NCBI RefSeq assembly: GCF_000381765.1
Contig: NZ_KB907087.1
Location: 1-47,644 of the forward strand
Length of the DNA: 47,644 nt
Source: [Zimmermannella] faecalis ATCC 13722
GTDB taxonomy: Bacteria > Actinomycetota > Actinomycetes > Actinomycetales > Microbacteriaceae
Direction of reading: 5' to 3'
The translations under genes were made by a program, and so were the position numbers. Below the pieces are notes generated by a model that saw only the letters and a program-made list of their open reading frames with translations, was not told the DNA's origin and searched no databases. Shown here in pieces: positions 1 to 47,644 of the stretch (position 1 is the stretch's first letter; every line of letters starts with the position of its first letter).

Positions 1-2223
1 CCGAACGCGGCGTCGCAGGCCTCGGCGCAGGCTGCAGCGAACTCGGCTGCGGACTCCGACTCGGAGGCGTCGGCCTCGACGTCGGCGGACGCCAACGCTG
101 CTGCGGCAGCCGAAGTCGCGGCGAACGCGGACTCGTCGAACGACGCGTCGGCGCAGGCCGCGGCGGACTCAGATGCTGCTGCCGACCCTGACGCGGCTGC
201 TGACCCTGACGCTGCTGCCGACCCTGACGCGGCGGCTGATCCGGATGCGGCGGCTGATCCGGATGCGGCTGCGGACCCGGATGCTGCTGCGGACCCGGAT
301 GCTGCCGCGGATCCTGATGCTGCTGCGGCTTCGGACGCGAACGTGAACGCCTCGGCGTCTGCTTCGGCTTCCGCCAACGCGGATTCGAACGCGAACGCAG
401 CTGCCCAGGCGGCGGCGCAGGCTGCCGCGATGGCAGACGCGGACTCGGTCGCGTCGGCTGCGGCAGACGCGACGGCTCAGGCTGCTGCTGAGGTCGCCGC
501 AACCGCGGACGCCTCGTCGACCGCTTCTGCGGATGCGTCGAGCGACCCGAACGCGGCGTCGCAGGCCTCGGCGCAGGCTGCAGCGAACTCGGCTGCGGAC
601 TCCGACTCGGAGGCGTCGGCCTCGACGTCGGCGGACGCCAATGCGGCCGCGGCAGCCGAAGTTGCCGCGAACGCGGACTCGTCGAACGACGCGTCGGCGC
701 AGGCCGCGGCGGATGCTGACGCAGCTGCCGACCCTGACGCTGCTGCCGACCCTGACGCGGCTGCCGACCCTGACGCGGCTGCCGACCCTGACGCAGCTGC
801 CGATCCCGATGCGTCGGCCGACCCCGACGCGGCCGCCACGGCAGACGCGAACGCGAACGCTTCGGCTTCGGCCTCGGCATCCGCCCAGGCTGACAGCGAC
901 ACCAACGCCGCCGCCCAGGCCGCTGCGGAAGCCGCTGCTCTCGCGGACGCGACCTCGGCCGCATCCGCCTCGGCTGACGCGACCGCGAACGCGGCCGCCC
1001 AGTCGGCAGCGACCGCGGATGCTTCGAGCGCCGCATCGTCGTCGGCCGAAACCGACGCGAACGCTGCGGCAAGCGCGGCGGCGCAGGCCGCGGCAGAGTC
1101 CGACGCCTCGAGCTCGAGCGCCGCGGAAGCTTCGGCTGCCTCGGACGCCGACGTGCAGGCCGACGCAGCTTCGGCAGCAGCCTCGAACGCGGACGCTTCG
1201 ACCGACGCCTCCTCGGCTGCGGCCGCAGACGCGTCGACCGACCCTGACGCGGCGACCGACCCTGACACCTCGGCGGACTCGGACGCATCGGCTGATCCCG
1301 ACCGCGCGCCGGTCGTGATCACCTCGCCTGAAGACGGCGCGGAGCTCGAGGCGGGCGACGTCACGGTCCGCGGTACCGCGGAGCCGGGCGCGACGGTCAC
1401 CGTCACGCTCGACGACGGCCAGCCTGAAGCCGCTGACACCGTGCAGCTGTTCGCCCTGGTCGGCGACGGCATCACGACGACCGCGGCGCCCGACGGCACC
1501 TGGTCGGTGGTCTTCACTGATGTCGAGCCTGGCACCTACGAGGCCTACGCCACCGACGTCTTCTCGGACGACACGACGACCTTCACGATCGTCGCAGCGG
1601 CCACAGACGACGCCGACGCCACAGCCGACCCGGATTCCGACGCGGCGACCGACTCGACGGGCGATGACACCGCCACCGCCGAGAGCGACGCGAGCTCGGA
1701 AGCAACATCGGACTCGGCGAGCTCCGGTGACTCCGACAGTGCAACTCCAGGTGACTCCGATGCGGCAACCTCGGGCGACTCGGATGCGGCGGCCTCGGGT
1801 GACTCGGACACCGCAACTCCAGGTGACTCTGACTCGGCAACGCCGGGCGACTCCGACACCGCAACCTCGGGCGAAACCGCGACCGGCGACAGCTCCGCCA
1901 CCGCGGACACCTCAGCCGATGCCGACAACTCGGCCGCAGCGGATGCCGCGGAGAGCAGCGCGACGAGCGACAGCGCATCCAGCGCCTCGGGTAGCGCAAG
2001 CAGTGCTGCCTCGGGCAGCTCGAGCAGCAGCGCGAGCACCGACACGGCCGCAAACGCTGGCGGATCCGGAAACGCGGCGGCAAACCCCGGAGCGGGCGAT
2101 GACCTCGCCGCGACGGGTGCCGACGGAGCACTTGGTGGTCTCGCAGTCGCCGGGCTGCTGCTCGCGGCCGGCGCCTACCTCTACCTCACGCGACGTTCGG
2201 TCTCCGGTCGCCACGTGAAGTAG
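1..2223 (+). CDS. Ala/Asp/Ser-rich repetitive surface protein with sortase-like tail (5' partial)
   Basis: The reading frame is open from base 1, so the gene starts upstream; the internal GTG at 343 is not a credible start. The protein is almost entirely Ala, Asp, Ser, Asn and Thr. It carries blocks of Ala-Ala-Asp-Pro-Asp repeats (about 180-325 and 715-835) and a long repeat of 182 codons: bases 1-180 recur almost unchanged at 547-726. One folded domain is visible at about 1303-1600, a bacterial Ig-like domain (PVVITSPEDGAELEAGDVTV, later GTWSVVF). A Gly-Asp-Ser-Asp repeat tract (about 1729-1875) and a Ser/Ala stalk follow. The end is LAATG (2104-2118), a hydrophobic helix and a basic tail (RRSVSGRHVK), the layout of a cell-wall sorting signal with Ala where Pro is usual. 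The likely role is a long fibrous wall-anchored adhesin or biofilm protein. No sortase gene lies in the window. Function is inferred from architecture only. Confidence 0.85.
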   Translation, partial: PNAASQASAQAAANSAADSDSEASASTSADANAAAAAEVAANADSSNDASAQAAADSDAAADPDAAADPDAAADPDAAADPDAAADPDAAADPDAAADPDAAADPDAAAASDANVNASASASASANADSNANAAAQAAAQAAAMADADSVASAAADATAQAAAEVAATADASSTASADASSDPNAASQASAQAAANSAADSDSEASASTSADANAAAAAEVAANADSSNDASAQAAADADAAADPDAAADPDAAADPDAAADPDAAADPDASADPDAAATADANANASASASASAQADSDTNAAAQAAAEAAALADATSAASASADATANAAAQSAATADASSAASSSAETDANAAASAAAQAAAESDASSSSAAEASAASDADVQADAASAAASNADASTDASSAAAADASTDPDAATDPDTSADSDASADPDRAPVVITSPEDGAELEAGDVTVRGTAEPGATVTVTLDDGQPEAADTVQLFALVGDGITTTAAPDGTWSVVFTDVEPGTYEAYATDVFSDDTTTFTIVAAATDDADATADPDSDAATDSTGDDTATAESDASSEATSDSASSGDSDSATPGDSDAATSGDSDAAASGDSDTATPGDSDSATPGDSDTATSGETATGDSSATADTSADADNSAAADAAESSATSDSASSASGSASSAASGSSSSSASTDTAANAGGSGNAAANPGAGDDLAATGADGALGGLAVAGLLLAAGAYLYLTRRSVSGRHVK

Positions 2224-2295
2224 TCCACGAGATGGGGTGGGCGGTGCATCCCGCCGCCCGCCTCATTCTCACCCCCGCGAGAGAAACCCCGAGCC

Positions 2296-3063
2296 ATGTC
2301 CGAGCAGCACTCCACTAAGAAACGGTCGCCGATCGTGCGCGTCGTGCTTGTCGTCGCGTCGATGCTCACGGCGTGGCACGTGTTCGCGTCGTTCCTTTGG
2401 ATCGCGCCGACCTCGCCCGCCCGCGAGGTCGTGCCGGGCAACGCGCTCACGAGCTACATGATTCCGTTCTTCGGCCAGTCGTGGAGCGTGTTCGCGCCCG
2501 CCCCGATCAACGGCGACTACGTGTTCAAGGTGCGAGCGCTGGTGCCAGACGACGCCGGCGAACTCGTCGAGACCGAGTGGGTTGATGCGACCGCGGTTGA
2601 GCTGTCGATGCTGCAGTACAACCTGTTCCCGCCGCGGGCGGGCATCCAGTCGTCGCAGGTCGCAAGCGAATACAAGAGCCAGTACGACGCGATCACCGCC
2701 GACCACCAGGTGATCGTGCAGCTCAACTATTTCGAGGACGACTTCGAGCAGCGCCTCGAAGACAAGCTCGACACGTACGGCGAAACGGATCTGGTCGACG
2801 CGTACATGCCTGCCGAGCACCAGGCGACCGCGTACGCGACGCAGGTGGCGCTCGCCGTGTTTGGCGACGACGTCGTGCGCGTGCAGTACGAGGTGACGCG
2901 ACAGAACGTGGTGCCGTTCGAAGACCGCAACGACCCCGACGCTCAGCTGCCGCAGGCGACCGTGCTGACTCCCGGCTGGCGCGGTCTCGTGCGCAACGAG
3001 GGGCAATCCGACGAGGCGTTCGCCGAGGTGTTCCTCGACACGTACGAGGGGATGCAGGAATGA
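2296..3063 (+). CDS. DUF5819 family membrane-anchored protein
   Basis: A 255-residue protein with a single N-terminal membrane helix (about residues 13-33, IVRVVLVVASMLTAWHVFAS), then an extracytoplasmic region with the family signature SYMIPFFGQSWSVFAPAPIN. This matches DUF5819 proteins, whose function is unknown; in actinobacteria they usually sit next to an HTTM-domain gene, as here. The start follows a 72-bp gap after the surface-protein gene. That gap contains a GC hairpin around GGGTGGGCGG/CCGCCGCCC, which may end upstream transcription. The stop overlaps the next ATG by four bases, so the pair is probably translationally coupled and works together at the membrane. Family assignment is from recognisable motif and context; no catalytic residues can be named. 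Confidence 0.8.
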   Translation: MSEQHSTKKRSPIVRVVLVVASMLTAWHVFASFLWIAPTSPAREVVPGNALTSYMIPFFGQSWSVFAPAPINGDYVFKVRALVPDDAGELVETEWVDATAVELSMLQYNLFPPRAGIQSSQVASEYKSQYDAITADHQVIVQLNYFEDDFEQRLEDKLDTYGETDLVDAYMPAEHQATAYATQVALAVFGDDVVRVQYEVTRQNVVPFEDRNDPDAQLPQATVLTPGWRGLVRNEGQSDEAFAEVFLDTYEGMQE

Positions 3064-4271
3064 GCGACTTCACCACGGCCGTGCGGCGGCTCGGCGTCGC
3101 GATTGCTGCGTTCTTCGGCGACGGCGCGCGATCGCTCGCGGGCGGCGCCGGGCGCATCGTCTCGAACGGCTACCGGCTCGCAGAAGACTGGCTGCTCGAC
3201 TCGAAGAAGGCGCGGTACGGACTTGCCGTGACGCGCATCCTGCTTGGCCTTTCGGCCGTTGGCCTGCTGCTGTCGAACTGGTCGACGCGCCTGTATTCGT
3301 TCGGCAGCGGGTCGCTCTGGAACGGCGAGGGAATCTCGGCGAAGAGCGACTTCCCGCACATTTGGCTGTTCAGCGCGTTCCACGCGGCGATGCCGAACGA
3401 CGCCGTCTATACCGCGCTGTACCTCGCGCTGCTGCTGCTCGCGGTGCTGTTCACGCTCGGGTGGCGAACCCGCTTCGTGCATCCGGTGTTCCTCGTGCTC
3501 TGGGTGAGCTTCATCGAGGCGAACGACATGCTCGGTGACCAGGGCGACAACATGTATCGCATCGCCCTGTTCTTCCTGCTCTTCTCGGACTGCGCGGGGC
3601 GTTGGTCGCTTGACGCGCGGCGCCGGGCGAGGGCGGATACGCGGGAGCCGAAGGGCCGGCGGGCTCGGCAACGTCGGCAGAACTGGCAGCAGATTCAGAA
3701 CCTGTTGCACAACCTCGTGCTGGTGGTGCTCACGGCGCAGGTGTCGTTCGTGTACGTGTCGGGCGCCCTCTATAAGGCGGGCGGCGCGCCGTGGCAGCAC
3801 GGCTGGGCCGTGTACGACCCGCTCATGACCGACCGGTTCGGCACGTGGCCGTGGTTGAGCGATCTCGTGACGGCGTGGGGCCCGATCGTGACGCTCGCGG
3901 CGTGGGGATCGATCATTATGCAGCTCTCGTTCCCGTTCATGCTGCTGACGCGGCCGACTCGCATCGTGGGGCTCGCGGCGATTCTCTCGTTCCACGTCGC
4001 GATCGCCGTGCTCATGGGACTGCCGTGGTTCTCGCTGTCGATGATCGCGATCGACTCAATCTTCGTGCGTGACCGCACCTGGTCGGCGATGGCGACCGGG
4101 CTGCGCGACCGGATACGCGGGGCCGGGGAGGTCGCCCGAAGGCGCGTTCCCGAGCCTGGCCGAGACGTTGCCGGCGCTGCGGATGCGGGCGAGGCTGCTC
4201 CGACCTCGACTACCGAGGGCGACGCCGAGCCCGCGGTGGTACGCGAGGACGCGCATCCCGTTTCGGCCTGA
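3060..4271 (+). CDS. HTTM domain (VKGC-like) multi-pass membrane protein
   Basis: A 403-residue membrane protein that begins in the stop codon of the DUF5819 gene (ATGA overlap). After a cytoplasmic N-terminus it has several hydrophobic helices, including TALYLALLLLAVLFTLGW, a helix near FFLLFSDCAGRWS, NLVLVVLTAQVSFVYVSGAL and IVGLAAILSFHVAIAVLMGL. The block YVSGALYKAGGAPWQHGWAVY followed by a Phe-Gly-Thr-Trp-Pro segment is characteristic of HTTM proteins, the bacterial relatives of vitamin-K-dependent gamma-carboxylase. Whether bacterial members carboxylate glutamates is not established. The last ~60 residues are a polar, probably disordered tail. Pairing with DUF5819 is a recurring actinobacterial arrangement. 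Placement between surface-protein genes suggests a role in envelope-protein maturation, which is inference. Confidence 0.8.
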   Translation: MSDFTTAVRRLGVAIAAFFGDGARSLAGGAGRIVSNGYRLAEDWLLDSKKARYGLAVTRILLGLSAVGLLLSNWSTRLYSFGSGSLWNGEGISAKSDFPHIWLFSAFHAAMPNDAVYTALYLALLLLAVLFTLGWRTRFVHPVFLVLWVSFIEANDMLGDQGDNMYRIALFFLLFSDCAGRWSLDARRRARADTREPKGRRARQRRQNWQQIQNLLHNLVLVVLTAQVSFVYVSGALYKAGGAPWQHGWAVYDPLMTDRFGTWPWLSDLVTAWGPIVTLAAWGSIIMQLSFPFMLLTRPTRIVGLAAILSFHVAIAVLMGLPWFSLSMIAIDSIFVRDRTWSAMATGLRDRIRGAGEVARRRVPEPGRDVAGAADAGEAAPTSTTEGDAEPAVVREDAHPVSA

Positions 4272-4329
4272 GGGCGACCACAGACCAACTCTCATCACCT
4301 CACATCACGAATTCCTACGGGAGGAAACC

Positions 4330-4896
4330 ATGGCAAATTCATCGAAGTCCACCGGTTCGTTGTTCACGAAGGGCCGCGCAATTCTCGCGGGCGGGCTCGT
4401 GCTCGGCGTCGGTGCGGTCGTCACGCTCGCGGCTTGGAATGATTCTGAGTGGGCGCAGGGCAACTTCAAGGCCGGTGAATTCGGTATCGAAGGCTCGGAA
4501 GATGGCACGACGTTCGCGAATCACCCGACCGACGGTCCTGCTGCCACGCTCGACTTCTCGGTGGGCGCCGATAACCTCACACCGGGCGACGTCGTTTACG
4601 CGAACTACGCCGTGCGGTTGAGCCAGACGTCGACGTATGCGGCCGAGGTTGATATCGAATCGCAGCTCGTCAATGAGGATGGACACCTCGCGGTGAGCCA
4701 CGCGTTCGTCGATTCTGCCGCGGGGTGCAGCGCTGCGGCCTTCACGGGCACTGACGACCCCGAGTCGTTCTCCCTCGACGCTCACGACGAAACGCAGAAC
4801 ATCTGCATCCGTGTAACCGCGGGCTCTGACCTCCTGCAGGGTGAAACCGGTACCGTGACCTTTACATTCAACGCAGAGTCGACCACATCGCTCTAG
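4330..4896 (+). CDS. SipW-dependent-type signal peptide protein (TasA/camelysin-like)
   Basis: A 188-residue secreted protein. I start at ATG 4330 because GGGAGGAAACC sits directly upstream; the frame is open further upstream but that part overlaps the HTTM gene. The N-terminus has a basic stretch, a hydrophobic core (AILAGGLVLGVGAVVTLAAW) and the motif AAWNDSEWAQGNFKAGEF. That motif is the hallmark of substrates of SipW-type signal peptidases (TasA/camelysin class). The mature part is a beta-rich domain (LDFSVGADNLTPGDVVYANY) with one Cys pair (GCSAAAF and NICIRV). The next gene, 15 bp on, begins with exactly that kind of signal peptidase, so the pair is a substrate-processor unit. It could form fibres or a matrix component by analogy with TasA. 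The individual function is unknown. Confidence 0.85.
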   Translation: MANSSKSTGSLFTKGRAILAGGLVLGVGAVVTLAAWNDSEWAQGNFKAGEFGIEGSEDGTTFANHPTDGPAATLDFSVGADNLTPGDVVYANYAVRLSQTSTYAAEVDIESQLVNEDGHLAVSHAFVDSAAGCSAAAFTGTDDPESFSLDAHDETQNICIRVTAGSDLLQGETGTVTFTFNAESTTSL

Positions 4897-4911
4897 TCCC
4901 CGCTACTCCCG

Positions 4912-6687
4912 TTGACCGCTTCGCGAACGAGCCGTAGGTTCAGCCGCGCCGTGGGCGAGACGCTGTTGAGCGTGCTCGCCCTCGGCGGGCTGGCCTGCAT
5001 TGTGCTGTTCGTGGCGGCGATGTTGTTCAACGTGTCGGTCATCATGTTCAAGACGGGGTCGATGTCGCCGACGATTCCCGCGGGCTCGGCGGCGCTCGTG
5101 CGCGAGATTCCTGCCTCGGAGGTCGAGGTGGGCGACGTGGTCACGGTCGAGCGGCCGGGCCAGCTCCCGGTCACGCACCGGGTCACGTCGGTCGCGGACG
5201 CCGACGTCGCGAACGCGCGCACCATCACGATGCGCGGTGACGCGAATGTGCAGGACGATCCGAACCCCTACGTCATTGAGACTGTCGACATCGTGATGTT
5301 CTCGGTGCCGGGGCTCGCGAACGTGATCGTCTGGTTCTCGAATCCGCTCGTGCTTGGCGGCATCACGGTTGCCGCTTCGGTGCTCGTGACGTGGGCGTTC
5401 TGGCCGCGGGCGAGGAGCGAAGCCGAGGGTGACGAGGGTGCCGAAGATGCAGAGGTAACCGAGGGCACTGAGGAGCCCGACGCTGCCCCGACCGGCCGTC
5501 GCCGCGGACGCCACGTCGCCGCCATGGTTGCTCTTGCTGGCGGCGCCGGACTGCTCGTTGCGGTCGCGGCGCCGCCGCCGGCGATTGCGGCGGGCGAGTC
5601 GACGACGGTGATCGAGGGCGATGTCATTCGGCTCACGTCGATCGGTGACTTCGCCGCCATGCAGTCGATGCGCCCGGGCGTGCCCGCCTATTGGCAGGTT
5701 GGGGTCGAGGCGGATACGCAGGATCCGGGCACGATCGACGTCACGGCCGAGGCGTCGGGTTCGGCGGAGCTGGGGCTCGACCTCGAGTTTCGCGCCTGCA
5801 CCGTGCAGTGGATCGACGGCGTGTGCTCGGGCGAGGAAGTGGGCGTGAACGCGCCGGCCGCGTCGCTGCTCGGTGCCGACCCGCACCCTTTGCTCACGCT
5901 GCCTGCCGACCAGGCGCGGTGGGTGCTCGTGACCGCGACGATTCCCGAGGATGCGTCGGGTTCGGTGTCGGTGCTGATCCGTGCGACCGGCATGGGCGAC
6001 GACCTCGTCGCGGCGCCCGAGAACCCCCTCACGACGTTGCCCGCGACGGGCGGAACACCGGCATGGATGCTCGGCCTCGGGGCCGTGCTTGTCACGATCG
6101 GCCTCGCACTCGCGGCGCGTGCCCGCCGCCGTCGCGTGGATATTCACTCTCCCCAGCGTCCCGAAGACCCCAAGCTGCGGCTCACCCGAGTGGCCGCCGT
6201 CATCACCGCGGTCGGACTCGGCGCCGGACTGCTTGTTCCAACCCCGCGCGACACCGTCGCCGCCTGGACCGACGCCGAAATCGCCACCGGCACCCTCCAA
6301 GCCGGCACAGTGCCGCGGGTCACCCAGATCCAATGCGAGCAGAGGGAACATTGGGTCCTGCTCTTGCGCTATTACGACGCATATTTGTATTGGCCGGAGC
6401 CGACCCCTCTATTGCCCGGGATGTCAGTGTCGTATCGGGTGAACTTTACAAAGGGCTCCACCACGACTAGCGAGACAACTAGTAGCACTAACTATTTGAT
6501 GTCCGGAAGCGTGCTTGGCGACTTGCTCTCCTTGCTGCTGTCTTCACCAGGGCCAATCACAGTTCGAGTTGAAACAGTGCAAACGGACGTGACATCTAAT
6601 ACCTCTTGGGTTTCCGCCACTTCAGAAACTTCGGTGACGGTTGCTTTCACCGGAAGCCTTGCGGGTGCACACTTCCGCTGTCCGTGA
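4912..6687 (+). CDS. ER-type signal peptidase I fused to two secreted-protein modules
   Basis: TTG start, 591 residues. Residues 1-165 are a SipW/ER-type signal peptidase: membrane helix at 18-45, nucleophile Ser50 in TGSMSPTIP, general-base His89 in LPVTHRV (His replaces the bacterial Lys), Asp110 in MRGDANVQDD, and a second helix at 145-164. An acidic linker (168-190) and basic RRRGR lead to an internal signal-like helix (201-227, ending AIAAGE) and a beta-rich domain with a Cys pair (C296, C305). This ends in a sorting signal: LPATG at 376-380, a helix, then RARRRR. A third hydrophobic segment (427-445) precedes AAWTDAEIATGTLQAGTV, a SipW-substrate motif, and a last ~125-residue Ser/Thr-rich domain. 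No stop or frameshift separates the modules. The last ~115 codons are AT-richer than the rest. It probably processes itself and the neighbour at 4330; this is inference. Confidence 0.8.
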   Translation: MTASRTSRRFSRAVGETLLSVLALGGLACIVLFVAAMLFNVSVIMFKTGSMSPTIPAGSAALVREIPASEVEVGDVVTVERPGQLPVTHRVTSVADADVANARTITMRGDANVQDDPNPYVIETVDIVMFSVPGLANVIVWFSNPLVLGGITVAASVLVTWAFWPRARSEAEGDEGAEDAEVTEGTEEPDAAPTGRRRGRHVAAMVALAGGAGLLVAVAAPPPAIAAGESTTVIEGDVIRLTSIGDFAAMQSMRPGVPAYWQVGVEADTQDPGTIDVTAEASGSAELGLDLEFRACTVQWIDGVCSGEEVGVNAPAASLLGADPHPLLTLPADQARWVLVTATIPEDASGSVSVLIRATGMGDDLVAAPENPLTTLPATGGTPAWMLGLGAVLVTIGLALAARARRRRVDIHSPQRPEDPKLRLTRVAAVITAVGLGAGLLVPTPRDTVAAWTDAEIATGTLQAGTVPRVTQIQCEQREHWVLLLRYYDAYLYWPEPTPLLPGMSVSYRVNFTKGSTTTSETTSSTNYLMSGSVLGDLLSLLLSSPGPITVRVETVQTDVTSNTSWVSATSETSVTVAFTGSLAGAHFRCP

Positions 6688-6833
6688 GAGATCCGCGCGT
6701 CTAATTCTCTGTCCCACCGCAACCAGCGCTTCGGCGAGAACCGAGGCGGGAGACCCAAGCGGGCGAGGAGGAGTGACCGGGGGTGTCGGGGTGCGAACGC
6801 GCGGCTTCGGAAATGGCCGGGGCCGGCACACCC

Positions 6834-8216
6834 TTAGAAGGGCGGTGGATCATGCACCTCGACGAATCTGGGCCCTGGCGGCTCGGGAACGGTGCAGATG
6901 ACTTGGCCGAGGGGACTGATCCACTCGAGCCGGCCGCCGCCGAGGTGCCGTACCTGCCACGGTTTCTGATGCTTCTGAACGTGATGCACGCGACACAGGT
7001 GGGCGAGGTTGCCGGGGCAGGTTGAGCCGCCTTCGTGCCAGGCCGTCGTGTGGTCGGTCTCGCAGCGAACGGCGGGGCGGCGGCAGCCGGGGAATCGGCA
7101 CGTGACGTCGCGCGCCCGCAGGTAGCGGCGCAGCGAGGTGGTGGGCTCGTAGCGATCGGCCGTGATGACGTGGCCGGTGATGGGATCGGTGAGGATCCGC
7201 TCGAGCTCACCGTTGGCCGCGAACGCACGTGCCTCGGCAGCGCTCATGGGCTGGATGCCGTTGAGCATCGCGATGCCGGCCGCAGTGTCCGACCCGCCCA
7301 TGCGGTGGAACGGGTCGCGCAGCCGTGGATCGAGCAGCGCGAGCACCGGCGTCGTAATGCTCACGACTGCACGAAGACGGGCGGCGCCCGCGTTCGAGCC
7401 GTCGAGAATCGCCTGGGGCGTCGCGGTGAGCATCGTGTCAGCGAAGATGTCGGCGCGCTGTTGGTCGAGCGTGCGCCTATCCGCCTCGAAGCCCGGCTCG
7501 CTGCGGCGCTCGGTTGCCTCGGCACGAGCCTGCGCGATGAGCTCCTTGGCCTGCACCGTGAGGAGGTCGTGAATCGCCTCGCCCACCGCTGAGGAAAGGT
7601 AGGCGGTGAGGTGGCACATGCCGTGCTCGGTGTGCTGCACCGTGATGCGCCGCTGCTCGTGCTCGACGGTGAACGCCTTCTCAAACTCGCCGCGCATGAG
7701 GCTCGCGGCACGCTGCTTCGCGAACGACTCGGTCGAACTCACGGTGTGTTCGCGCGCGTACGTGAGCACTTCGCGCCCGAACCGCTCGAGGTGCTCGTCG
7801 GACACCGGCGTGTGGCACCGCAGCACGACGTGCACGTGCCCGACCTGCACCTCGTCGGCGGCGAGCGCCGCGTGCCACGCGGGAAACTTCTCGAACAGCG
7901 TGTGCGCGTTGTGTGCCCGATTGATGAGGGCGCCGTCGGTCAGCTGCTTGGATACGGTGAACTCGCCTGCGACCGAGCGCAGGTTCCACGCGAACCGCTC
8001 GGCGCGCTCGGTCGCCGAGGTCGTGGGGGAGCATTCGCGATCGGTGTGCGCGCTCGCGGCGTCGTAAATGGTCGCGTACGTGACGAAGTGGGATGCGTCG
8101 ATGCGTGACTGCTCGCGGCGGTCGCGATGGAACTGTTCAAGCGCCGCGCGCAGCGCAGTGTCGGCCGGGTCTTCGCGGCTCTCTGCAGGGCCCTGCGTCG
8201 GTTCGGTTGCGGCCAT
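6834..8216 (-). CDS. DUF222 / HNH endonuclease signature protein
   Basis: A 460-residue member of the large actinobacterial DUF222-HNH family. The C-terminal HNH motif is clear: CRFPGCRRPAVRCETDHTTA, then NLAHLCRVHHVQKHQKPWQ, with Cys pairs for structural zinc, the central Asp-His and the final His-His. The N-terminal ~300 residues are helical, charged and typical of DUF222. I prefer the ATG at 8216 (MAATEPTQ) because AGGTGA lies a few bases upstream; an in-frame ATG at 8243 would add nine residues. Family members occur in many copies per genome, sometimes linked to mobile DNA, and their biological role is unsettled. It converges on the signal-peptidase fusion and stands alone. Confidence 0.85.
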   Translation of the reverse strand: MAATEPTQGPAESREDPADTALRAALEQFHRDRREQSRIDASHFVTYATIYDAASAHTDRECSPTTSATERAERFAWNLRSVAGEFTVSKQLTDGALINRAHNAHTLFEKFPAWHAALAADEVQVGHVHVVLRCHTPVSDEHLERFGREVLTYAREHTVSSTESFAKQRAASLMRGEFEKAFTVEHEQRRITVQHTEHGMCHLTAYLSSAVGEAIHDLLTVQAKELIAQARAEATERRSEPGFEADRRTLDQQRADIFADTMLTATPQAILDGSNAGAARLRAVVSITTPVLALLDPRLRDPFHRMGGSDTAAGIAMLNGIQPMSAAEARAFAANGELERILTDPITGHVITADRYEPTTSLRRYLRARDVTCRFPGCRRPAVRCETDHTTAWHEGGSTCPGNLAHLCRVHHVQKHQKPWQVRHLGGGRLEWISPLGQVICTVPEPPGPRFVEVHDPPPF

Positions 8217-8473
8217 CGGGATCACCTCGATTCGCAGATTCATCGGACACTGATTCGACTAAAAGAAGTAAATCAAGAGCCTTCGACGCGGCTTCGATGA
8301 ATTTAGTCTAGCGGTCATGGGGGTATATGCACCACTAATCTCGCAAAAATCTGCGAATAATATGGGCACGCTCGGGTCACATGGCCAAGTGCCCGCAGGC
8401 TGCGCACGTGCTTGCGCCTCTGCCCGCGCATCCGACTGCGGCGTCGGCGCCGGCGTGAGTGGCGGTATCGCCC

Positions 8474-8528
8474 GGCGACCGGCGGTACCGCACGCCATGC
8501 ACCCGACCGCCGCAGGATGCACCCACTC
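8474..8528. repeat. Dispersed ~55-bp intergenic repeat, copy 1
   Basis: Matches the segment at 24495-24549 at 42 of 55 positions by direct ungapped comparison. The first 28 bases differ at only two positions (core GGCGACCGGCRGTACCGCAC), and the final CACCCACTC is identical. Both copies lie between genes. Confidence 0.6.
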
Positions 8529-8574
8529 GATGCCACCAACCGCACCGGATGCCTGCGGCCGGGTCTGCCCAAGC

Positions 8575-8634
8575 AAAAAGCACCGCCAGCGCCCCCAGGG
8601 ATTCCCCATCGAACCCTGGCTGCGCCGGCGGTGC
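8575..8634 (-). terminator. Rho-independent terminator of the flavoprotein gene
   Basis: Read on the minus strand, GCACCGCC-GGCGC pairs with GCGCTGGCGGTGC, an inner stem pairs CCAGGG with CCCTGG, and TTTTT follows at once. It lies about 20 bases beyond the flavoprotein stop codon. Confidence 0.8.
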
Positions 8635-8654
8635 CGCCTATATAAGAGGAGCGG

Positions 8655-10406
8655 CTACTCCACGAGCTTCCCCTCGACCGCATCGCTGATGCCCTCGTTT
8701 GCGAGTGCGGCGAACGACTCGGGCGCATCCGGCAGCTGCTCGAACACGACGCCCTCGGTGGGCGACCAGACCATGTTCCCCTTCATCTCGGGGTCTTGCT
8801 GCGGGAAGTCGGCGCGGTTGTGGCAGCCGCGGGTCTCGCGACGCTCGAGCGCGCATTCAAGCGTGGCGCGCGCCGCGAGCAGCGAGCCGAGCAGGTCGAA
8901 GGCGTGCGCGAGGTCGTCGAAGCCGGCGATGTCGGGGTGCGCGGTGACGTTCTTCGCACGCTCCTCGAGGCGACCAAGCTTTTCGAGCCCCTCGCGGAGC
9001 CCCTCTTCGGTGCGCACGACGCCGGCGTGTTCGGTCATGATGTTGCGCAGCTCGCGCTGCAGGCGTCGCGGCACCTCGAGACCCTCGCCGCCGAGGAATC
9101 CTTCGATCTCGGCGCGCGCCTCGGCCACGACGGCGGGGTCGCGGTGCACATCCACCTTCTGCTTCACGTACTCGGCGGTGACTTCGCCGGTGATGCGTCC
9201 GTACACGAGCAACTCGATGAGCGAGTTGCCGCCGAGGCGGTTCGCGCCGTGCAGGCCCGACGAGGCCTCGCCGATCGCGTAGAGCCCGTCGACGCCGGTG
9301 CCGTGGTCGTCGGGGCGCACCCACACGCCACCCATCGAGTAGTGCGCGGTCGGTGCGATCTCGATCGGCTGCTCGGTGACGTCGAGCATCTGCAGGTCGA
9401 TGAGCGTGCGGTACACGCGCGGCAGCTTCTCGAGAATCGTCTCGCGCGGCAGGTGCGAGAGGTCGAGGTAGACGCCGCCCTTTTCGGTGCCGCGCCCCTC
9501 GGCGATCTCGGTGTAGTTCGCGAGCGCGACGCGGTCGCGGGTCGAGAGTTCCATGCGCTCGGGGTCGTACTTCTCCATGAACCGCTCGCCGAGCGAGTTG
9601 CGCAGCACGCCGCCCTCGCCGCGCGCGGCCTCGGACACGAGGGTGCCAGCAGCGTCGTCGGGCTCGAGGATGCCCGAGGGGTGGAACTGCACGAGCTCGG
9701 CGTCGCGAATCTTGCCGCCGGCGAGGGCGGCGAGGCGGAACGAGTCGCCCGTGTTTTCGTCGCGGCGCGACGACGTGTAGCGCCAGATGCGGGTGTGGCC
9801 GCCGGCGGCGAGCACGACCGCGTCGGCGTTGATGCGCACGGGCTGCCCGGTCACGATGTCGAAGCCGTAGGCGCCGAACACGGCACCGTCGGCGACGAGG
9901 ATGCGCGTGATGTAGATCGTGTCGACGACGGGCACGCCAACCTCGTCGGCGCGACGCATGAGCGTGCGCTGAATCTCGAGGCCGGTGTAGTCGCCGGCGT
10001 AGCAGGTGCGGCGGTACTTGTGCGCGCCGAAGAAGCGCTGCGAGATGCGGCCGTCGGCTTCGCGCGCGAACGGCATGCCCCAGTCGACGAGGTCTTGGAT
10101 GCCCTGGGCTGCATTCTTCGCGACGGTTTCGACGATCTCGGGGTTCGCGAGGTAGTACGACTCGCGCAGGGTGTCGGCGGCGTGCTGCTGCCAGGAGTCC
10201 TCAGGGTCCATCGTGCCGAGCGCGGCGTTGATGCCGCCCGCGGCGAGGGTCGTGTGCGCGTCGTGCTTGCGACGCTTGCCCACCGCGAGTACCTCGATGC
10301 CGCGCTGCGCGAGCTCGATCGACACGCGCAGGCCGGCGCCGCCGGTGCCGATCACGAGGACCGAGGTGGTGAGAAGACGTTCTGGATGCTCCGTAATTGC
10401 TGCCAT
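8655..10406 (-). CDS. SdhA/FrdA-like FAD flavoprotein without partner subunits
   Basis: A 583-residue member of the succinate dehydrogenase / fumarate reductase / L-aspartate oxidase flavoprotein family. The Rossmann motif IGTGGAG is at 19-25. His51 in HTTLAAGGINAALG sits where SdhA/FrdA bind FAD covalently. The substrate-site motifs QFHPSG, SEAARGEGG and APTAHYSMGG are present, as is the late FAD motif GLHGANRLGGNSL. The C-terminal helical domain is present (RRLQRELRNIM, ALERRETRGCHNRADFP). No iron-sulfur or membrane-anchor subunit lies on either side, so it is either a soluble fumarate reductase / dicarboxylate oxidase or uses partners encoded elsewhere. L-aspartate oxidase is possible, but no nadA/nadC is adjacent. 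It is divergent from a LysR gene across 71 bp, which suggests LysR control. A partial DtxR-like box overlaps the presumed promoter. Confidence 0.8.
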   Translation of the reverse strand: MAAITEHPERLLTTSVLVIGTGGAGLRVSIELAQRGIEVLAVGKRRKHDAHTTLAAGGINAALGTMDPEDSWQQHAADTLRESYYLANPEIVETVAKNAAQGIQDLVDWGMPFAREADGRISQRFFGAHKYRRTCYAGDYTGLEIQRTLMRRADEVGVPVVDTIYITRILVADGAVFGAYGFDIVTGQPVRINADAVVLAAGGHTRIWRYTSSRRDENTGDSFRLAALAGGKIRDAELVQFHPSGILEPDDAAGTLVSEAARGEGGVLRNSLGERFMEKYDPERMELSTRDRVALANYTEIAEGRGTEKGGVYLDLSHLPRETILEKLPRVYRTLIDLQMLDVTEQPIEIAPTAHYSMGGVWVRPDDHGTGVDGLYAIGEASSGLHGANRLGGNSLIELLVYGRITGEVTAEYVKQKVDVHRDPAVVAEARAEIEGFLGGEGLEVPRRLQRELRNIMTEHAGVVRTEEGLREGLEKLGRLEERAKNVTAHPDIAGFDDLAHAFDLLGSLLAARATLECALERRETRGCHNRADFPQQDPEMKGNMVWSPTEGVVFEQLPDAPESFAALANEGISDAVEGKLVE

Positions 10407-10416
10407 GCTCGCCAGG

Positions 10417-10435
10417 TTAGGTCGGCCTAAACTAT
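10417..10435. promoter_or_regulatory. Partial DtxR/IdeR-like box between flavoprotein and LysR genes
   Basis: TTAGGTCGGCCTAAACTAT agrees with the DtxR consensus TWAGGTWAGSCTWACCTWA at 15 of 19 positions. It overlaps a minus-strand TATAGT (10436-10431) that could be the flavoprotein -10 element. The core TTAGG-N4-CCTAA is also a perfect short dyad that LysR could use. The second half-site is weak. Confidence 0.4.
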
Positions 10436-10477
10436 ACGTCTAATGACTTCCTGCTCTGGCGGCTATGCGGATACGCT

Positions 10478-11422
10478 ATGGCCATGAAGCTTGAGCAGTT
10501 GCGGTCGTTCGAGGCGGTCGCGCGCCTCGGCACGTTCACGGCGGCGGCCGAGGAACTCTACGTTTCGCAGCCGTCGCTCTCGCGCCAGATCGCGGCGCTC
10601 GAGGGCGACGTGCGCGCCGAACTGTTCCAGCGCGGCCGCAACGGCGCCGACCTCACGAACGCGGGCGAGACCCTGCTGCCCTTCGCGAGGCGGATGCTCG
10701 CCGACGCCGACCTCGCCCGTCGCGAAATCGACGAGCTCGCGGGCCTGCGACGCGGGCGCCTGCGCATCGGCGCGCCACCGACGCTCTGCGTGTCGATTCT
10801 CGCCGACGCGCTCGCGCGGTTCAGCCCCGCGCATCCGGGCGTCGAGCTGCTCGTCACCGAGGCCGGCAACGAAGACCTCGTCGTCGCACTGAACGAGGGC
10901 CAGCTCGACCTCGCGCTCGTCGTGACCCGCGATTCGGTGCCGCCGCAGCCGGGAACCGAGCTCGTCGAGCTGCTCACCGAGGAGCTCGTCGTCGTGTCGT
11001 CGTCGGCGCGGCCGCTGCCCGGCTTCGACGACGACCCCGCCGAGCTCACCCTCGCGCAGCTCGCCGAGCTGCCGCAGGTCGTGTTCAACCGCACCTACGA
11101 CCTGCGCATCGCGACCGACGCCTCGTTCGCCGCCGAGGGCTTGCGCCCGCGCATCGCGGTCGAGGGCGCCGAGATGGATGCGGTACTCCGGTTCGTCGAG
11201 CGCGGGATCGGCGTCGCGGTGGTGCCGGCGATGATCGTCGCGAACCGCCCCGAGCTGCGAGCGACCCGGCTCGTCGAGCCGGCCCTCTCGCGCACCGCGA
11301 ACCTTGCGCGCCGCACGAACGTTCGCCCGACGGCCGCGGGCGCCGCGATGCAGGAGGTCGTGTTCGACCTCGTCGCGCGCCTCGCGATTCCGGGCGTGCA
11401 CCCGGCCGCCTCGCTGCCGTAG
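10478..11422 (+). CDS. LysR-family transcriptional regulator
   Basis: A 314-residue LysR-type regulator. The N-terminal winged HTH is textbook: LEQLRSFEAVARLGTFTAAA, then LYVSQPSLSRQIAALEGDVR, then LFQRGRNGADLTNAGE. The remaining ~220 residues are the periplasmic-binding-like effector domain (RRGRLRIGAPPTL, LDLALVVTRDSV, GIGVAVVPAMIV). Two ATGs six bases apart (10478, 10484) are possible; the second gives the usual MKLEQLRSF beginning. It diverges from the SdhA-like flavoprotein across 71 bp, the classic arrangement for a LysR regulator and its target, so its co-inducer may be a dicarboxylate or related metabolite (inference). No own terminator is obvious; the hairpin at 11560 faces the other way. 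Confidence 0.9.
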   Translation: MAMKLEQLRSFEAVARLGTFTAAAEELYVSQPSLSRQIAALEGDVRAELFQRGRNGADLTNAGETLLPFARRMLADADLARREIDELAGLRRGRLRIGAPPTLCVSILADALARFSPAHPGVELLVTEAGNEDLVVALNEGQLDLALVVTRDSVPPQPGTELVELLTEELVVVSSSARPLPGFDDDPAELTLAQLAELPQVVFNRTYDLRIATDASFAAEGLRPRIAVEGAEMDAVLRFVERGIGVAVVPAMIVANRPELRATRLVEPALSRTANLARRTNVRPTAAGAAMQEVVFDLVARLAIPGVHPAASLP

Positions 11423-11559
11423 CGGGCGCCGCGGGCCCCGGGCTCGCGCATCCGCGCCCGTCTCGCCCAGCCCGCCCCGCGCATCCGCGCATGGCTTGGC
11501 AGAAAAGCACGGCCACAACCCCTCACAACGGGGCATTTGCGACAACCCATGCGCCCAGC

Positions 11560-11607
11560 AAAAAAAAGACCGCGGGCCCCAGACTCCGTGCAGTCTGAGG
11601 CCCGCGG
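11560..11607 (-). terminator. Rho-independent terminator of the PrpD / phosphosulfolactate-synthase-like operon
   Basis: On the minus strand a 16-bp stem (CCGCGGGCCTCAGACT with its near-perfect complement, one mismatch) closes a 6-base loop. Eight T residues follow after TC. It lies just past the stop codon at 11634. Confidence 0.9.
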
Positions 11608-11633
11608 GGCTTATTTCCTGAGCGTCGCGGCCC

Positions 11634-12467
11634 CTACGCGGGGTTGATCACGCGGCCCCAGGTCGACTTATTGCCCCAGATGTTCTGGCGCAGGCCCTCG
11701 AGCTGCAGAATCTGCGAGTGGTCGACGAAGAGGTTGACCTCGTTGCCGTAGTTCTTGATGTACCACTCGAAGACGGGGCCGTCGGCGGCTTCGAACATCA
11801 CGTTCTCGAGGCCGAGTCCGTTGATGATCGACGCGGCGGCGCCGGTGTTCCACTCGGTGACGTTCTCGGTGATGCCCTCCGACTCGATCATGATGATCGA
11901 CGCGCCGGCCTCGAGCGCGGCCTTGCCACGGTCGATGAGGTCGCCGACGTCCTTCTTCGTTTCGGCCGCGAGCTCGGCCTCGCCCGAGTCGCCGCCCGAG
12001 CCGATCTGAATGCCGAGCTCGGGCTTCGCCTTGAGTCCGGCCTTCGTCACCTTCTCGACGAGGCGCTGCAGGCCCGATGTGGGCAGCATGATGAAGCCGG
12101 TCGAGATTTCGATGACGTCGAAGCCGACCTCCTTCGCCTCCTTGAGGTAGTGGTCGACCGCGTCGTCGCCGTAGCGCAGCACGGTCTCGATCCAGCCACC
12201 CGACGAGACGTAGGCATTGTTCTCGTGCGCGATGTCCGAGAACGCGCGCACCTGCTCGGGCGGCACGAGGGCGAACGAGCCGCCAGCCCACTTGATGCCG
12301 TCGACCCAGTTGTGGGCGACGTCGAACACGTCTTGCAGGTGGCGGGTGCCGAAGCTCGCGTAGTAGGGCGCGCGAATTTCGGTGAGGCCGAAGCTGCGGG
12401 GCTTCTCGGGGCGCTTCGCGCGCGGCACGAAGTTGAAGGCGACGTCGAATGGAATCTCGTTAGGCAT
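11634..12467 (-). CDS. Phosphosulfolactate synthase (ComA) family protein
   Basis: A 277-residue TIM-barrel protein of the ComA family, which in methanogens joins sulfite to phosphoenolpyruvate for coenzyme M synthesis. Conserved blocks are TEIRAPYY, VDGIKWAGGSFALVP, the AYVSSGGWIETVL strand, GFDVIEISTGFIMLP, LKAKPELGIQIGSGGD, MIESEGITENV, NVMFEAADGPVFEWYIKNYG and NLFVDHSQILQLEGLR. These cover the PEP- and metal-binding loops. The start at 12467 is supported by AAGGAG upstream. Bacteria of this kind are not known to make coenzyme M, so the product may be a sulfolactate-type metabolite or an unrelated PEP-derived compound. It lies 62 bp downstream of the PrpD-like gene on the same strand, ends at a strong terminator, and should share that gene's iron-box promoter. 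Family is near certain; the substrate in this organism is unknown. Confidence 0.85.
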   Translation of the reverse strand: MPNEIPFDVAFNFVPRAKRPEKPRSFGLTEIRAPYYASFGTRHLQDVFDVAHNWVDGIKWAGGSFALVPPEQVRAFSDIAHENNAYVSSGGWIETVLRYGDDAVDHYLKEAKEVGFDVIEISTGFIMLPTSGLQRLVEKVTKAGLKAKPELGIQIGSGGDSGEAELAAETKKDVGDLIDRGKAALEAGASIIMIESEGITENVTEWNTGAAASIINGLGLENVMFEAADGPVFEWYIKNYGNEVNLFVDHSQILQLEGLRQNIWGNKSTWGRVINPA

Positions 12468-12529
12468 GAGGCTGCTCCTTATTACTAGTTCTGGTGAAGT
12501 CGGGCCCCGGGGAGGGGCGGATGCGCGAC

Positions 12530-13906
12530 CTACGCGCGTTCGCGGCGCACGTTCGCGAGCAGGGCGGTGAGTTCGCTCACCTGCAGCTCGTCGAGTTTGT
12601 GCACGACGTCGGCGATTTCGTCGCGCAGTTCCTGCGACGCGAAGGGAGAGGTGAGGGCGTCGAACTTGGTGCGCGCCTTCTCCCACGTGAGCGGGTTCGT
12701 GTGGAATCCCTCGTAGGAGTCCTTCTCGCTGCGCAGCTCGGTACCGTCGGCGAGCGTCACCGTGAGATCGGCGGGCATCGCGTCGGGGAATCGGGCCGAG
12801 AATTCGTCGTCGGGCTCGATCGTCACCTTGCGCATGAGCTCCTGCACATCGTCGGCGACGATGCGCTCGGGCGCGTACTGGGCGGGGTTGAGTTCGCCGT
12901 CGAGCAGCACGACCGCGACCATCCACGGCAGCGAGTGGTCGGCCTCTTCCTTCGTGCGGATCGAGCGCTTGTCGCCCTCTTCGCCGCCGCCGATGATCGA
13001 GTAGGCGACGTCGAAGGTGCGCAGGTGCACGCGGTCGATCTTCGCGGGGTCGAAGCCGGGCTGCTTGCGGATGTCCTGGGCCGCGTCGAGTGCCGACTGC
13101 GAGTGGATCTCGGCGTTGTGCTTCTTGATGATGCCCTTGCGCACGACCTCGAGGTTTTCCTTCGACCAGTCGAGCTCGAAGTCGCCGGCGATCGAGTCGC
13201 GGAAGCCCTTGTTGCCCTCGAAGACCTCTTCGGGGCCGGTGATGCCCTTCGAGGCGAGGAGGGCGGCGAACGTGCCCTCCTTCGAGACCTGCGGGTACGC
13301 GAGGCCCTTCCAGTGGCTGAGGTTGCCGGTGCGGGTGACGCGCAGGGCGTTGTTCGCGGTGCCCGAGATGGCGATGGCGTTCGCGATCTGGTCGACCGGC
13401 AGGCGGAGTGCCTTCGCTGCGGTTGCGGCCGCGGCGTACGAGCCCTGCACGGTGTGGTCGAAGCCCTTCGCGCGCACCGGGGCGACGTCGGAGAGGCGGG
13501 CGTGCACCTGGTAGGCGATCGCGAAGGCGGTGATGAGTTCCTTGCCGCTTGCATCGACCGACTCGGTGGCGGCGAGGGTCGCGCCGAAGTTGTCGCTCGG
13601 GTGGTTCGTCTCGCCCTTGGCGAGGTACGAGTCCATGAAGTCGAGGTAGCGGCTGAGGCCGCTGTTGTAGAACGCGGCGCGTTCGGGGGAGGTCTTGCCG
13701 CCGCCGATGAGAGTGGCGGTGGGCGTGCCGCCGAGTTCGTCGATGAGGTCGCGGATCGCGACCATCGTGTCGGCGTCGAGCGCGCCGATGGCGACGCCGA
13801 GGGTGTCGAGAATGCGGATCTTCAGCTGCTCGACCGCTTCTGGGCTGATGTCGTCGAACGATGCGCGGTCGACGAATTCTGCGAGACGCTGCACTTCTGT
13901 CGTCAT
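12530..13906 (-). CDS. MmgE/PrpD family dehydratase (2-methylcitrate dehydratase-like)
   Basis: A 458-residue MmgE/PrpD protein. PrpD dehydrates 2-methylcitrate without an iron-sulfur cluster. The family core is clear: ILDTLGVAIGALD, NSGLSRYLDFMDSYLAKGET followed by NHPSDNFGATLAA, ELITAFAIAYQVHARL, GFDHTVQGSYAAAATAAKAL, AISGTANNALRVTRTGNLSH and a C-terminal domain (RVHLRTFDVAYSII). I start at ATG 13906 because AGGAAGGGG precedes it. The frame stays open to 13975, but that extension would place the iron box inside the coding sequence. A perfect DtxR/IdeR box lies 41 bp upstream, so expression should rise when iron is scarce. No prpB or prpC is nearby. It could serve as an iron-independent dehydratase when aconitase-type enzymes lack iron, or act in a pathway with the adjacent ComA-like enzyme; both are inference. 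Confidence 0.85.
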   Translation of the reverse strand: MTTEVQRLAEFVDRASFDDISPEAVEQLKIRILDTLGVAIGALDADTMVAIRDLIDELGGTPTATLIGGGKTSPERAAFYNSGLSRYLDFMDSYLAKGETNHPSDNFGATLAATESVDASGKELITAFAIAYQVHARLSDVAPVRAKGFDHTVQGSYAAAATAAKALRLPVDQIANAIAISGTANNALRVTRTGNLSHWKGLAYPQVSKEGTFAALLASKGITGPEEVFEGNKGFRDSIAGDFELDWSKENLEVVRKGIIKKHNAEIHSQSALDAAQDIRKQPGFDPAKIDRVHLRTFDVAYSIIGGGEEGDKRSIRTKEEADHSLPWMVAVVLLDGELNPAQYAPERIVADDVQELMRKVTIEPDDEFSARFPDAMPADLTVTLADGTELRSEKDSYEGFHTNPLTWEKARTKFDALTSPFASQELRDEIADVVHKLDELQVSELTALLANVRRERA

Positions 13907-13947
13907 GGTGCCCCTTCCTGTTGCGGAGAATTGGTTAGGAGACTTCT

Positions 13948-13966
13948 TTAGGTAAGCCTTACCTAA
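13948..13966. promoter_or_regulatory. Perfect DtxR/IdeR iron box
   Basis: TTAGGTAAGCCTTACCTAA fits TWAGGTWAGSCTWACCTWA at all 19 positions and is an almost perfect palindrome. It sits between the minus-strand -35-like TTGACT (13999-13994) and the PrpD-like start at 13906, the position from which an iron-loaded repressor would block transcription. Confidence 0.9.
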
Positions 13967-13987
13967 AAACACCATGCGCCCTATTTA

Positions 13988-14001
13988 TCTTGAAGTCAAG
14001 A
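13988..14001. promoter_or_regulatory. TCTTGA-AG-TCAAGA dyad at the -35 region of the PrpD-like operon
   Basis: Perfect 6-bp arms around a 2-bp centre, overlapping the minus-strand TTGACT. It may be a binding site for a second regulator (the adjacent MerR protein is a candidate) or simply part of the promoter. Confidence 0.35.
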
Positions 14002-14065
14002 GACTTTTGCTGAGGGCTGACTGAACGGGGCGCGGAGCGGGCGGTTGAAGTGCTGATCCGGGTAC

Positions 14066-14102
14066 AAAAAACACGCGCCGACGTGAGGTGCGTCGGCGCG
14101 TG
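14066..14102 (-). terminator. Rho-independent terminator of the MerR gene
   Basis: Minus strand: CACGCGCCGACG pairs perfectly with CGTCGGCGCGTG around a 7-base loop and is followed by TTTTTTG. It isolates the MerR transcript from the iron-regulated operon downstream. Confidence 0.9.
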
Positions 14103-14201
14103 GAGAGGCGGGCGGATGCGCGGTATCGGCGGGCGGATACGCGCGAGCAGCGGGCGGGCACGCGACCGGATACGCGCGGCCGGCCGCCCGGCGCATCCCG
14201 C

Positions 14202-14822
14202 CTACATGAGCGCCTGGTGGTGGTGCTGCGCGAGCAGCGTGAGCGCGCGCATGAGCGGGTCGCGCAGCGCGAGGCCGACGACGACGCTGCGGATCGTGTC
14301 GTCGAGCGCATCGAGCTCGACGATCGTGGCCATTGCCGAGAGGTCGATGCGGGCGACCTCGTCGGCGGCCTTCGCGTACTCGGGGATCGCGGCGAGGATC
14401 TCGCCGACGCCTTCGAGCTCGAGTGCCTCGATGGCCCGCACCGCGGAGGCGTACGACTTGCCGTCGCGCTCGATCTCCCACTTTCGTTCCTTGACGGCCG
14501 CCTCGAGCGTGGCGACGGCGGTCGGGGAGTACTCGGGCTCGGTCGTGACCTCGCCGATCACGAGGTCTTGCGCGTATCCCATCGCGTCGCGCAGGGTCGG
14601 GAACTCGTCGGTCTCCGAGAGCACCTCGCGCACCTGCTCGAGTGAGAGCCGCGCGACCTGAGTGAGCGCGCGGATGAGCCGAAGTCGCGTGACGTGCGAC
14701 TCGCTGTACGCCGCCTGGTTGACGTTCGTGCGTTCGCCCGACGGCACGAGCCCCTCGCGAATGTAGAACTTGATCGTCGCAACGCTGAGCCCCGAGCGCT
14801 GCGCGAGCTCGGCCATCTTCAT
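14202..14822 (-). CDS. MerR-family transcriptional regulator
   Basis: A 206-residue MerR-type regulator. The N-terminal winged HTH is clear ([20 protein letters not shown], then [13 protein letters not shown], then [20 protein letters not shown]), followed by the dimerisation helix. The C-terminal ~120 residues are helical ([27 protein letters not shown]) and lack the metal-binding cysteines of MerR/CueR, so the signal is probably an organic ligand or unknown. The start is preceded by GGCGAGG. It lies upstream of the PrpD-like operon on the same strand but is separated from it by a strong terminator. The HTH sequence resembles MerR proteins with TetR-like C-terminal halves that are common in actinobacteria. 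Its target is unknown. Confidence 0.85.
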
Positions 14823-15196
14823 CGCGAACCTCGCCGGAGTGCCGAGGGGGCGGTGAAAGCGGGCATGACAATTCCGATCAGTTAGGGGGGAGGGGGTGGT
14901 GCTCGAACGGGGAGCGTGCTACCGGCCACGCTACAGGCCCGGCCGGTGAGCTCCTTGCACGTGGCCGCGCATTTCCTCAGCCGCGCGTATCCCCCTTCGG
15001 CTCCGGCAAGAGTCGCGACCCGCCCATCCGCGCTCACTTCACACCGAGTCCGCGCACCGCGAACGGGCAGGAGCCGCCAAACCTCGCCCGAGTAAGCTTT
15101 GCGCAACTGCGCACCGCGGGCGACGTTGCCGCCCCGGGCATCCGTTTGCCGACTTTCGGCACCGCCACACGAAAGGCAGCGAGGTCGCTCGCCCGC
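14823..15196. other. 374-bp intergenic region between MerR and ftsH
   Basis: Divergent promoter region for the MerR gene and ftsH. I see no supportable gene; ORFs here are antisense extensions from ftsH. In many actinobacteria tilS and hpt lie directly upstream of ftsH, and neither is recognisable here. No clear -10/-35 pair stands out. Confidence 0.5.
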
Positions 15197-17329
<2,133 letters not shown>

Positions 17330-17331
17330 CC

Positions 17332-17985
17332 ATGGCGGTCGACGAAGCGCGCGCCCGCGAGGCCGTGCGGGAGCTGCTTGCCGCCTGCGGGCTCGACCCC
17401 GATTCGCCGCAGTTCGCGCGCACGCCCGCGCGCGTTGCCGCGGCTGCGGGGGAGCTGTTCTCCGGGGTTGGCGCTGACGCCGTGACGCCGCTGGTTGAGG
17501 GGCGGATCTCGTTGGAGGAGCCCTCGGAGGCCTCGGAGTCTGCTGCTGTGGAGGCGGGCTCAGGCGCTGGTGACGACGCGGTTGCTGATGCGTCGCAGGC
17601 CGTGCTGCTGCGGAACATCCGTTTTCGCTCGATGTGCGAGCATCACCTGCTGCCGTTCGACGGCTGGGTGCAGCTCGCGTATCTGCCGGGCGACTCGATC
17701 ATCGGGTTCGGGCGGCTCTACGACCTCGTTGAGACGCTGTCGAGCCGGCCGACGCTGCAGGAGAAGCTTGGCGATGACCTCGTCGACGCGGTGATGACGG
17801 GGCTCGACGCCCGCGGCGCCATCGCCGTGCTTGAGGCGCGGCAGGGATGCGTTGCTGACCGGGGTCCGCGGCAGGCGGATTCCGAGACGGTCACCTTCGC
17901 CACCCGCGGTGCGTTCAACAACCCCGACGCGCGGGCCGAGGTGCTGCGCCTCATCGCGCTCGGCGCCACCGACCGCGGCGAGTAG
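17332..17985 (+). CDS. folE: GTP cyclohydrolase I (FolE), with altered active-site residue
   Basis: A 217-residue enzyme for the first step of folate synthesis, GTP to dihydroneopterin triphosphate. Zinc ligands are visible: Cys102 and His105 in MCEHHLLPF, and Cys173. The substrate region VTFATRGAF is also present. Two oddities stand out. Residues 61-90 are an Ala/Glu/Ser-rich insertion not usual in the family. The residue two before the second zinc Cys, normally His (His179 in E. coli, H-x-C), is Gln171 here (RQGC). The loop GFGRLYDLVE replaces the usual GLSKLARLV. Placement directly after ftsH and before folP, folBK is canonical, so it is probably functional, but activity should not be assumed. 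Confidence 0.9.
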   Translation: MAVDEARAREAVRELLAACGLDPDSPQFARTPARVAAAAGELFSGVGADAVTPLVEGRISLEEPSEASESAAVEAGSGAGDDAVADASQAVLLRNIRFRSMCEHHLLPFDGWVQLAYLPGDSIIGFGRLYDLVETLSSRPTLQEKLGDDLVDAVMTGLDARGAIAVLEARQGCVADRGPRQADSETVTFATRGAFNNPDARAEVLRLIALGATDRGE

Positions 17986-18041
17986 GGGCCCACACCCACG
18001 CAACCGGTGCCGCGCGCATCCAAGTGCGAGACAATGAGCAC

Positions 18042-18929
18042 ATGACCGAGCTCGCCCTCACCGCAGAAGTCACGATCGATCCGAGCACCGCCGAGATCAT
18101 GGGGGTGCTCAACGTCACGCCCGACTCGTTCAGCGACGGCGGCACGCTCGACAGCGACACCCCCGAGGCCCGCACTGCGAGCGCCCTCGAGCGCGCGTAT
18201 CGCCTCGTGGCGCAGGGCGCGACGATCATTGACGTGGGTGGCGAGTCGACTCGTCCGGGCGCTGAGCGCGTGCCGCAAGAGGAGGAGCAGGCGCGCGTGC
18301 TTCCGGTGGTGCGGCAGCTCGTGCGCGACGGCATCGCGGTGTCGGTCGACACGATGTATGCCGACACGGCGGCGGCGTGCCTCGACCTCGGCGACGTGAT
18401 CATCAACGACGTCTCGGGCGGCATGGCCGACGACCGGATGCTCGCCCTGGTCGCCGAGCGCGGCGCCCGCTACATTTTGAGCCACTGGCGCGGGCACTCG
18501 GTCGTCATGAACGACCTCGCCGAGTACGACGACGCGGCGGCCGAGATCATCGGCGAGCTCACCGAGATGCGCGACCGGGCGGTCGCGGCGGGCATCGCGC
18601 GCGACCGCATCATCCTCGACCCGGGCCTCGGCTTCGCGAAGGATCGCGACGACAACTGGGCCGTGCTCAACCAGCTGCCGAAGCTGCAGGGACTCGGGCA
18701 TCCGGTGCTCATCGGCGTGAGCCGCAAGCGGTTCGTCGGCGACCTGCTGCCGGCCGAGGCGCCGGTGACGGCGCGCGATCTGCCCACCGCGGTGCTGTCG
18801 GCGCTCTGCGTCGAGCGCGGCGTGTGGGGAGTTCGCGTGCACAACGTCGCGGCGACGAAGGTGGCGATCGACACGGTGGCGGCGTGGCAGAACGGCGCCG
18901 ACCTGCGCGGCGAGGCGGATGCGCGATGA
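18042..18929 (+). CDS. folP: Dihydropteroate synthase (FolP)
   Basis: A 295-residue TIM-barrel enzyme that joins 6-hydroxymethyl-dihydropterin pyrophosphate to p-aminobenzoate; it is the sulfonamide target. Motifs run in order: IMGVLNVTPDSFSDGG, IIDVGGESTRPGA, VSVDTMYADTA, VIINDVSGG, SHWRGHS, IILDPGLGFAK, IGVSRKRF and VRVHNVAATKVAID. I choose ATG 18042 (MTELAL); a GTG at 18024 would add six residues. The stop overlaps the folBK start by four bases (ATGA), so the two are translationally coupled. All catalytic loops look intact. Confidence 0.95.
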   Translation: MTELALTAEVTIDPSTAEIMGVLNVTPDSFSDGGTLDSDTPEARTASALERAYRLVAQGATIIDVGGESTRPGAERVPQEEEQARVLPVVRQLVRDGIAVSVDTMYADTAAACLDLGDVIINDVSGGMADDRMLALVAERGARYILSHWRGHSVVMNDLAEYDDAAAEIIGELTEMRDRAVAAGIARDRIILDPGLGFAKDRDDNWAVLNQLPKLQGLGHPVLIGVSRKRFVGDLLPAEAPVTARDLPTAVLSALCVERGVWGVRVHNVAATKVAIDTVAAWQNGADLRGEADAR

Positions 18930-19966
18930 GCGGCGACGACGACCGTCGCGTCGAGCACCCGGCGGCACAAACGCAGCCCGCGAAGGCCGCCGCAACACCC
19001 CCGGTCCACCCCGCCGAGGCCGCGATTCAGCTGACGCCGAACCGCCCGGGTCCGGCGGCGCATCCGGCCCTCCCGGCCCCTGAGCTCGACCGGATTTTCA
19101 TCGACCGCCTGCACGTGCACGGCCGCCACGGCGTGTTCGCGCACGAGCGCGCGAACGGGCAGGACTTCTTCATCGACGCCGAGGTGTGGCTGGATACGCG
19201 CGCGGCGGCGGCCGCCGACGAGATCGACCAGACGGTGCACTACGGCCACCTCATGCGCGCCCTCTATGAGGTGGCGATGCGGGAGCCGGTCGATCTGCTC
19301 GAGACGCTCGCCGAGCGGCTGGCGGCGGTGACGTTTGCGTTCGCGGGCCCGCAGGCGGTGCGCATCACGGTGCACAAGCCGCAGGCGCCCGTGAAGCTGC
19401 GCTTCGACGACGTGCTGATTTCGATTTTGCGGTATCGGCCGGAGGGTCCGCGGCCGGTGGAGTCGCGGCGTCCGGCGGCGCGCGCGGTCATCGCGCTCGG
19501 CGCGAATCTTGGCGACCGCGAGGCGACGCTGCGCGACGCGTTTGACGAGATCGAGGCGCTCGACGGCGTCTGGCCGCACCTGCGCTCGAGCCTGTACGAG
19601 ACGCCGGCGCTCACGACGCATGGCGTCGACGAGTCGGCGCCCGCGTATCTCAACGCGGTGATGGCGGTGCACACGAGCCTCGAGCCGCACGACCTGCTCG
19701 ACCGCCTGCAGCAGATCGAGAACGGGCACGGCCGCGTGCGCGCGGAACGCTGGGGCAGTCGCACCCTCGACCTCGACATCATCGAGCACGGCGGGCTCGT
19801 GCTGCACGACGCGACGCTTGAGCTGCCGCATCCGCGCGCGTTCGAGCGAGCGTTCGTGCTCGCGCCGTGGTTCGAGATTGAGCCCGAGGCGTCGCTGCCG
19901 GGCCGCGGCGCGGTGCGGGAGCTGCTCGCGAACGCGTCGGATCACGTCGAGAGGTATCGCGGATGA
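18926..19966 (+). CDS. folBK: FolB-FolK fusion: dihydroneopterin aldolase / HPPK
   Basis: A 346-residue bifunctional enzyme. The first ~48 residues are a Pro/Ala-rich leader. Residues ~50-170 are dihydroneopterin aldolase (IFIDRLHVHGRHGVFAHERA, VHYGHLMRALYEV, LLETLAERLAAV, ITVHKPQAPV with the catalytic Lys). Residues ~183-346 are 6-hydroxymethyl-7,8-dihydropterin pyrophosphokinase (VIALGANLGDREATLRDA, SSLYETPAL, ERWGSRTLDLDIIE, ELPHPRAFERAFVLAPW). FolB-FolK fusions occur in several actinobacteria. Both junctions are 4-base overlaps (with folP and with DUF3180), so the block is a tight operon. Catalysis covers two consecutive pathway steps. Confidence 0.94.
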   Translation: MSGDDDRRVEHPAAQTQPAKAAATPPVHPAEAAIQLTPNRPGPAAHPALPAPELDRIFIDRLHVHGRHGVFAHERANGQDFFIDAEVWLDTRAAAAADEIDQTVHYGHLMRALYEVAMREPVDLLETLAERLAAVTFAFAGPQAVRITVHKPQAPVKLRFDDVLISILRYRPEGPRPVESRRPAARAVIALGANLGDREATLRDAFDEIEALDGVWPHLRSSLYETPALTTHGVDESAPAYLNAVMAVHTSLEPHDLLDRLQQIENGHGRVRAERWGSRTLDLDIIEHGGLVLHDATLELPHPRAFERAFVLAPWFEIEPEASLPGRGAVRELLANASDHVERYRG

Positions 19967-20520
19967 CCCGCACCAGCCCCTGGCGACTCGTACTCCTTTT
20001 TGTCGCGGCCGCGGTCGTCATGTGGGCGCTGCAGTCGTGGATCACCGCCGGCGGCTCGGCGACCCTCGTGCCGAGCATCCCGTTCGGCGTGACGCTCGTC
20101 GTGATCGGCGCCGTCGCGCTCGCGCTCGCGTGGCCGGTGCGCCGCTACACGCAGGCGGTGCGCGACGCGAACGAGGCGCATCGGCGCGATGCCGGGCGGC
20201 GGGAGGATGCGCGGGGCGACGACTCGGCGCACTGGCGCGAGGTCGCGCGGCGTCGGGTCGATTCGCAGCGGGCGACGTTTGCGCTCGCGCTCGCGAAGGC
20301 GTCGAGCCTCGGCGGCAGCATTTTCGCGGGGGCGTGCGCGGCGACCGTGCTGTGGCTCGCCTCACGCACCGTCGTCGGCGCGGGCATGCCGATCGCCGTG
20401 TTCTCGCTCGTGTGCGCCGCGCTGCTGCTCATCGCGGGCATCATCGCCGAGTCGTGGTGCGCCCTGCCGCCCGATGACGGCGCCGAGTCGGCGAGCGACG
20501 CGCTGCCGACGGCGGGTTAA
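19963..20520 (+). CDS. DUF3180 membrane protein
   Basis: A 185-residue protein with four hydrophobic helices (about 9-27, 36-56, 107-129, 134-153) and a central charged, basic loop. This is the DUF3180 family, almost always found after folK in actinobacteria and of unknown function. It starts inside the folBK stop codon (ATGA). Its constant position suggests a role tied to folate synthesis or to the following PH-domain proteins, but nothing in the sequence shows a mechanism. Confidence 0.85.
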   Translation: MTRTSPWRLVLLFVAAAVVMWALQSWITAGGSATLVPSIPFGVTLVVIGAVALALAWPVRRYTQAVRDANEAHRRDAGRREDARGDDSAHWREVARRRVDSQRATFALALAKASSLGGSIFAGACAATVLWLASRTVVGAGMPIAVFSLVCAALLLIAGIIAESWCALPPDDGAESASDALPTAG

Positions 20521-20622
20521 GCCGCGAGTTCGCGGGCGGATGCGCGGGGTCGAGCCACGCGCCGACCGCGCGTGAGCTCGTTCGCGAGTTCGCCCTGCCA
20601 GCCGCGGGCTAACGGCCCCCCG

Positions 20623-21288
20623 CTAGTTCGTCGACGGACCAGGCTGTTCGGCCTCGCCGCTGCCCGGCGCCTCGGCGTCGCTACCGTCGTCGCCGTCCTC
20701 CGGCGGGGTGCTCGGGTCTTCGGTGTCGTCGCCGCTGCCACCGTCTCCGGGCGTCGACTCACTCGGATCGGGGTCGGGCTCCGTCGGATCCGGATCGCTC
20801 GGCGCCGGATCGTTCGTCTCGACCGGCGCGGGCGCGACGTTCCCCGACCCATCCGAGTCGCTAGGACCGCCGGAACCACCCGAGCCACCAGACCCACCAG
20901 TCCCATCCGAAGACCCACCGGTGTCACCCTCGTTCGGCTCGGTGTCGGGCGCGGGCGGCATCGACTCGGTCGGCACGGGCGTGCGCGTTGCCGGGCTCGA
21001 GGGCGTCGGCGTGGGCGTCGACGTCTTGGTCGGGTCGACGGTCGCGGTTGCAGATGAGGTCGGCCCGTCGGTGGCGACGGGCAGGTCGGATCCGCGCGGC
21101 AGCAGCATCGCGACCGCGCCGCCGGCGACCGCAAGGGCGACCACCGTGATGCCCACAACAACGAGGTTTCGGGGCTGCTTGAGCCACGCGACGACGCTCG
21201 CGAACCAGCCGGGTTCGGCCTCTTCGAGCAGACCGCCGTAGTCGTTGAGGGGTTGGGTCACGGGGAAGTAGCCATTCTCTCGGGGCAC
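20623..21288 (-). CDS. Single-pass membrane protein with long disordered extracellular tail
   Basis: A 221-residue protein. The first ~34 residues are cytoplasmic and end KQPRN; one membrane helix covers about 35-58 (LVVVGITVVALAVAGGAVAM). The rest is a Ser/Thr/Pro/Asp/Gly tail with runs such as GGSGGSGGSGG and DPDPTEPDPDPS. No enzymatic motif. The tail could be O-glycosylated or span the wall. It is convergent with DUF3180 and divergent from the PH-domain genes, interrupting the otherwise plus-strand cluster. The region before its start contains a clear dyad (21307-21333). I do not recognise a named family. Confidence 0.75.
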   Translation of the reverse strand: MPRENGYFPVTQPLNDYGGLLEEAEPGWFASVVAWLKQPRNLVVVGITVVALAVAGGAVAMLLPRGSDLPVATDGPTSSATATVDPTKTSTPTPTPSSPATRTPVPTESMPPAPDTEPNEGDTGGSSDGTGGSGGSGGSGGPSDSDGSGNVAPAPVETNDPAPSDPDPTEPDPDPSESTPGDGGSGDDTEDPSTPPEDGDDGSDAEAPGSGEAEQPGPSTN

Positions 21289-21306
21289 GCAGGCGCGTAT
21301 TCACTG

Positions 21307-21333
21307 CATTATCGCAAGAATAGTGCGGTAATG
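21307..21333. promoter_or_regulatory. Operator-like dyad CATTAYCGCA-N7-TGCGGTAATG
   Basis: Ten-base arms (one mismatch) around a 7-base spacer, 19 bases upstream of the minus-strand membrane-protein gene, in the 220-bp divergent region it shares with the PH-domain operon. Size and position suit a dimeric repressor. Confidence 0.45.
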
Positions 21334-21508
21334 AGGCCCGCCTGACCTCATCCGTGTTAATTCCACACGAGTCACAGCGGCAACACCAGACCCAAGTTCG
21401 ATCGCCGTCACCCCGCGGGCGGATGTCGTTCGCTCGGTGCTGTCGCCCGGTTAGGCCGGGTCGGTAGGGTTGTGGGCGCAAATCAGCCCGTAGCTCGAGA
21501 GGCACCTG

Positions 21509-21991
21509 ATGCAATACCCCGACAAGCCCGAGATCGAGTGGCGACGGATCTCGCCGAAGCTCGCCTTCCGCACCCTCGTGGGAGCCATCATCTGGACGGT
21601 GATTTTTCTCGCGGTGACGATCGGGCTGACGTTCATTCCGCATCCGTTCCCGTGGTGGCTGATCGGCGCGGTGATCACGTTCCTGTGCGCCATCGAGATT
21701 CCGATGTCGTTTATTCGCGTGCGCAGCATCGGCTACGCGCTGCGACAGGATGACCTCGTCTTCAAGCGCGGCGTCATCGCGCGGCGCCTCGTCGCCGTGC
21801 CGTACGGCCGCCTGCAGGTGATCGACGTGAGCCGCGGGCTGCTCGACCGGATGCTCGGCATCGCGTCGCTCACGACCGTCACGGCCGCCGCGTCGACGAA
21901 CGTGAGCATCCCCGGCCTCACGCCCGACGAGGCTGACCAGCTGCGCGACCACCTCATTCGCGTCGCCGAGACCCGACGGGCTGGTCTGTAA
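21509..21991 (+). CDS. Bacterial PH-domain (bPH2, YdbS-like) membrane protein
   Basis: A 160-residue protein with two membrane helices (about 22-44 and 49-66) and a C-terminal bPH2 domain (YALRQDDLVFKRGVIARRLV, VPYGRLQVIDVSRGLLDRML, TVTAAASTNVSIPGLTPDEA). These match the YdbS half of the YdbS/YdbT pair. GAGAGG lies upstream of the ATG. Its stop overlaps the next gene's ATG by one base. In Bacillus the homologous pair is linked to resistance to peptide antibiotics or envelope stress; the molecular role is not known. Confidence 0.88.
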   Translation: MQYPDKPEIEWRRISPKLAFRTLVGAIIWTVIFLAVTIGLTFIPHPFPWWLIGAVITFLCAIEIPMSFIRVRSIGYALRQDDLVFKRGVIARRLVAVPYGRLQVIDVSRGLLDRMLGIASLTTVTAAASTNVSIPGLTPDEADQLRDHLIRVAETRRAGL

Positions 21992-24369
21992 TGGCCGACG
22001 AGTCGACGCCGAAGCGGCCGCGCCACGGCGCACCCCCAGCGGGCGGATACGCGCCCGGCGCGGGGTTGCCGCCGCAGCCGAATGCGCACGAGCAGGCGGG
22101 CCAGCCGCAGGGCCAGTGGCAGAACCAATGGCAGCAGCAGCCCGGCCAGTCGAACGGTCAGCCCGGGCAGCAGTTCCCGCCGCAGCCGAACCAGTGGCAG
22201 GCGCAGTACCAGCAGCAGCCGCCGCAGCGCCAACAGCCAAACCAACAGCCAAACCAGCAGGTGCATGGTCGGCAGTCGCCGCCCCAGCCACCGCAGCAGT
22301 TCGCGCAGCCGCAGTCTCAAGGGCAGCCACCGCACGGCCAGCAGCCGCAGCCGCACCCGGGCCAGCGGCCAAACCAGCAGTTCCCCGGTCAGCAGCCTGG
22401 CCAACAATTCCAGGGCCACCCCGGCCCGCAGCCGAACCAGCAGTACCCGGGTCAGCACCCCGGCCAGCAGTTCCCGAACCAGCAGCAAAACCCCCAGCAG
22501 CAGCTCCCGCCGCAGCAGCGCGCGGCGCTCGCCGACCTCGCCGACGGCGACTGGCACCGGCTGCACAAGCTGTCGATGTGGAACGCGATCCTCGGCACCC
22601 TCTTCGCCTTCTTCTGGGCGCTCTTCGCGCTCGGCAGCAGCCTGTTCGTCGGAGTCATGGAGGGCGACCTCCCCGGCTGGGTGCTCGCCATCGTGCTCGT
22701 CGGTGTCGTCGTGCTGCTCGGGCTCGTCATCGTGTGGGTCGTGCTCGACTACCGCAACACGTCGTTCCGCCTCACGAGCGAGGTGTTCGAGCTACGCAAG
22801 GGCGTGCTGAATAAACAGAATCGCCAGGTGCGGTTCGACCGGTTGCAGTCGGTGAACCTGAACCGTCCGATGATCGCGCGCATGTTCAACCTCACCGCGC
22901 TCGAGACGTCGGGCGCCGGCGACAAGTCGGGGCTGTCGCTGAAGTTCCTCGACAAGGACCAGGCGAATGCCCTGCGCGCCGAGATTCTGCGCCGAGCGTC
23001 GGGTGCGAAGCGCCGCAAGTCGGAGCAGGCCCGCGCTCTCGCCGAGCAGCAAGCCGGCGGCGCGCCCGCGCAGGCCCAGCCTCCCGCCCCCGGACAGCCC
23101 GCCGCGCAGCAAGGCGCACCGGGCCAGCCGCAGCAGCCCGGCCAACCGACCCAGCCCGCGCCCCCGCGCCGCAGCTCGCTGAGCTCGTTCGTCGATCGTG
23201 CGGTCGACGACTTCACCGCGCCCGAGCTGAGCGCCGAGCAGGTCGCCGAGCAGTCGATCGTGCGCGTGAAGCCGGGCCGCGTCGCCGCGACGACCGCGTT
23301 CGGCGGCCTAATCTCGGCCGCGGTGATGCTCGTGATCGGCGCGATCGCGTACGTCATCGTGCGCCTGATCCTCGCGGCCGCGCTGCGCCGCGGAGTGCCG
23401 CTGGAGTTCGACATCATCTGGTGGGTGGTGTTGCTCGGAACGATCGGCGTCATCATCTTCGCGACGCTGCTCGGGGCGGCGGCGACCGCGGTCGGCAACA
23501 TGCAGTACACGATCGCGGGCACGCCCGACGGCCTTCGCATCGGCCGGGGAATCCTCAGCCAGACGAACGACACGCTGCCGCCGGGGCGCATCCACTCGAT
23601 CGACGTGCGGCAGCCGCTGCTGTGGCGTCCGTTCAAGTGGTTCCAGATTCGGGTGAACCGGGCGGATGTGCGCCACGGCACCACGTCGGAGGAGCAGCAG
23701 CAGGCGCTGCAGCGAAACATCGTGCTGCCGGTCGGTACGCGCGATGAGGTTGAGCGGGTGCTGCAGCTCGTGCTGCCGATGCACATGAACGCGCGTACGG
23801 CGCAGCTCATCGACTCGGGCTTCAAGTCGGGCCGGCGCCCTGAGTTCACGCCGGCGCCGGGTCGGTCGTGGTGGCTGCATCCGTTCAGCTGGCGGTTCAT
23901 CGGCGGCGCGATCGACGGCGGGCTCGTCTACATTCGCACAGGCTGGCTGACGCGGTCGGTCGCGATGGTGCCGGGGGAGCGCATCCAGTCGGTGACGGCG
24001 AAGAATTCGCTGCTCGAGCGGGCGGCGCGCGTGGCGCACATCCGCATCGACACCGTGAACGGACCGATCACCCCGCGCCTCCCCGCCGTCTCGAACGAGT
24101 ACGTGAACGGACTGCACGAGGAACTCTCGAAGCTCGCGGTTCGCGCCGCGAAGGATGACACCTCGCACCGCTGGTACGAGGCGCAGGCGCGGGCGACGGT
24201 TGCGGCCGCGCGCATGCAGCTCGAGGATGCGCGCCGCACCGGCCGCCCCCTCGACCCGCAGTCGCAGCGAGTGCTCGCAGCCGAAGAGGCCTGGCGCCGC
24301 GAGCAGCAACAGCAGTCGCAGCAGCAACAGCAGCAGCCGCAGCAACAGCCGCCGTCGCAGACGCAGTAG
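21991..24369 (+). CDS. PH-domain membrane protein (YdbT-like) with Gln/Pro-rich N-terminus
   Basis: A 792-residue partner of the preceding protein. Residues 1-~175 are a low-complexity Gln/Pro/Gly segment with many G-Q-x-P repeats. Then come paired membrane helices and a bPH2 domain (FRLTSEVFELRKGVLNKQNR, VRFDRLQSVNLNRPMIARMF). A second Gln/Pro/Ala linker follows, then more helices and a second bPH2 domain (YTIAGTPDGLRIGRGILSQT, LPPGRIHSIDVRQPLLWRPF). A third is RTGWLTRSVAMVPGERIQSV. The protein ends in a poly-Gln tail. Standard YdbT is about 500 residues; the extra length is the disordered ends and linker. One-base overlap with the upstream gene indicates an operon. A strong hairpin follows at 24386. 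Confidence 0.88.
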   Translation: MADESTPKRPRHGAPPAGGYAPGAGLPPQPNAHEQAGQPQGQWQNQWQQQPGQSNGQPGQQFPPQPNQWQAQYQQQPPQRQQPNQQPNQQVHGRQSPPQPPQQFAQPQSQGQPPHGQQPQPHPGQRPNQQFPGQQPGQQFQGHPGPQPNQQYPGQHPGQQFPNQQQNPQQQLPPQQRAALADLADGDWHRLHKLSMWNAILGTLFAFFWALFALGSSLFVGVMEGDLPGWVLAIVLVGVVVLLGLVIVWVVLDYRNTSFRLTSEVFELRKGVLNKQNRQVRFDRLQSVNLNRPMIARMFNLTALETSGAGDKSGLSLKFLDKDQANALRAEILRRASGAKRRKSEQARALAEQQAGGAPAQAQPPAPGQPAAQQGAPGQPQQPGQPTQPAPPRRSSLSSFVDRAVDDFTAPELSAEQVAEQSIVRVKPGRVAATTAFGGLISAAVMLVIGAIAYVIVRLILAAALRRGVPLEFDIIWWVVLLGTIGVIIFATLLGAAATAVGNMQYTIAGTPDGLRIGRGILSQTNDTLPPGRIHSIDVRQPLLWRPFKWFQIRVNRADVRHGTTSEEQQQALQRNIVLPVGTRDEVERVLQLVLPMHMNARTAQLIDSGFKSGRRPEFTPAPGRSWWLHPFSWRFIGGAIDGGLVYIRTGWLTRSVAMVPGERIQSVTAKNSLLERAARVAHIRIDTVNGPITPRLPAVSNEYVNGLHEELSKLAVRAAKDDTSHRWYEAQARATVAAARMQLEDARRTGRPLDPQSQRVLAAEEAWRREQQQQSQQQQQQPQQQPPSQTQ

Positions 24370-24385
24370 GCGCGGCCGCTCACCC

Positions 24386-24421
24386 GGGGCGCTGGATGCA
24401 CAACTCGTGCACCAGCGCCCC
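24386..24421 (+). terminator. Strong hairpin after the YdbT-like gene
   Basis: GGGGCGCTGG(A)TGCAC pairs with GTGCACCAGCGCCCC with one bulged base and a 5-base loop, 16 bases past the stop codon. There is no T tract, so it may act as a terminator of the U-less type or protect the 3' end. Confidence 0.55.
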
Positions 24422-24494
24422 GCGTGCGTCTGCGCCAACTGCCGCTCCGCAATCGCTTACATGAACGGCCGCTCCGCGAATGGCTGCACCGTAC

Positions 24495-24549
24495 GGCGAC
24501 CGGCAGTACCGCACACCATGCAGCGCATCACCGTTCACTACACCCACTC
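24495..24549. repeat. Dispersed ~55-bp intergenic repeat, copy 2
   Basis: 42 of 55 positions match 8474-8528. It is the first of two tandem copies at 75-bp spacing; the flanking GCGAATGGCTGCA is also repeated (24476 and 24551). Confidence 0.6.
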
Positions 24550-24569
24550 AGCGAATGGCTGCATCAAAC

Positions 24570-24625
24570 GACAACCGGCGGTACCGCATGCGGTACCGCC
24601 GGTCACCGTGGAGTACCGCCGCTCA
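24570..24625. repeat. Dispersed repeat, copy 3, containing a perfect 30-bp palindrome
   Basis: Aligns without gaps to copy 2, sharing the ACCGGC-GTACCGCA block, a CACCGT block and the final CTCA. Bases 24574-24603 equal their own reverse complement exactly, centred on GCATGC, and would form a 15-bp cruciform or bind a dimeric protein. Confidence 0.55.
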
Positions 24626-24646
24626 GCAGCAGCACCCCTCAAACAC

Positions 24647-25666
24647 CTACCGCGCAGGCGGGTCGTACGTCCCAAGCGTGTCGTTCTTGAAGTGCTCCTG
24701 CAGCGTCGGCAGCTCGTCTTCGTTCAGGTAGACGACCGACTGGCTGCCTTCCATGCCGGTGCCGTTCGTGGGCATCGTGAACGAGGTGATGTCGCTGCTC
24801 TTGATTGAGCTGAGGCTGGTGCCGAGGCTGACCATGGCGTTCACGGTGAGTTCGCTGTCGCGCGCGACGTACGGCACGACGGAGTCGAGCAGGCTGTTGA
24901 GCGTGACGGGGTTGGTGAGCACGTCGCGGCTGAGCATCTTGTCGGCGACGGCCTTCAAGAAGAGCTGCTGGTTGACGACGCGCTGGTAGTCGCCGTCGGT
25001 GAAGGCGTAGCGCTCGCGCACGAAGGCGAGGGCGCGGTCGCCCGAGAGCGTGATCTGCCCGGCTGGGTAGTGCTCGTTCGTGGGCGATCCCGAGGTGAAC
25101 TCTTGCGGGTTGTTCACGGTGACGCCACCGATGGCGTCGGTGATGTCTTTGAACCCTTCGAAGTCGACGACCATGACGTGGTCGATGCGCTGGTCGATGA
25201 GTCCTTCGACGGTTTGCACGACGAGCGAGACGCCGCCGTAGGCGAGCGCGGCGTTGATCTTGTCGCGCCCAACGCCCGGAATATCGACGTAGGTGTCGCG
25301 CATGATCGACATGAGCTGCACGCCGGAGCGGTCGGCGGGGATGTGCGCGACGATCATGGTGTCGGCTCGCGACCCGATGTCGTCGAGGTTCGTCTCGCCG
25401 GCGGTATCGCGTGAGTCAGACCCGAGCAGCAGCACGTTCATCGACCCGGTGGTGTTCTCTTCGGGGCGCAGCGACTCGTCGGGGAACGCTTCTTCGATGG
25501 TCTCGGTGTTGCCCCAGCGGGCGTACACAGACCAGATTGCGGCGCCCGCGGCGAGCACGAGTACGAGGAATACCGACCCGATCGCGATCCAGATGTTGCG
25601 TCGCCGACGCTTGGCGCGGCTGCGTTGGCGGTCGTCAGCGCGGGATGTATCCACCTCGTTGCTCAT
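24647..25666 (-). CDS. LytR-CpsA-Psr (LCP) family cell-wall glycopolymer ligase
   Basis: A 339-residue membrane-anchored phosphotransferase that attaches undecaprenyl-linked polymers to peptidoglycan. A basic cytoplasmic N-terminus (RSRAKRRRRN) precedes one membrane helix (about 26-49). The LCP domain follows: MNVLLLGSDSRDTAG, SRADTMIVAHIPADRSG, LMSIMRDTYVDIPGVGRDKI, ALAYGGVSLVVQTVEGL, VDFEGFKDITDAIGGVTVNN, LSGDRALAFVRERY and DYQRVVNQQLFLKAV. The conserved Arg and Asp residues of the pyrophosphate pocket are present. I start at ATG 25666 (MSNEVDTS). It is divergent from the glycosyltransferase at 25754 and borders the glycan locus, consistent with ligating that locus's product to the wall. 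Confidence 0.92.
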   Translation of the reverse strand: MSNEVDTSRADDRQRSRAKRRRRNIWIAIGSVFLVLVLAAGAAIWSVYARWGNTETIEEAFPDESLRPEENTTGSMNVLLLGSDSRDTAGETNLDDIGSRADTMIVAHIPADRSGVQLMSIMRDTYVDIPGVGRDKINAALAYGGVSLVVQTVEGLIDQRIDHVMVVDFEGFKDITDAIGGVTVNNPQEFTSGSPTNEHYPAGQITLSGDRALAFVRERYAFTDGDYQRVVNQQLFLKAVADKMLSRDVLTNPVTLNSLLDSVVPYVARDSELTVNAMVSLGTSLSSIKSSDITSFTMPTNGTGMEGSQSVVYLNEDELPTLQEHFKNDTLGTYDPPAR

Positions 25667-25753
25667 GCGGGAAGTATCCCATGATCCGTGCGCGATGCGC
25701 CCCCTTGGCCGTATTCTGAAACAACGTCTGATGGGAAGAGCGGAAGGGGAGAC

Positions 25754-27001
25754 GTGCAGATTTTGCTGCTCACCCACTACTTCGCTCCCGAAGACGGGGC
25801 TCCGCAGCGCCGTTGGGGCGCGCTGACGCGGGAGTTCACGGAGCGTGGCCACGAGGTGACGGTGGTGACGCCGCCGCCGCATTACCCGTCAGGTCGGGTT
25901 CCTGCCGAGCATCGCCGCAGGTATCGGGCGGGCTCGCGCGAGACGAACGAGCACGGGGTCGCCGTGTATCGCTCGAACTGGTTGCCGCATCGTGGCGACA
26001 TTGTGACGCGTACGTTCGACCACACGACGGCTGCGGCGTCGACGGCACGGCGTGCGGCGAAGCTCATCCGCCGCGGCGTCATCGCCCCCGACGTCATTGT
26101 CGCGACTGCGCCGGCGATCGAGACCCTCTACGCCGGCAACTACCTTGGCCGCCGCTTCGGCATCCCGGTGGTGAGCGAGATGCGCGACGCCTGGCCCGAT
26201 CTCGTCACGTACACGCCGGGGCTCGCGAATGGGCGGGGTCCGGTGGCGATGGTGAAGCGGCGGATACACGAGTCGGTGACGCGCGCGCAGCTGTCGGCCG
26301 GGCAGGTGGTGACGACGACGAGCGCGTTTGCGGGTGTGCTCGAGGAGCGCGGGGTGCAGCATCTCGAGGTGATCCGCAACGGAACCGCGCCCGAGACCTA
26401 CGAGCAGGTACCGCCGCGTGAGACCGATCACGACGAGCTGCGCGTGCTGTACATGGGCAATCTTGGCCGTAGCCAGGGCCTCGACATGATCGTGCGTGCG
26501 GTGGCGGTGCTGCGGCAGCGCGGGTATCGTATCGCGGCGCGCATTGTTGGTGCGGGGCACGAGGCGCCGGCGCTGCGGCAGTTGAATGAGCAGCTGGGTG
26601 AGCCGGTGGAGATTCTTGACCGGGTGCCGCCGAGTGAGGTGCTGCCGCACTATCGGTGGGCCGATTCGACGATTGTGTCGTTGCGCGATTGGGAGCCGTT
26701 CCTCTGGACGATCCCCTCAAAGCTCTACGAGCTGCTCTCGAGCGGCCGTCACATTACGGGCATTCTCGATGGCGAGAGCGCCGGAATCCTGCTCCAAACG
26801 GGCGCGGGCACGGTCGTGAAACCTGGCAACGTCGACGATTTGATCGGCGCGTGGACCCAGCTCATCGAGCATCCCGAGCGCCTCGAGGTCGGTGATTCGG
26901 GCCGCATCTGGGCACGCAAGCACGTCGCATACGACAGCCTCGCGACCAGGTACCTCGACATCCTCGAGCGGGTGCGTGACGAGTCGCGGGCGGATGCCTA
27001 G
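25754..27001 (+). CDS. Glycosyltransferase family 4 (WcaI/WbuB-like)
   Basis: A 415-residue GT-B fold glycosyltransferase. The N-terminal donor-independent half begins VQILLLTHYFAPEDGAPQRR, followed by VTVVTPPPHYPSGRVP, the usual WcaI/WbuB beginning. The C-terminal half carries LRVLYMGNLGRSQGLDMIVR, VGAGHEAPALRQL, VEILDRVPPSEVLPHYRWAD and SIPSKLYELLSSG-like (here TIPSKLYELLSSG). The GTG start follows GGGGAG. It overlaps the next gene by eight bases. The probable step is transfer of a sugar to a lipid-linked intermediate in surface-polymer synthesis. Sugar specificity cannot be read from the sequence. Confidence 0.88.
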   Translation: MQILLLTHYFAPEDGAPQRRWGALTREFTERGHEVTVVTPPPHYPSGRVPAEHRRRYRAGSRETNEHGVAVYRSNWLPHRGDIVTRTFDHTTAAASTARRAAKLIRRGVIAPDVIVATAPAIETLYAGNYLGRRFGIPVVSEMRDAWPDLVTYTPGLANGRGPVAMVKRRIHESVTRAQLSAGQVVTTTSAFAGVLEERGVQHLEVIRNGTAPETYEQVPPRETDHDELRVLYMGNLGRSQGLDMIVRAVAVLRQRGYRIAARIVGAGHEAPALRQLNEQLGEPVEILDRVPPSEVLPHYRWADSTIVSLRDWEPFLWTIPSKLYELLSSGRHITGILDGESAGILLQTGAGTVVKPGNVDDLIGAWTQLIEHPERLEVGDSGRIWARKHVAYDSLATRYLDILERVRDESRADA

Positions 27002-28733
27002 GCGCGGCCTGCGGGCGCTCGCGGCGGGGGCGCTGCGGCGGGTTCGTCGGGTGGCGCCGGCCGCGCCGCTCGATAACGAGGCGCGCCGGCTCGAGGCGGT
27101 GCGCGAGCTCCACCGCCACGAGGCGCAGCTGAAGCCCGCCTATAAGCACTGGGGCTACAAGAACGTCTTCGCGAAGGGCTTCATCGGCGTGCGCGGCGTC
27201 GACCCCGAGCTGCCGCGTGACCGCTGGGTGCGGGTGCGGCTGGGGGAGTGGCACTTCGCGCTCGACTCCGACCTTGAGTATCGGCTGGCCGGCGACGCCG
27301 ACGTCGCGGTGCTCGTGCTCGGGCACGCGTTCGACGACGCCGGGGCGGCGGGCCGCGACGCGGTGCCGCAGCGAATTCTTGAGGCGGCGCGGGCGGATGT
27401 GCGGGCGGGCCAGGCGCGCACCGCGGTCGACGAGGTGCTCACGTGGTTGTCGGGCCGGTTCGTCGTGTTCGTGTGGCGCGGCGGCGAGCTCGACGTGTAC
27501 GGGGATCCGATGGCGACGCGCGCCTGCTATTACCTCGCGGCGACGGATGTGCGGGTCGCGGCTCCCTCCGCGTCAGCCACCGCAGCCGACGCGTCCCCCT
27601 TCGCCAGCACCGTGCCACTGCCCGGCGCCGACCTCCCCGGCACGCCCGCGCTGCCGCCGCACCTCGCGGAGCTCCCGCCCGCGGTCGCGTCGCACACGCA
27701 GCTGCTCGCGCGGTACGCGGGCGGCCTCACGCATCATGAGCAGCGTTGGGCGCGGCTGCACCCCGACTATAAGGACGAGTTCGGCAAGTGGATTCCGGGC
27801 GTGCTCACGCCGCACGACCACGTGCGGCAGGTCTCGGCGAACTGCCGCCTGACGATCGGGGGCGGCGAGATCGCGCATCGCCGGTTCTTCCCGCCGGTGG
27901 GGTTCCGTCGCGAGGAGCGGTCGGCCGAGGCGGTGTTCCCGGAGTTCCGCGACGAGTTGCGTCAGCAGGTGCGCAACTGGGCGCAGACGCATCGCGAGGT
28001 GTCGCTGCCGCTCACCGCGGGCAGGGATTCGCGCGGCATTCTTGCGGCGGGCCTCGTCGACTTGCAGGACGCCGGTGCGCTCACGTTCACGTATCACCCG
28101 TTCCACGTGCCGCAGAAGTCGACGGTGACCGACCTCGACGTAGCGGGCCGGCTCTCGGCGGCGGCGGGGCTGCCGCACCTCGTGGTTGATGTGCGTCCGG
28201 TGAAGCGCGACCGCCCGTTCGATCGGCTGTATCGGGCGACGTTCCCGACCTACCCGCGGTACGCGGCGCTCGCGGGCGCGCTCTACGTGAGCGTGCCGGC
28301 GCGGGCGGCGACGCTGTTCGGGGTGGGCGGCGGCATCGTCACGGGGATGTTCCGCAACACCGAGGATCAGACGTTGAGCGCTGAGACGCTCGCGCGGAAG
28401 TTCACGGCCTCGAAGTTTGGTGAGATCCCCGAGCTGCGGGCGCGCATCGAGCAGTGGTTCGCGTACACGGAGTTCACCGAGGCGCGGCTCGCGGGCTTCA
28501 GTATTTATGACCTCTTTCACTGGGAGCACCGCATGTCGAAGTGGGGCGCTGAGGGCTACCTCGAGTACGACCTCGCGACGGTGCCGGCGCCGGTGCTCAA
28601 CTCCCGCCGGTTGCTGCTCGCGGCGCTGTCGCTGCCCGAGGCCGACCGCAAGGCAAAGGTCCTCTACGACCTCCTAGAACAAACCGACCCGCCAACCCCA
28701 GCCGAGCCGGCCCCGCCCGCAGCCCAAGCCTGA
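26994..28733 (+). CDS. Asparagine-synthetase-like protein, paralogue 1
   Basis: A 579-residue protein of the asparagine synthase-related group. The ATP-pyrophosphatase loop is LTAGRDSRG at about 340-348, corresponding to SGGxDS of AsnB. The N-terminal ~220 residues resemble a degenerate class-II glutaminase domain but start MPRRGL, so the nucleophilic Cys2 is missing and glutamine cannot be the direct nitrogen source. The C-terminal block DLFHWEHRMSKWGAEGYLEY is homologous to the ends of the two paralogues at 34407 and 38395. It overlaps the upstream glycosyltransferase by 8 bp. It likely adenylates a carboxylate and joins it to an amine, possibly on a sugar acid or amino acid of the polymer. 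High GC matches the chromosome, unlike the other two copies. Confidence 0.75.
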   Translation: MPRRGLRALAAGALRRVRRVAPAAPLDNEARRLEAVRELHRHEAQLKPAYKHWGYKNVFAKGFIGVRGVDPELPRDRWVRVRLGEWHFALDSDLEYRLAGDADVAVLVLGHAFDDAGAAGRDAVPQRILEAARADVRAGQARTAVDEVLTWLSGRFVVFVWRGGELDVYGDPMATRACYYLAATDVRVAAPSASATAADASPFASTVPLPGADLPGTPALPPHLAELPPAVASHTQLLARYAGGLTHHEQRWARLHPDYKDEFGKWIPGVLTPHDHVRQVSANCRLTIGGGEIAHRRFFPPVGFRREERSAEAVFPEFRDELRQQVRNWAQTHREVSLPLTAGRDSRGILAAGLVDLQDAGALTFTYHPFHVPQKSTVTDLDVAGRLSAAAGLPHLVVDVRPVKRDRPFDRLYRATFPTYPRYAALAGALYVSVPARAATLFGVGGGIVTGMFRNTEDQTLSAETLARKFTASKFGEIPELRARIEQWFAYTEFTEARLAGFSIYDLFHWEHRMSKWGAEGYLEYDLATVPAPVLNSRRLLLAALSLPEADRKAKVLYDLLEQTDPPTPAEPAPPAAQA

Positions 28734-28869
28734 CCGAGTTACCCAGGCGCCAAACGATGCTTGACGGCGCTGGCCGCCCGACCTCCCGCGCGCCCTGTGG
28801 AAACGCGACCCTCCACAGGCTGCACAGACGCCCGAGCGTTTCGCCCGGCGCCTCGGCTTGGGTCGCGGA

Positions 28870-29772
28870 ATGGATCTCGATCTCAGTCCCCTCTTCGCCG
28901 CCCACTTCGGAGTGGTGCGCACGAAGCTGCTCATTGACTTAGGGCTCTCGAACGGCGATACTCGCCGCCTTGCGAGGGCCGGGCAACTCGTCCAGGTACG
29001 CCAAGGTTGGTGGGCGACGCCAAATGCAAACGCGAACGTGATGGCCGCGGTGAAGGCGCGGGGCGTGCTCACGGGGCCCGCGGCCTTGGAACTTCGGGGT
29101 GCCTGGGTGCCCAAGGCCTGCGGCATCGCGGTGCGCCTGACTGAACGGCGCATGGTCGACCGCCGCGTCAAAGTCAACGACCATGTGAGTGGTAACCGCG
29201 TCTGGGCGCCGGAGGGCTGCGCCAGCCTGCACGTGCTCGAGGGCGACCTTGTCGAGCGCTGCACGAACTCGTGCGATGACGTCTCGACCGCGCTCCTCGT
29301 GACGATGCGCGACCTCGGCCGTGACGTCGCGGTCGTGCTCGCCGATTCGGTGGTCGAGCGAAAGCTCCTGACCTCGGCCGAGGTCGAGGCAATCGCGCAG
29401 AAGGCCGGTGCCCGCGGAGAAGCCGTGCTCGAGCTGCACGACCCATCGGCCGGGTCTGGAATCGAGTCGCTCTTTCGGCTGTGGCTGCGGCGCCACCGCA
29501 TCGCGTTCCAAACGCAGCGCTGGATCGAGGGCGTCGGCCGGGTCGACTTCCTCATCGGAGAGCGGCTCATCGTCGAGGTCGATGGCAGGCAGTTCCACGA
29601 CACCGACGACCAATTCGAGCGCGACCGGGCGCGCGACCGCGAAGCGGTCGCGCGCGGGTACCTCGTGATTCGGCTCACCTACAACGACGTTGTGGAGCGT
29701 CTCGACGCGGCGGGCGAGCAGATCCTGCGGGTGATCCGCCGCAACGACCACACGCTAAAACCCAAGGGCTGA
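28870..29772 (+). CDS. AbiEi-antitoxin-like HTH plus DUF559 nuclease-fold protein
   Basis: A 300-residue protein. The N-terminal ~70 residues look like the winged-HTH of AbiEi-type proteins (GVVRTKLLIDLGLSNGDTRR, LARAGQLVQVRQGWW). The C-terminal ~100 are DUF559, a Vsr/PD-(D/E)xK-like fold: GSGIESLFRLWLRRHRIAF, RVDFLIGERLIVEVDGRQFH, then FERDRARDREAVARGYLVIR. The acidic residues of the presumed active site are present. Such proteins are very common in actinobacteria, usually as orphans without the AbiEii toxin, and none is seen here. I start at ATG 28870; a TTG at 28858 is possible. It seems unrelated to glycan synthesis. Confidence 0.8.
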   Translation: MDLDLSPLFAAHFGVVRTKLLIDLGLSNGDTRRLARAGQLVQVRQGWWATPNANANVMAAVKARGVLTGPAALELRGAWVPKACGIAVRLTERRMVDRRVKVNDHVSGNRVWAPEGCASLHVLEGDLVERCTNSCDDVSTALLVTMRDLGRDVAVVLADSVVERKLLTSAEVEAIAQKAGARGEAVLELHDPSAGSGIESLFRLWLRRHRIAFQTQRWIEGVGRVDFLIGERLIVEVDGRQFHDTDDQFERDRARDREAVARGYLVIRLTYNDVVERLDAAGEQILRVIRRNDHTLKPKG

Positions 29773-30089
29773 CGCCAGCGCTGCAACGACGCAGCGGCAG
29801 CACCAACGTCGCAGCTCCGAATCGGCGCCCCAAACGACTCCAAAGCGTCCCTTCACCGGGGCTATTTAACGCAATCCCCAATATGCAGACCCTTCGGGAG
29901 CCGACACCCCCGACTGCCCAGCAGTTCCGCCCGAGATTTTGGGGAATCCAGCACGCGGCCCCCGAGACCGACCCAGAATCGACGACCAGCATGCCCGCAA
30001 CCCCGCCCACACCGCCAACCCGACCGAAACCGAACGACCCGCGCACCGCCCGGCGACCCCCAAGCGCGCACCGCCCTAGACTGCAACGC
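29773..30089. other. 317-bp intergenic region before the DUF6270 gene
   Basis: One frame stays open here, but the peptide is low-complexity Pro/Thr/Arg and lacks any family motif, so I treat it as non-coding. A short hairpin (CGCTGC/GCAGCG, about 29780-29798) may end the upstream transcript. A TAGACT -10 element lies at its right end. Confidence 0.5.
30077..30082 (+). promoter_or_regulatory. -10 element for a probably leaderless DUF6270 transcript
   Basis: TAGACT fits the actinobacterial TANNNT -10 and ends seven bases before the ATG at 30090, so transcription would begin at the start codon. No Shine-Dalgarno sequence is visible. No good -35 is seen. Confidence 0.45.
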
Positions 30090-30860
30090 ATGGGAACCGA
30101 ACCAGGGCGCCAGGAACAGGTCGAGACTGACGATTCGGCGACGTGGATCACGATTCTCGGCAGCTGCGTGAGCCGTGACACGCTTGAGACGATGCCGCGC
30201 GACGCGTACCCCATCGACGGCTACTACGCGCGCTACTCGCTGCTGTCGGCGGGCACTGATGCGACGCCAAACATTCCCGAAGATTTCACGACGTCGAGTA
30301 AATTCCAGCGCCGAAACGTTGTGCGCGACATCAAGGGCAATCTGCTCGAGGAGCTGCAGGCGAAGACGAAGTCCGAGGTGTTCCTCTGGGATCTCGTCGA
30401 CGAGCGCCACGGCGTCTACGAGTTCCCCGACGGCACGGTCATCACCCGCAGCATCGATGTCATCAACATTCCCGAGATTGCCGAGGCGGTGAAGGGCGCG
30501 CGCCATCTCGAGTTCGGTGAAGACGAGCACTTCTACCGCTGGTCGGGCGCCGCCGCGATGTTCGCCGATGCGCTCGACGCGTTCGGCCTGCGCGAGAAGG
30601 CGCTCGTGATCGCGACTGACTGGGCCGAGCACGACATCGAGGGCAACACGACCCCGTGGTCGATGGGCAAGGCGGCACCGCAGGCGAACCGCCTGTTCGC
30701 GCGCTACTACGACCGGCTCGAGCAGTTGGGCTTCCGGGTGCTGCGGATGCACAACCTGCTTGCCGACCCGGGTCACCGCTGGGGCCTGGCGCCGTTCCAC
30801 TACGAGCCGAGCGTCTACGCGAAGGTCCGCGCGGCGATCGAGTCGTTCCCCTCGGCGTAA
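30090..30860 (+). CDS. DUF6270 domain protein
   Basis: A 256-residue protein with the DUF6270 opening WITILGSCVSRDTLE followed by YYARYSLLSAG, and later VFLWDLVDERHGVYEFPDG, ALVIATDWAEHD and APFHYEPSVYAKV. The family is found in polysaccharide gene clusters and has an SGNH-hydrolase-like layout: a GSCVSRD motif near the N-terminus and a late His (FHYEP). That suggests an acyl- or phospho-ester transfer on a glycan, but the activity is not established. I choose ATG 30090 because a -10 box lies directly before it and upstream sequence is low complexity. Confidence 0.75.
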   Translation: MGTEPGRQEQVETDDSATWITILGSCVSRDTLETMPRDAYPIDGYYARYSLLSAGTDATPNIPEDFTTSSKFQRRNVVRDIKGNLLEELQAKTKSEVFLWDLVDERHGVYEFPDGTVITRSIDVINIPEIAEAVKGARHLEFGEDEHFYRWSGAAAMFADALDAFGLREKALVIATDWAEHDIEGNTTPWSMGKAAPQANRLFARYYDRLEQLGFRVLRMHNLLADPGHRWGLAPFHYEPSVYAKVRAAIESFPSA

Positions 30861-31090
30861 CCCCCTGTTCACGCAACACCACCCCCCGCGCGATCGGCGC
30901 CACGACAGGCGAGTCGCCCGACGCAACACAACCCCCGCGAACCAGTCAATTCGTGACTTCCGTCTCCCCGGGTGAATAGGTGACCTGTTAAGGTCACGGT
31001 ATGCGGGTGCATGCATCCGTGCCGTGGTGTTTCCCGCCTACGTCGGCCTTTCGATCTCGGCCGTCTGAGGCCCGTACGAGAGTCGAGTGC

Positions 31091-32968
31091 ATGAGCCGGA
31101 CGTCCAGTAACTGGCGCACGGCACTGTGGCACCTTCGCAACGGGGGCCCGAGCCAGTTGCGTGAGTGGCGGCGTCGGCAGCGGCTTAGCGTGAATACGCC
31201 GGCTCCGCGTCCGACGGGCCGCTTTGATCCGCTCGATGTCGAGCCGTACGTGCCGAACGAGCGCCCGAAGGCGTTCGGGCAGCTGCGGGTTGCGGTGATC
31301 ATGGATGACTTCTCGCTGCAGGCGTGGGGCGCCGAGTTCGACACGGTGGTGGTGACGCCGTCTGAGTGGCGTGAGCAGGTCCAAAGCGTCGACCTGTTGT
31401 TTGTCGAGTCGGCGTGGAACGGCAATCGCGGTGCCTGGCAGTATCAGCTCACGGGGTCGAAGGCGCCGAGCGAGGCGCTGCGTGAGCTTGTCGCGTACTG
31501 CCGCGAGCAGGGCATTCCGTCGGTCTTCTGGAACAAAGAGGACCCGCCGCACTTCGACGACTTCCTCGACACCGCGAAGCTGTTCGACGCCGTCTTCACT
31601 TCTGACGCGAATAAGCTTCCCGACTATCGCGAGCGGCTCGGTCACGACCGCGTCGACGTGTTGAACTTTGCGGCGCAGCCGACGATTCACAATCCCATTC
31701 GCCAGCACGGCGGGGAACCTGAGGGCGACATCGCGTTCGCGGGCATGTATTTCGCGCACAAGTATCCCGAGCGTCGCGAGCAGATGCAGCTGCTGCTGGG
31801 CGCCGCGAATGATGTGAGCGCGAAGATGCCGCGTGGCCTCACGATCTACAGCCGGTTTGCGGGTGGCGACGAGAACTATCAGTTCCCGGCGCCGTTCGAT
31901 GAGCGCGTGGTTGGTTCGCTGCCGTACGACAAGATGCTCAGCGCCTACCGCGAGCACAAGGTGTTCCTCAACGTGAACTCGGTGGTCGATAGCCCGAGCA
32001 TGTGCGCGCGTCGCGTGTTTGAGCTCACGGCGAGTGGCACGCCGGTGGTGAGTGCGCCGAGTGAGGCGATTCCGAACTACTTCAGCCAAGACGAGGTGTC
32101 GGTCGTTGAGACTCCCGAGCAGGCGCGCTGGTCGATGCGTGCGCTCGTGAATTCGCGGCAGCTGCGCGATCGCATGGTGCATCGCGGGCAGCGCACGATT
32201 TGGGGGCAGCACACGTATACGCACCGCGCCGAGCAGGTGCTCGAGGCTGCGGGTATCGCGCACGAGCCGGCGACGGGTCGGCGCAGTGTGACCGCGATGG
32301 TGTCGACGAATCGTCCGGGTCAGGTGCGGCACGCGCTTGAGCAGGTGGCGAGGCAGCGCGGGGTGGATGTGCAGCTCGCGCTGGTCACGCACGGCTTCGA
32401 CATCGATGTGGCCGACTATCGCGCGCAGGCGCGTGAGCTCGGGCTCGAAAACGTTGTGGTGCGCCGCGGCGATGAGGCGTGGCAGCTTGGCGATTGCCTG
32501 AACGAGCTGGTGCGTATGGCCGATGGCTCGTTCGCGGCGAAGATGGACGACGACGACCTGTACGGCCCCGACTATCTGCTCGATCAGACGAATGCGCTCT
32601 GGTTTACGGGGGCGGATGCGGTGGGCAAGCAGGCCTCGTACCTCTACCTTGGGTCGCGCGATGCGGTGTTGCTTCGCAATCCTGAGCGTGAGCACCGGTG
32701 GACGACGTTTGTGGCGGGCCCCACCATTGTGGCTCCGCGGGTGACGTTCGAGGCGAATCCGTTCGAGTCGCGCAGCCGTGGTGAAGACACCGCGTTCTTG
32801 CGCAGCATCGGCGATGCGGGTGGCCGGGTGTACTCGGCCGACCGCTTCAATTTCATGCAGGTGCGAGGCGCGACCGCGCACACCTGGCAGGTGGAAGACC
32901 AAGAGTTCCTCGCGAACTCGCGAGTGGAAACGTACGGATTGAACGAGCAGCACGCGCTCGTCGACTGA
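31091..32968 (+). CDS. Two-domain glycosyltransferase (CgeB-like GT-B plus GT2)
   Basis: A 625-residue protein. Residues ~1-390 resemble CgeB/GT-B type transferases: LRVAVIMDDFSLQAWGAEFD, VDLLFVESAWNGNRGAWQYQ, GIPSVFWNKEDPPHFDDFLD, DIAFAGMYFAHKYPERREQM, MCARRVFELTASGTPVVSAP. Residues ~395-625 are a GT2-like domain (RSVTAMVSTNRPGQVRHALE, LGDCLNELVRMADGSFAAKM, DDDDLYGPDYL with the metal-binding acids). I start at ATG 31091 (MSRTSSNW); the frame is open from 31001, but that segment holds a dyad and is not conserved with the paralogue at 41251. wecC follows 18 bp later. It may add two sugars in succession to a growing glycan or teichoic-acid-like polymer. Confidence 0.82.
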   Translation: MSRTSSNWRTALWHLRNGGPSQLREWRRRQRLSVNTPAPRPTGRFDPLDVEPYVPNERPKAFGQLRVAVIMDDFSLQAWGAEFDTVVVTPSEWREQVQSVDLLFVESAWNGNRGAWQYQLTGSKAPSEALRELVAYCREQGIPSVFWNKEDPPHFDDFLDTAKLFDAVFTSDANKLPDYRERLGHDRVDVLNFAAQPTIHNPIRQHGGEPEGDIAFAGMYFAHKYPERREQMQLLLGAANDVSAKMPRGLTIYSRFAGGDENYQFPAPFDERVVGSLPYDKMLSAYREHKVFLNVNSVVDSPSMCARRVFELTASGTPVVSAPSEAIPNYFSQDEVSVVETPEQARWSMRALVNSRQLRDRMVHRGQRTIWGQHTYTHRAEQVLEAAGIAHEPATGRRSVTAMVSTNRPGQVRHALEQVARQRGVDVQLALVTHGFDIDVADYRAQARELGLENVVVRRGDEAWQLGDCLNELVRMADGSFAAKMDDDDLYGPDYLLDQTNALWFTGADAVGKQASYLYLGSRDAVLLRNPEREHRWTTFVAGPTIVAPRVTFEANPFESRSRGEDTAFLRSIGDAGGRVYSADRFNFMQVRGATAHTWQVEDQEFLANSRVETYGLNEQHALVD

Positions 32969-32986
32969 GGAAAAGGAACAGCACAC

Positions 32987-34258
32987 ATGAATGCACCGGC
33001 TGTTGAGTCGCACTTCGGCACGGTTTGTGTCGTGGGGCTTGGTTACATCGGGCTGCCCACCGCGGCGTTTATCGCGTCGAGCGGTGCGAGCGACACGAAG
33101 GTGATTGGCGTCGACATTAATGAGTCGTTCGTCAATCAGATCAACGCGGGAGAGGTCCCGTTCTTCGAGCCCGACTTCGAATCGCTGCTCGCGGGCGTCG
33201 TCTCCCGCGGTCGCCTTTCGGCGCAGACGACCACGCCCGAGGCTGACGCGTACATCGTCTGCGTGCCGACGCCGTTCAAAGACAACCACGAGGTCGACCC
33301 GAAGTACATCAAGGCGGCCGCCGAGAACATCGCGCCGCAGCTCAAGGGCGGCGAGCTGATCATTCTCGAGTCGACCTCCCCTCCCGGCACCACCGAGCAG
33401 ATGGCCAAGTACGTGCTCGACGCGCGTCCTGACCTCACGGACGAAGACGGCCGCAAGAACAGTGTCTACTTTGCGCACTGCCCCGAGCGAGTGCTACCAG
33501 GCCGCATCATGGTTGAGATGGCGGAGAACGACCGTGTGATCGGTGGCGTGACACCGCGTGCGACCGAGATGGCGCGTGACTTGTACTCGACGTTCTGCAA
33601 GGGCGAGATGCTGCTGACGGATGCGCGGACGGCTGAGATGGCGAAGCTCACCGAGAACTCGTTCCGCGACGTGAACATTGCCTTCGCGAACGAACTTTCA
33701 CTCATCTGCGACGAGTTGGACATCAACGTGTGGGAGCTCATCGAGCTTGCGAACCACCACCCGCGCGTGAACATTCTGCAGCCGGGGCCCGGTGTGGGCG
33801 GCCACTGCATCGCGGTCGACCCATGGTTCATTGTTGCGGCCGCGCCCGAGCAGTCGAAGCTCGTGAAGATGGCGCGCGACGTGAACGACGGTAAGCCCGA
33901 GTACGTGATTCACAAGGTGCTCGAGCGTGCCGAGCGCTTCAAGCAGCCCGTGATTGCGGCGCTGGGTATCGCGTTCAAGCCCGACATCGACGACCTGCGC
34001 GAGTCGCCGTCGCTGAACATCGTTGACAAGCTTGCCGGCCAGATCGAGGGTGCCGAGATCAAGGTCGTGGAGCCGAACGTTGAGGAGCTGCCGGAGCGCC
34101 TCACGAAGCACGCGAACCTCTCGAAGGCCGACTTCGAGGAGGCGGTCGAGGCCGCAGACATCGTGCTCCTGCTCGTTGACCACCACCAGTTCAGGGAAGC
34201 CGACCGCGCACTCCTCGAACAGAAGGTCGTCATCGACACTAAGGGCATCTGGCGGTAA
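32987..34258 (+). CDS. wecC: UDP-N-acetyl-D-mannosamine dehydrogenase (WecC)
   Basis: A 423-residue nucleotide-sugar dehydrogenase that oxidises UDP-ManNAc twice to UDP-ManNAcA using NAD. The NAD-binding motif VVGLGYIGLPTAAFIAS opens the protein. The WecC-type loop VCVPTPFKDNHEVDPKYIKA follows, with HCPERVLPGRIMVE, the substrate-binding KLTENSFRDVNIAFANELSL, catalytic Cys274 in GPGVGGHCIAVDPWF, and the C-terminal domain (ALGIAFKPDIDDLRESPSLN). AGGAAAAGGAA precedes the ATG. WecB (UDP-GlcNAc 2-epimerase) is not in the window. Its product is a uronic acid, giving the carboxylates that the asparagine-synthetase-like neighbours could modify. Confidence 0.94.
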   Translation: MNAPAVESHFGTVCVVGLGYIGLPTAAFIASSGASDTKVIGVDINESFVNQINAGEVPFFEPDFESLLAGVVSRGRLSAQTTTPEADAYIVCVPTPFKDNHEVDPKYIKAAAENIAPQLKGGELIILESTSPPGTTEQMAKYVLDARPDLTDEDGRKNSVYFAHCPERVLPGRIMVEMAENDRVIGGVTPRATEMARDLYSTFCKGEMLLTDARTAEMAKLTENSFRDVNIAFANELSLICDELDINVWELIELANHHPRVNILQPGPGVGGHCIAVDPWFIVAAAPEQSKLVKMARDVNDGKPEYVIHKVLERAERFKQPVIAALGIAFKPDIDDLRESPSLNIVDKLAGQIEGAEIKVVEPNVEELPERLTKHANLSKADFEEAVEAADIVLLLVDHHQFREADRALLEQKVVIDTKGIWR

Positions 34259-34265
34259 TCGCACA

Positions 34266-34318
34266 GGTAGTGGGGCGGGGCACGGTGCCGGGTGACTGGC
34301 ACGTGCCCCGAACTACTG
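34266..34318 (+). terminator. Hairpin after wecC
   Basis: GGGGCACGGTGCC pairs with GGCACGTGCCCC, with an outer TAGT/ACTA extension. It lies directly after the wecC stop and before the next promoter region. There is no T tract. Confidence 0.45.
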
Positions 34319-34406
34319 CCTGGGCGGATGTCCGCGCTACGGTTGTCGGCTACCGTGAGTGGGTAGCCTGGCGCGCGCTTCCGCGCTCGAATTGATCGGA
34401 CACAAC

Positions 34407-35906
34407 ATGAACGACGCACGACTACTCGCCCGCGGATTTTGCCTGTCGCCAATGCCGGTCGACGAGCTTGAACAAATAGAGCATTACGGCGTCCGTCGGG
34501 TGGGCGACTTTTACCTTTATGCCGATGAACTGGTTGAGGTCGACGTGTATGTACGTGACGACGACTGGGCCGTCGTGGTCGGCAAAGCCTGGCCGATGTC
34601 GTCTGGCATCGTTGCCGCCGATTGCGAATCGCCAGCTGCCGAGTTGTTTGCGTTGCTCGGGGCGCAGGGTGACGCAGGTGTTGAAGAGGCCCTCTACGAC
34701 TTCGCTGGCCGCTACGCGGTGATACTCCGCCGTGATGAGCGGGTTACTGCCTACACCGATGCGGGTGGAACCAGATCGGTGTACTTCAACTCCCGCGACG
34801 GCGTTATCGGGTCACACTTCAGTGTGCTTGCGAACGCGGCCACAGGCGGCGAAAGACGGCCACCGCTTCCCGGCGCAAAGAACACCCGCCAGGAGGCCTA
34901 TTGGGATCTCACCTGGCACTCTGACATCAGCATCATATACCCGAATAATCGACTCGAGCTTCCGGAAGGCAAGCAGGTAAGGTTTCATCTCACGAAGCCG
35001 AATCGCTATGTCGATGTGTCCGGGGAAGAGCGCCTGGCGACTATCGAACAGCTATGGCACGAGCAGCTGGACCGCATGGTGGCCGCGAGTGAAGGTCGCC
35101 CGATTGCCTTCTCGATGACGGGCGGACAGGACTCGCGCACGTCCCTGGCTCTTGCCCGAGATTATCGTAAGTATTTCTCTTCGTTCACTTATACCTCTGA
35201 GGCTGCCGTTGCCGGCAAGCCAGGTGCAACCTATTGGGCGAAGACGATGTCGGGCGACTACGAAATTGTCCGTGCCATGGCGGAATTTCTGCCCGACCAA
35301 CACAGGTTCATCGTCAAGAAAGACTCAAAAGACTGGCAGCAGCGCAACGCTGAGGTGATGCAGCGCAACACTGCGAATGGGCACGGGGCGTGGCTGCTGC
35401 CGCACTATATGGAGCAGTTCCCCGACCCTCGAACGATTCACTACCGGGGTAATTTGCTCGAGATCGGACGTATGAGCATGCGTGGTTCGCTGGCACGCAG
35501 CCCGCAACGCCGCATGGCTGAGCTCGCGAAGTACTACGCATCGAAGACCGGCGTCGAGGCGGAACTCATGGCCGACTTCTTCCTCGAGAAGATGGTCCAG
35601 ATGGGGTTCGACAGCCTCGACGCAAGCTACGTGATCACTGATGTCTTCTACTGGGAGAACCGTCACGTCCGCTGGTATAGCGAAGTGCTAAACGAGACCG
35701 ACACCGCGTTTGACACAATCACGCCGATCAACGTCCGGCGCTCCATCGATGCTCTGCTCGCGTTCCCTGTGGCACAGCGGAACCGGTCATATGCTCAGCA
35801 TGAGCTCATACACCGCAATTGGCCGGTGCTTGAGTTCTTCCCATTCAATGCGACTGAGAACCTTTACGAACGCTTCGTGCGGCCCACATTGACTTCAGCA
35901 GCTTAG
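34407..35906 (+). CDS. Asparagine-synthetase-like protein, paralogue 2
   Basis: A 499-residue member of the asparagine synthase-related family. The ATP loop SMTGGQDSR is at 236-244. The N-terminal domain (ARLLARGFCLSP, WAVVVGKAWPMSSG, EEALYDFAGRYAVILRRDER, GGTRSVYFNS) has the beta-sandwich layout of a glutaminase domain but begins MNDARL, without Cys2. The C-terminal region is nearly collinear with paralogue 3: DPRTIHYRGNLLEIGR, YWENRHVRWYSEVLNETDT, TPINVRRS and a FVRPTL end. I start at ATG 34407; a TAGCCT -10-like element lies at 34364. Its last bases overlap the stop of the convergent hydrolase gene. Likely ATP-dependent amide formation on a carboxylate; substrate unknown. Confidence 0.78.
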   Translation: MNDARLLARGFCLSPMPVDELEQIEHYGVRRVGDFYLYADELVEVDVYVRDDDWAVVVGKAWPMSSGIVAADCESPAAELFALLGAQGDAGVEEALYDFAGRYAVILRRDERVTAYTDAGGTRSVYFNSRDGVIGSHFSVLANAATGGERRPPLPGAKNTRQEAYWDLTWHSDISIIYPNNRLELPEGKQVRFHLTKPNRYVDVSGEERLATIEQLWHEQLDRMVAASEGRPIAFSMTGGQDSRTSLALARDYRKYFSSFTYTSEAAVAGKPGATYWAKTMSGDYEIVRAMAEFLPDQHRFIVKKDSKDWQQRNAEVMQRNTANGHGAWLLPHYMEQFPDPRTIHYRGNLLEIGRMSMRGSLARSPQRRMAELAKYYASKTGVEAELMADFFLEKMVQMGFDSLDASYVITDVFYWENRHVRWYSEVLNETDTAFDTITPINVRRSIDALLAFPVAQRNRSYAQHELIHRNWPVLEFFPFNATENLYERFVRPTLTSAA

Positions 35907-36739
35907 GCGAAGTCCGAGTAGTTCAAGTCACGAAGCATTTTATTAAGCCATGCCACCGTAACTTCACGGCTCAACGGATTGTGCTTCTGTTTGCTGTTCG
36001 TGTAGTAATGGACGTCCCAGGTGGCTGTCTTAAGCCGGCGTTGAAGCTGCACCAAGTTCGCGCGCAGCGGCGGCATCATCACCTTCAGGTCACTCGGTGA
36101 TGCTGTATTCACGAGGTACGTGAATCTTGGGACGTAGTCGTTCTCGCGAAACCACGACCAGATCCTTGTTCGCGTCGACAGAGTTTTCGCAGCCACCTCT
36201 GGCGTTACGCCTGGCGCGATTCGATTGAGCGTGGTCGAAACCGCTGACTTCATGCTGTATTGAAGCCAGTCGGTCTGCGGGTTATTGACTAGTGCTCTAC
36301 TCCCCTTATCGACCGTCGCGGTAACCAGCGCTTGGTAACCACCGGCGGATGAACCGTAGTGAACCCGACGCTCTGGTGGGATCCCGAGAAGCTCGCCCGC
36401 TGCCTGAATGATCGGAGTGTAGAGGTTGCCAGCCCAGCGGCTTTCATCGACTTGTCCCCAGCCGATTGGCCCACCATCAGGATCTCGATAGAGCGACGGG
36501 TCGCAGACATACAGACAGTGTGCGTTGATGTCGCCAGCCCAAGTTGATCGCTGGAAGACACGAGCATCAGGGGCAAGGGACCGGTCTACTGCACCGTTGT
36601 AGAAGACCACCATCGAGTCGGCGCCTTCTCGAGGTATGAGTCCTACCGGAACCTTCACCTCGTCGACCGAAACGTCCAAGTTTGCCAGTCGTTCGTCCGC
36701 GTGGGGTTGGTCCAGTAGGAGCGTCAGATCGAGCGACAC
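35903..36739 (-). CDS. Alpha/beta-hydrolase-fold protein, paralogue 1
   Basis: A 278-residue protein, GTG start preceded by AAGGAC. The nucleophile elbow is GSSAG (Ser131) in VHYGSSAGGYQALVTATVDK. Other blocks shared with the copy at 39918 are REGADSMVVFYNGAVDRS, VFQRSTWAGDINAHCLYVCD, WAGNLYTPIIQAAGELLG, ALVNNPQTDW and VPRFTYLVNTAS. The pattern matches a poorly described family found in glycan clusters; esterase, acyl- or aminoacyl-transferase are all possible. No signal peptide, so it is probably cytoplasmic. It is convergent with the asparagine-synthetase-like gene, the two stops overlapping by four bases, an arrangement repeated at 38395-40736. Confidence 0.72.
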   Translation of the reverse strand: MSLDLTLLLDQPHADERLANLDVSVDEVKVPVGLIPREGADSMVVFYNGAVDRSLAPDARVFQRSTWAGDINAHCLYVCDPSLYRDPDGGPIGWGQVDESRWAGNLYTPIIQAAGELLGIPPERRVHYGSSAGGYQALVTATVDKGSRALVNNPQTDWLQYSMKSAVSTTLNRIAPGVTPEVAAKTLSTRTRIWSWFRENDYVPRFTYLVNTASPSDLKVMMPPLRANLVQLQRRLKTATWDVHYYTNSKQKHNPLSREVTVAWLNKMLRDLNYSDFA

Positions 36740-36920
36740 GTGGGGTCCTTACGAGTGGCGTGATTGCGATGGGTCGGAATGCAGTGATTGCGTGCAGAGC
36801 CTTGCGACGTTGGTAGTCCAGGTCGGCCCGACGGATTTGATTCAGGGTAGCCTGGGGAACGCAGAATCGCCTCTCGCTTCCAACCGGCTGCGAGGCTCCG
36901 AGACGAAGGAGTCACTCCGC

Positions 36921-38354
36921 TTGAATACTCAACAGCCTGCGGCGCTCAAGCGTACGTTAAAACCTCACTGGGTATTTGCGATTGCGCTCGGCTCAGCAGT
37001 GGGCTGGGGCGCCTTCATCCTGCCGTTCGATTGGATGGTGTCGGGAGGCCTCGGCGGTACGCTCGCGGGCTTCGCTATCGGCGGCCTCATGATCACCGTG
37101 ATCGCATTGAGCTATGGAGCGGTGGTGCGCGCTCTGCCTGTGACTGGAGGAGGCGTAGCATTCGCACTTGCTGCACTCGGAAGAACCCACGCATTTGTCG
37201 CGGGCTGGTGTCTCACTCTCGGCTATGCAGGAATCGTTGCGCTGAATGCGTCTGCAACAGCTCTTGTGTTCCGTGTCACAGTGCCTGACCTTGTCATGCA
37301 TGTGAAGCTCTACACAATCGCCGGCTGGGACGTATATCTACCTGAGGTGCTCATCTCAACGGCGATTCTGCTGATTTTTGCGTGGATTAATGCGCGAGGA
37401 ATCGAGCTTTCGGGACGGTTCCAGTTCATCGCAGTGGTGCTCATGCTCGTTGCGGTCGCGTTTATCCTTGCTGCGACCGTCATCAAGTTCGTGGTGGATC
37501 AGCCAACCCTTGCGCCTGCGATCCCTGAGGGGGTGTCTCCATGGGTTGCGATCGCGACGATCGTTGCGTTCGTGCCCTGGGCATATGTTGGCTTCGATAA
37601 CGTGCCGCAGTTGGCTGGAGAGTTTGACTTCACTCCGAAGAAGGCATTGCAACTACTCATGTGGGGTGTGGCCGCCGCGACGTTTATCTACATGGCCATG
37701 ATGGTGGCAACATCACTCGCGGTCGGCGACCGGCATGTTGCCTACGAGTCATCAGCTTGGCCAACAACGCTAGCGATTACCGACATGATTGGGCCAATAG
37801 GGCTCATTCTCATGGTGATCGCTGTGTCCATGGGCGTACTCACCGGTCTCAACGGCTTCTACGTCTCGACAAGCCGAGTGCTCCTCACCATGGGGCGAGC
37901 GAAGATGTTGCCTCGCCAGTTTGCTTCCGTGAGCTCCACCCAAGGTAGTCCGACAGTCGGGATCGTGTTCACCTTGCTCATCTGCCTTGCTACGCCGTGG
38001 TTTGGGCGTGCAGCACTCGGTTGGGTCGTCGACATGACGAGCGTTGGCATCACCGTTGCCTACTTCTATACCTGCTACTGCTCTTTCGTAATTGGGCGTA
38101 GGGGATACGTCACAGGCATGGCTGATAGGCAGGCTCCGAGCAAGGGTCAGGCAGTCATTGGTCTCGCAGGATGTGTACTGGCGGTTGGGTTTCTCTCGCT
38201 CCTGCTAGTGCCCGGCTCGCCAGGTGCCCTCGGGCCAGAGTCTTTGACCGCACTTATTGTCTGGCTGATCGCGGGCGTTGGGTTCTACTTCCTTCGTCGT
38301 CGCGCTTATATGTCCGTGCCGGACGACGAGATCCGCAAGGCAGTATTCCAATAA
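36921..38354 (+). CDS. APC-family amino-acid permease
   Basis: A 477-residue polytopic transporter with about 12 hydrophobic helices. The APC opening is present: LKPHWVFAIALGSAVGWGAF, then ILPFDWMVSGGLGGTLAGFA, and later ALPVTGGGVAFALAALG, IATIVAFVPWAYVGFDNVPQ and GLNGFYVSTSRVLLTMGRAK. I assign the TTG at 36921 as start because AAGGAG lies nine bases upstream and the frame further up is not membrane-like. The 181-bp region before it carries GGGTAGCCTGG (36845), the same 11-mer as before paralogue 2 (34361), perhaps a shared -10 region. It lies between two convergent gene pairs and could supply the amino acid used by the asparagine-synthetase-like enzymes; substrate not readable. Confidence 0.85.
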   Translation: MNTQQPAALKRTLKPHWVFAIALGSAVGWGAFILPFDWMVSGGLGGTLAGFAIGGLMITVIALSYGAVVRALPVTGGGVAFALAALGRTHAFVAGWCLTLGYAGIVALNASATALVFRVTVPDLVMHVKLYTIAGWDVYLPEVLISTAILLIFAWINARGIELSGRFQFIAVVLMLVAVAFILAATVIKFVVDQPTLAPAIPEGVSPWVAIATIVAFVPWAYVGFDNVPQLAGEFDFTPKKALQLLMWGVAAATFIYMAMMVATSLAVGDRHVAYESSAWPTTLAITDMIGPIGLILMVIAVSMGVLTGLNGFYVSTSRVLLTMGRAKMLPRQFASVSSTQGSPTVGIVFTLLICLATPWFGRAALGWVVDMTSVGITVAYFYTCYCSFVIGRRGYVTGMADRQAPSKGQAVIGLAGCVLAVGFLSLLLVPGSPGALGPESLTALIVWLIAGVGFYFLRRRAYMSVPDDEIRKAVFQ

Positions 38355-38394
38355 TTATCGAACTTCGGAATCGAAATATCAGAAGGGGAGAATC

Positions 38395-39912
38395 ATGGGT
38401 GACTTAGCGAAGGCGAGGCTCTACGCACGGGGTTATTTGCTGTCTCCAGAGATTACGCACTTGTTTGACGATATTTCCTACTTTGACCACATTGTCGTGG
38501 GCGGCCAGTATCATCTCTATTTTGATGAAATCTTAGAGATTGATGTTGCCGTTTCTGGGCCCGACTGGTGTCTCGTCGTTGGAAAGGCGTGGCCGCTAAG
38601 TTCCGGCAAGATCAGTCCTGACTCCACGTCAGTCGCGCGACAATTGCTGGATCTCCACGTTCAAGGTTGGGATCAAGCGGTGGAAGAGGCGCTATATGAC
38701 GTCGCTGGTCGCTACATGATCATGCTCAAGAGGGAGCATGATGTACTGCGTGTCTACAACGATGCGTGTGGCACAAGGTCGGTCTATTACAATTCGCTCC
38801 GACGCGAGGTGGCGTCGCACTTTGACATACTTGACAGGCTAACACCTGAGACCTCTTCGGGTGAACCGTACGGTGTGCCTCTAAAGCTCGAGAAACTGTG
38901 GGACAAGACGGCAAATGAAAATGTTCGTTCATTGATCCCCAACTTCCGTCTTGATCTCATCGAAGGAACACAAACGCGTTTCTTTGGAACTGATCCAAAC
39001 ATGGCGAGATCATTGTCGGAGGAGGGCAGATTTGCGCTAATTGAGCGGTTGTGGAAAGAGCAACTCCAGAAGCTTGTAGAGGTCAGTGGAGACTTGCCCA
39101 TTGCGTTTTCAATGACCGGAGGATTCGACTCGCGCACGTCGTTGGCGATGGCGAGGGAATACAAGGATCTATTCACATCGTTTACGTATACAACGCAGGG
39201 TGCTGTTGATGGAAAGGAGGCGGATACCAATTGGGGCCGTGCGATGGCCCTTGACTATTCAACAGTTAGAAAAATGGAAGAGTTTCTGCCGCTGGGTCAT
39301 TCGTACATCGCTCGTGCGCAGAAGCATGCCACATGGGTTGCGGCCAACTCGGGCATCCTCGATCGAAATCAAACTCGAACGCATGGGCGCTGGATTCTTC
39401 CGGGCTATCTTGAATTGTTCAGCGACCCGCGGACGATACACCTCAGGGGTAATCTTCAAGAAATTGGACGGCTGCATATGGGTCGTTCTGCAGCATCTCC
39501 GGAAAAGCGCTTTGTTCAACTTATTACATATGGCACAAATCTTGCCAAGGATGACCTTGCGCGGTTGGTTGACTACACATCAGCCGGGTATGAGAAGCAC
39601 CGCTACCCAGAAGTGACCGATAACTATGACATCGGTGATATTTGGTATTGGGAGCATCGGCATGGCCGCTGGTACTCGGAGGTGTTGAATGAGACCGACA
39701 CCGTGTTCGATACCGTGTCGCCTATTAACGTTAGGCGTATCCTGGATTGCTATCTCGCCTTTCCTGAATTTGAGCGGAAGCAGGCGTACGCGCAATACAC
39801 GTTGACGCACCGAAACCATCCATCGCTGCTGTTCTTTGGGATTAACTCTGCAGATGACCTCTATGAAGTGTTCGTGCGGCCGACGCTGCGCGGCAAAATT
39901 GCGGAAGAATGA
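38395..39912 (+). CDS. Asparagine-synthetase-like protein, paralogue 3
   Basis: A 505-residue homologue of the protein at 34407. AAGGGGAG precedes ATG 38395. The ATP loop SMTGGFDSR is at 239-247; the N-terminus is MGDLAK, again without Cys2. Collinear blocks are ARLYARGYLLSP, LVVGKAWPLSSG, VEEALYDVAGRYMIMLKRE, CGTRSVYYNS, DPRTIHLRGNLQEIGR, WYSEVLNETDTVFDT and a FVRPTL end. Base composition is clearly lower in GC than the chromosome (27 G/C in 38881-38940), with free use of A/T-ending codons, so it looks acquired. It converges on the hydrolase gene 5 bp away, duplicating the arrangement at 34407-36739. Confidence 0.78.
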   Translation: MGDLAKARLYARGYLLSPEITHLFDDISYFDHIVVGGQYHLYFDEILEIDVAVSGPDWCLVVGKAWPLSSGKISPDSTSVARQLLDLHVQGWDQAVEEALYDVAGRYMIMLKREHDVLRVYNDACGTRSVYYNSLRREVASHFDILDRLTPETSSGEPYGVPLKLEKLWDKTANENVRSLIPNFRLDLIEGTQTRFFGTDPNMARSLSEEGRFALIERLWKEQLQKLVEVSGDLPIAFSMTGGFDSRTSLAMAREYKDLFTSFTYTTQGAVDGKEADTNWGRAMALDYSTVRKMEEFLPLGHSYIARAQKHATWVAANSGILDRNQTRTHGRWILPGYLELFSDPRTIHLRGNLQEIGRLHMGRSAASPEKRFVQLITYGTNLAKDDLARLVDYTSAGYEKHRYPEVTDNYDIGDIWYWEHRHGRWYSEVLNETDTVFDTVSPINVRRILDCYLAFPEFERKQAYAQYTLTHRNHPSLLFFGINSADDLYEVFVRPTLRGKIAEE

Positions 39913-39917
39913 ATGCG

Positions 39918-40736
39918 TTAGTTAAGGGTGGCGAGTTGAGCGTTGATCCACTGCAGCGTCGTAGGTCGAGGAGCCGGATTATGGCCCTGTGCCTCGTTAT
40001 AGTAGATGTGAGTAGTCCACTGGGCTGATGTAAATTCATGTTGCATCTTGACCAGATTGTCGTTCAGCTCGCGATGCATGATATTGAGATCGTTCGCCGA
40101 TGCTGCGTTGAGAAGGTAGGTAAATCTCGGCACGTGCCTGAGCTTCTCGAACCACGCCCATACTCTTGCTCTAAAATCGAACGATTCTACGACTTCTTCT
40201 GTGCTCCGTGAAGAGAATGAATGATCAAGAGTCCGCCTTACCGCGTGCCCAATATTGTATTTTGTCCAATCAGTTTGAGGGTTGTTGACGAGTGCAATAC
40301 TGCCCTTGTCGGCTGCTGCTGTTACCATCGCTTGGAATCCACCAGCGGATGACCCATAATGCAGGCGATTTGAAGCGGGGACTCCCAGTAATTCTCCTGC
40401 TGCCTCTACAACCTGCACGTAAAGATTACCGGCCCAGTTGGTTTCGTCGACTTGGCCCCAGGCAATAGAGCCGCCCGCGGAGTTGTAGAGTGCGGGGTCA
40501 CAAATATAGAGGCAGTGTGCGTTGACATCCTCAGCCCAAGTTGAACGTTGAAAAACTCGGCCGGTAGGTGCGAGCTTGCGGGCAATCGCGCCGTTGTAGA
40601 AGACGGCGATCTTCGTCGCGCCCTCGCGTGGGGCAAGGGCGACTGGTATAGCGACACCGTTGACGTCGACATCGATGCTCGTAACCCGTTCCTCGGCCAA
40701 CGGTGGCTCTAGCAAGGCGTCCAAGGCAAGTCCCAT
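39918..40736 (-). CDS. Alpha/beta-hydrolase-fold protein, paralogue 2
   Basis: A 272-residue protein aligning along its length with the one at 35903. The nucleophile elbow GSSAG (Ser130) is in LHYGSSAGGFQAMVTAAADK. Shared blocks are PREGATKIAVFYNGA, VFQRSTWAEDVNAHCLYICD, NWAGNLYVQVVEAAGELLG and ALVNNPQTDW. The frame is open to 40862, but I start at ATG 40736 because it matches the start of paralogue 1. It is convergent with the asparagine-synthetase-like gene and divergent from the operon beginning at 40919. Probably cytoplasmic. Composition is low in GC like its partner. Confidence 0.72.
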   Translation of the reverse strand: MGLALDALLEPPLAEERVTSIDVDVNGVAIPVALAPREGATKIAVFYNGAIARKLAPTGRVFQRSTWAEDVNAHCLYICDPALYNSAGGSIAWGQVDETNWAGNLYVQVVEAAGELLGVPASNRLHYGSSAGGFQAMVTAAADKGSIALVNNPQTDWTKYNIGHAVRRTLDHSFSSRSTEEVVESFDFRARVWAWFEKLRHVPRFTYLLNAASANDLNIMHRELNDNLVKMQHEFTSAQWTTHIYYNEAQGHNPAPRPTTLQWINAQLATLN

Positions 40737-40918
40737 ACCAATTCCAATCGCCAGAATGTGAGCGTTCCGGACCCACGCCAGGGCACTGGGGGCGCGTGTC
40801 AACACACAGGCTAGTGGATGTGTTGTTGTGGTGACTGCGATGGATAGCCCATGGCTCGGCATTTGCGGAACGGGTGCCCTAAAATGACGGGGTATCGTCC
40901 GCCGCAGGAAGGGTGTGT

Positions 40919-41254
40919 ATGGCCACCACGGAGCCGACGGATGTCGGCGAGTCTGACATCGAGACTGTTCAGCGGGCGCAGGAGGCGATCGGTGAGCTGT
41001 CTCAGCGAGGTGCGATGGTGTCGCGAGACCTCGTCGCGGCGTACGAGCGGGAGCGCAAGCTGCTCGGCGGTATTAGGAAGCGCGATGCTGAGTTGGTGAA
41101 GCTTCGGGCTCGGTGCGCAGGGCTTGAAAGCCAAGTTGCCCAGCTCGGCCAGAGTTACGAGAATCTCAGCGGCGCGCCACTGGCCAAGCTCCAGCGCGGC
41201 TATTGGCGACTGCGGAAACGCCTCCGTGGAGGGAAGAAGGACAACTCCAAATGA
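40919..41254 (+). CDS. Small coiled-coil protein heading the glycosyltransferase operon
   Basis: A 111-residue acidic-to-basic protein. GGAAGG lies upstream of ATG 40919. The middle is a predicted coiled coil (AYERERKLLGGIRKRDAELV, KLRARCAGLESQVAQLGQSY) and the C-terminus is strongly basic (RLRKRLRGGKKDNSK). No enzymatic motif. Its stop overlaps the start of the large glycosyltransferase (ATGA), so the two are coupled. It may be a scaffold or chain-length/assembly factor for the transferase, as coiled coils act in some polymerases (inference). A TAAAAT -10-like element is at 40880-40885. Confidence 0.65.
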   Translation: MATTEPTDVGESDIETVQRAQEAIGELSQRGAMVSRDLVAAYERERKLLGGIRKRDAELVKLRARCAGLESQVAQLGQSYENLSGAPLAKLQRGYWRLRKRLRGGKKDNSK

Positions 41255-43911
41255 AGAAGGCTGAGATAGCTGCGCGCCTCAAGGAACTTGAACGGTTGAG
41301 CGGCGAAGCTTCACGCCTGGCGCGATGGTTCGCAGAAGCTCGCGACATGCCGCGTTCAGTTAGCGCTGGCCTCCGTGGCGAGTTGCCGTACGTACTACCG
41401 AGCGATTCCGTCGAGGAGTATCGCGCGCGCGAAAGCGAGATGATCCGGAGGAACCAGCCAACTGTCAGCGCGTTGCTTCAACAGGCACAGTCGCTACCGA
41501 CGACTACTGGCCAACGCTGGTACCGGCCAAGTACAGCGCGCATCGGCATCATTGCCGATACCTTCCTTGCAAAGAGTCTCGAAGGCACTGCGGCGTTCGA
41601 GTACCTGCACCCCGACACCTGGCACGAACAGGTCGAGCGGATCGACGTGCTACTCGTGACCAGCGCCTGGCGCGGTCTCAACGGTGAGTGGCACGGCGTA
41701 AGCATCATGTCGCCAGCGCGCGATCTAATAATTCAAGAAATCATTCCCGCAGCCAAGCAGCGTAACGTGCCTGTGGTTTTCTATTCCAAGGAAGACCCGC
41801 CGAATTACAGCAAATTCATCGGCATCGCGCGTCACTGCGATGTCATCCTTACCTCCGCCGAGGAAATGCTGCCGAAGTATCAACGCGATGCGCCAGGAGC
41901 GCGGCACTTTTCTGCGCTTCCATTTGGAGTGAGCTACCTCCACCACAATCCGCTCGGCAGTCGTCGGGTCAATGACCGCATCTGGACCTTTGCGGGATCA
42001 TGGCATCGCGAAAAATACGCACAGCGTCGCACGGCAGCGATGAACATATTTAACGGCCTCGTAGGTGCCGGTGAACAGCTCTATATTTTCGATCGGAACT
42101 CAGAACTCGCGCTCGAGAAATACCAGTTCCCGGAAGCCTTACTGCCTAACATGTACCACGCAGTTGATCATGGCGACCTGCTTCAGATGCAACGGCTGCT
42201 GCCAGTGGCAATTAACCTCAACTCAGTACAGAACAGTCAGACGATGTTCGCGAACCGTGCGCTTGAGCTGCAAGCCATGGGGACGCTCATCATGTCGAAT
42301 TACAATGCTGGTTTGAATTCGCAGTTCCCGCACATCCTGATGCCTGACAGCGAAGTAGACGCACGTGACTGGGCGGCTAGTCTCACTGATAACGATGTGT
42401 CTCGAGCCCAACTTGATGGTGTGCGATCCGCTTTCACTGGGAACACCGCTTTCGAACGAATGGTGACAATTCTCGAGGCCGCGGGTCTGGAAGATGCTGC
42501 CGAAGAGATCGTTCCTGATCATCGCATGATCGTTGTTGCGGATGACCGGGAATGCTATGAACAGTTCATCGCGGGACAGACTTACGATGGCAGGACTGCG
42601 TTCATCACTCCCTCCCAAGTGGGAGACGAACGCGGTGGTCCTGACGGCGATATCGTCGTCACGCTCCGCAAAACCGACTACCCGCGCACCTACCTTCAGG
42701 ATCTTGCCAACGGGTTCAAGTTCACGGACGCCGACGCGGTTGAGGCTGTGGCGAGCAACGACGTTGCTACGTTTGAGTTCGTCGAAGCGCGATCTACGGG
42801 AGTAGACCGTGCAACCTGGGTTTGTGAAGGAAGCGACGTCGGGGAGGCAATCGCTTCGGCCACTACCGCAGTCACGGTCGGCCTTGCGGCTACGATGGGC
42901 GAGACTCGAGAGACGATCGCCACGGCGGAACCGGAGCTCACTGTGATCGTGCCTGTGTACAACAACGGTCGGCACCTGCGTTACAAATGCATGGCATCGC
43001 TTCGACGCTCTTCGATCTTTTCTAAAATGAAGGTTCTGCTAGTTGATGACGGTTCCACCGACGCGGAAACGCTCGAAACTGTGCGTGACCTTGAGTCGAC
43101 ATTTGCCAACGTGCACTCGTTCTCATTCGCCGACGGTGGCTCTGGCAGCGCATCACGGCCCCGCAATAAAGGGCTTGAACTCGCCGACACGGAGTATGTG
43201 ACCTACCTAGACCCCGACAATGAAGCAGTGAACGATGGCTACGCTGTCTTGCTTGACAAGGTGCGTAATATGGGCGTCGACTTCGGCATCGGGAACATGG
43301 TGAAGTTTAAGGGGACGCGCAGCGTCGTCGGTAACAACGGTGTTCTTTCGCCTGTGCTCAAGGAAGACTTCAACTGGGAGGTTCCAGAAGGAGCCCTCTC
43401 AAGCATCAAGTTCCAACCCATGAGTATCCAAGCCCTGGTTGCTAATACCGCTTGGCTCAAGAGTATCGGAATCCAACAACCTGTTGGTGCAGTGGGTCAA
43501 GATAGCTACTTCTTTCAACAGATGCTTTATTACGCACGTCGCGTGCTCCGCATCGGGCTGCCGATCCACTCCTACTATGCAGAAGTTGCGAATTCAACGG
43601 TTAACACACTTGGCCCAAAGTTCTACGAGAAATACATTCCGCTCGAGAAAGATCGGTCATCTTGGCTGCGTCGTGTCGGCCTGCTCGGCTCGTACAATGA
43701 GACTCGCCTTGAACCATTCGTGAAGGGCTGGTTCATCAAGAAGCTTGAACGAGTTGCGCCCGAACACCAGCCGAGATGTCGTGAACTTATTCATCAACTT
43801 GCCGCATACTACGGACCACACGAATGGAAAGATGAGGACCTGCGTGCATGGTTTGCAGCTGTTAGAGAAGAAGTTGGTGCAGAGCGATCTGAAGAGGTCG
43901 TGAAATCGTGA
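41251..43911 (+). CDS. Large two-domain glycosyltransferase (CgeB-like GT-B plus GT2)
   Basis: An 886-residue relative of the protein at 31091. A coiled-coil N-terminus (KKAEIAARLKELERLSGEAS) is followed by a GT-B/CgeB-like half (ARIGIIADTFLAKSLEGTAA, RIDVLLVTSAWRGLNGEWHG, NVPVVFYSKEDPPNYSKFIG, IWTFAGSWHREKYAQRRTAA). Its C-terminal GT2 domain from about residue 565 is classic: LTVIVPVYNNGRHLRYKCMA, KVLLVDDGSTDAETLETVRD, GSASRPRNKGLELADTEYVT, LDPDN as the metal-binding acids, and GQDSYFFQQMLYY as the acceptor-side acid region. It lacks membrane helices. Four-base overlaps at both ends place it in a four-gene operon. Probable polymer-building transferase with two activities. Confidence 0.82.
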   Translation: MKKAEIAARLKELERLSGEASRLARWFAEARDMPRSVSAGLRGELPYVLPSDSVEEYRARESEMIRRNQPTVSALLQQAQSLPTTTGQRWYRPSTARIGIIADTFLAKSLEGTAAFEYLHPDTWHEQVERIDVLLVTSAWRGLNGEWHGVSIMSPARDLIIQEIIPAAKQRNVPVVFYSKEDPPNYSKFIGIARHCDVILTSAEEMLPKYQRDAPGARHFSALPFGVSYLHHNPLGSRRVNDRIWTFAGSWHREKYAQRRTAAMNIFNGLVGAGEQLYIFDRNSELALEKYQFPEALLPNMYHAVDHGDLLQMQRLLPVAINLNSVQNSQTMFANRALELQAMGTLIMSNYNAGLNSQFPHILMPDSEVDARDWAASLTDNDVSRAQLDGVRSAFTGNTAFERMVTILEAAGLEDAAEEIVPDHRMIVVADDRECYEQFIAGQTYDGRTAFITPSQVGDERGGPDGDIVVTLRKTDYPRTYLQDLANGFKFTDADAVEAVASNDVATFEFVEARSTGVDRATWVCEGSDVGEAIASATTAVTVGLAATMGETRETIATAEPELTVIVPVYNNGRHLRYKCMASLRRSSIFSKMKVLLVDDGSTDAETLETVRDLESTFANVHSFSFADGGSGSASRPRNKGLELADTEYVTYLDPDNEAVNDGYAVLLDKVRNMGVDFGIGNMVKFKGTRSVVGNNGVLSPVLKEDFNWEVPEGALSSIKFQPMSIQALVANTAWLKSIGIQQPVGAVGQDSYFFQQMLYYARRVLRIGLPIHSYYAEVANSTVNTLGPKFYEKYIPLEKDRSSWLRRVGLLGSYNETRLEPFVKGWFIKKLERVAPEHQPRCRELIHQLAAYYGPHEWKDEDLRAWFAAVREEVGAERSEEVVKS

Positions 43912-44729
43912 CGAAGTCTCTCACTTTTGCGAACGCTGAAGAATTTGGCAACGACGTCATCGATGAGGCCGTGCTTCATCTAGGATCAGTGAAGTTCCGG
44001 GCAAAGCTGTGGCAACATCCGTCAAATCGAAACGATCTGATTGTGATTGTTGACGATGCGATCAGCCTCACCGCTGGTGGTGAACCTGATGGATTTGACG
44101 GTGAGGGACTCTTCGGTCAAGTCGACGCCTCAGTGTTGTGCATATCGGATGATTGGCTAGACGAACACGACGTGCGCCAACCTGGGTGGGCACAAGGCGA
44201 ATTTCACCAGTATTTGCTGCCAACATTGCATCACTTCGTCGAGTCGGTGCGCACAAAATTCGGGTTCGTCCGCCGAGTGGTTGCTTGTGGTACCGGTAGC
44301 GGGGCGTTCGTAAGCCTCCAGCTCGGGGCGCTTGTACGTGCAACTCATGCGGTGATCGCCAACCCCGTGCTGGACTTGAGCCTCACACGAAACCTTGCCA
44401 TCACAACGATGATTCATCGGTCCTACCCGGGTCTGGACCTCGCTACGGTGAAAGCGCGATTTGCGGAAAGAATTTCAGTGCCGAAATCGATAAAGAATGT
44501 CGGTTACCTGCCAGCAGTGCACTGCAGCGTTAATCCCGCAATCGCGCGTGTGCTGCGGCGGCAGGTGCCCTTGCTCCTACGCACCGCTGGGCAAGTGAGC
44601 GAGTCGAACCCAGACGTACGCGTCGAGGTGCTGGTCGACAGCTCTGCCTTTATCGGCAACCGGTTTTTCAGCCAGCCGACGACGCATCGAGCTGTCAACG
44701 CAGCACTTGGATCGGAGGGTGCCGCGTGA
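43908..44729 (+). CDS. Alpha/beta-hydrolase-like protein with altered nucleophile elbow
   Basis: A 273-residue protein, GTG start overlapping the upstream stop. It appears distantly related to the proteins at 35903 and 39918: VACGTGSGAFVSLQLGALVR aligns with HYGSSAGGYQALVTA, and VIANPVLDLSL with LVNNPQTDW. In the alignment the nucleophile Ser position is Gly130 (G-T-G-S-G in place of G-S-S-A-G), with a Ser displaced by one. It may therefore be catalytically dead or use Ser131. Its end overlaps the next gene by four bases. A pseudo-enzyme or binding partner of the transferases on either side is possible. Family relation is less certain than for the other two. Confidence 0.6.
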   Translation: MTKSLTFANAEEFGNDVIDEAVLHLGSVKFRAKLWQHPSNRNDLIVIVDDAISLTAGGEPDGFDGEGLFGQVDASVLCISDDWLDEHDVRQPGWAQGEFHQYLLPTLHHFVESVRTKFGFVRRVVACGTGSGAFVSLQLGALVRATHAVIANPVLDLSLTRNLAITTMIHRSYPGLDLATVKARFAERISVPKSIKNVGYLPAVHCSVNPAIARVLRRQVPLLLRTAGQVSESNPDVRVEVLVDSSAFIGNRFFSQPTTHRAVNAALGSEGAA

Positions 44730-47212
44730 CTAGTCAGAACGCATCCAGCTGGCAACTCGAAACTGCCATAACCGATGAGTTCGCCGCGGCATGGGCAAGC
44801 CTTTGTGGCCCTGGCGGCGATCCCGCGGAGTTTTGGCGAAGTGCCTCACGTCTCGGAAAGGACAACGCGGGCGACCCGTTGTCACTGCGTATGCTCACGC
44901 GCCTCGCGTTGGGAGAACAGTACCCCGCCGAATCCCGGTTCGTTGCGTTGCTGCTGGAAGCCAATGGCGCCGGCAGCCTGGCGGCACGACTCACCGACTT
45001 CAGCAACGAGGATTCCGCGAAAGCCTGGCAGCGTCGACGCTTGATCGAGGCACGTGAGCATTACGTGGAGACGCAAGAAGCTGCAGCACACGAAGGGAGC
45101 GCGATCCACCTTGAGGTACGTGGCGGAACGGTTCGTTTGCTCGAAGACAGCGACGACTTGCCGGCTGAGGCATCATGGCAAGATGCTCTGCTCGCGGTAG
45201 CTCGCGCGTCGTCACCATTGCTAAGCCCAACCACCGTTCGGGTCGAAGTATTTGATGCAGACAGCAGCGCGCTCTACCGTGACCTTGCGTTGGTTGGGTA
45301 TCTCGGCAACCTACGCATTGCGGTCATCGAGCATTCAGAAGGAACAAGTGAACTTGAACCAAAGGTGCGAGAGTGGGTAGGGCATCGCAGTGCTGAACTC
45401 GCTGTGTTCGTGCCTCATGGAGACGGGTTTAGGCTCGCGCAGCTCTACGGCCGAACGTTGCAGCGGCCAGCCCACATCGACCGCACATTCGCGGCTCTCG
45501 AAGTGCGACGATGGCTCGAATTCGACTGGCTGCTTGAAGCTGCGACTGCAAAGGTGTTTGATGTGCCGCGGCTATTTGAGCTTAAATCACTGGTTGAAAG
45601 TATTTCGATTGCACAGCTTCCACGGACGGATGTTTCAATTCTTGAACAAGTCCTCGCATTTGTCCCGGAGCTTGAATCGCGCGGTATTGCGCTAGAACGA
45701 CTCGCGACCGTGTTTCTAGATAGGGGAGACTTCGGGGTCGCTGAGGTACTGCTCAACCTGGTTGGTGAGGCCCAACAGAGCTCATATTTTCAAGGACGTA
45801 TCAATCGTGCTCGCTTCGGGCTCGCTAAGTTCGAAGAGGTTAGGGAGCACGAAGGTAAGTATCCGGTTCGTAAGCAAGACCAAGCACTCATCGATGAGGC
45901 CCGTGCGGCGGTTCATCTATTGACTGCGCTTGCGGCGGCAGAAGCAAGCGATGTCAGGCAGGTGTCCGCCCCTACATCGAGTGGAGACTCGTTTGCAGTC
46001 ACATCAATCTTGCACGCGAGCGCACCGCACCAATCGGGCGGCTATGCGAACCGGGCACACCAACTGTTGGGTGCGGTGCAAACGGCAGGCATACGCCTCC
46101 GCGCATATACGCGACCGGGCTTCCCGGATGAGTCGCTTAGCTCGGGAGCGGTAGTCGCCAATAGTTTCGAGGGCGTTGACTATTTTCGGCTCGGGGGTGA
46201 CCTGTCACGCAACCGAGGCGAGTATCAATACATGGTGGAGTGCTTGGAAACGTATAGACAGGTACTCCGAGAGAACCGGCCGGATGTGGTCCACCTGCGC
46301 TCGACTTATGTGTCGGCGCTGCCGGGCATCATTGCAGCTCGGGAAGCCGGTATCCCGACCGTGTATGAGGTTTCGGGTATGTGGGAACTTGTCTACGCGA
46401 CATATGGTGACGCGCGCCGTGAGAGCATGCGTGCGCGTACTGTCCGGCTTGAGAATGCGGTGCTCCGCAACGCTGACCGGGTCGTGACTCTGACGCGAGC
46501 AATGGCCGACATCATTAATGAGCGCGTCACGACGCGAAACCCCGTCGAGGTGCTGCCGAACGCGGTCGACATCGACCGGTTCCGTCCGATGCCGAAGGAC
46601 GCTGCGCTGCTTACCGAGCTTGGTTGGTCGGAAGAAACCCCAGTAATCGGCTATGCCGGTAGCGTTGTTGACTATGAAGGTCTCGAGGTGCTGGTGGACG
46701 CGCTTGCTGAACTTCGTGACAGCGGAGTCGAGTTCCGGTTTGTTCTGATCGGTGACGGCACGGTGATGAACCAGGTTCAATCTCGGATCGATGAGCATGA
46801 ATTGGGCACCAACGTGCTGGTCACCGGACGCATTCCACATGCCGAGGTGGAACGGTACTACTCCATCTTTGATATCTGCGCGTTCCCGCGACTCAGCACT
46901 CCTGCAACTGAGGCAGTGTCACCGCTAAAACCTTTTGAAGCACTTGCTTCAGGTAAAGCAGTGATTGTATCGGATGTCGCCGCACTGGTTGAGATTGTCG
47001 GCGAGAATGAGCGAGGTATAGTCGTGCCGAATGGAGACGCCCATGCGCTCGCAGATGCTATTCGCAGTCTGATTGAAAACCCGGATCTTCGGGCAACGCT
47101 GGGTGCGACTTCGCGTGAATGGGTGGGCACGAATCACACATGGGAGGCGGTTGGTGGACGATTTGTCGACGTGCTCCGAGCTGCTCGGGGAACTAAACGT
47201 AACTCTGGATGA
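44726..47212 (+). CDS. Glycosyltransferase family 4 with long N-terminal extension
   Basis: An 828-residue protein, GTG start overlapping the previous stop. The C-terminal ~410 residues are a GT4 transferase: [99 protein letters not shown], and the nucleotide-binding [20 protein letters not shown] with both conserved acids. The N-terminal ~410 residues are helical and unrecognised ([39 protein letters not shown]); they could bind acceptor or partner proteins. Last gene of the operon 40919-47212. About 85 bp later an IS3-family end begins, so a following gene may have been displaced. Confidence 0.82.
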
Positions 47213-47296
47213 CAAAAACACCGTATGCGACAGGTCGACCTGGCACTCAATGCTTCGAGTGTCACCGGGGCGCTTAGGGGACTGCTGCACGGATAG

Positions 47297-47644
47297 GTGA
47301 CAGGTTGTAGTCACGCCGCCAGTGCGACGGTCGTGTTCATGATGGTCTCGAACTCGATGGGGGTCAAACGTCCAAGTCGGCGTTGGCATCGTCGGCGGTG
47401 GTAGGTCCGTTCGATCCAGGTGACGATCGCGATCCGCAGCTGCTCGCGTGTGGTCCAGGAGCGGCGGTCGAGGACGTTCTTCTGAAGCAGCGCAAAGAAC
47501 GATTCCATGGCCGCGTTGTCTCCGCTCGAGCCCACTCTTCCCATGCTTCCGACCATGCGGTGGCGGGTCAGCGCACGTAGGAATTTCCGGCTTCGAAACT
47601 GAGATCCTCTGTCGCTGTGGACCACGCAGCCGGCGACGTCGCCG
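47297..47644. mobile_element. IS3-family insertion sequence (one end, truncated by window)
   Basis: Contains the 3' end of an IS3-type transposase and, just outside its stop, the sequence GGTGACAGGTTGTAGTCACG, which is the expected position of the terminal inverted repeat. The exact boundary and the other end are not visible. Confidence 0.6.
47311..47644 (-). CDS. IS3-family transposase, integrase core (5' partial)
   Basis: The reading frame continues to the window end, so only the last ~110 residues are seen. They form the end of the rve/DDE integrase core: VVHSDRGSQFRSRKFLRALT, MGRVGSSGDNAAMESFFALL with the final catalytic Glu, and YHRRRCQRRLGRLTPIEFE. It is the OrfB product, normally made by frameshift with OrfA, which would lie beyond the window. 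Its presence marks the edge of the glycan locus as a site of mobile DNA. Confidence 0.9.
   Translation of the reverse strand, partial: GDVAGCVVHSDRGSQFRSRKFLRALTRHRMVGSMGRVGSSGDNAAMESFFALLQKNVLDRRSWTTREQLRIAIVTWIERTYHRRRCQRRLGRLTPIEFETIMNTTVALAA

Follow-up and report, generated by a model that had tools for sequence, protein, structure and literature searches.

A single open reading frame in [Zimmermannella] faecalis ATCC 13722 joins an ER/SipW-type signal peptidase to two further modules, each introduced by a signal-like helix. This frame is real and unusual, it is built from a conserved operon, and the complete fusion was found in one genome among those examined. As the initial annotation had claimed, an ORF reading of the window (the whole 47,644-nucleotide stretch of DNA analyzed) yields an uninterrupted frame of 591 aa at 4912-6687 on the forward strand, which opens with a TTG and contains no internal stop. 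A search of the bacterium's own genome retrieved a whole-protein match at one place only.

Modules of the frame and their neighborhood

The features of the frame and of the preceding gene are as follows:

4330-4896, forward strand: gene A, encoding a stand-alone protein with a SipW-type signal; ggagg (Shine-Dalgarno-like) ahead of ATG 4330
4912-6687, forward strand: three-module frame; TTG 15 nt past the gene A TAG (4894-4896), in the same frame as gene A
4912-5421, forward strand: M1, ER/SipW-type signal peptidase (residues 1-170; helices 18-34 and 146-162)
5422-5589, forward strand: linker and internal signal-like helix, acidic then basic (helix 202-218; Ala-X-Ala motif AIA at 224-226)
5590-6036, forward strand: M2 domain, a predicted Ig-like beta sandwich (AlphaFold2 mean pLDDT 89.6, pTM 0.84; Foldseek)
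6037-6135, forward strand: sortase-type sorting signal of M2, composed of LPATG, helix 386-402 and RARRRR (sequence; TIGR01167)
6136-6267, forward strand: M2-to-D junction and SipW-like signal of D (helix 427-443; DTVA/AW; TIGR04088)
6268-6684, forward strand: M3 or D domain, a predicted FN3-like beta sandwich (AlphaFold2 mean pLDDT 87.4, pTM 0.74; Foldseek)

No Shine-Dalgarno-like motif was found ahead of the TTG at 4912. The hydrophobic stretches of the frame lie at residues 18-34, 146-162, 202-218, 386-402 and 427-443, with a weaker one at 127-143, and the in-frame motifs LPATG, RARRRR and AAWTDAE occupy residues 376-380, 403-408 and 450-456. An internal signal-like helix followed by a domain ending in LPATG, a helix and RARRRR had been described for this protein, and all of these were recovered at their given positions. 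The module order and signals within one frame are likewise compatible with the secretory polyprotein proposed in the initial annotation, a reading that we consider plausible for a three-part fusion known from one genome.

An Asp belongs to the catalytic set of ER/SipW-type signal peptidases. The Ser50, His89 and Asp110 assigned to M1 beforehand are present in the window, and the aligned M1 stretches carry S, H and D at these positions without exception (113 of 113). M1 matched TIGR02228 (E 6.9e-13, 48.8 bits, cut-off 51.85), PF10502 (22.9 bits, cut-off 22.9) and, far below its cut-off of 190, the model for the SipW of bacilli, NF046067 (30 bits); by sequence it also matched SEC11C and SEC11A (E 0.007 to 0.03). 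In class I signal peptidases of the ER/SipW type a Ser-His pair replaces the Ser-Lys pair, per the available portion of PMC10269814, and M1 carries that pair (Ser50 and His89) in addition to Asp110. Signals with an aromatic residue at P2' adjoin M1 in the window, and M1 is their putative processing enzyme. Elsewhere in the genome there is one class I signal peptidase besides M1, which is LepB-like and lies on contig C8, and there are two sortases, of class C and class E. The class C sortase (L111, on C2) sits beside a pilin-like frame ending in LPMTG, probably a separate sortase pilus locus.

The M2 region has the LPXTG motif, hydrophobic helix and basic tail of an LPXTG-type sorting signal. 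Against TIGR01167 (cut-off 15.9) the M2 piece alone scored 18.3 bits and the same region within the whole protein 14.8 bits, and the T and G of LPXTG are kept in at least 90% of 54 M2 rows. The best Foldseek matches of the predicted M2 structure included gamma-adaptin ear domains, a beta-N-acetylgalactosaminidase and FnBPA; a TasA fibre (8aur_A) was a weak match at rank 35 (E 0.011, TM 0.48). The predicted D structure matched a phage T1 tail-tip protein best, followed by FN3 or cytokine-receptor domains. The fold matches of both models are too weak for naming a family. Sequence profiles of M2, D and A retrieved no convincing relative and no TasA match in the PDB, and one M2 piece and three D pieces had no match in Pfam. 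The idea that M2 is a distant copy of the SipW-substrate family was rejected at the sequence level (profile-profile probability 1.2%).

The second internal signal, described earlier as being of the SipW-substrate type, does resemble such a signal, and its membership in TIGR04088 is borderline (18.4 bits, cut-off 19; shorter pieces 15.5 and 17.1 bits). Among D rows, 9 of 63 matched TIGR04088 at E 0.1 or better. Gene A is a clear member (38.8 bits against the same cut-off), in keeping with the claim that a stand-alone SipW-type substrate precedes the frame, and all 31 of 31 aligned A proteins matched TIGR04088 at E 0.01 or better. In the whole genome, SipW-type signals at E 1 or better occur in two places only, gene A and D. 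We also considered gene A as a TasA/camelysin protein (PF12389) and found no support for this: 1 of 31 A rows matched, at E 0.017, and it was not that of the window.

Further upstream, window positions 1-2223 hold a long, repetitive frame rich in Ala, Ser and Asp with a LAATG-like motif, a helix and a basic tail at its end; it resembles a sortase-type surface protein and has weak NCBIfam matches. Overlapping genes for a DUF5819 protein and an HTTM/SdpB-like membrane protein occupy 2296-4271, directly upstream of gene A and on the same strand.

Operon and fusions in relatives

We compared 110 loci (30 plus the best 80 of 116), which were picked by likeness to the window protein, so that the fused fraction among them is not a census. 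The common operon is A - B - M1 - M2 - D on a single strand, mostly in Micrococcales, with SipW-type signals on A, B and D. The modules stand in the same order across many genera, so the arrangement is more than chance. After two duplicates were dropped, M1 and M2 were fused in 47 of 108 loci (window included) and separate in 28; in the other 33 no M2 turned up downstream, and contig ends truncate some of these. Genera with the M1-M2 fusion include Leucobacter, Plantibacter, Mycetocola, Brevibacterium, Paeniglutamicibacter and part of Microbacterium; the RefSeq label for a fused relative is simply "signal peptidase I". On a quick M1 tree the states are clustered. Fused versus separate needs 7 changes and fused versus all others 13, at least 3 of them forced by well supported branches, and the number of fusions is rough, since 42 of 105 inner branches were collapsed owing to weak support and the selection of loci favored similarity to the window protein.

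The junction between M2 and D is typically a coupled one. In the 70 rows in which D follows M2 (a table that includes the duplicates L044 and L054 and the doubtful row L019), 59 show a 4-nt overlap of M2 stop and D start (ATGA, GTGA or TTGA), D lies in the same frame behind a stop in 1, and 9 are arranged otherwise; the window alone is fused. Put differently, among the 69 rows besides the window, D is in a different frame in 68 and behind a stop in 1. A frame that joins the peptidase directly to D, without M2, was found in 7 of 127 loci from at least five genera (L019, L101, L123, L130, L131, L132 and L133). Of these 127 loci, 17 had been fetched for holding D, and the D matches in L130-L133 are weaker (E 3.8e-7 to 7.7e-6) than in the other peptidase-D fusions. 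A less biased count comes from 150 genomes drawn from the family, the window's own included: D was present in 26, of which 6 have a peptidase-D frame without M2 and 1, the window's, has one with M2. Given the peptidase-D fusions without M2, peptidase-substrate fusion probably arose more than once.

These counts bear on two points of the initial annotation. Its question of whether the three-module order is conserved has a divided answer, in that the gene order is kept across many genera and the single three-module frame occurs in the window alone. Its proviso that the fusion would be doubtful if homologues were always split does not apply, as the peptidase is fused to M2 in the 47 loci above and to D in the 7 further ones. 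A search of plasmids for a full three-module relative retrieved 6 records, 0 of which covered 80%.

Several neighboring arrangements were seen along the way. In G048 (C18), two adjacent peptidase-M2 copies at 17334-18533 and 20652-21716, the first of them also in L003, have two D matches beside them. Arthrobacter crystallopoietes BAB-32 has three SipW-type peptidase frames within 6.5 kb (L059:766-7269), the middle of which continues in frame into a signal-like helix and a secreted domain; the second peptidase copy (2040-3284) resembles a peptidase-D fusion but was not hit by the D model. An apparent B-peptidase-M2 fusion on a Pseudarthrobacter plasmid (WP_160679752.1, 615 aa, L134:2344-4191), which RefSeq labels "signal peptidase I", was not counted, since its B end departs from its relatives near a run of G, which makes the upstream fusion doubtful.

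Signals and proposed processing

The signals of the locus are of two kinds. An aromatic residue directly follows two small ones in 174 of 175 A and B signals and in 79 of 80 D signals, counts that are partly circular because the family model with which the rows were found contains that residue. Within a broad region of the M2 signals an Ala-X-Ala motif occurs instead, in 45 of 47 fused copies and 25 of 28 separate ones; the last such motif has an aromatic P2' residue in 1 of 70. The initial annotation had called the second and third modules two probable substrates of the peptidase; this fits M3 and is unsupported for M2, whose signal is of the ordinary Ala-X-Ala kind. In B. subtilis TasA, an aromatic P2' and other residues near the site hinder LepB and SipW cuts instead, according to the available text of PMC10269814. 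By analogy with TasA, a general peptidase would handle the M2 signal, and the SipW-type enzyme those of A, B and D.

We infer the topology, each cleavage, the wall attachment and the function as follows. The product would be a single polytopic membrane precursor with its N-terminus inside, most simply with five membrane passes and three exported domains. This topology was read from hydrophobicity and basic residues alone, with residues 127-143 assumed to be part of the peptidase surface; if that hydrophobic stretch spans the membrane, the simple five-pass topology fails. The LepB-like general signal peptidase would cut the M2 signal after AIA, a sortase would cut LPAT/G and attach M2 to the wall, and the built-in SipW-type peptidase would cut DTVA/AW, in cis or from a neighboring copy, and so free D. 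The built-in peptidase may also process the gene A product in trans. M2 would then be a wall-bound partner of the A and D surface proteins, loosely comparable to TapA in the tapA-sipW-tasA system, a tentative role for which its sortase signal and one weak match in fold speak. That the frame encodes a membrane precursor cut into parts by a general peptidase, a sortase and its own peptidase is the reading we favor, and we hold it to be somewhat probable. More tentatively, actinobacteria may have repeatedly turned a translationally coupled secretion operon of peptidase, wall protein and SipW substrate into polyproteins carrying their own signal peptidase, of which this would be the complete case, with three proteases and a substrate in cis.

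The chain might also stay uncut at the M2 signal, with M2 serving as an accessory domain whose LPATG sorting would anchor the peptidase in the wall close to where export takes place. The wide occurrence of the peptidase-M2 fusion (47 of 108 loci) is in line with this, as is the modest excess of Ala-X-Ala motifs over shuffled sequences: directly after the helix, the motif is present in 41 of 47 fused M2 sequences against a shuffle mean of 35.3 (maximum 42 in 1000 shuffles), and in 25 of 31 stand-alone ones against a mean of 20.8 (maximum 26). This excess supports cleavage at the M2 signal weakly, and the shuffle test is weak even for stand-alone M2, where a cut is expected. However, 28 of 108 loci encode the same M2 as a secreted protein of its own, with an ordinary signal, and the fused copies retain a signal-like n-region and helix. 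Net positive charge precedes the helix in 41 of 47 fused M2 sequences, and the charged linker between M1 and M2 is kept; together with the helix, these fit one membrane protein whose M2 part opens with an internal signal. We regard an uncut M2 signal as unlikely, though it is the strongest of the competing readings.

Origin of the D fusion

The joining of D could instead be a recent accident in a locus that is losing its function in this genome. M2 and D share a frame here only, and the missing gene B and the TTG start without a Shine-Dalgarno-like motif could reflect decay. Ten other genomes of the genus were searched: 9 gave no match, and in G003 the match is confined to residues 7-180. The third-position G+C of D minus that of M1 is -0.34, the largest drop in 83 rows. 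G+C is 0.65 for the window and 0.43-0.58 per 60 bases at 6320-6690, within the mature D domain only. Since this fall begins at about 6320, just past the D signal, the D domain of the window may have been exchanged. The D domains of L009, L102 and L065 show G+C drops of similar size, as if D were often exchanged. Against decay, the catalytic residues, sorting signal and SipW-like signal are all intact, the predicted D fold is of good confidence, and peptidase-D fusions exist elsewhere. We judge an accidental fusion in a failing locus rather improbable.

One chain or internal starts

The modules might also be made independently by initiation within the frame (at GTG 6136 for D), which would make the fused frame merely apparent. 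This GTG is in frame, and a start there would provide D with an n-region of typical length (a second one, GTG 6190, would leave no n-region), and M2 and D are usually coupled by the 4-nt overlap in relatives. No Shine-Dalgarno-like motif was seen ahead of GTG 6136, however, and because M2 of the window lacks its own stop, its translation continues into D.

We also searched for starts ahead of the M2 signal, in a table with the duplicates L044 and L054 among the fused rows and the weak or doubled M2 rows L019, L026, L040 and L103 among the separate ones. When a Shine-Dalgarno-like match of at least 5 was required, a start codon was present in 3 of 49 fused rows (2 of 49 if only ATG and GTG are allowed) as against 14 of 33 separate rows. 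With a match of at least 4 the counts are 12 of 49, an example being an ATG before M2 in L085, and 24 of 33. Fisher tests, with rows treated without correction for kinship, gave p 2.4e-5 (2 vs 14) and 3.0e-5 (12 vs 24). Strong internal starts are thus rare in fused loci, and the weak sites in 12 of 49 rows are what separate translation could draw on; in the window, the one weak candidate is a GTG 68 residues before the M2 domain. We give this explanation little credence.

An error of sequencing or assembly at the M2-D junction is very improbable even for one draft genome with no second strain seen: the other two forward frames have no stop at 5975-6440 and from 5901 (scan start) to 6468, so a single indel would leave M2 open to 6440 or later, with no early stop of its own and without restoring the overlapping arrangement of relatives, and a lone substitution could create a stop, yet no overlap.

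Comparison with known systems

In the usual view, a signal peptidase is an enzyme of its own that cleaves precursors as they pass. A literature search covering few subscription journals found no paper on a peptidase-substrate fusion. A recurrent fusion of enzyme and substrate, if true, would make it possible to study whether signals are open to cutting in cis, would hold enzyme and substrate at a one-to-one ratio, and would illustrate how overlapping genes may give rise to a bacterial polyprotein. The fused and split versions in sister genera form a natural set for testing the effects of fusion. The FbcH cytochrome b/c1 precursor is a bacterial parallel: like the proposed product of the frame, it is a single chain cut at an internal signal once exported, and it differs in having no peptidase of its own.

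Actinobacteria are known to have SipW-dependent-type signal proteins (NCBIfam family TIGR04088) beside a "signal peptidase I", and gene A belongs to that family. The Pseudarthrobacter plasmid NZ_CP047900 has a similar gene order and annotation. This family describes the substrate signal, and the peptidase fusion lies outside its description. In the sipW-bsaA operon of Clostridium perfringens, SipW is required for export of the co-encoded matrix protein, and the genes are separate, unlike the frame of the window; a nearby sortase gene is dispensable for BsaA polymers, and BsaA has no predicted LPXTG motif (PMC7395162, available portion). The B. cereus sipW-tasA/calY system is called sortase-independent in the accessible part of PMC13082335; M2 here has a sortase signal. 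The accessible TasA description places an aromatic residue just past the cut, as in the A, B and D signals counted above. The tapA-sipW-tasA operon of B. subtilis and its B. cereus counterpart sipW-tasA/calY encode the peptidase and its substrates as proteins of their own, as far as the available portions of PMC13082335 and PMC10269814 describe them, and the frame reported here is a new form of the SipW/substrate operon.
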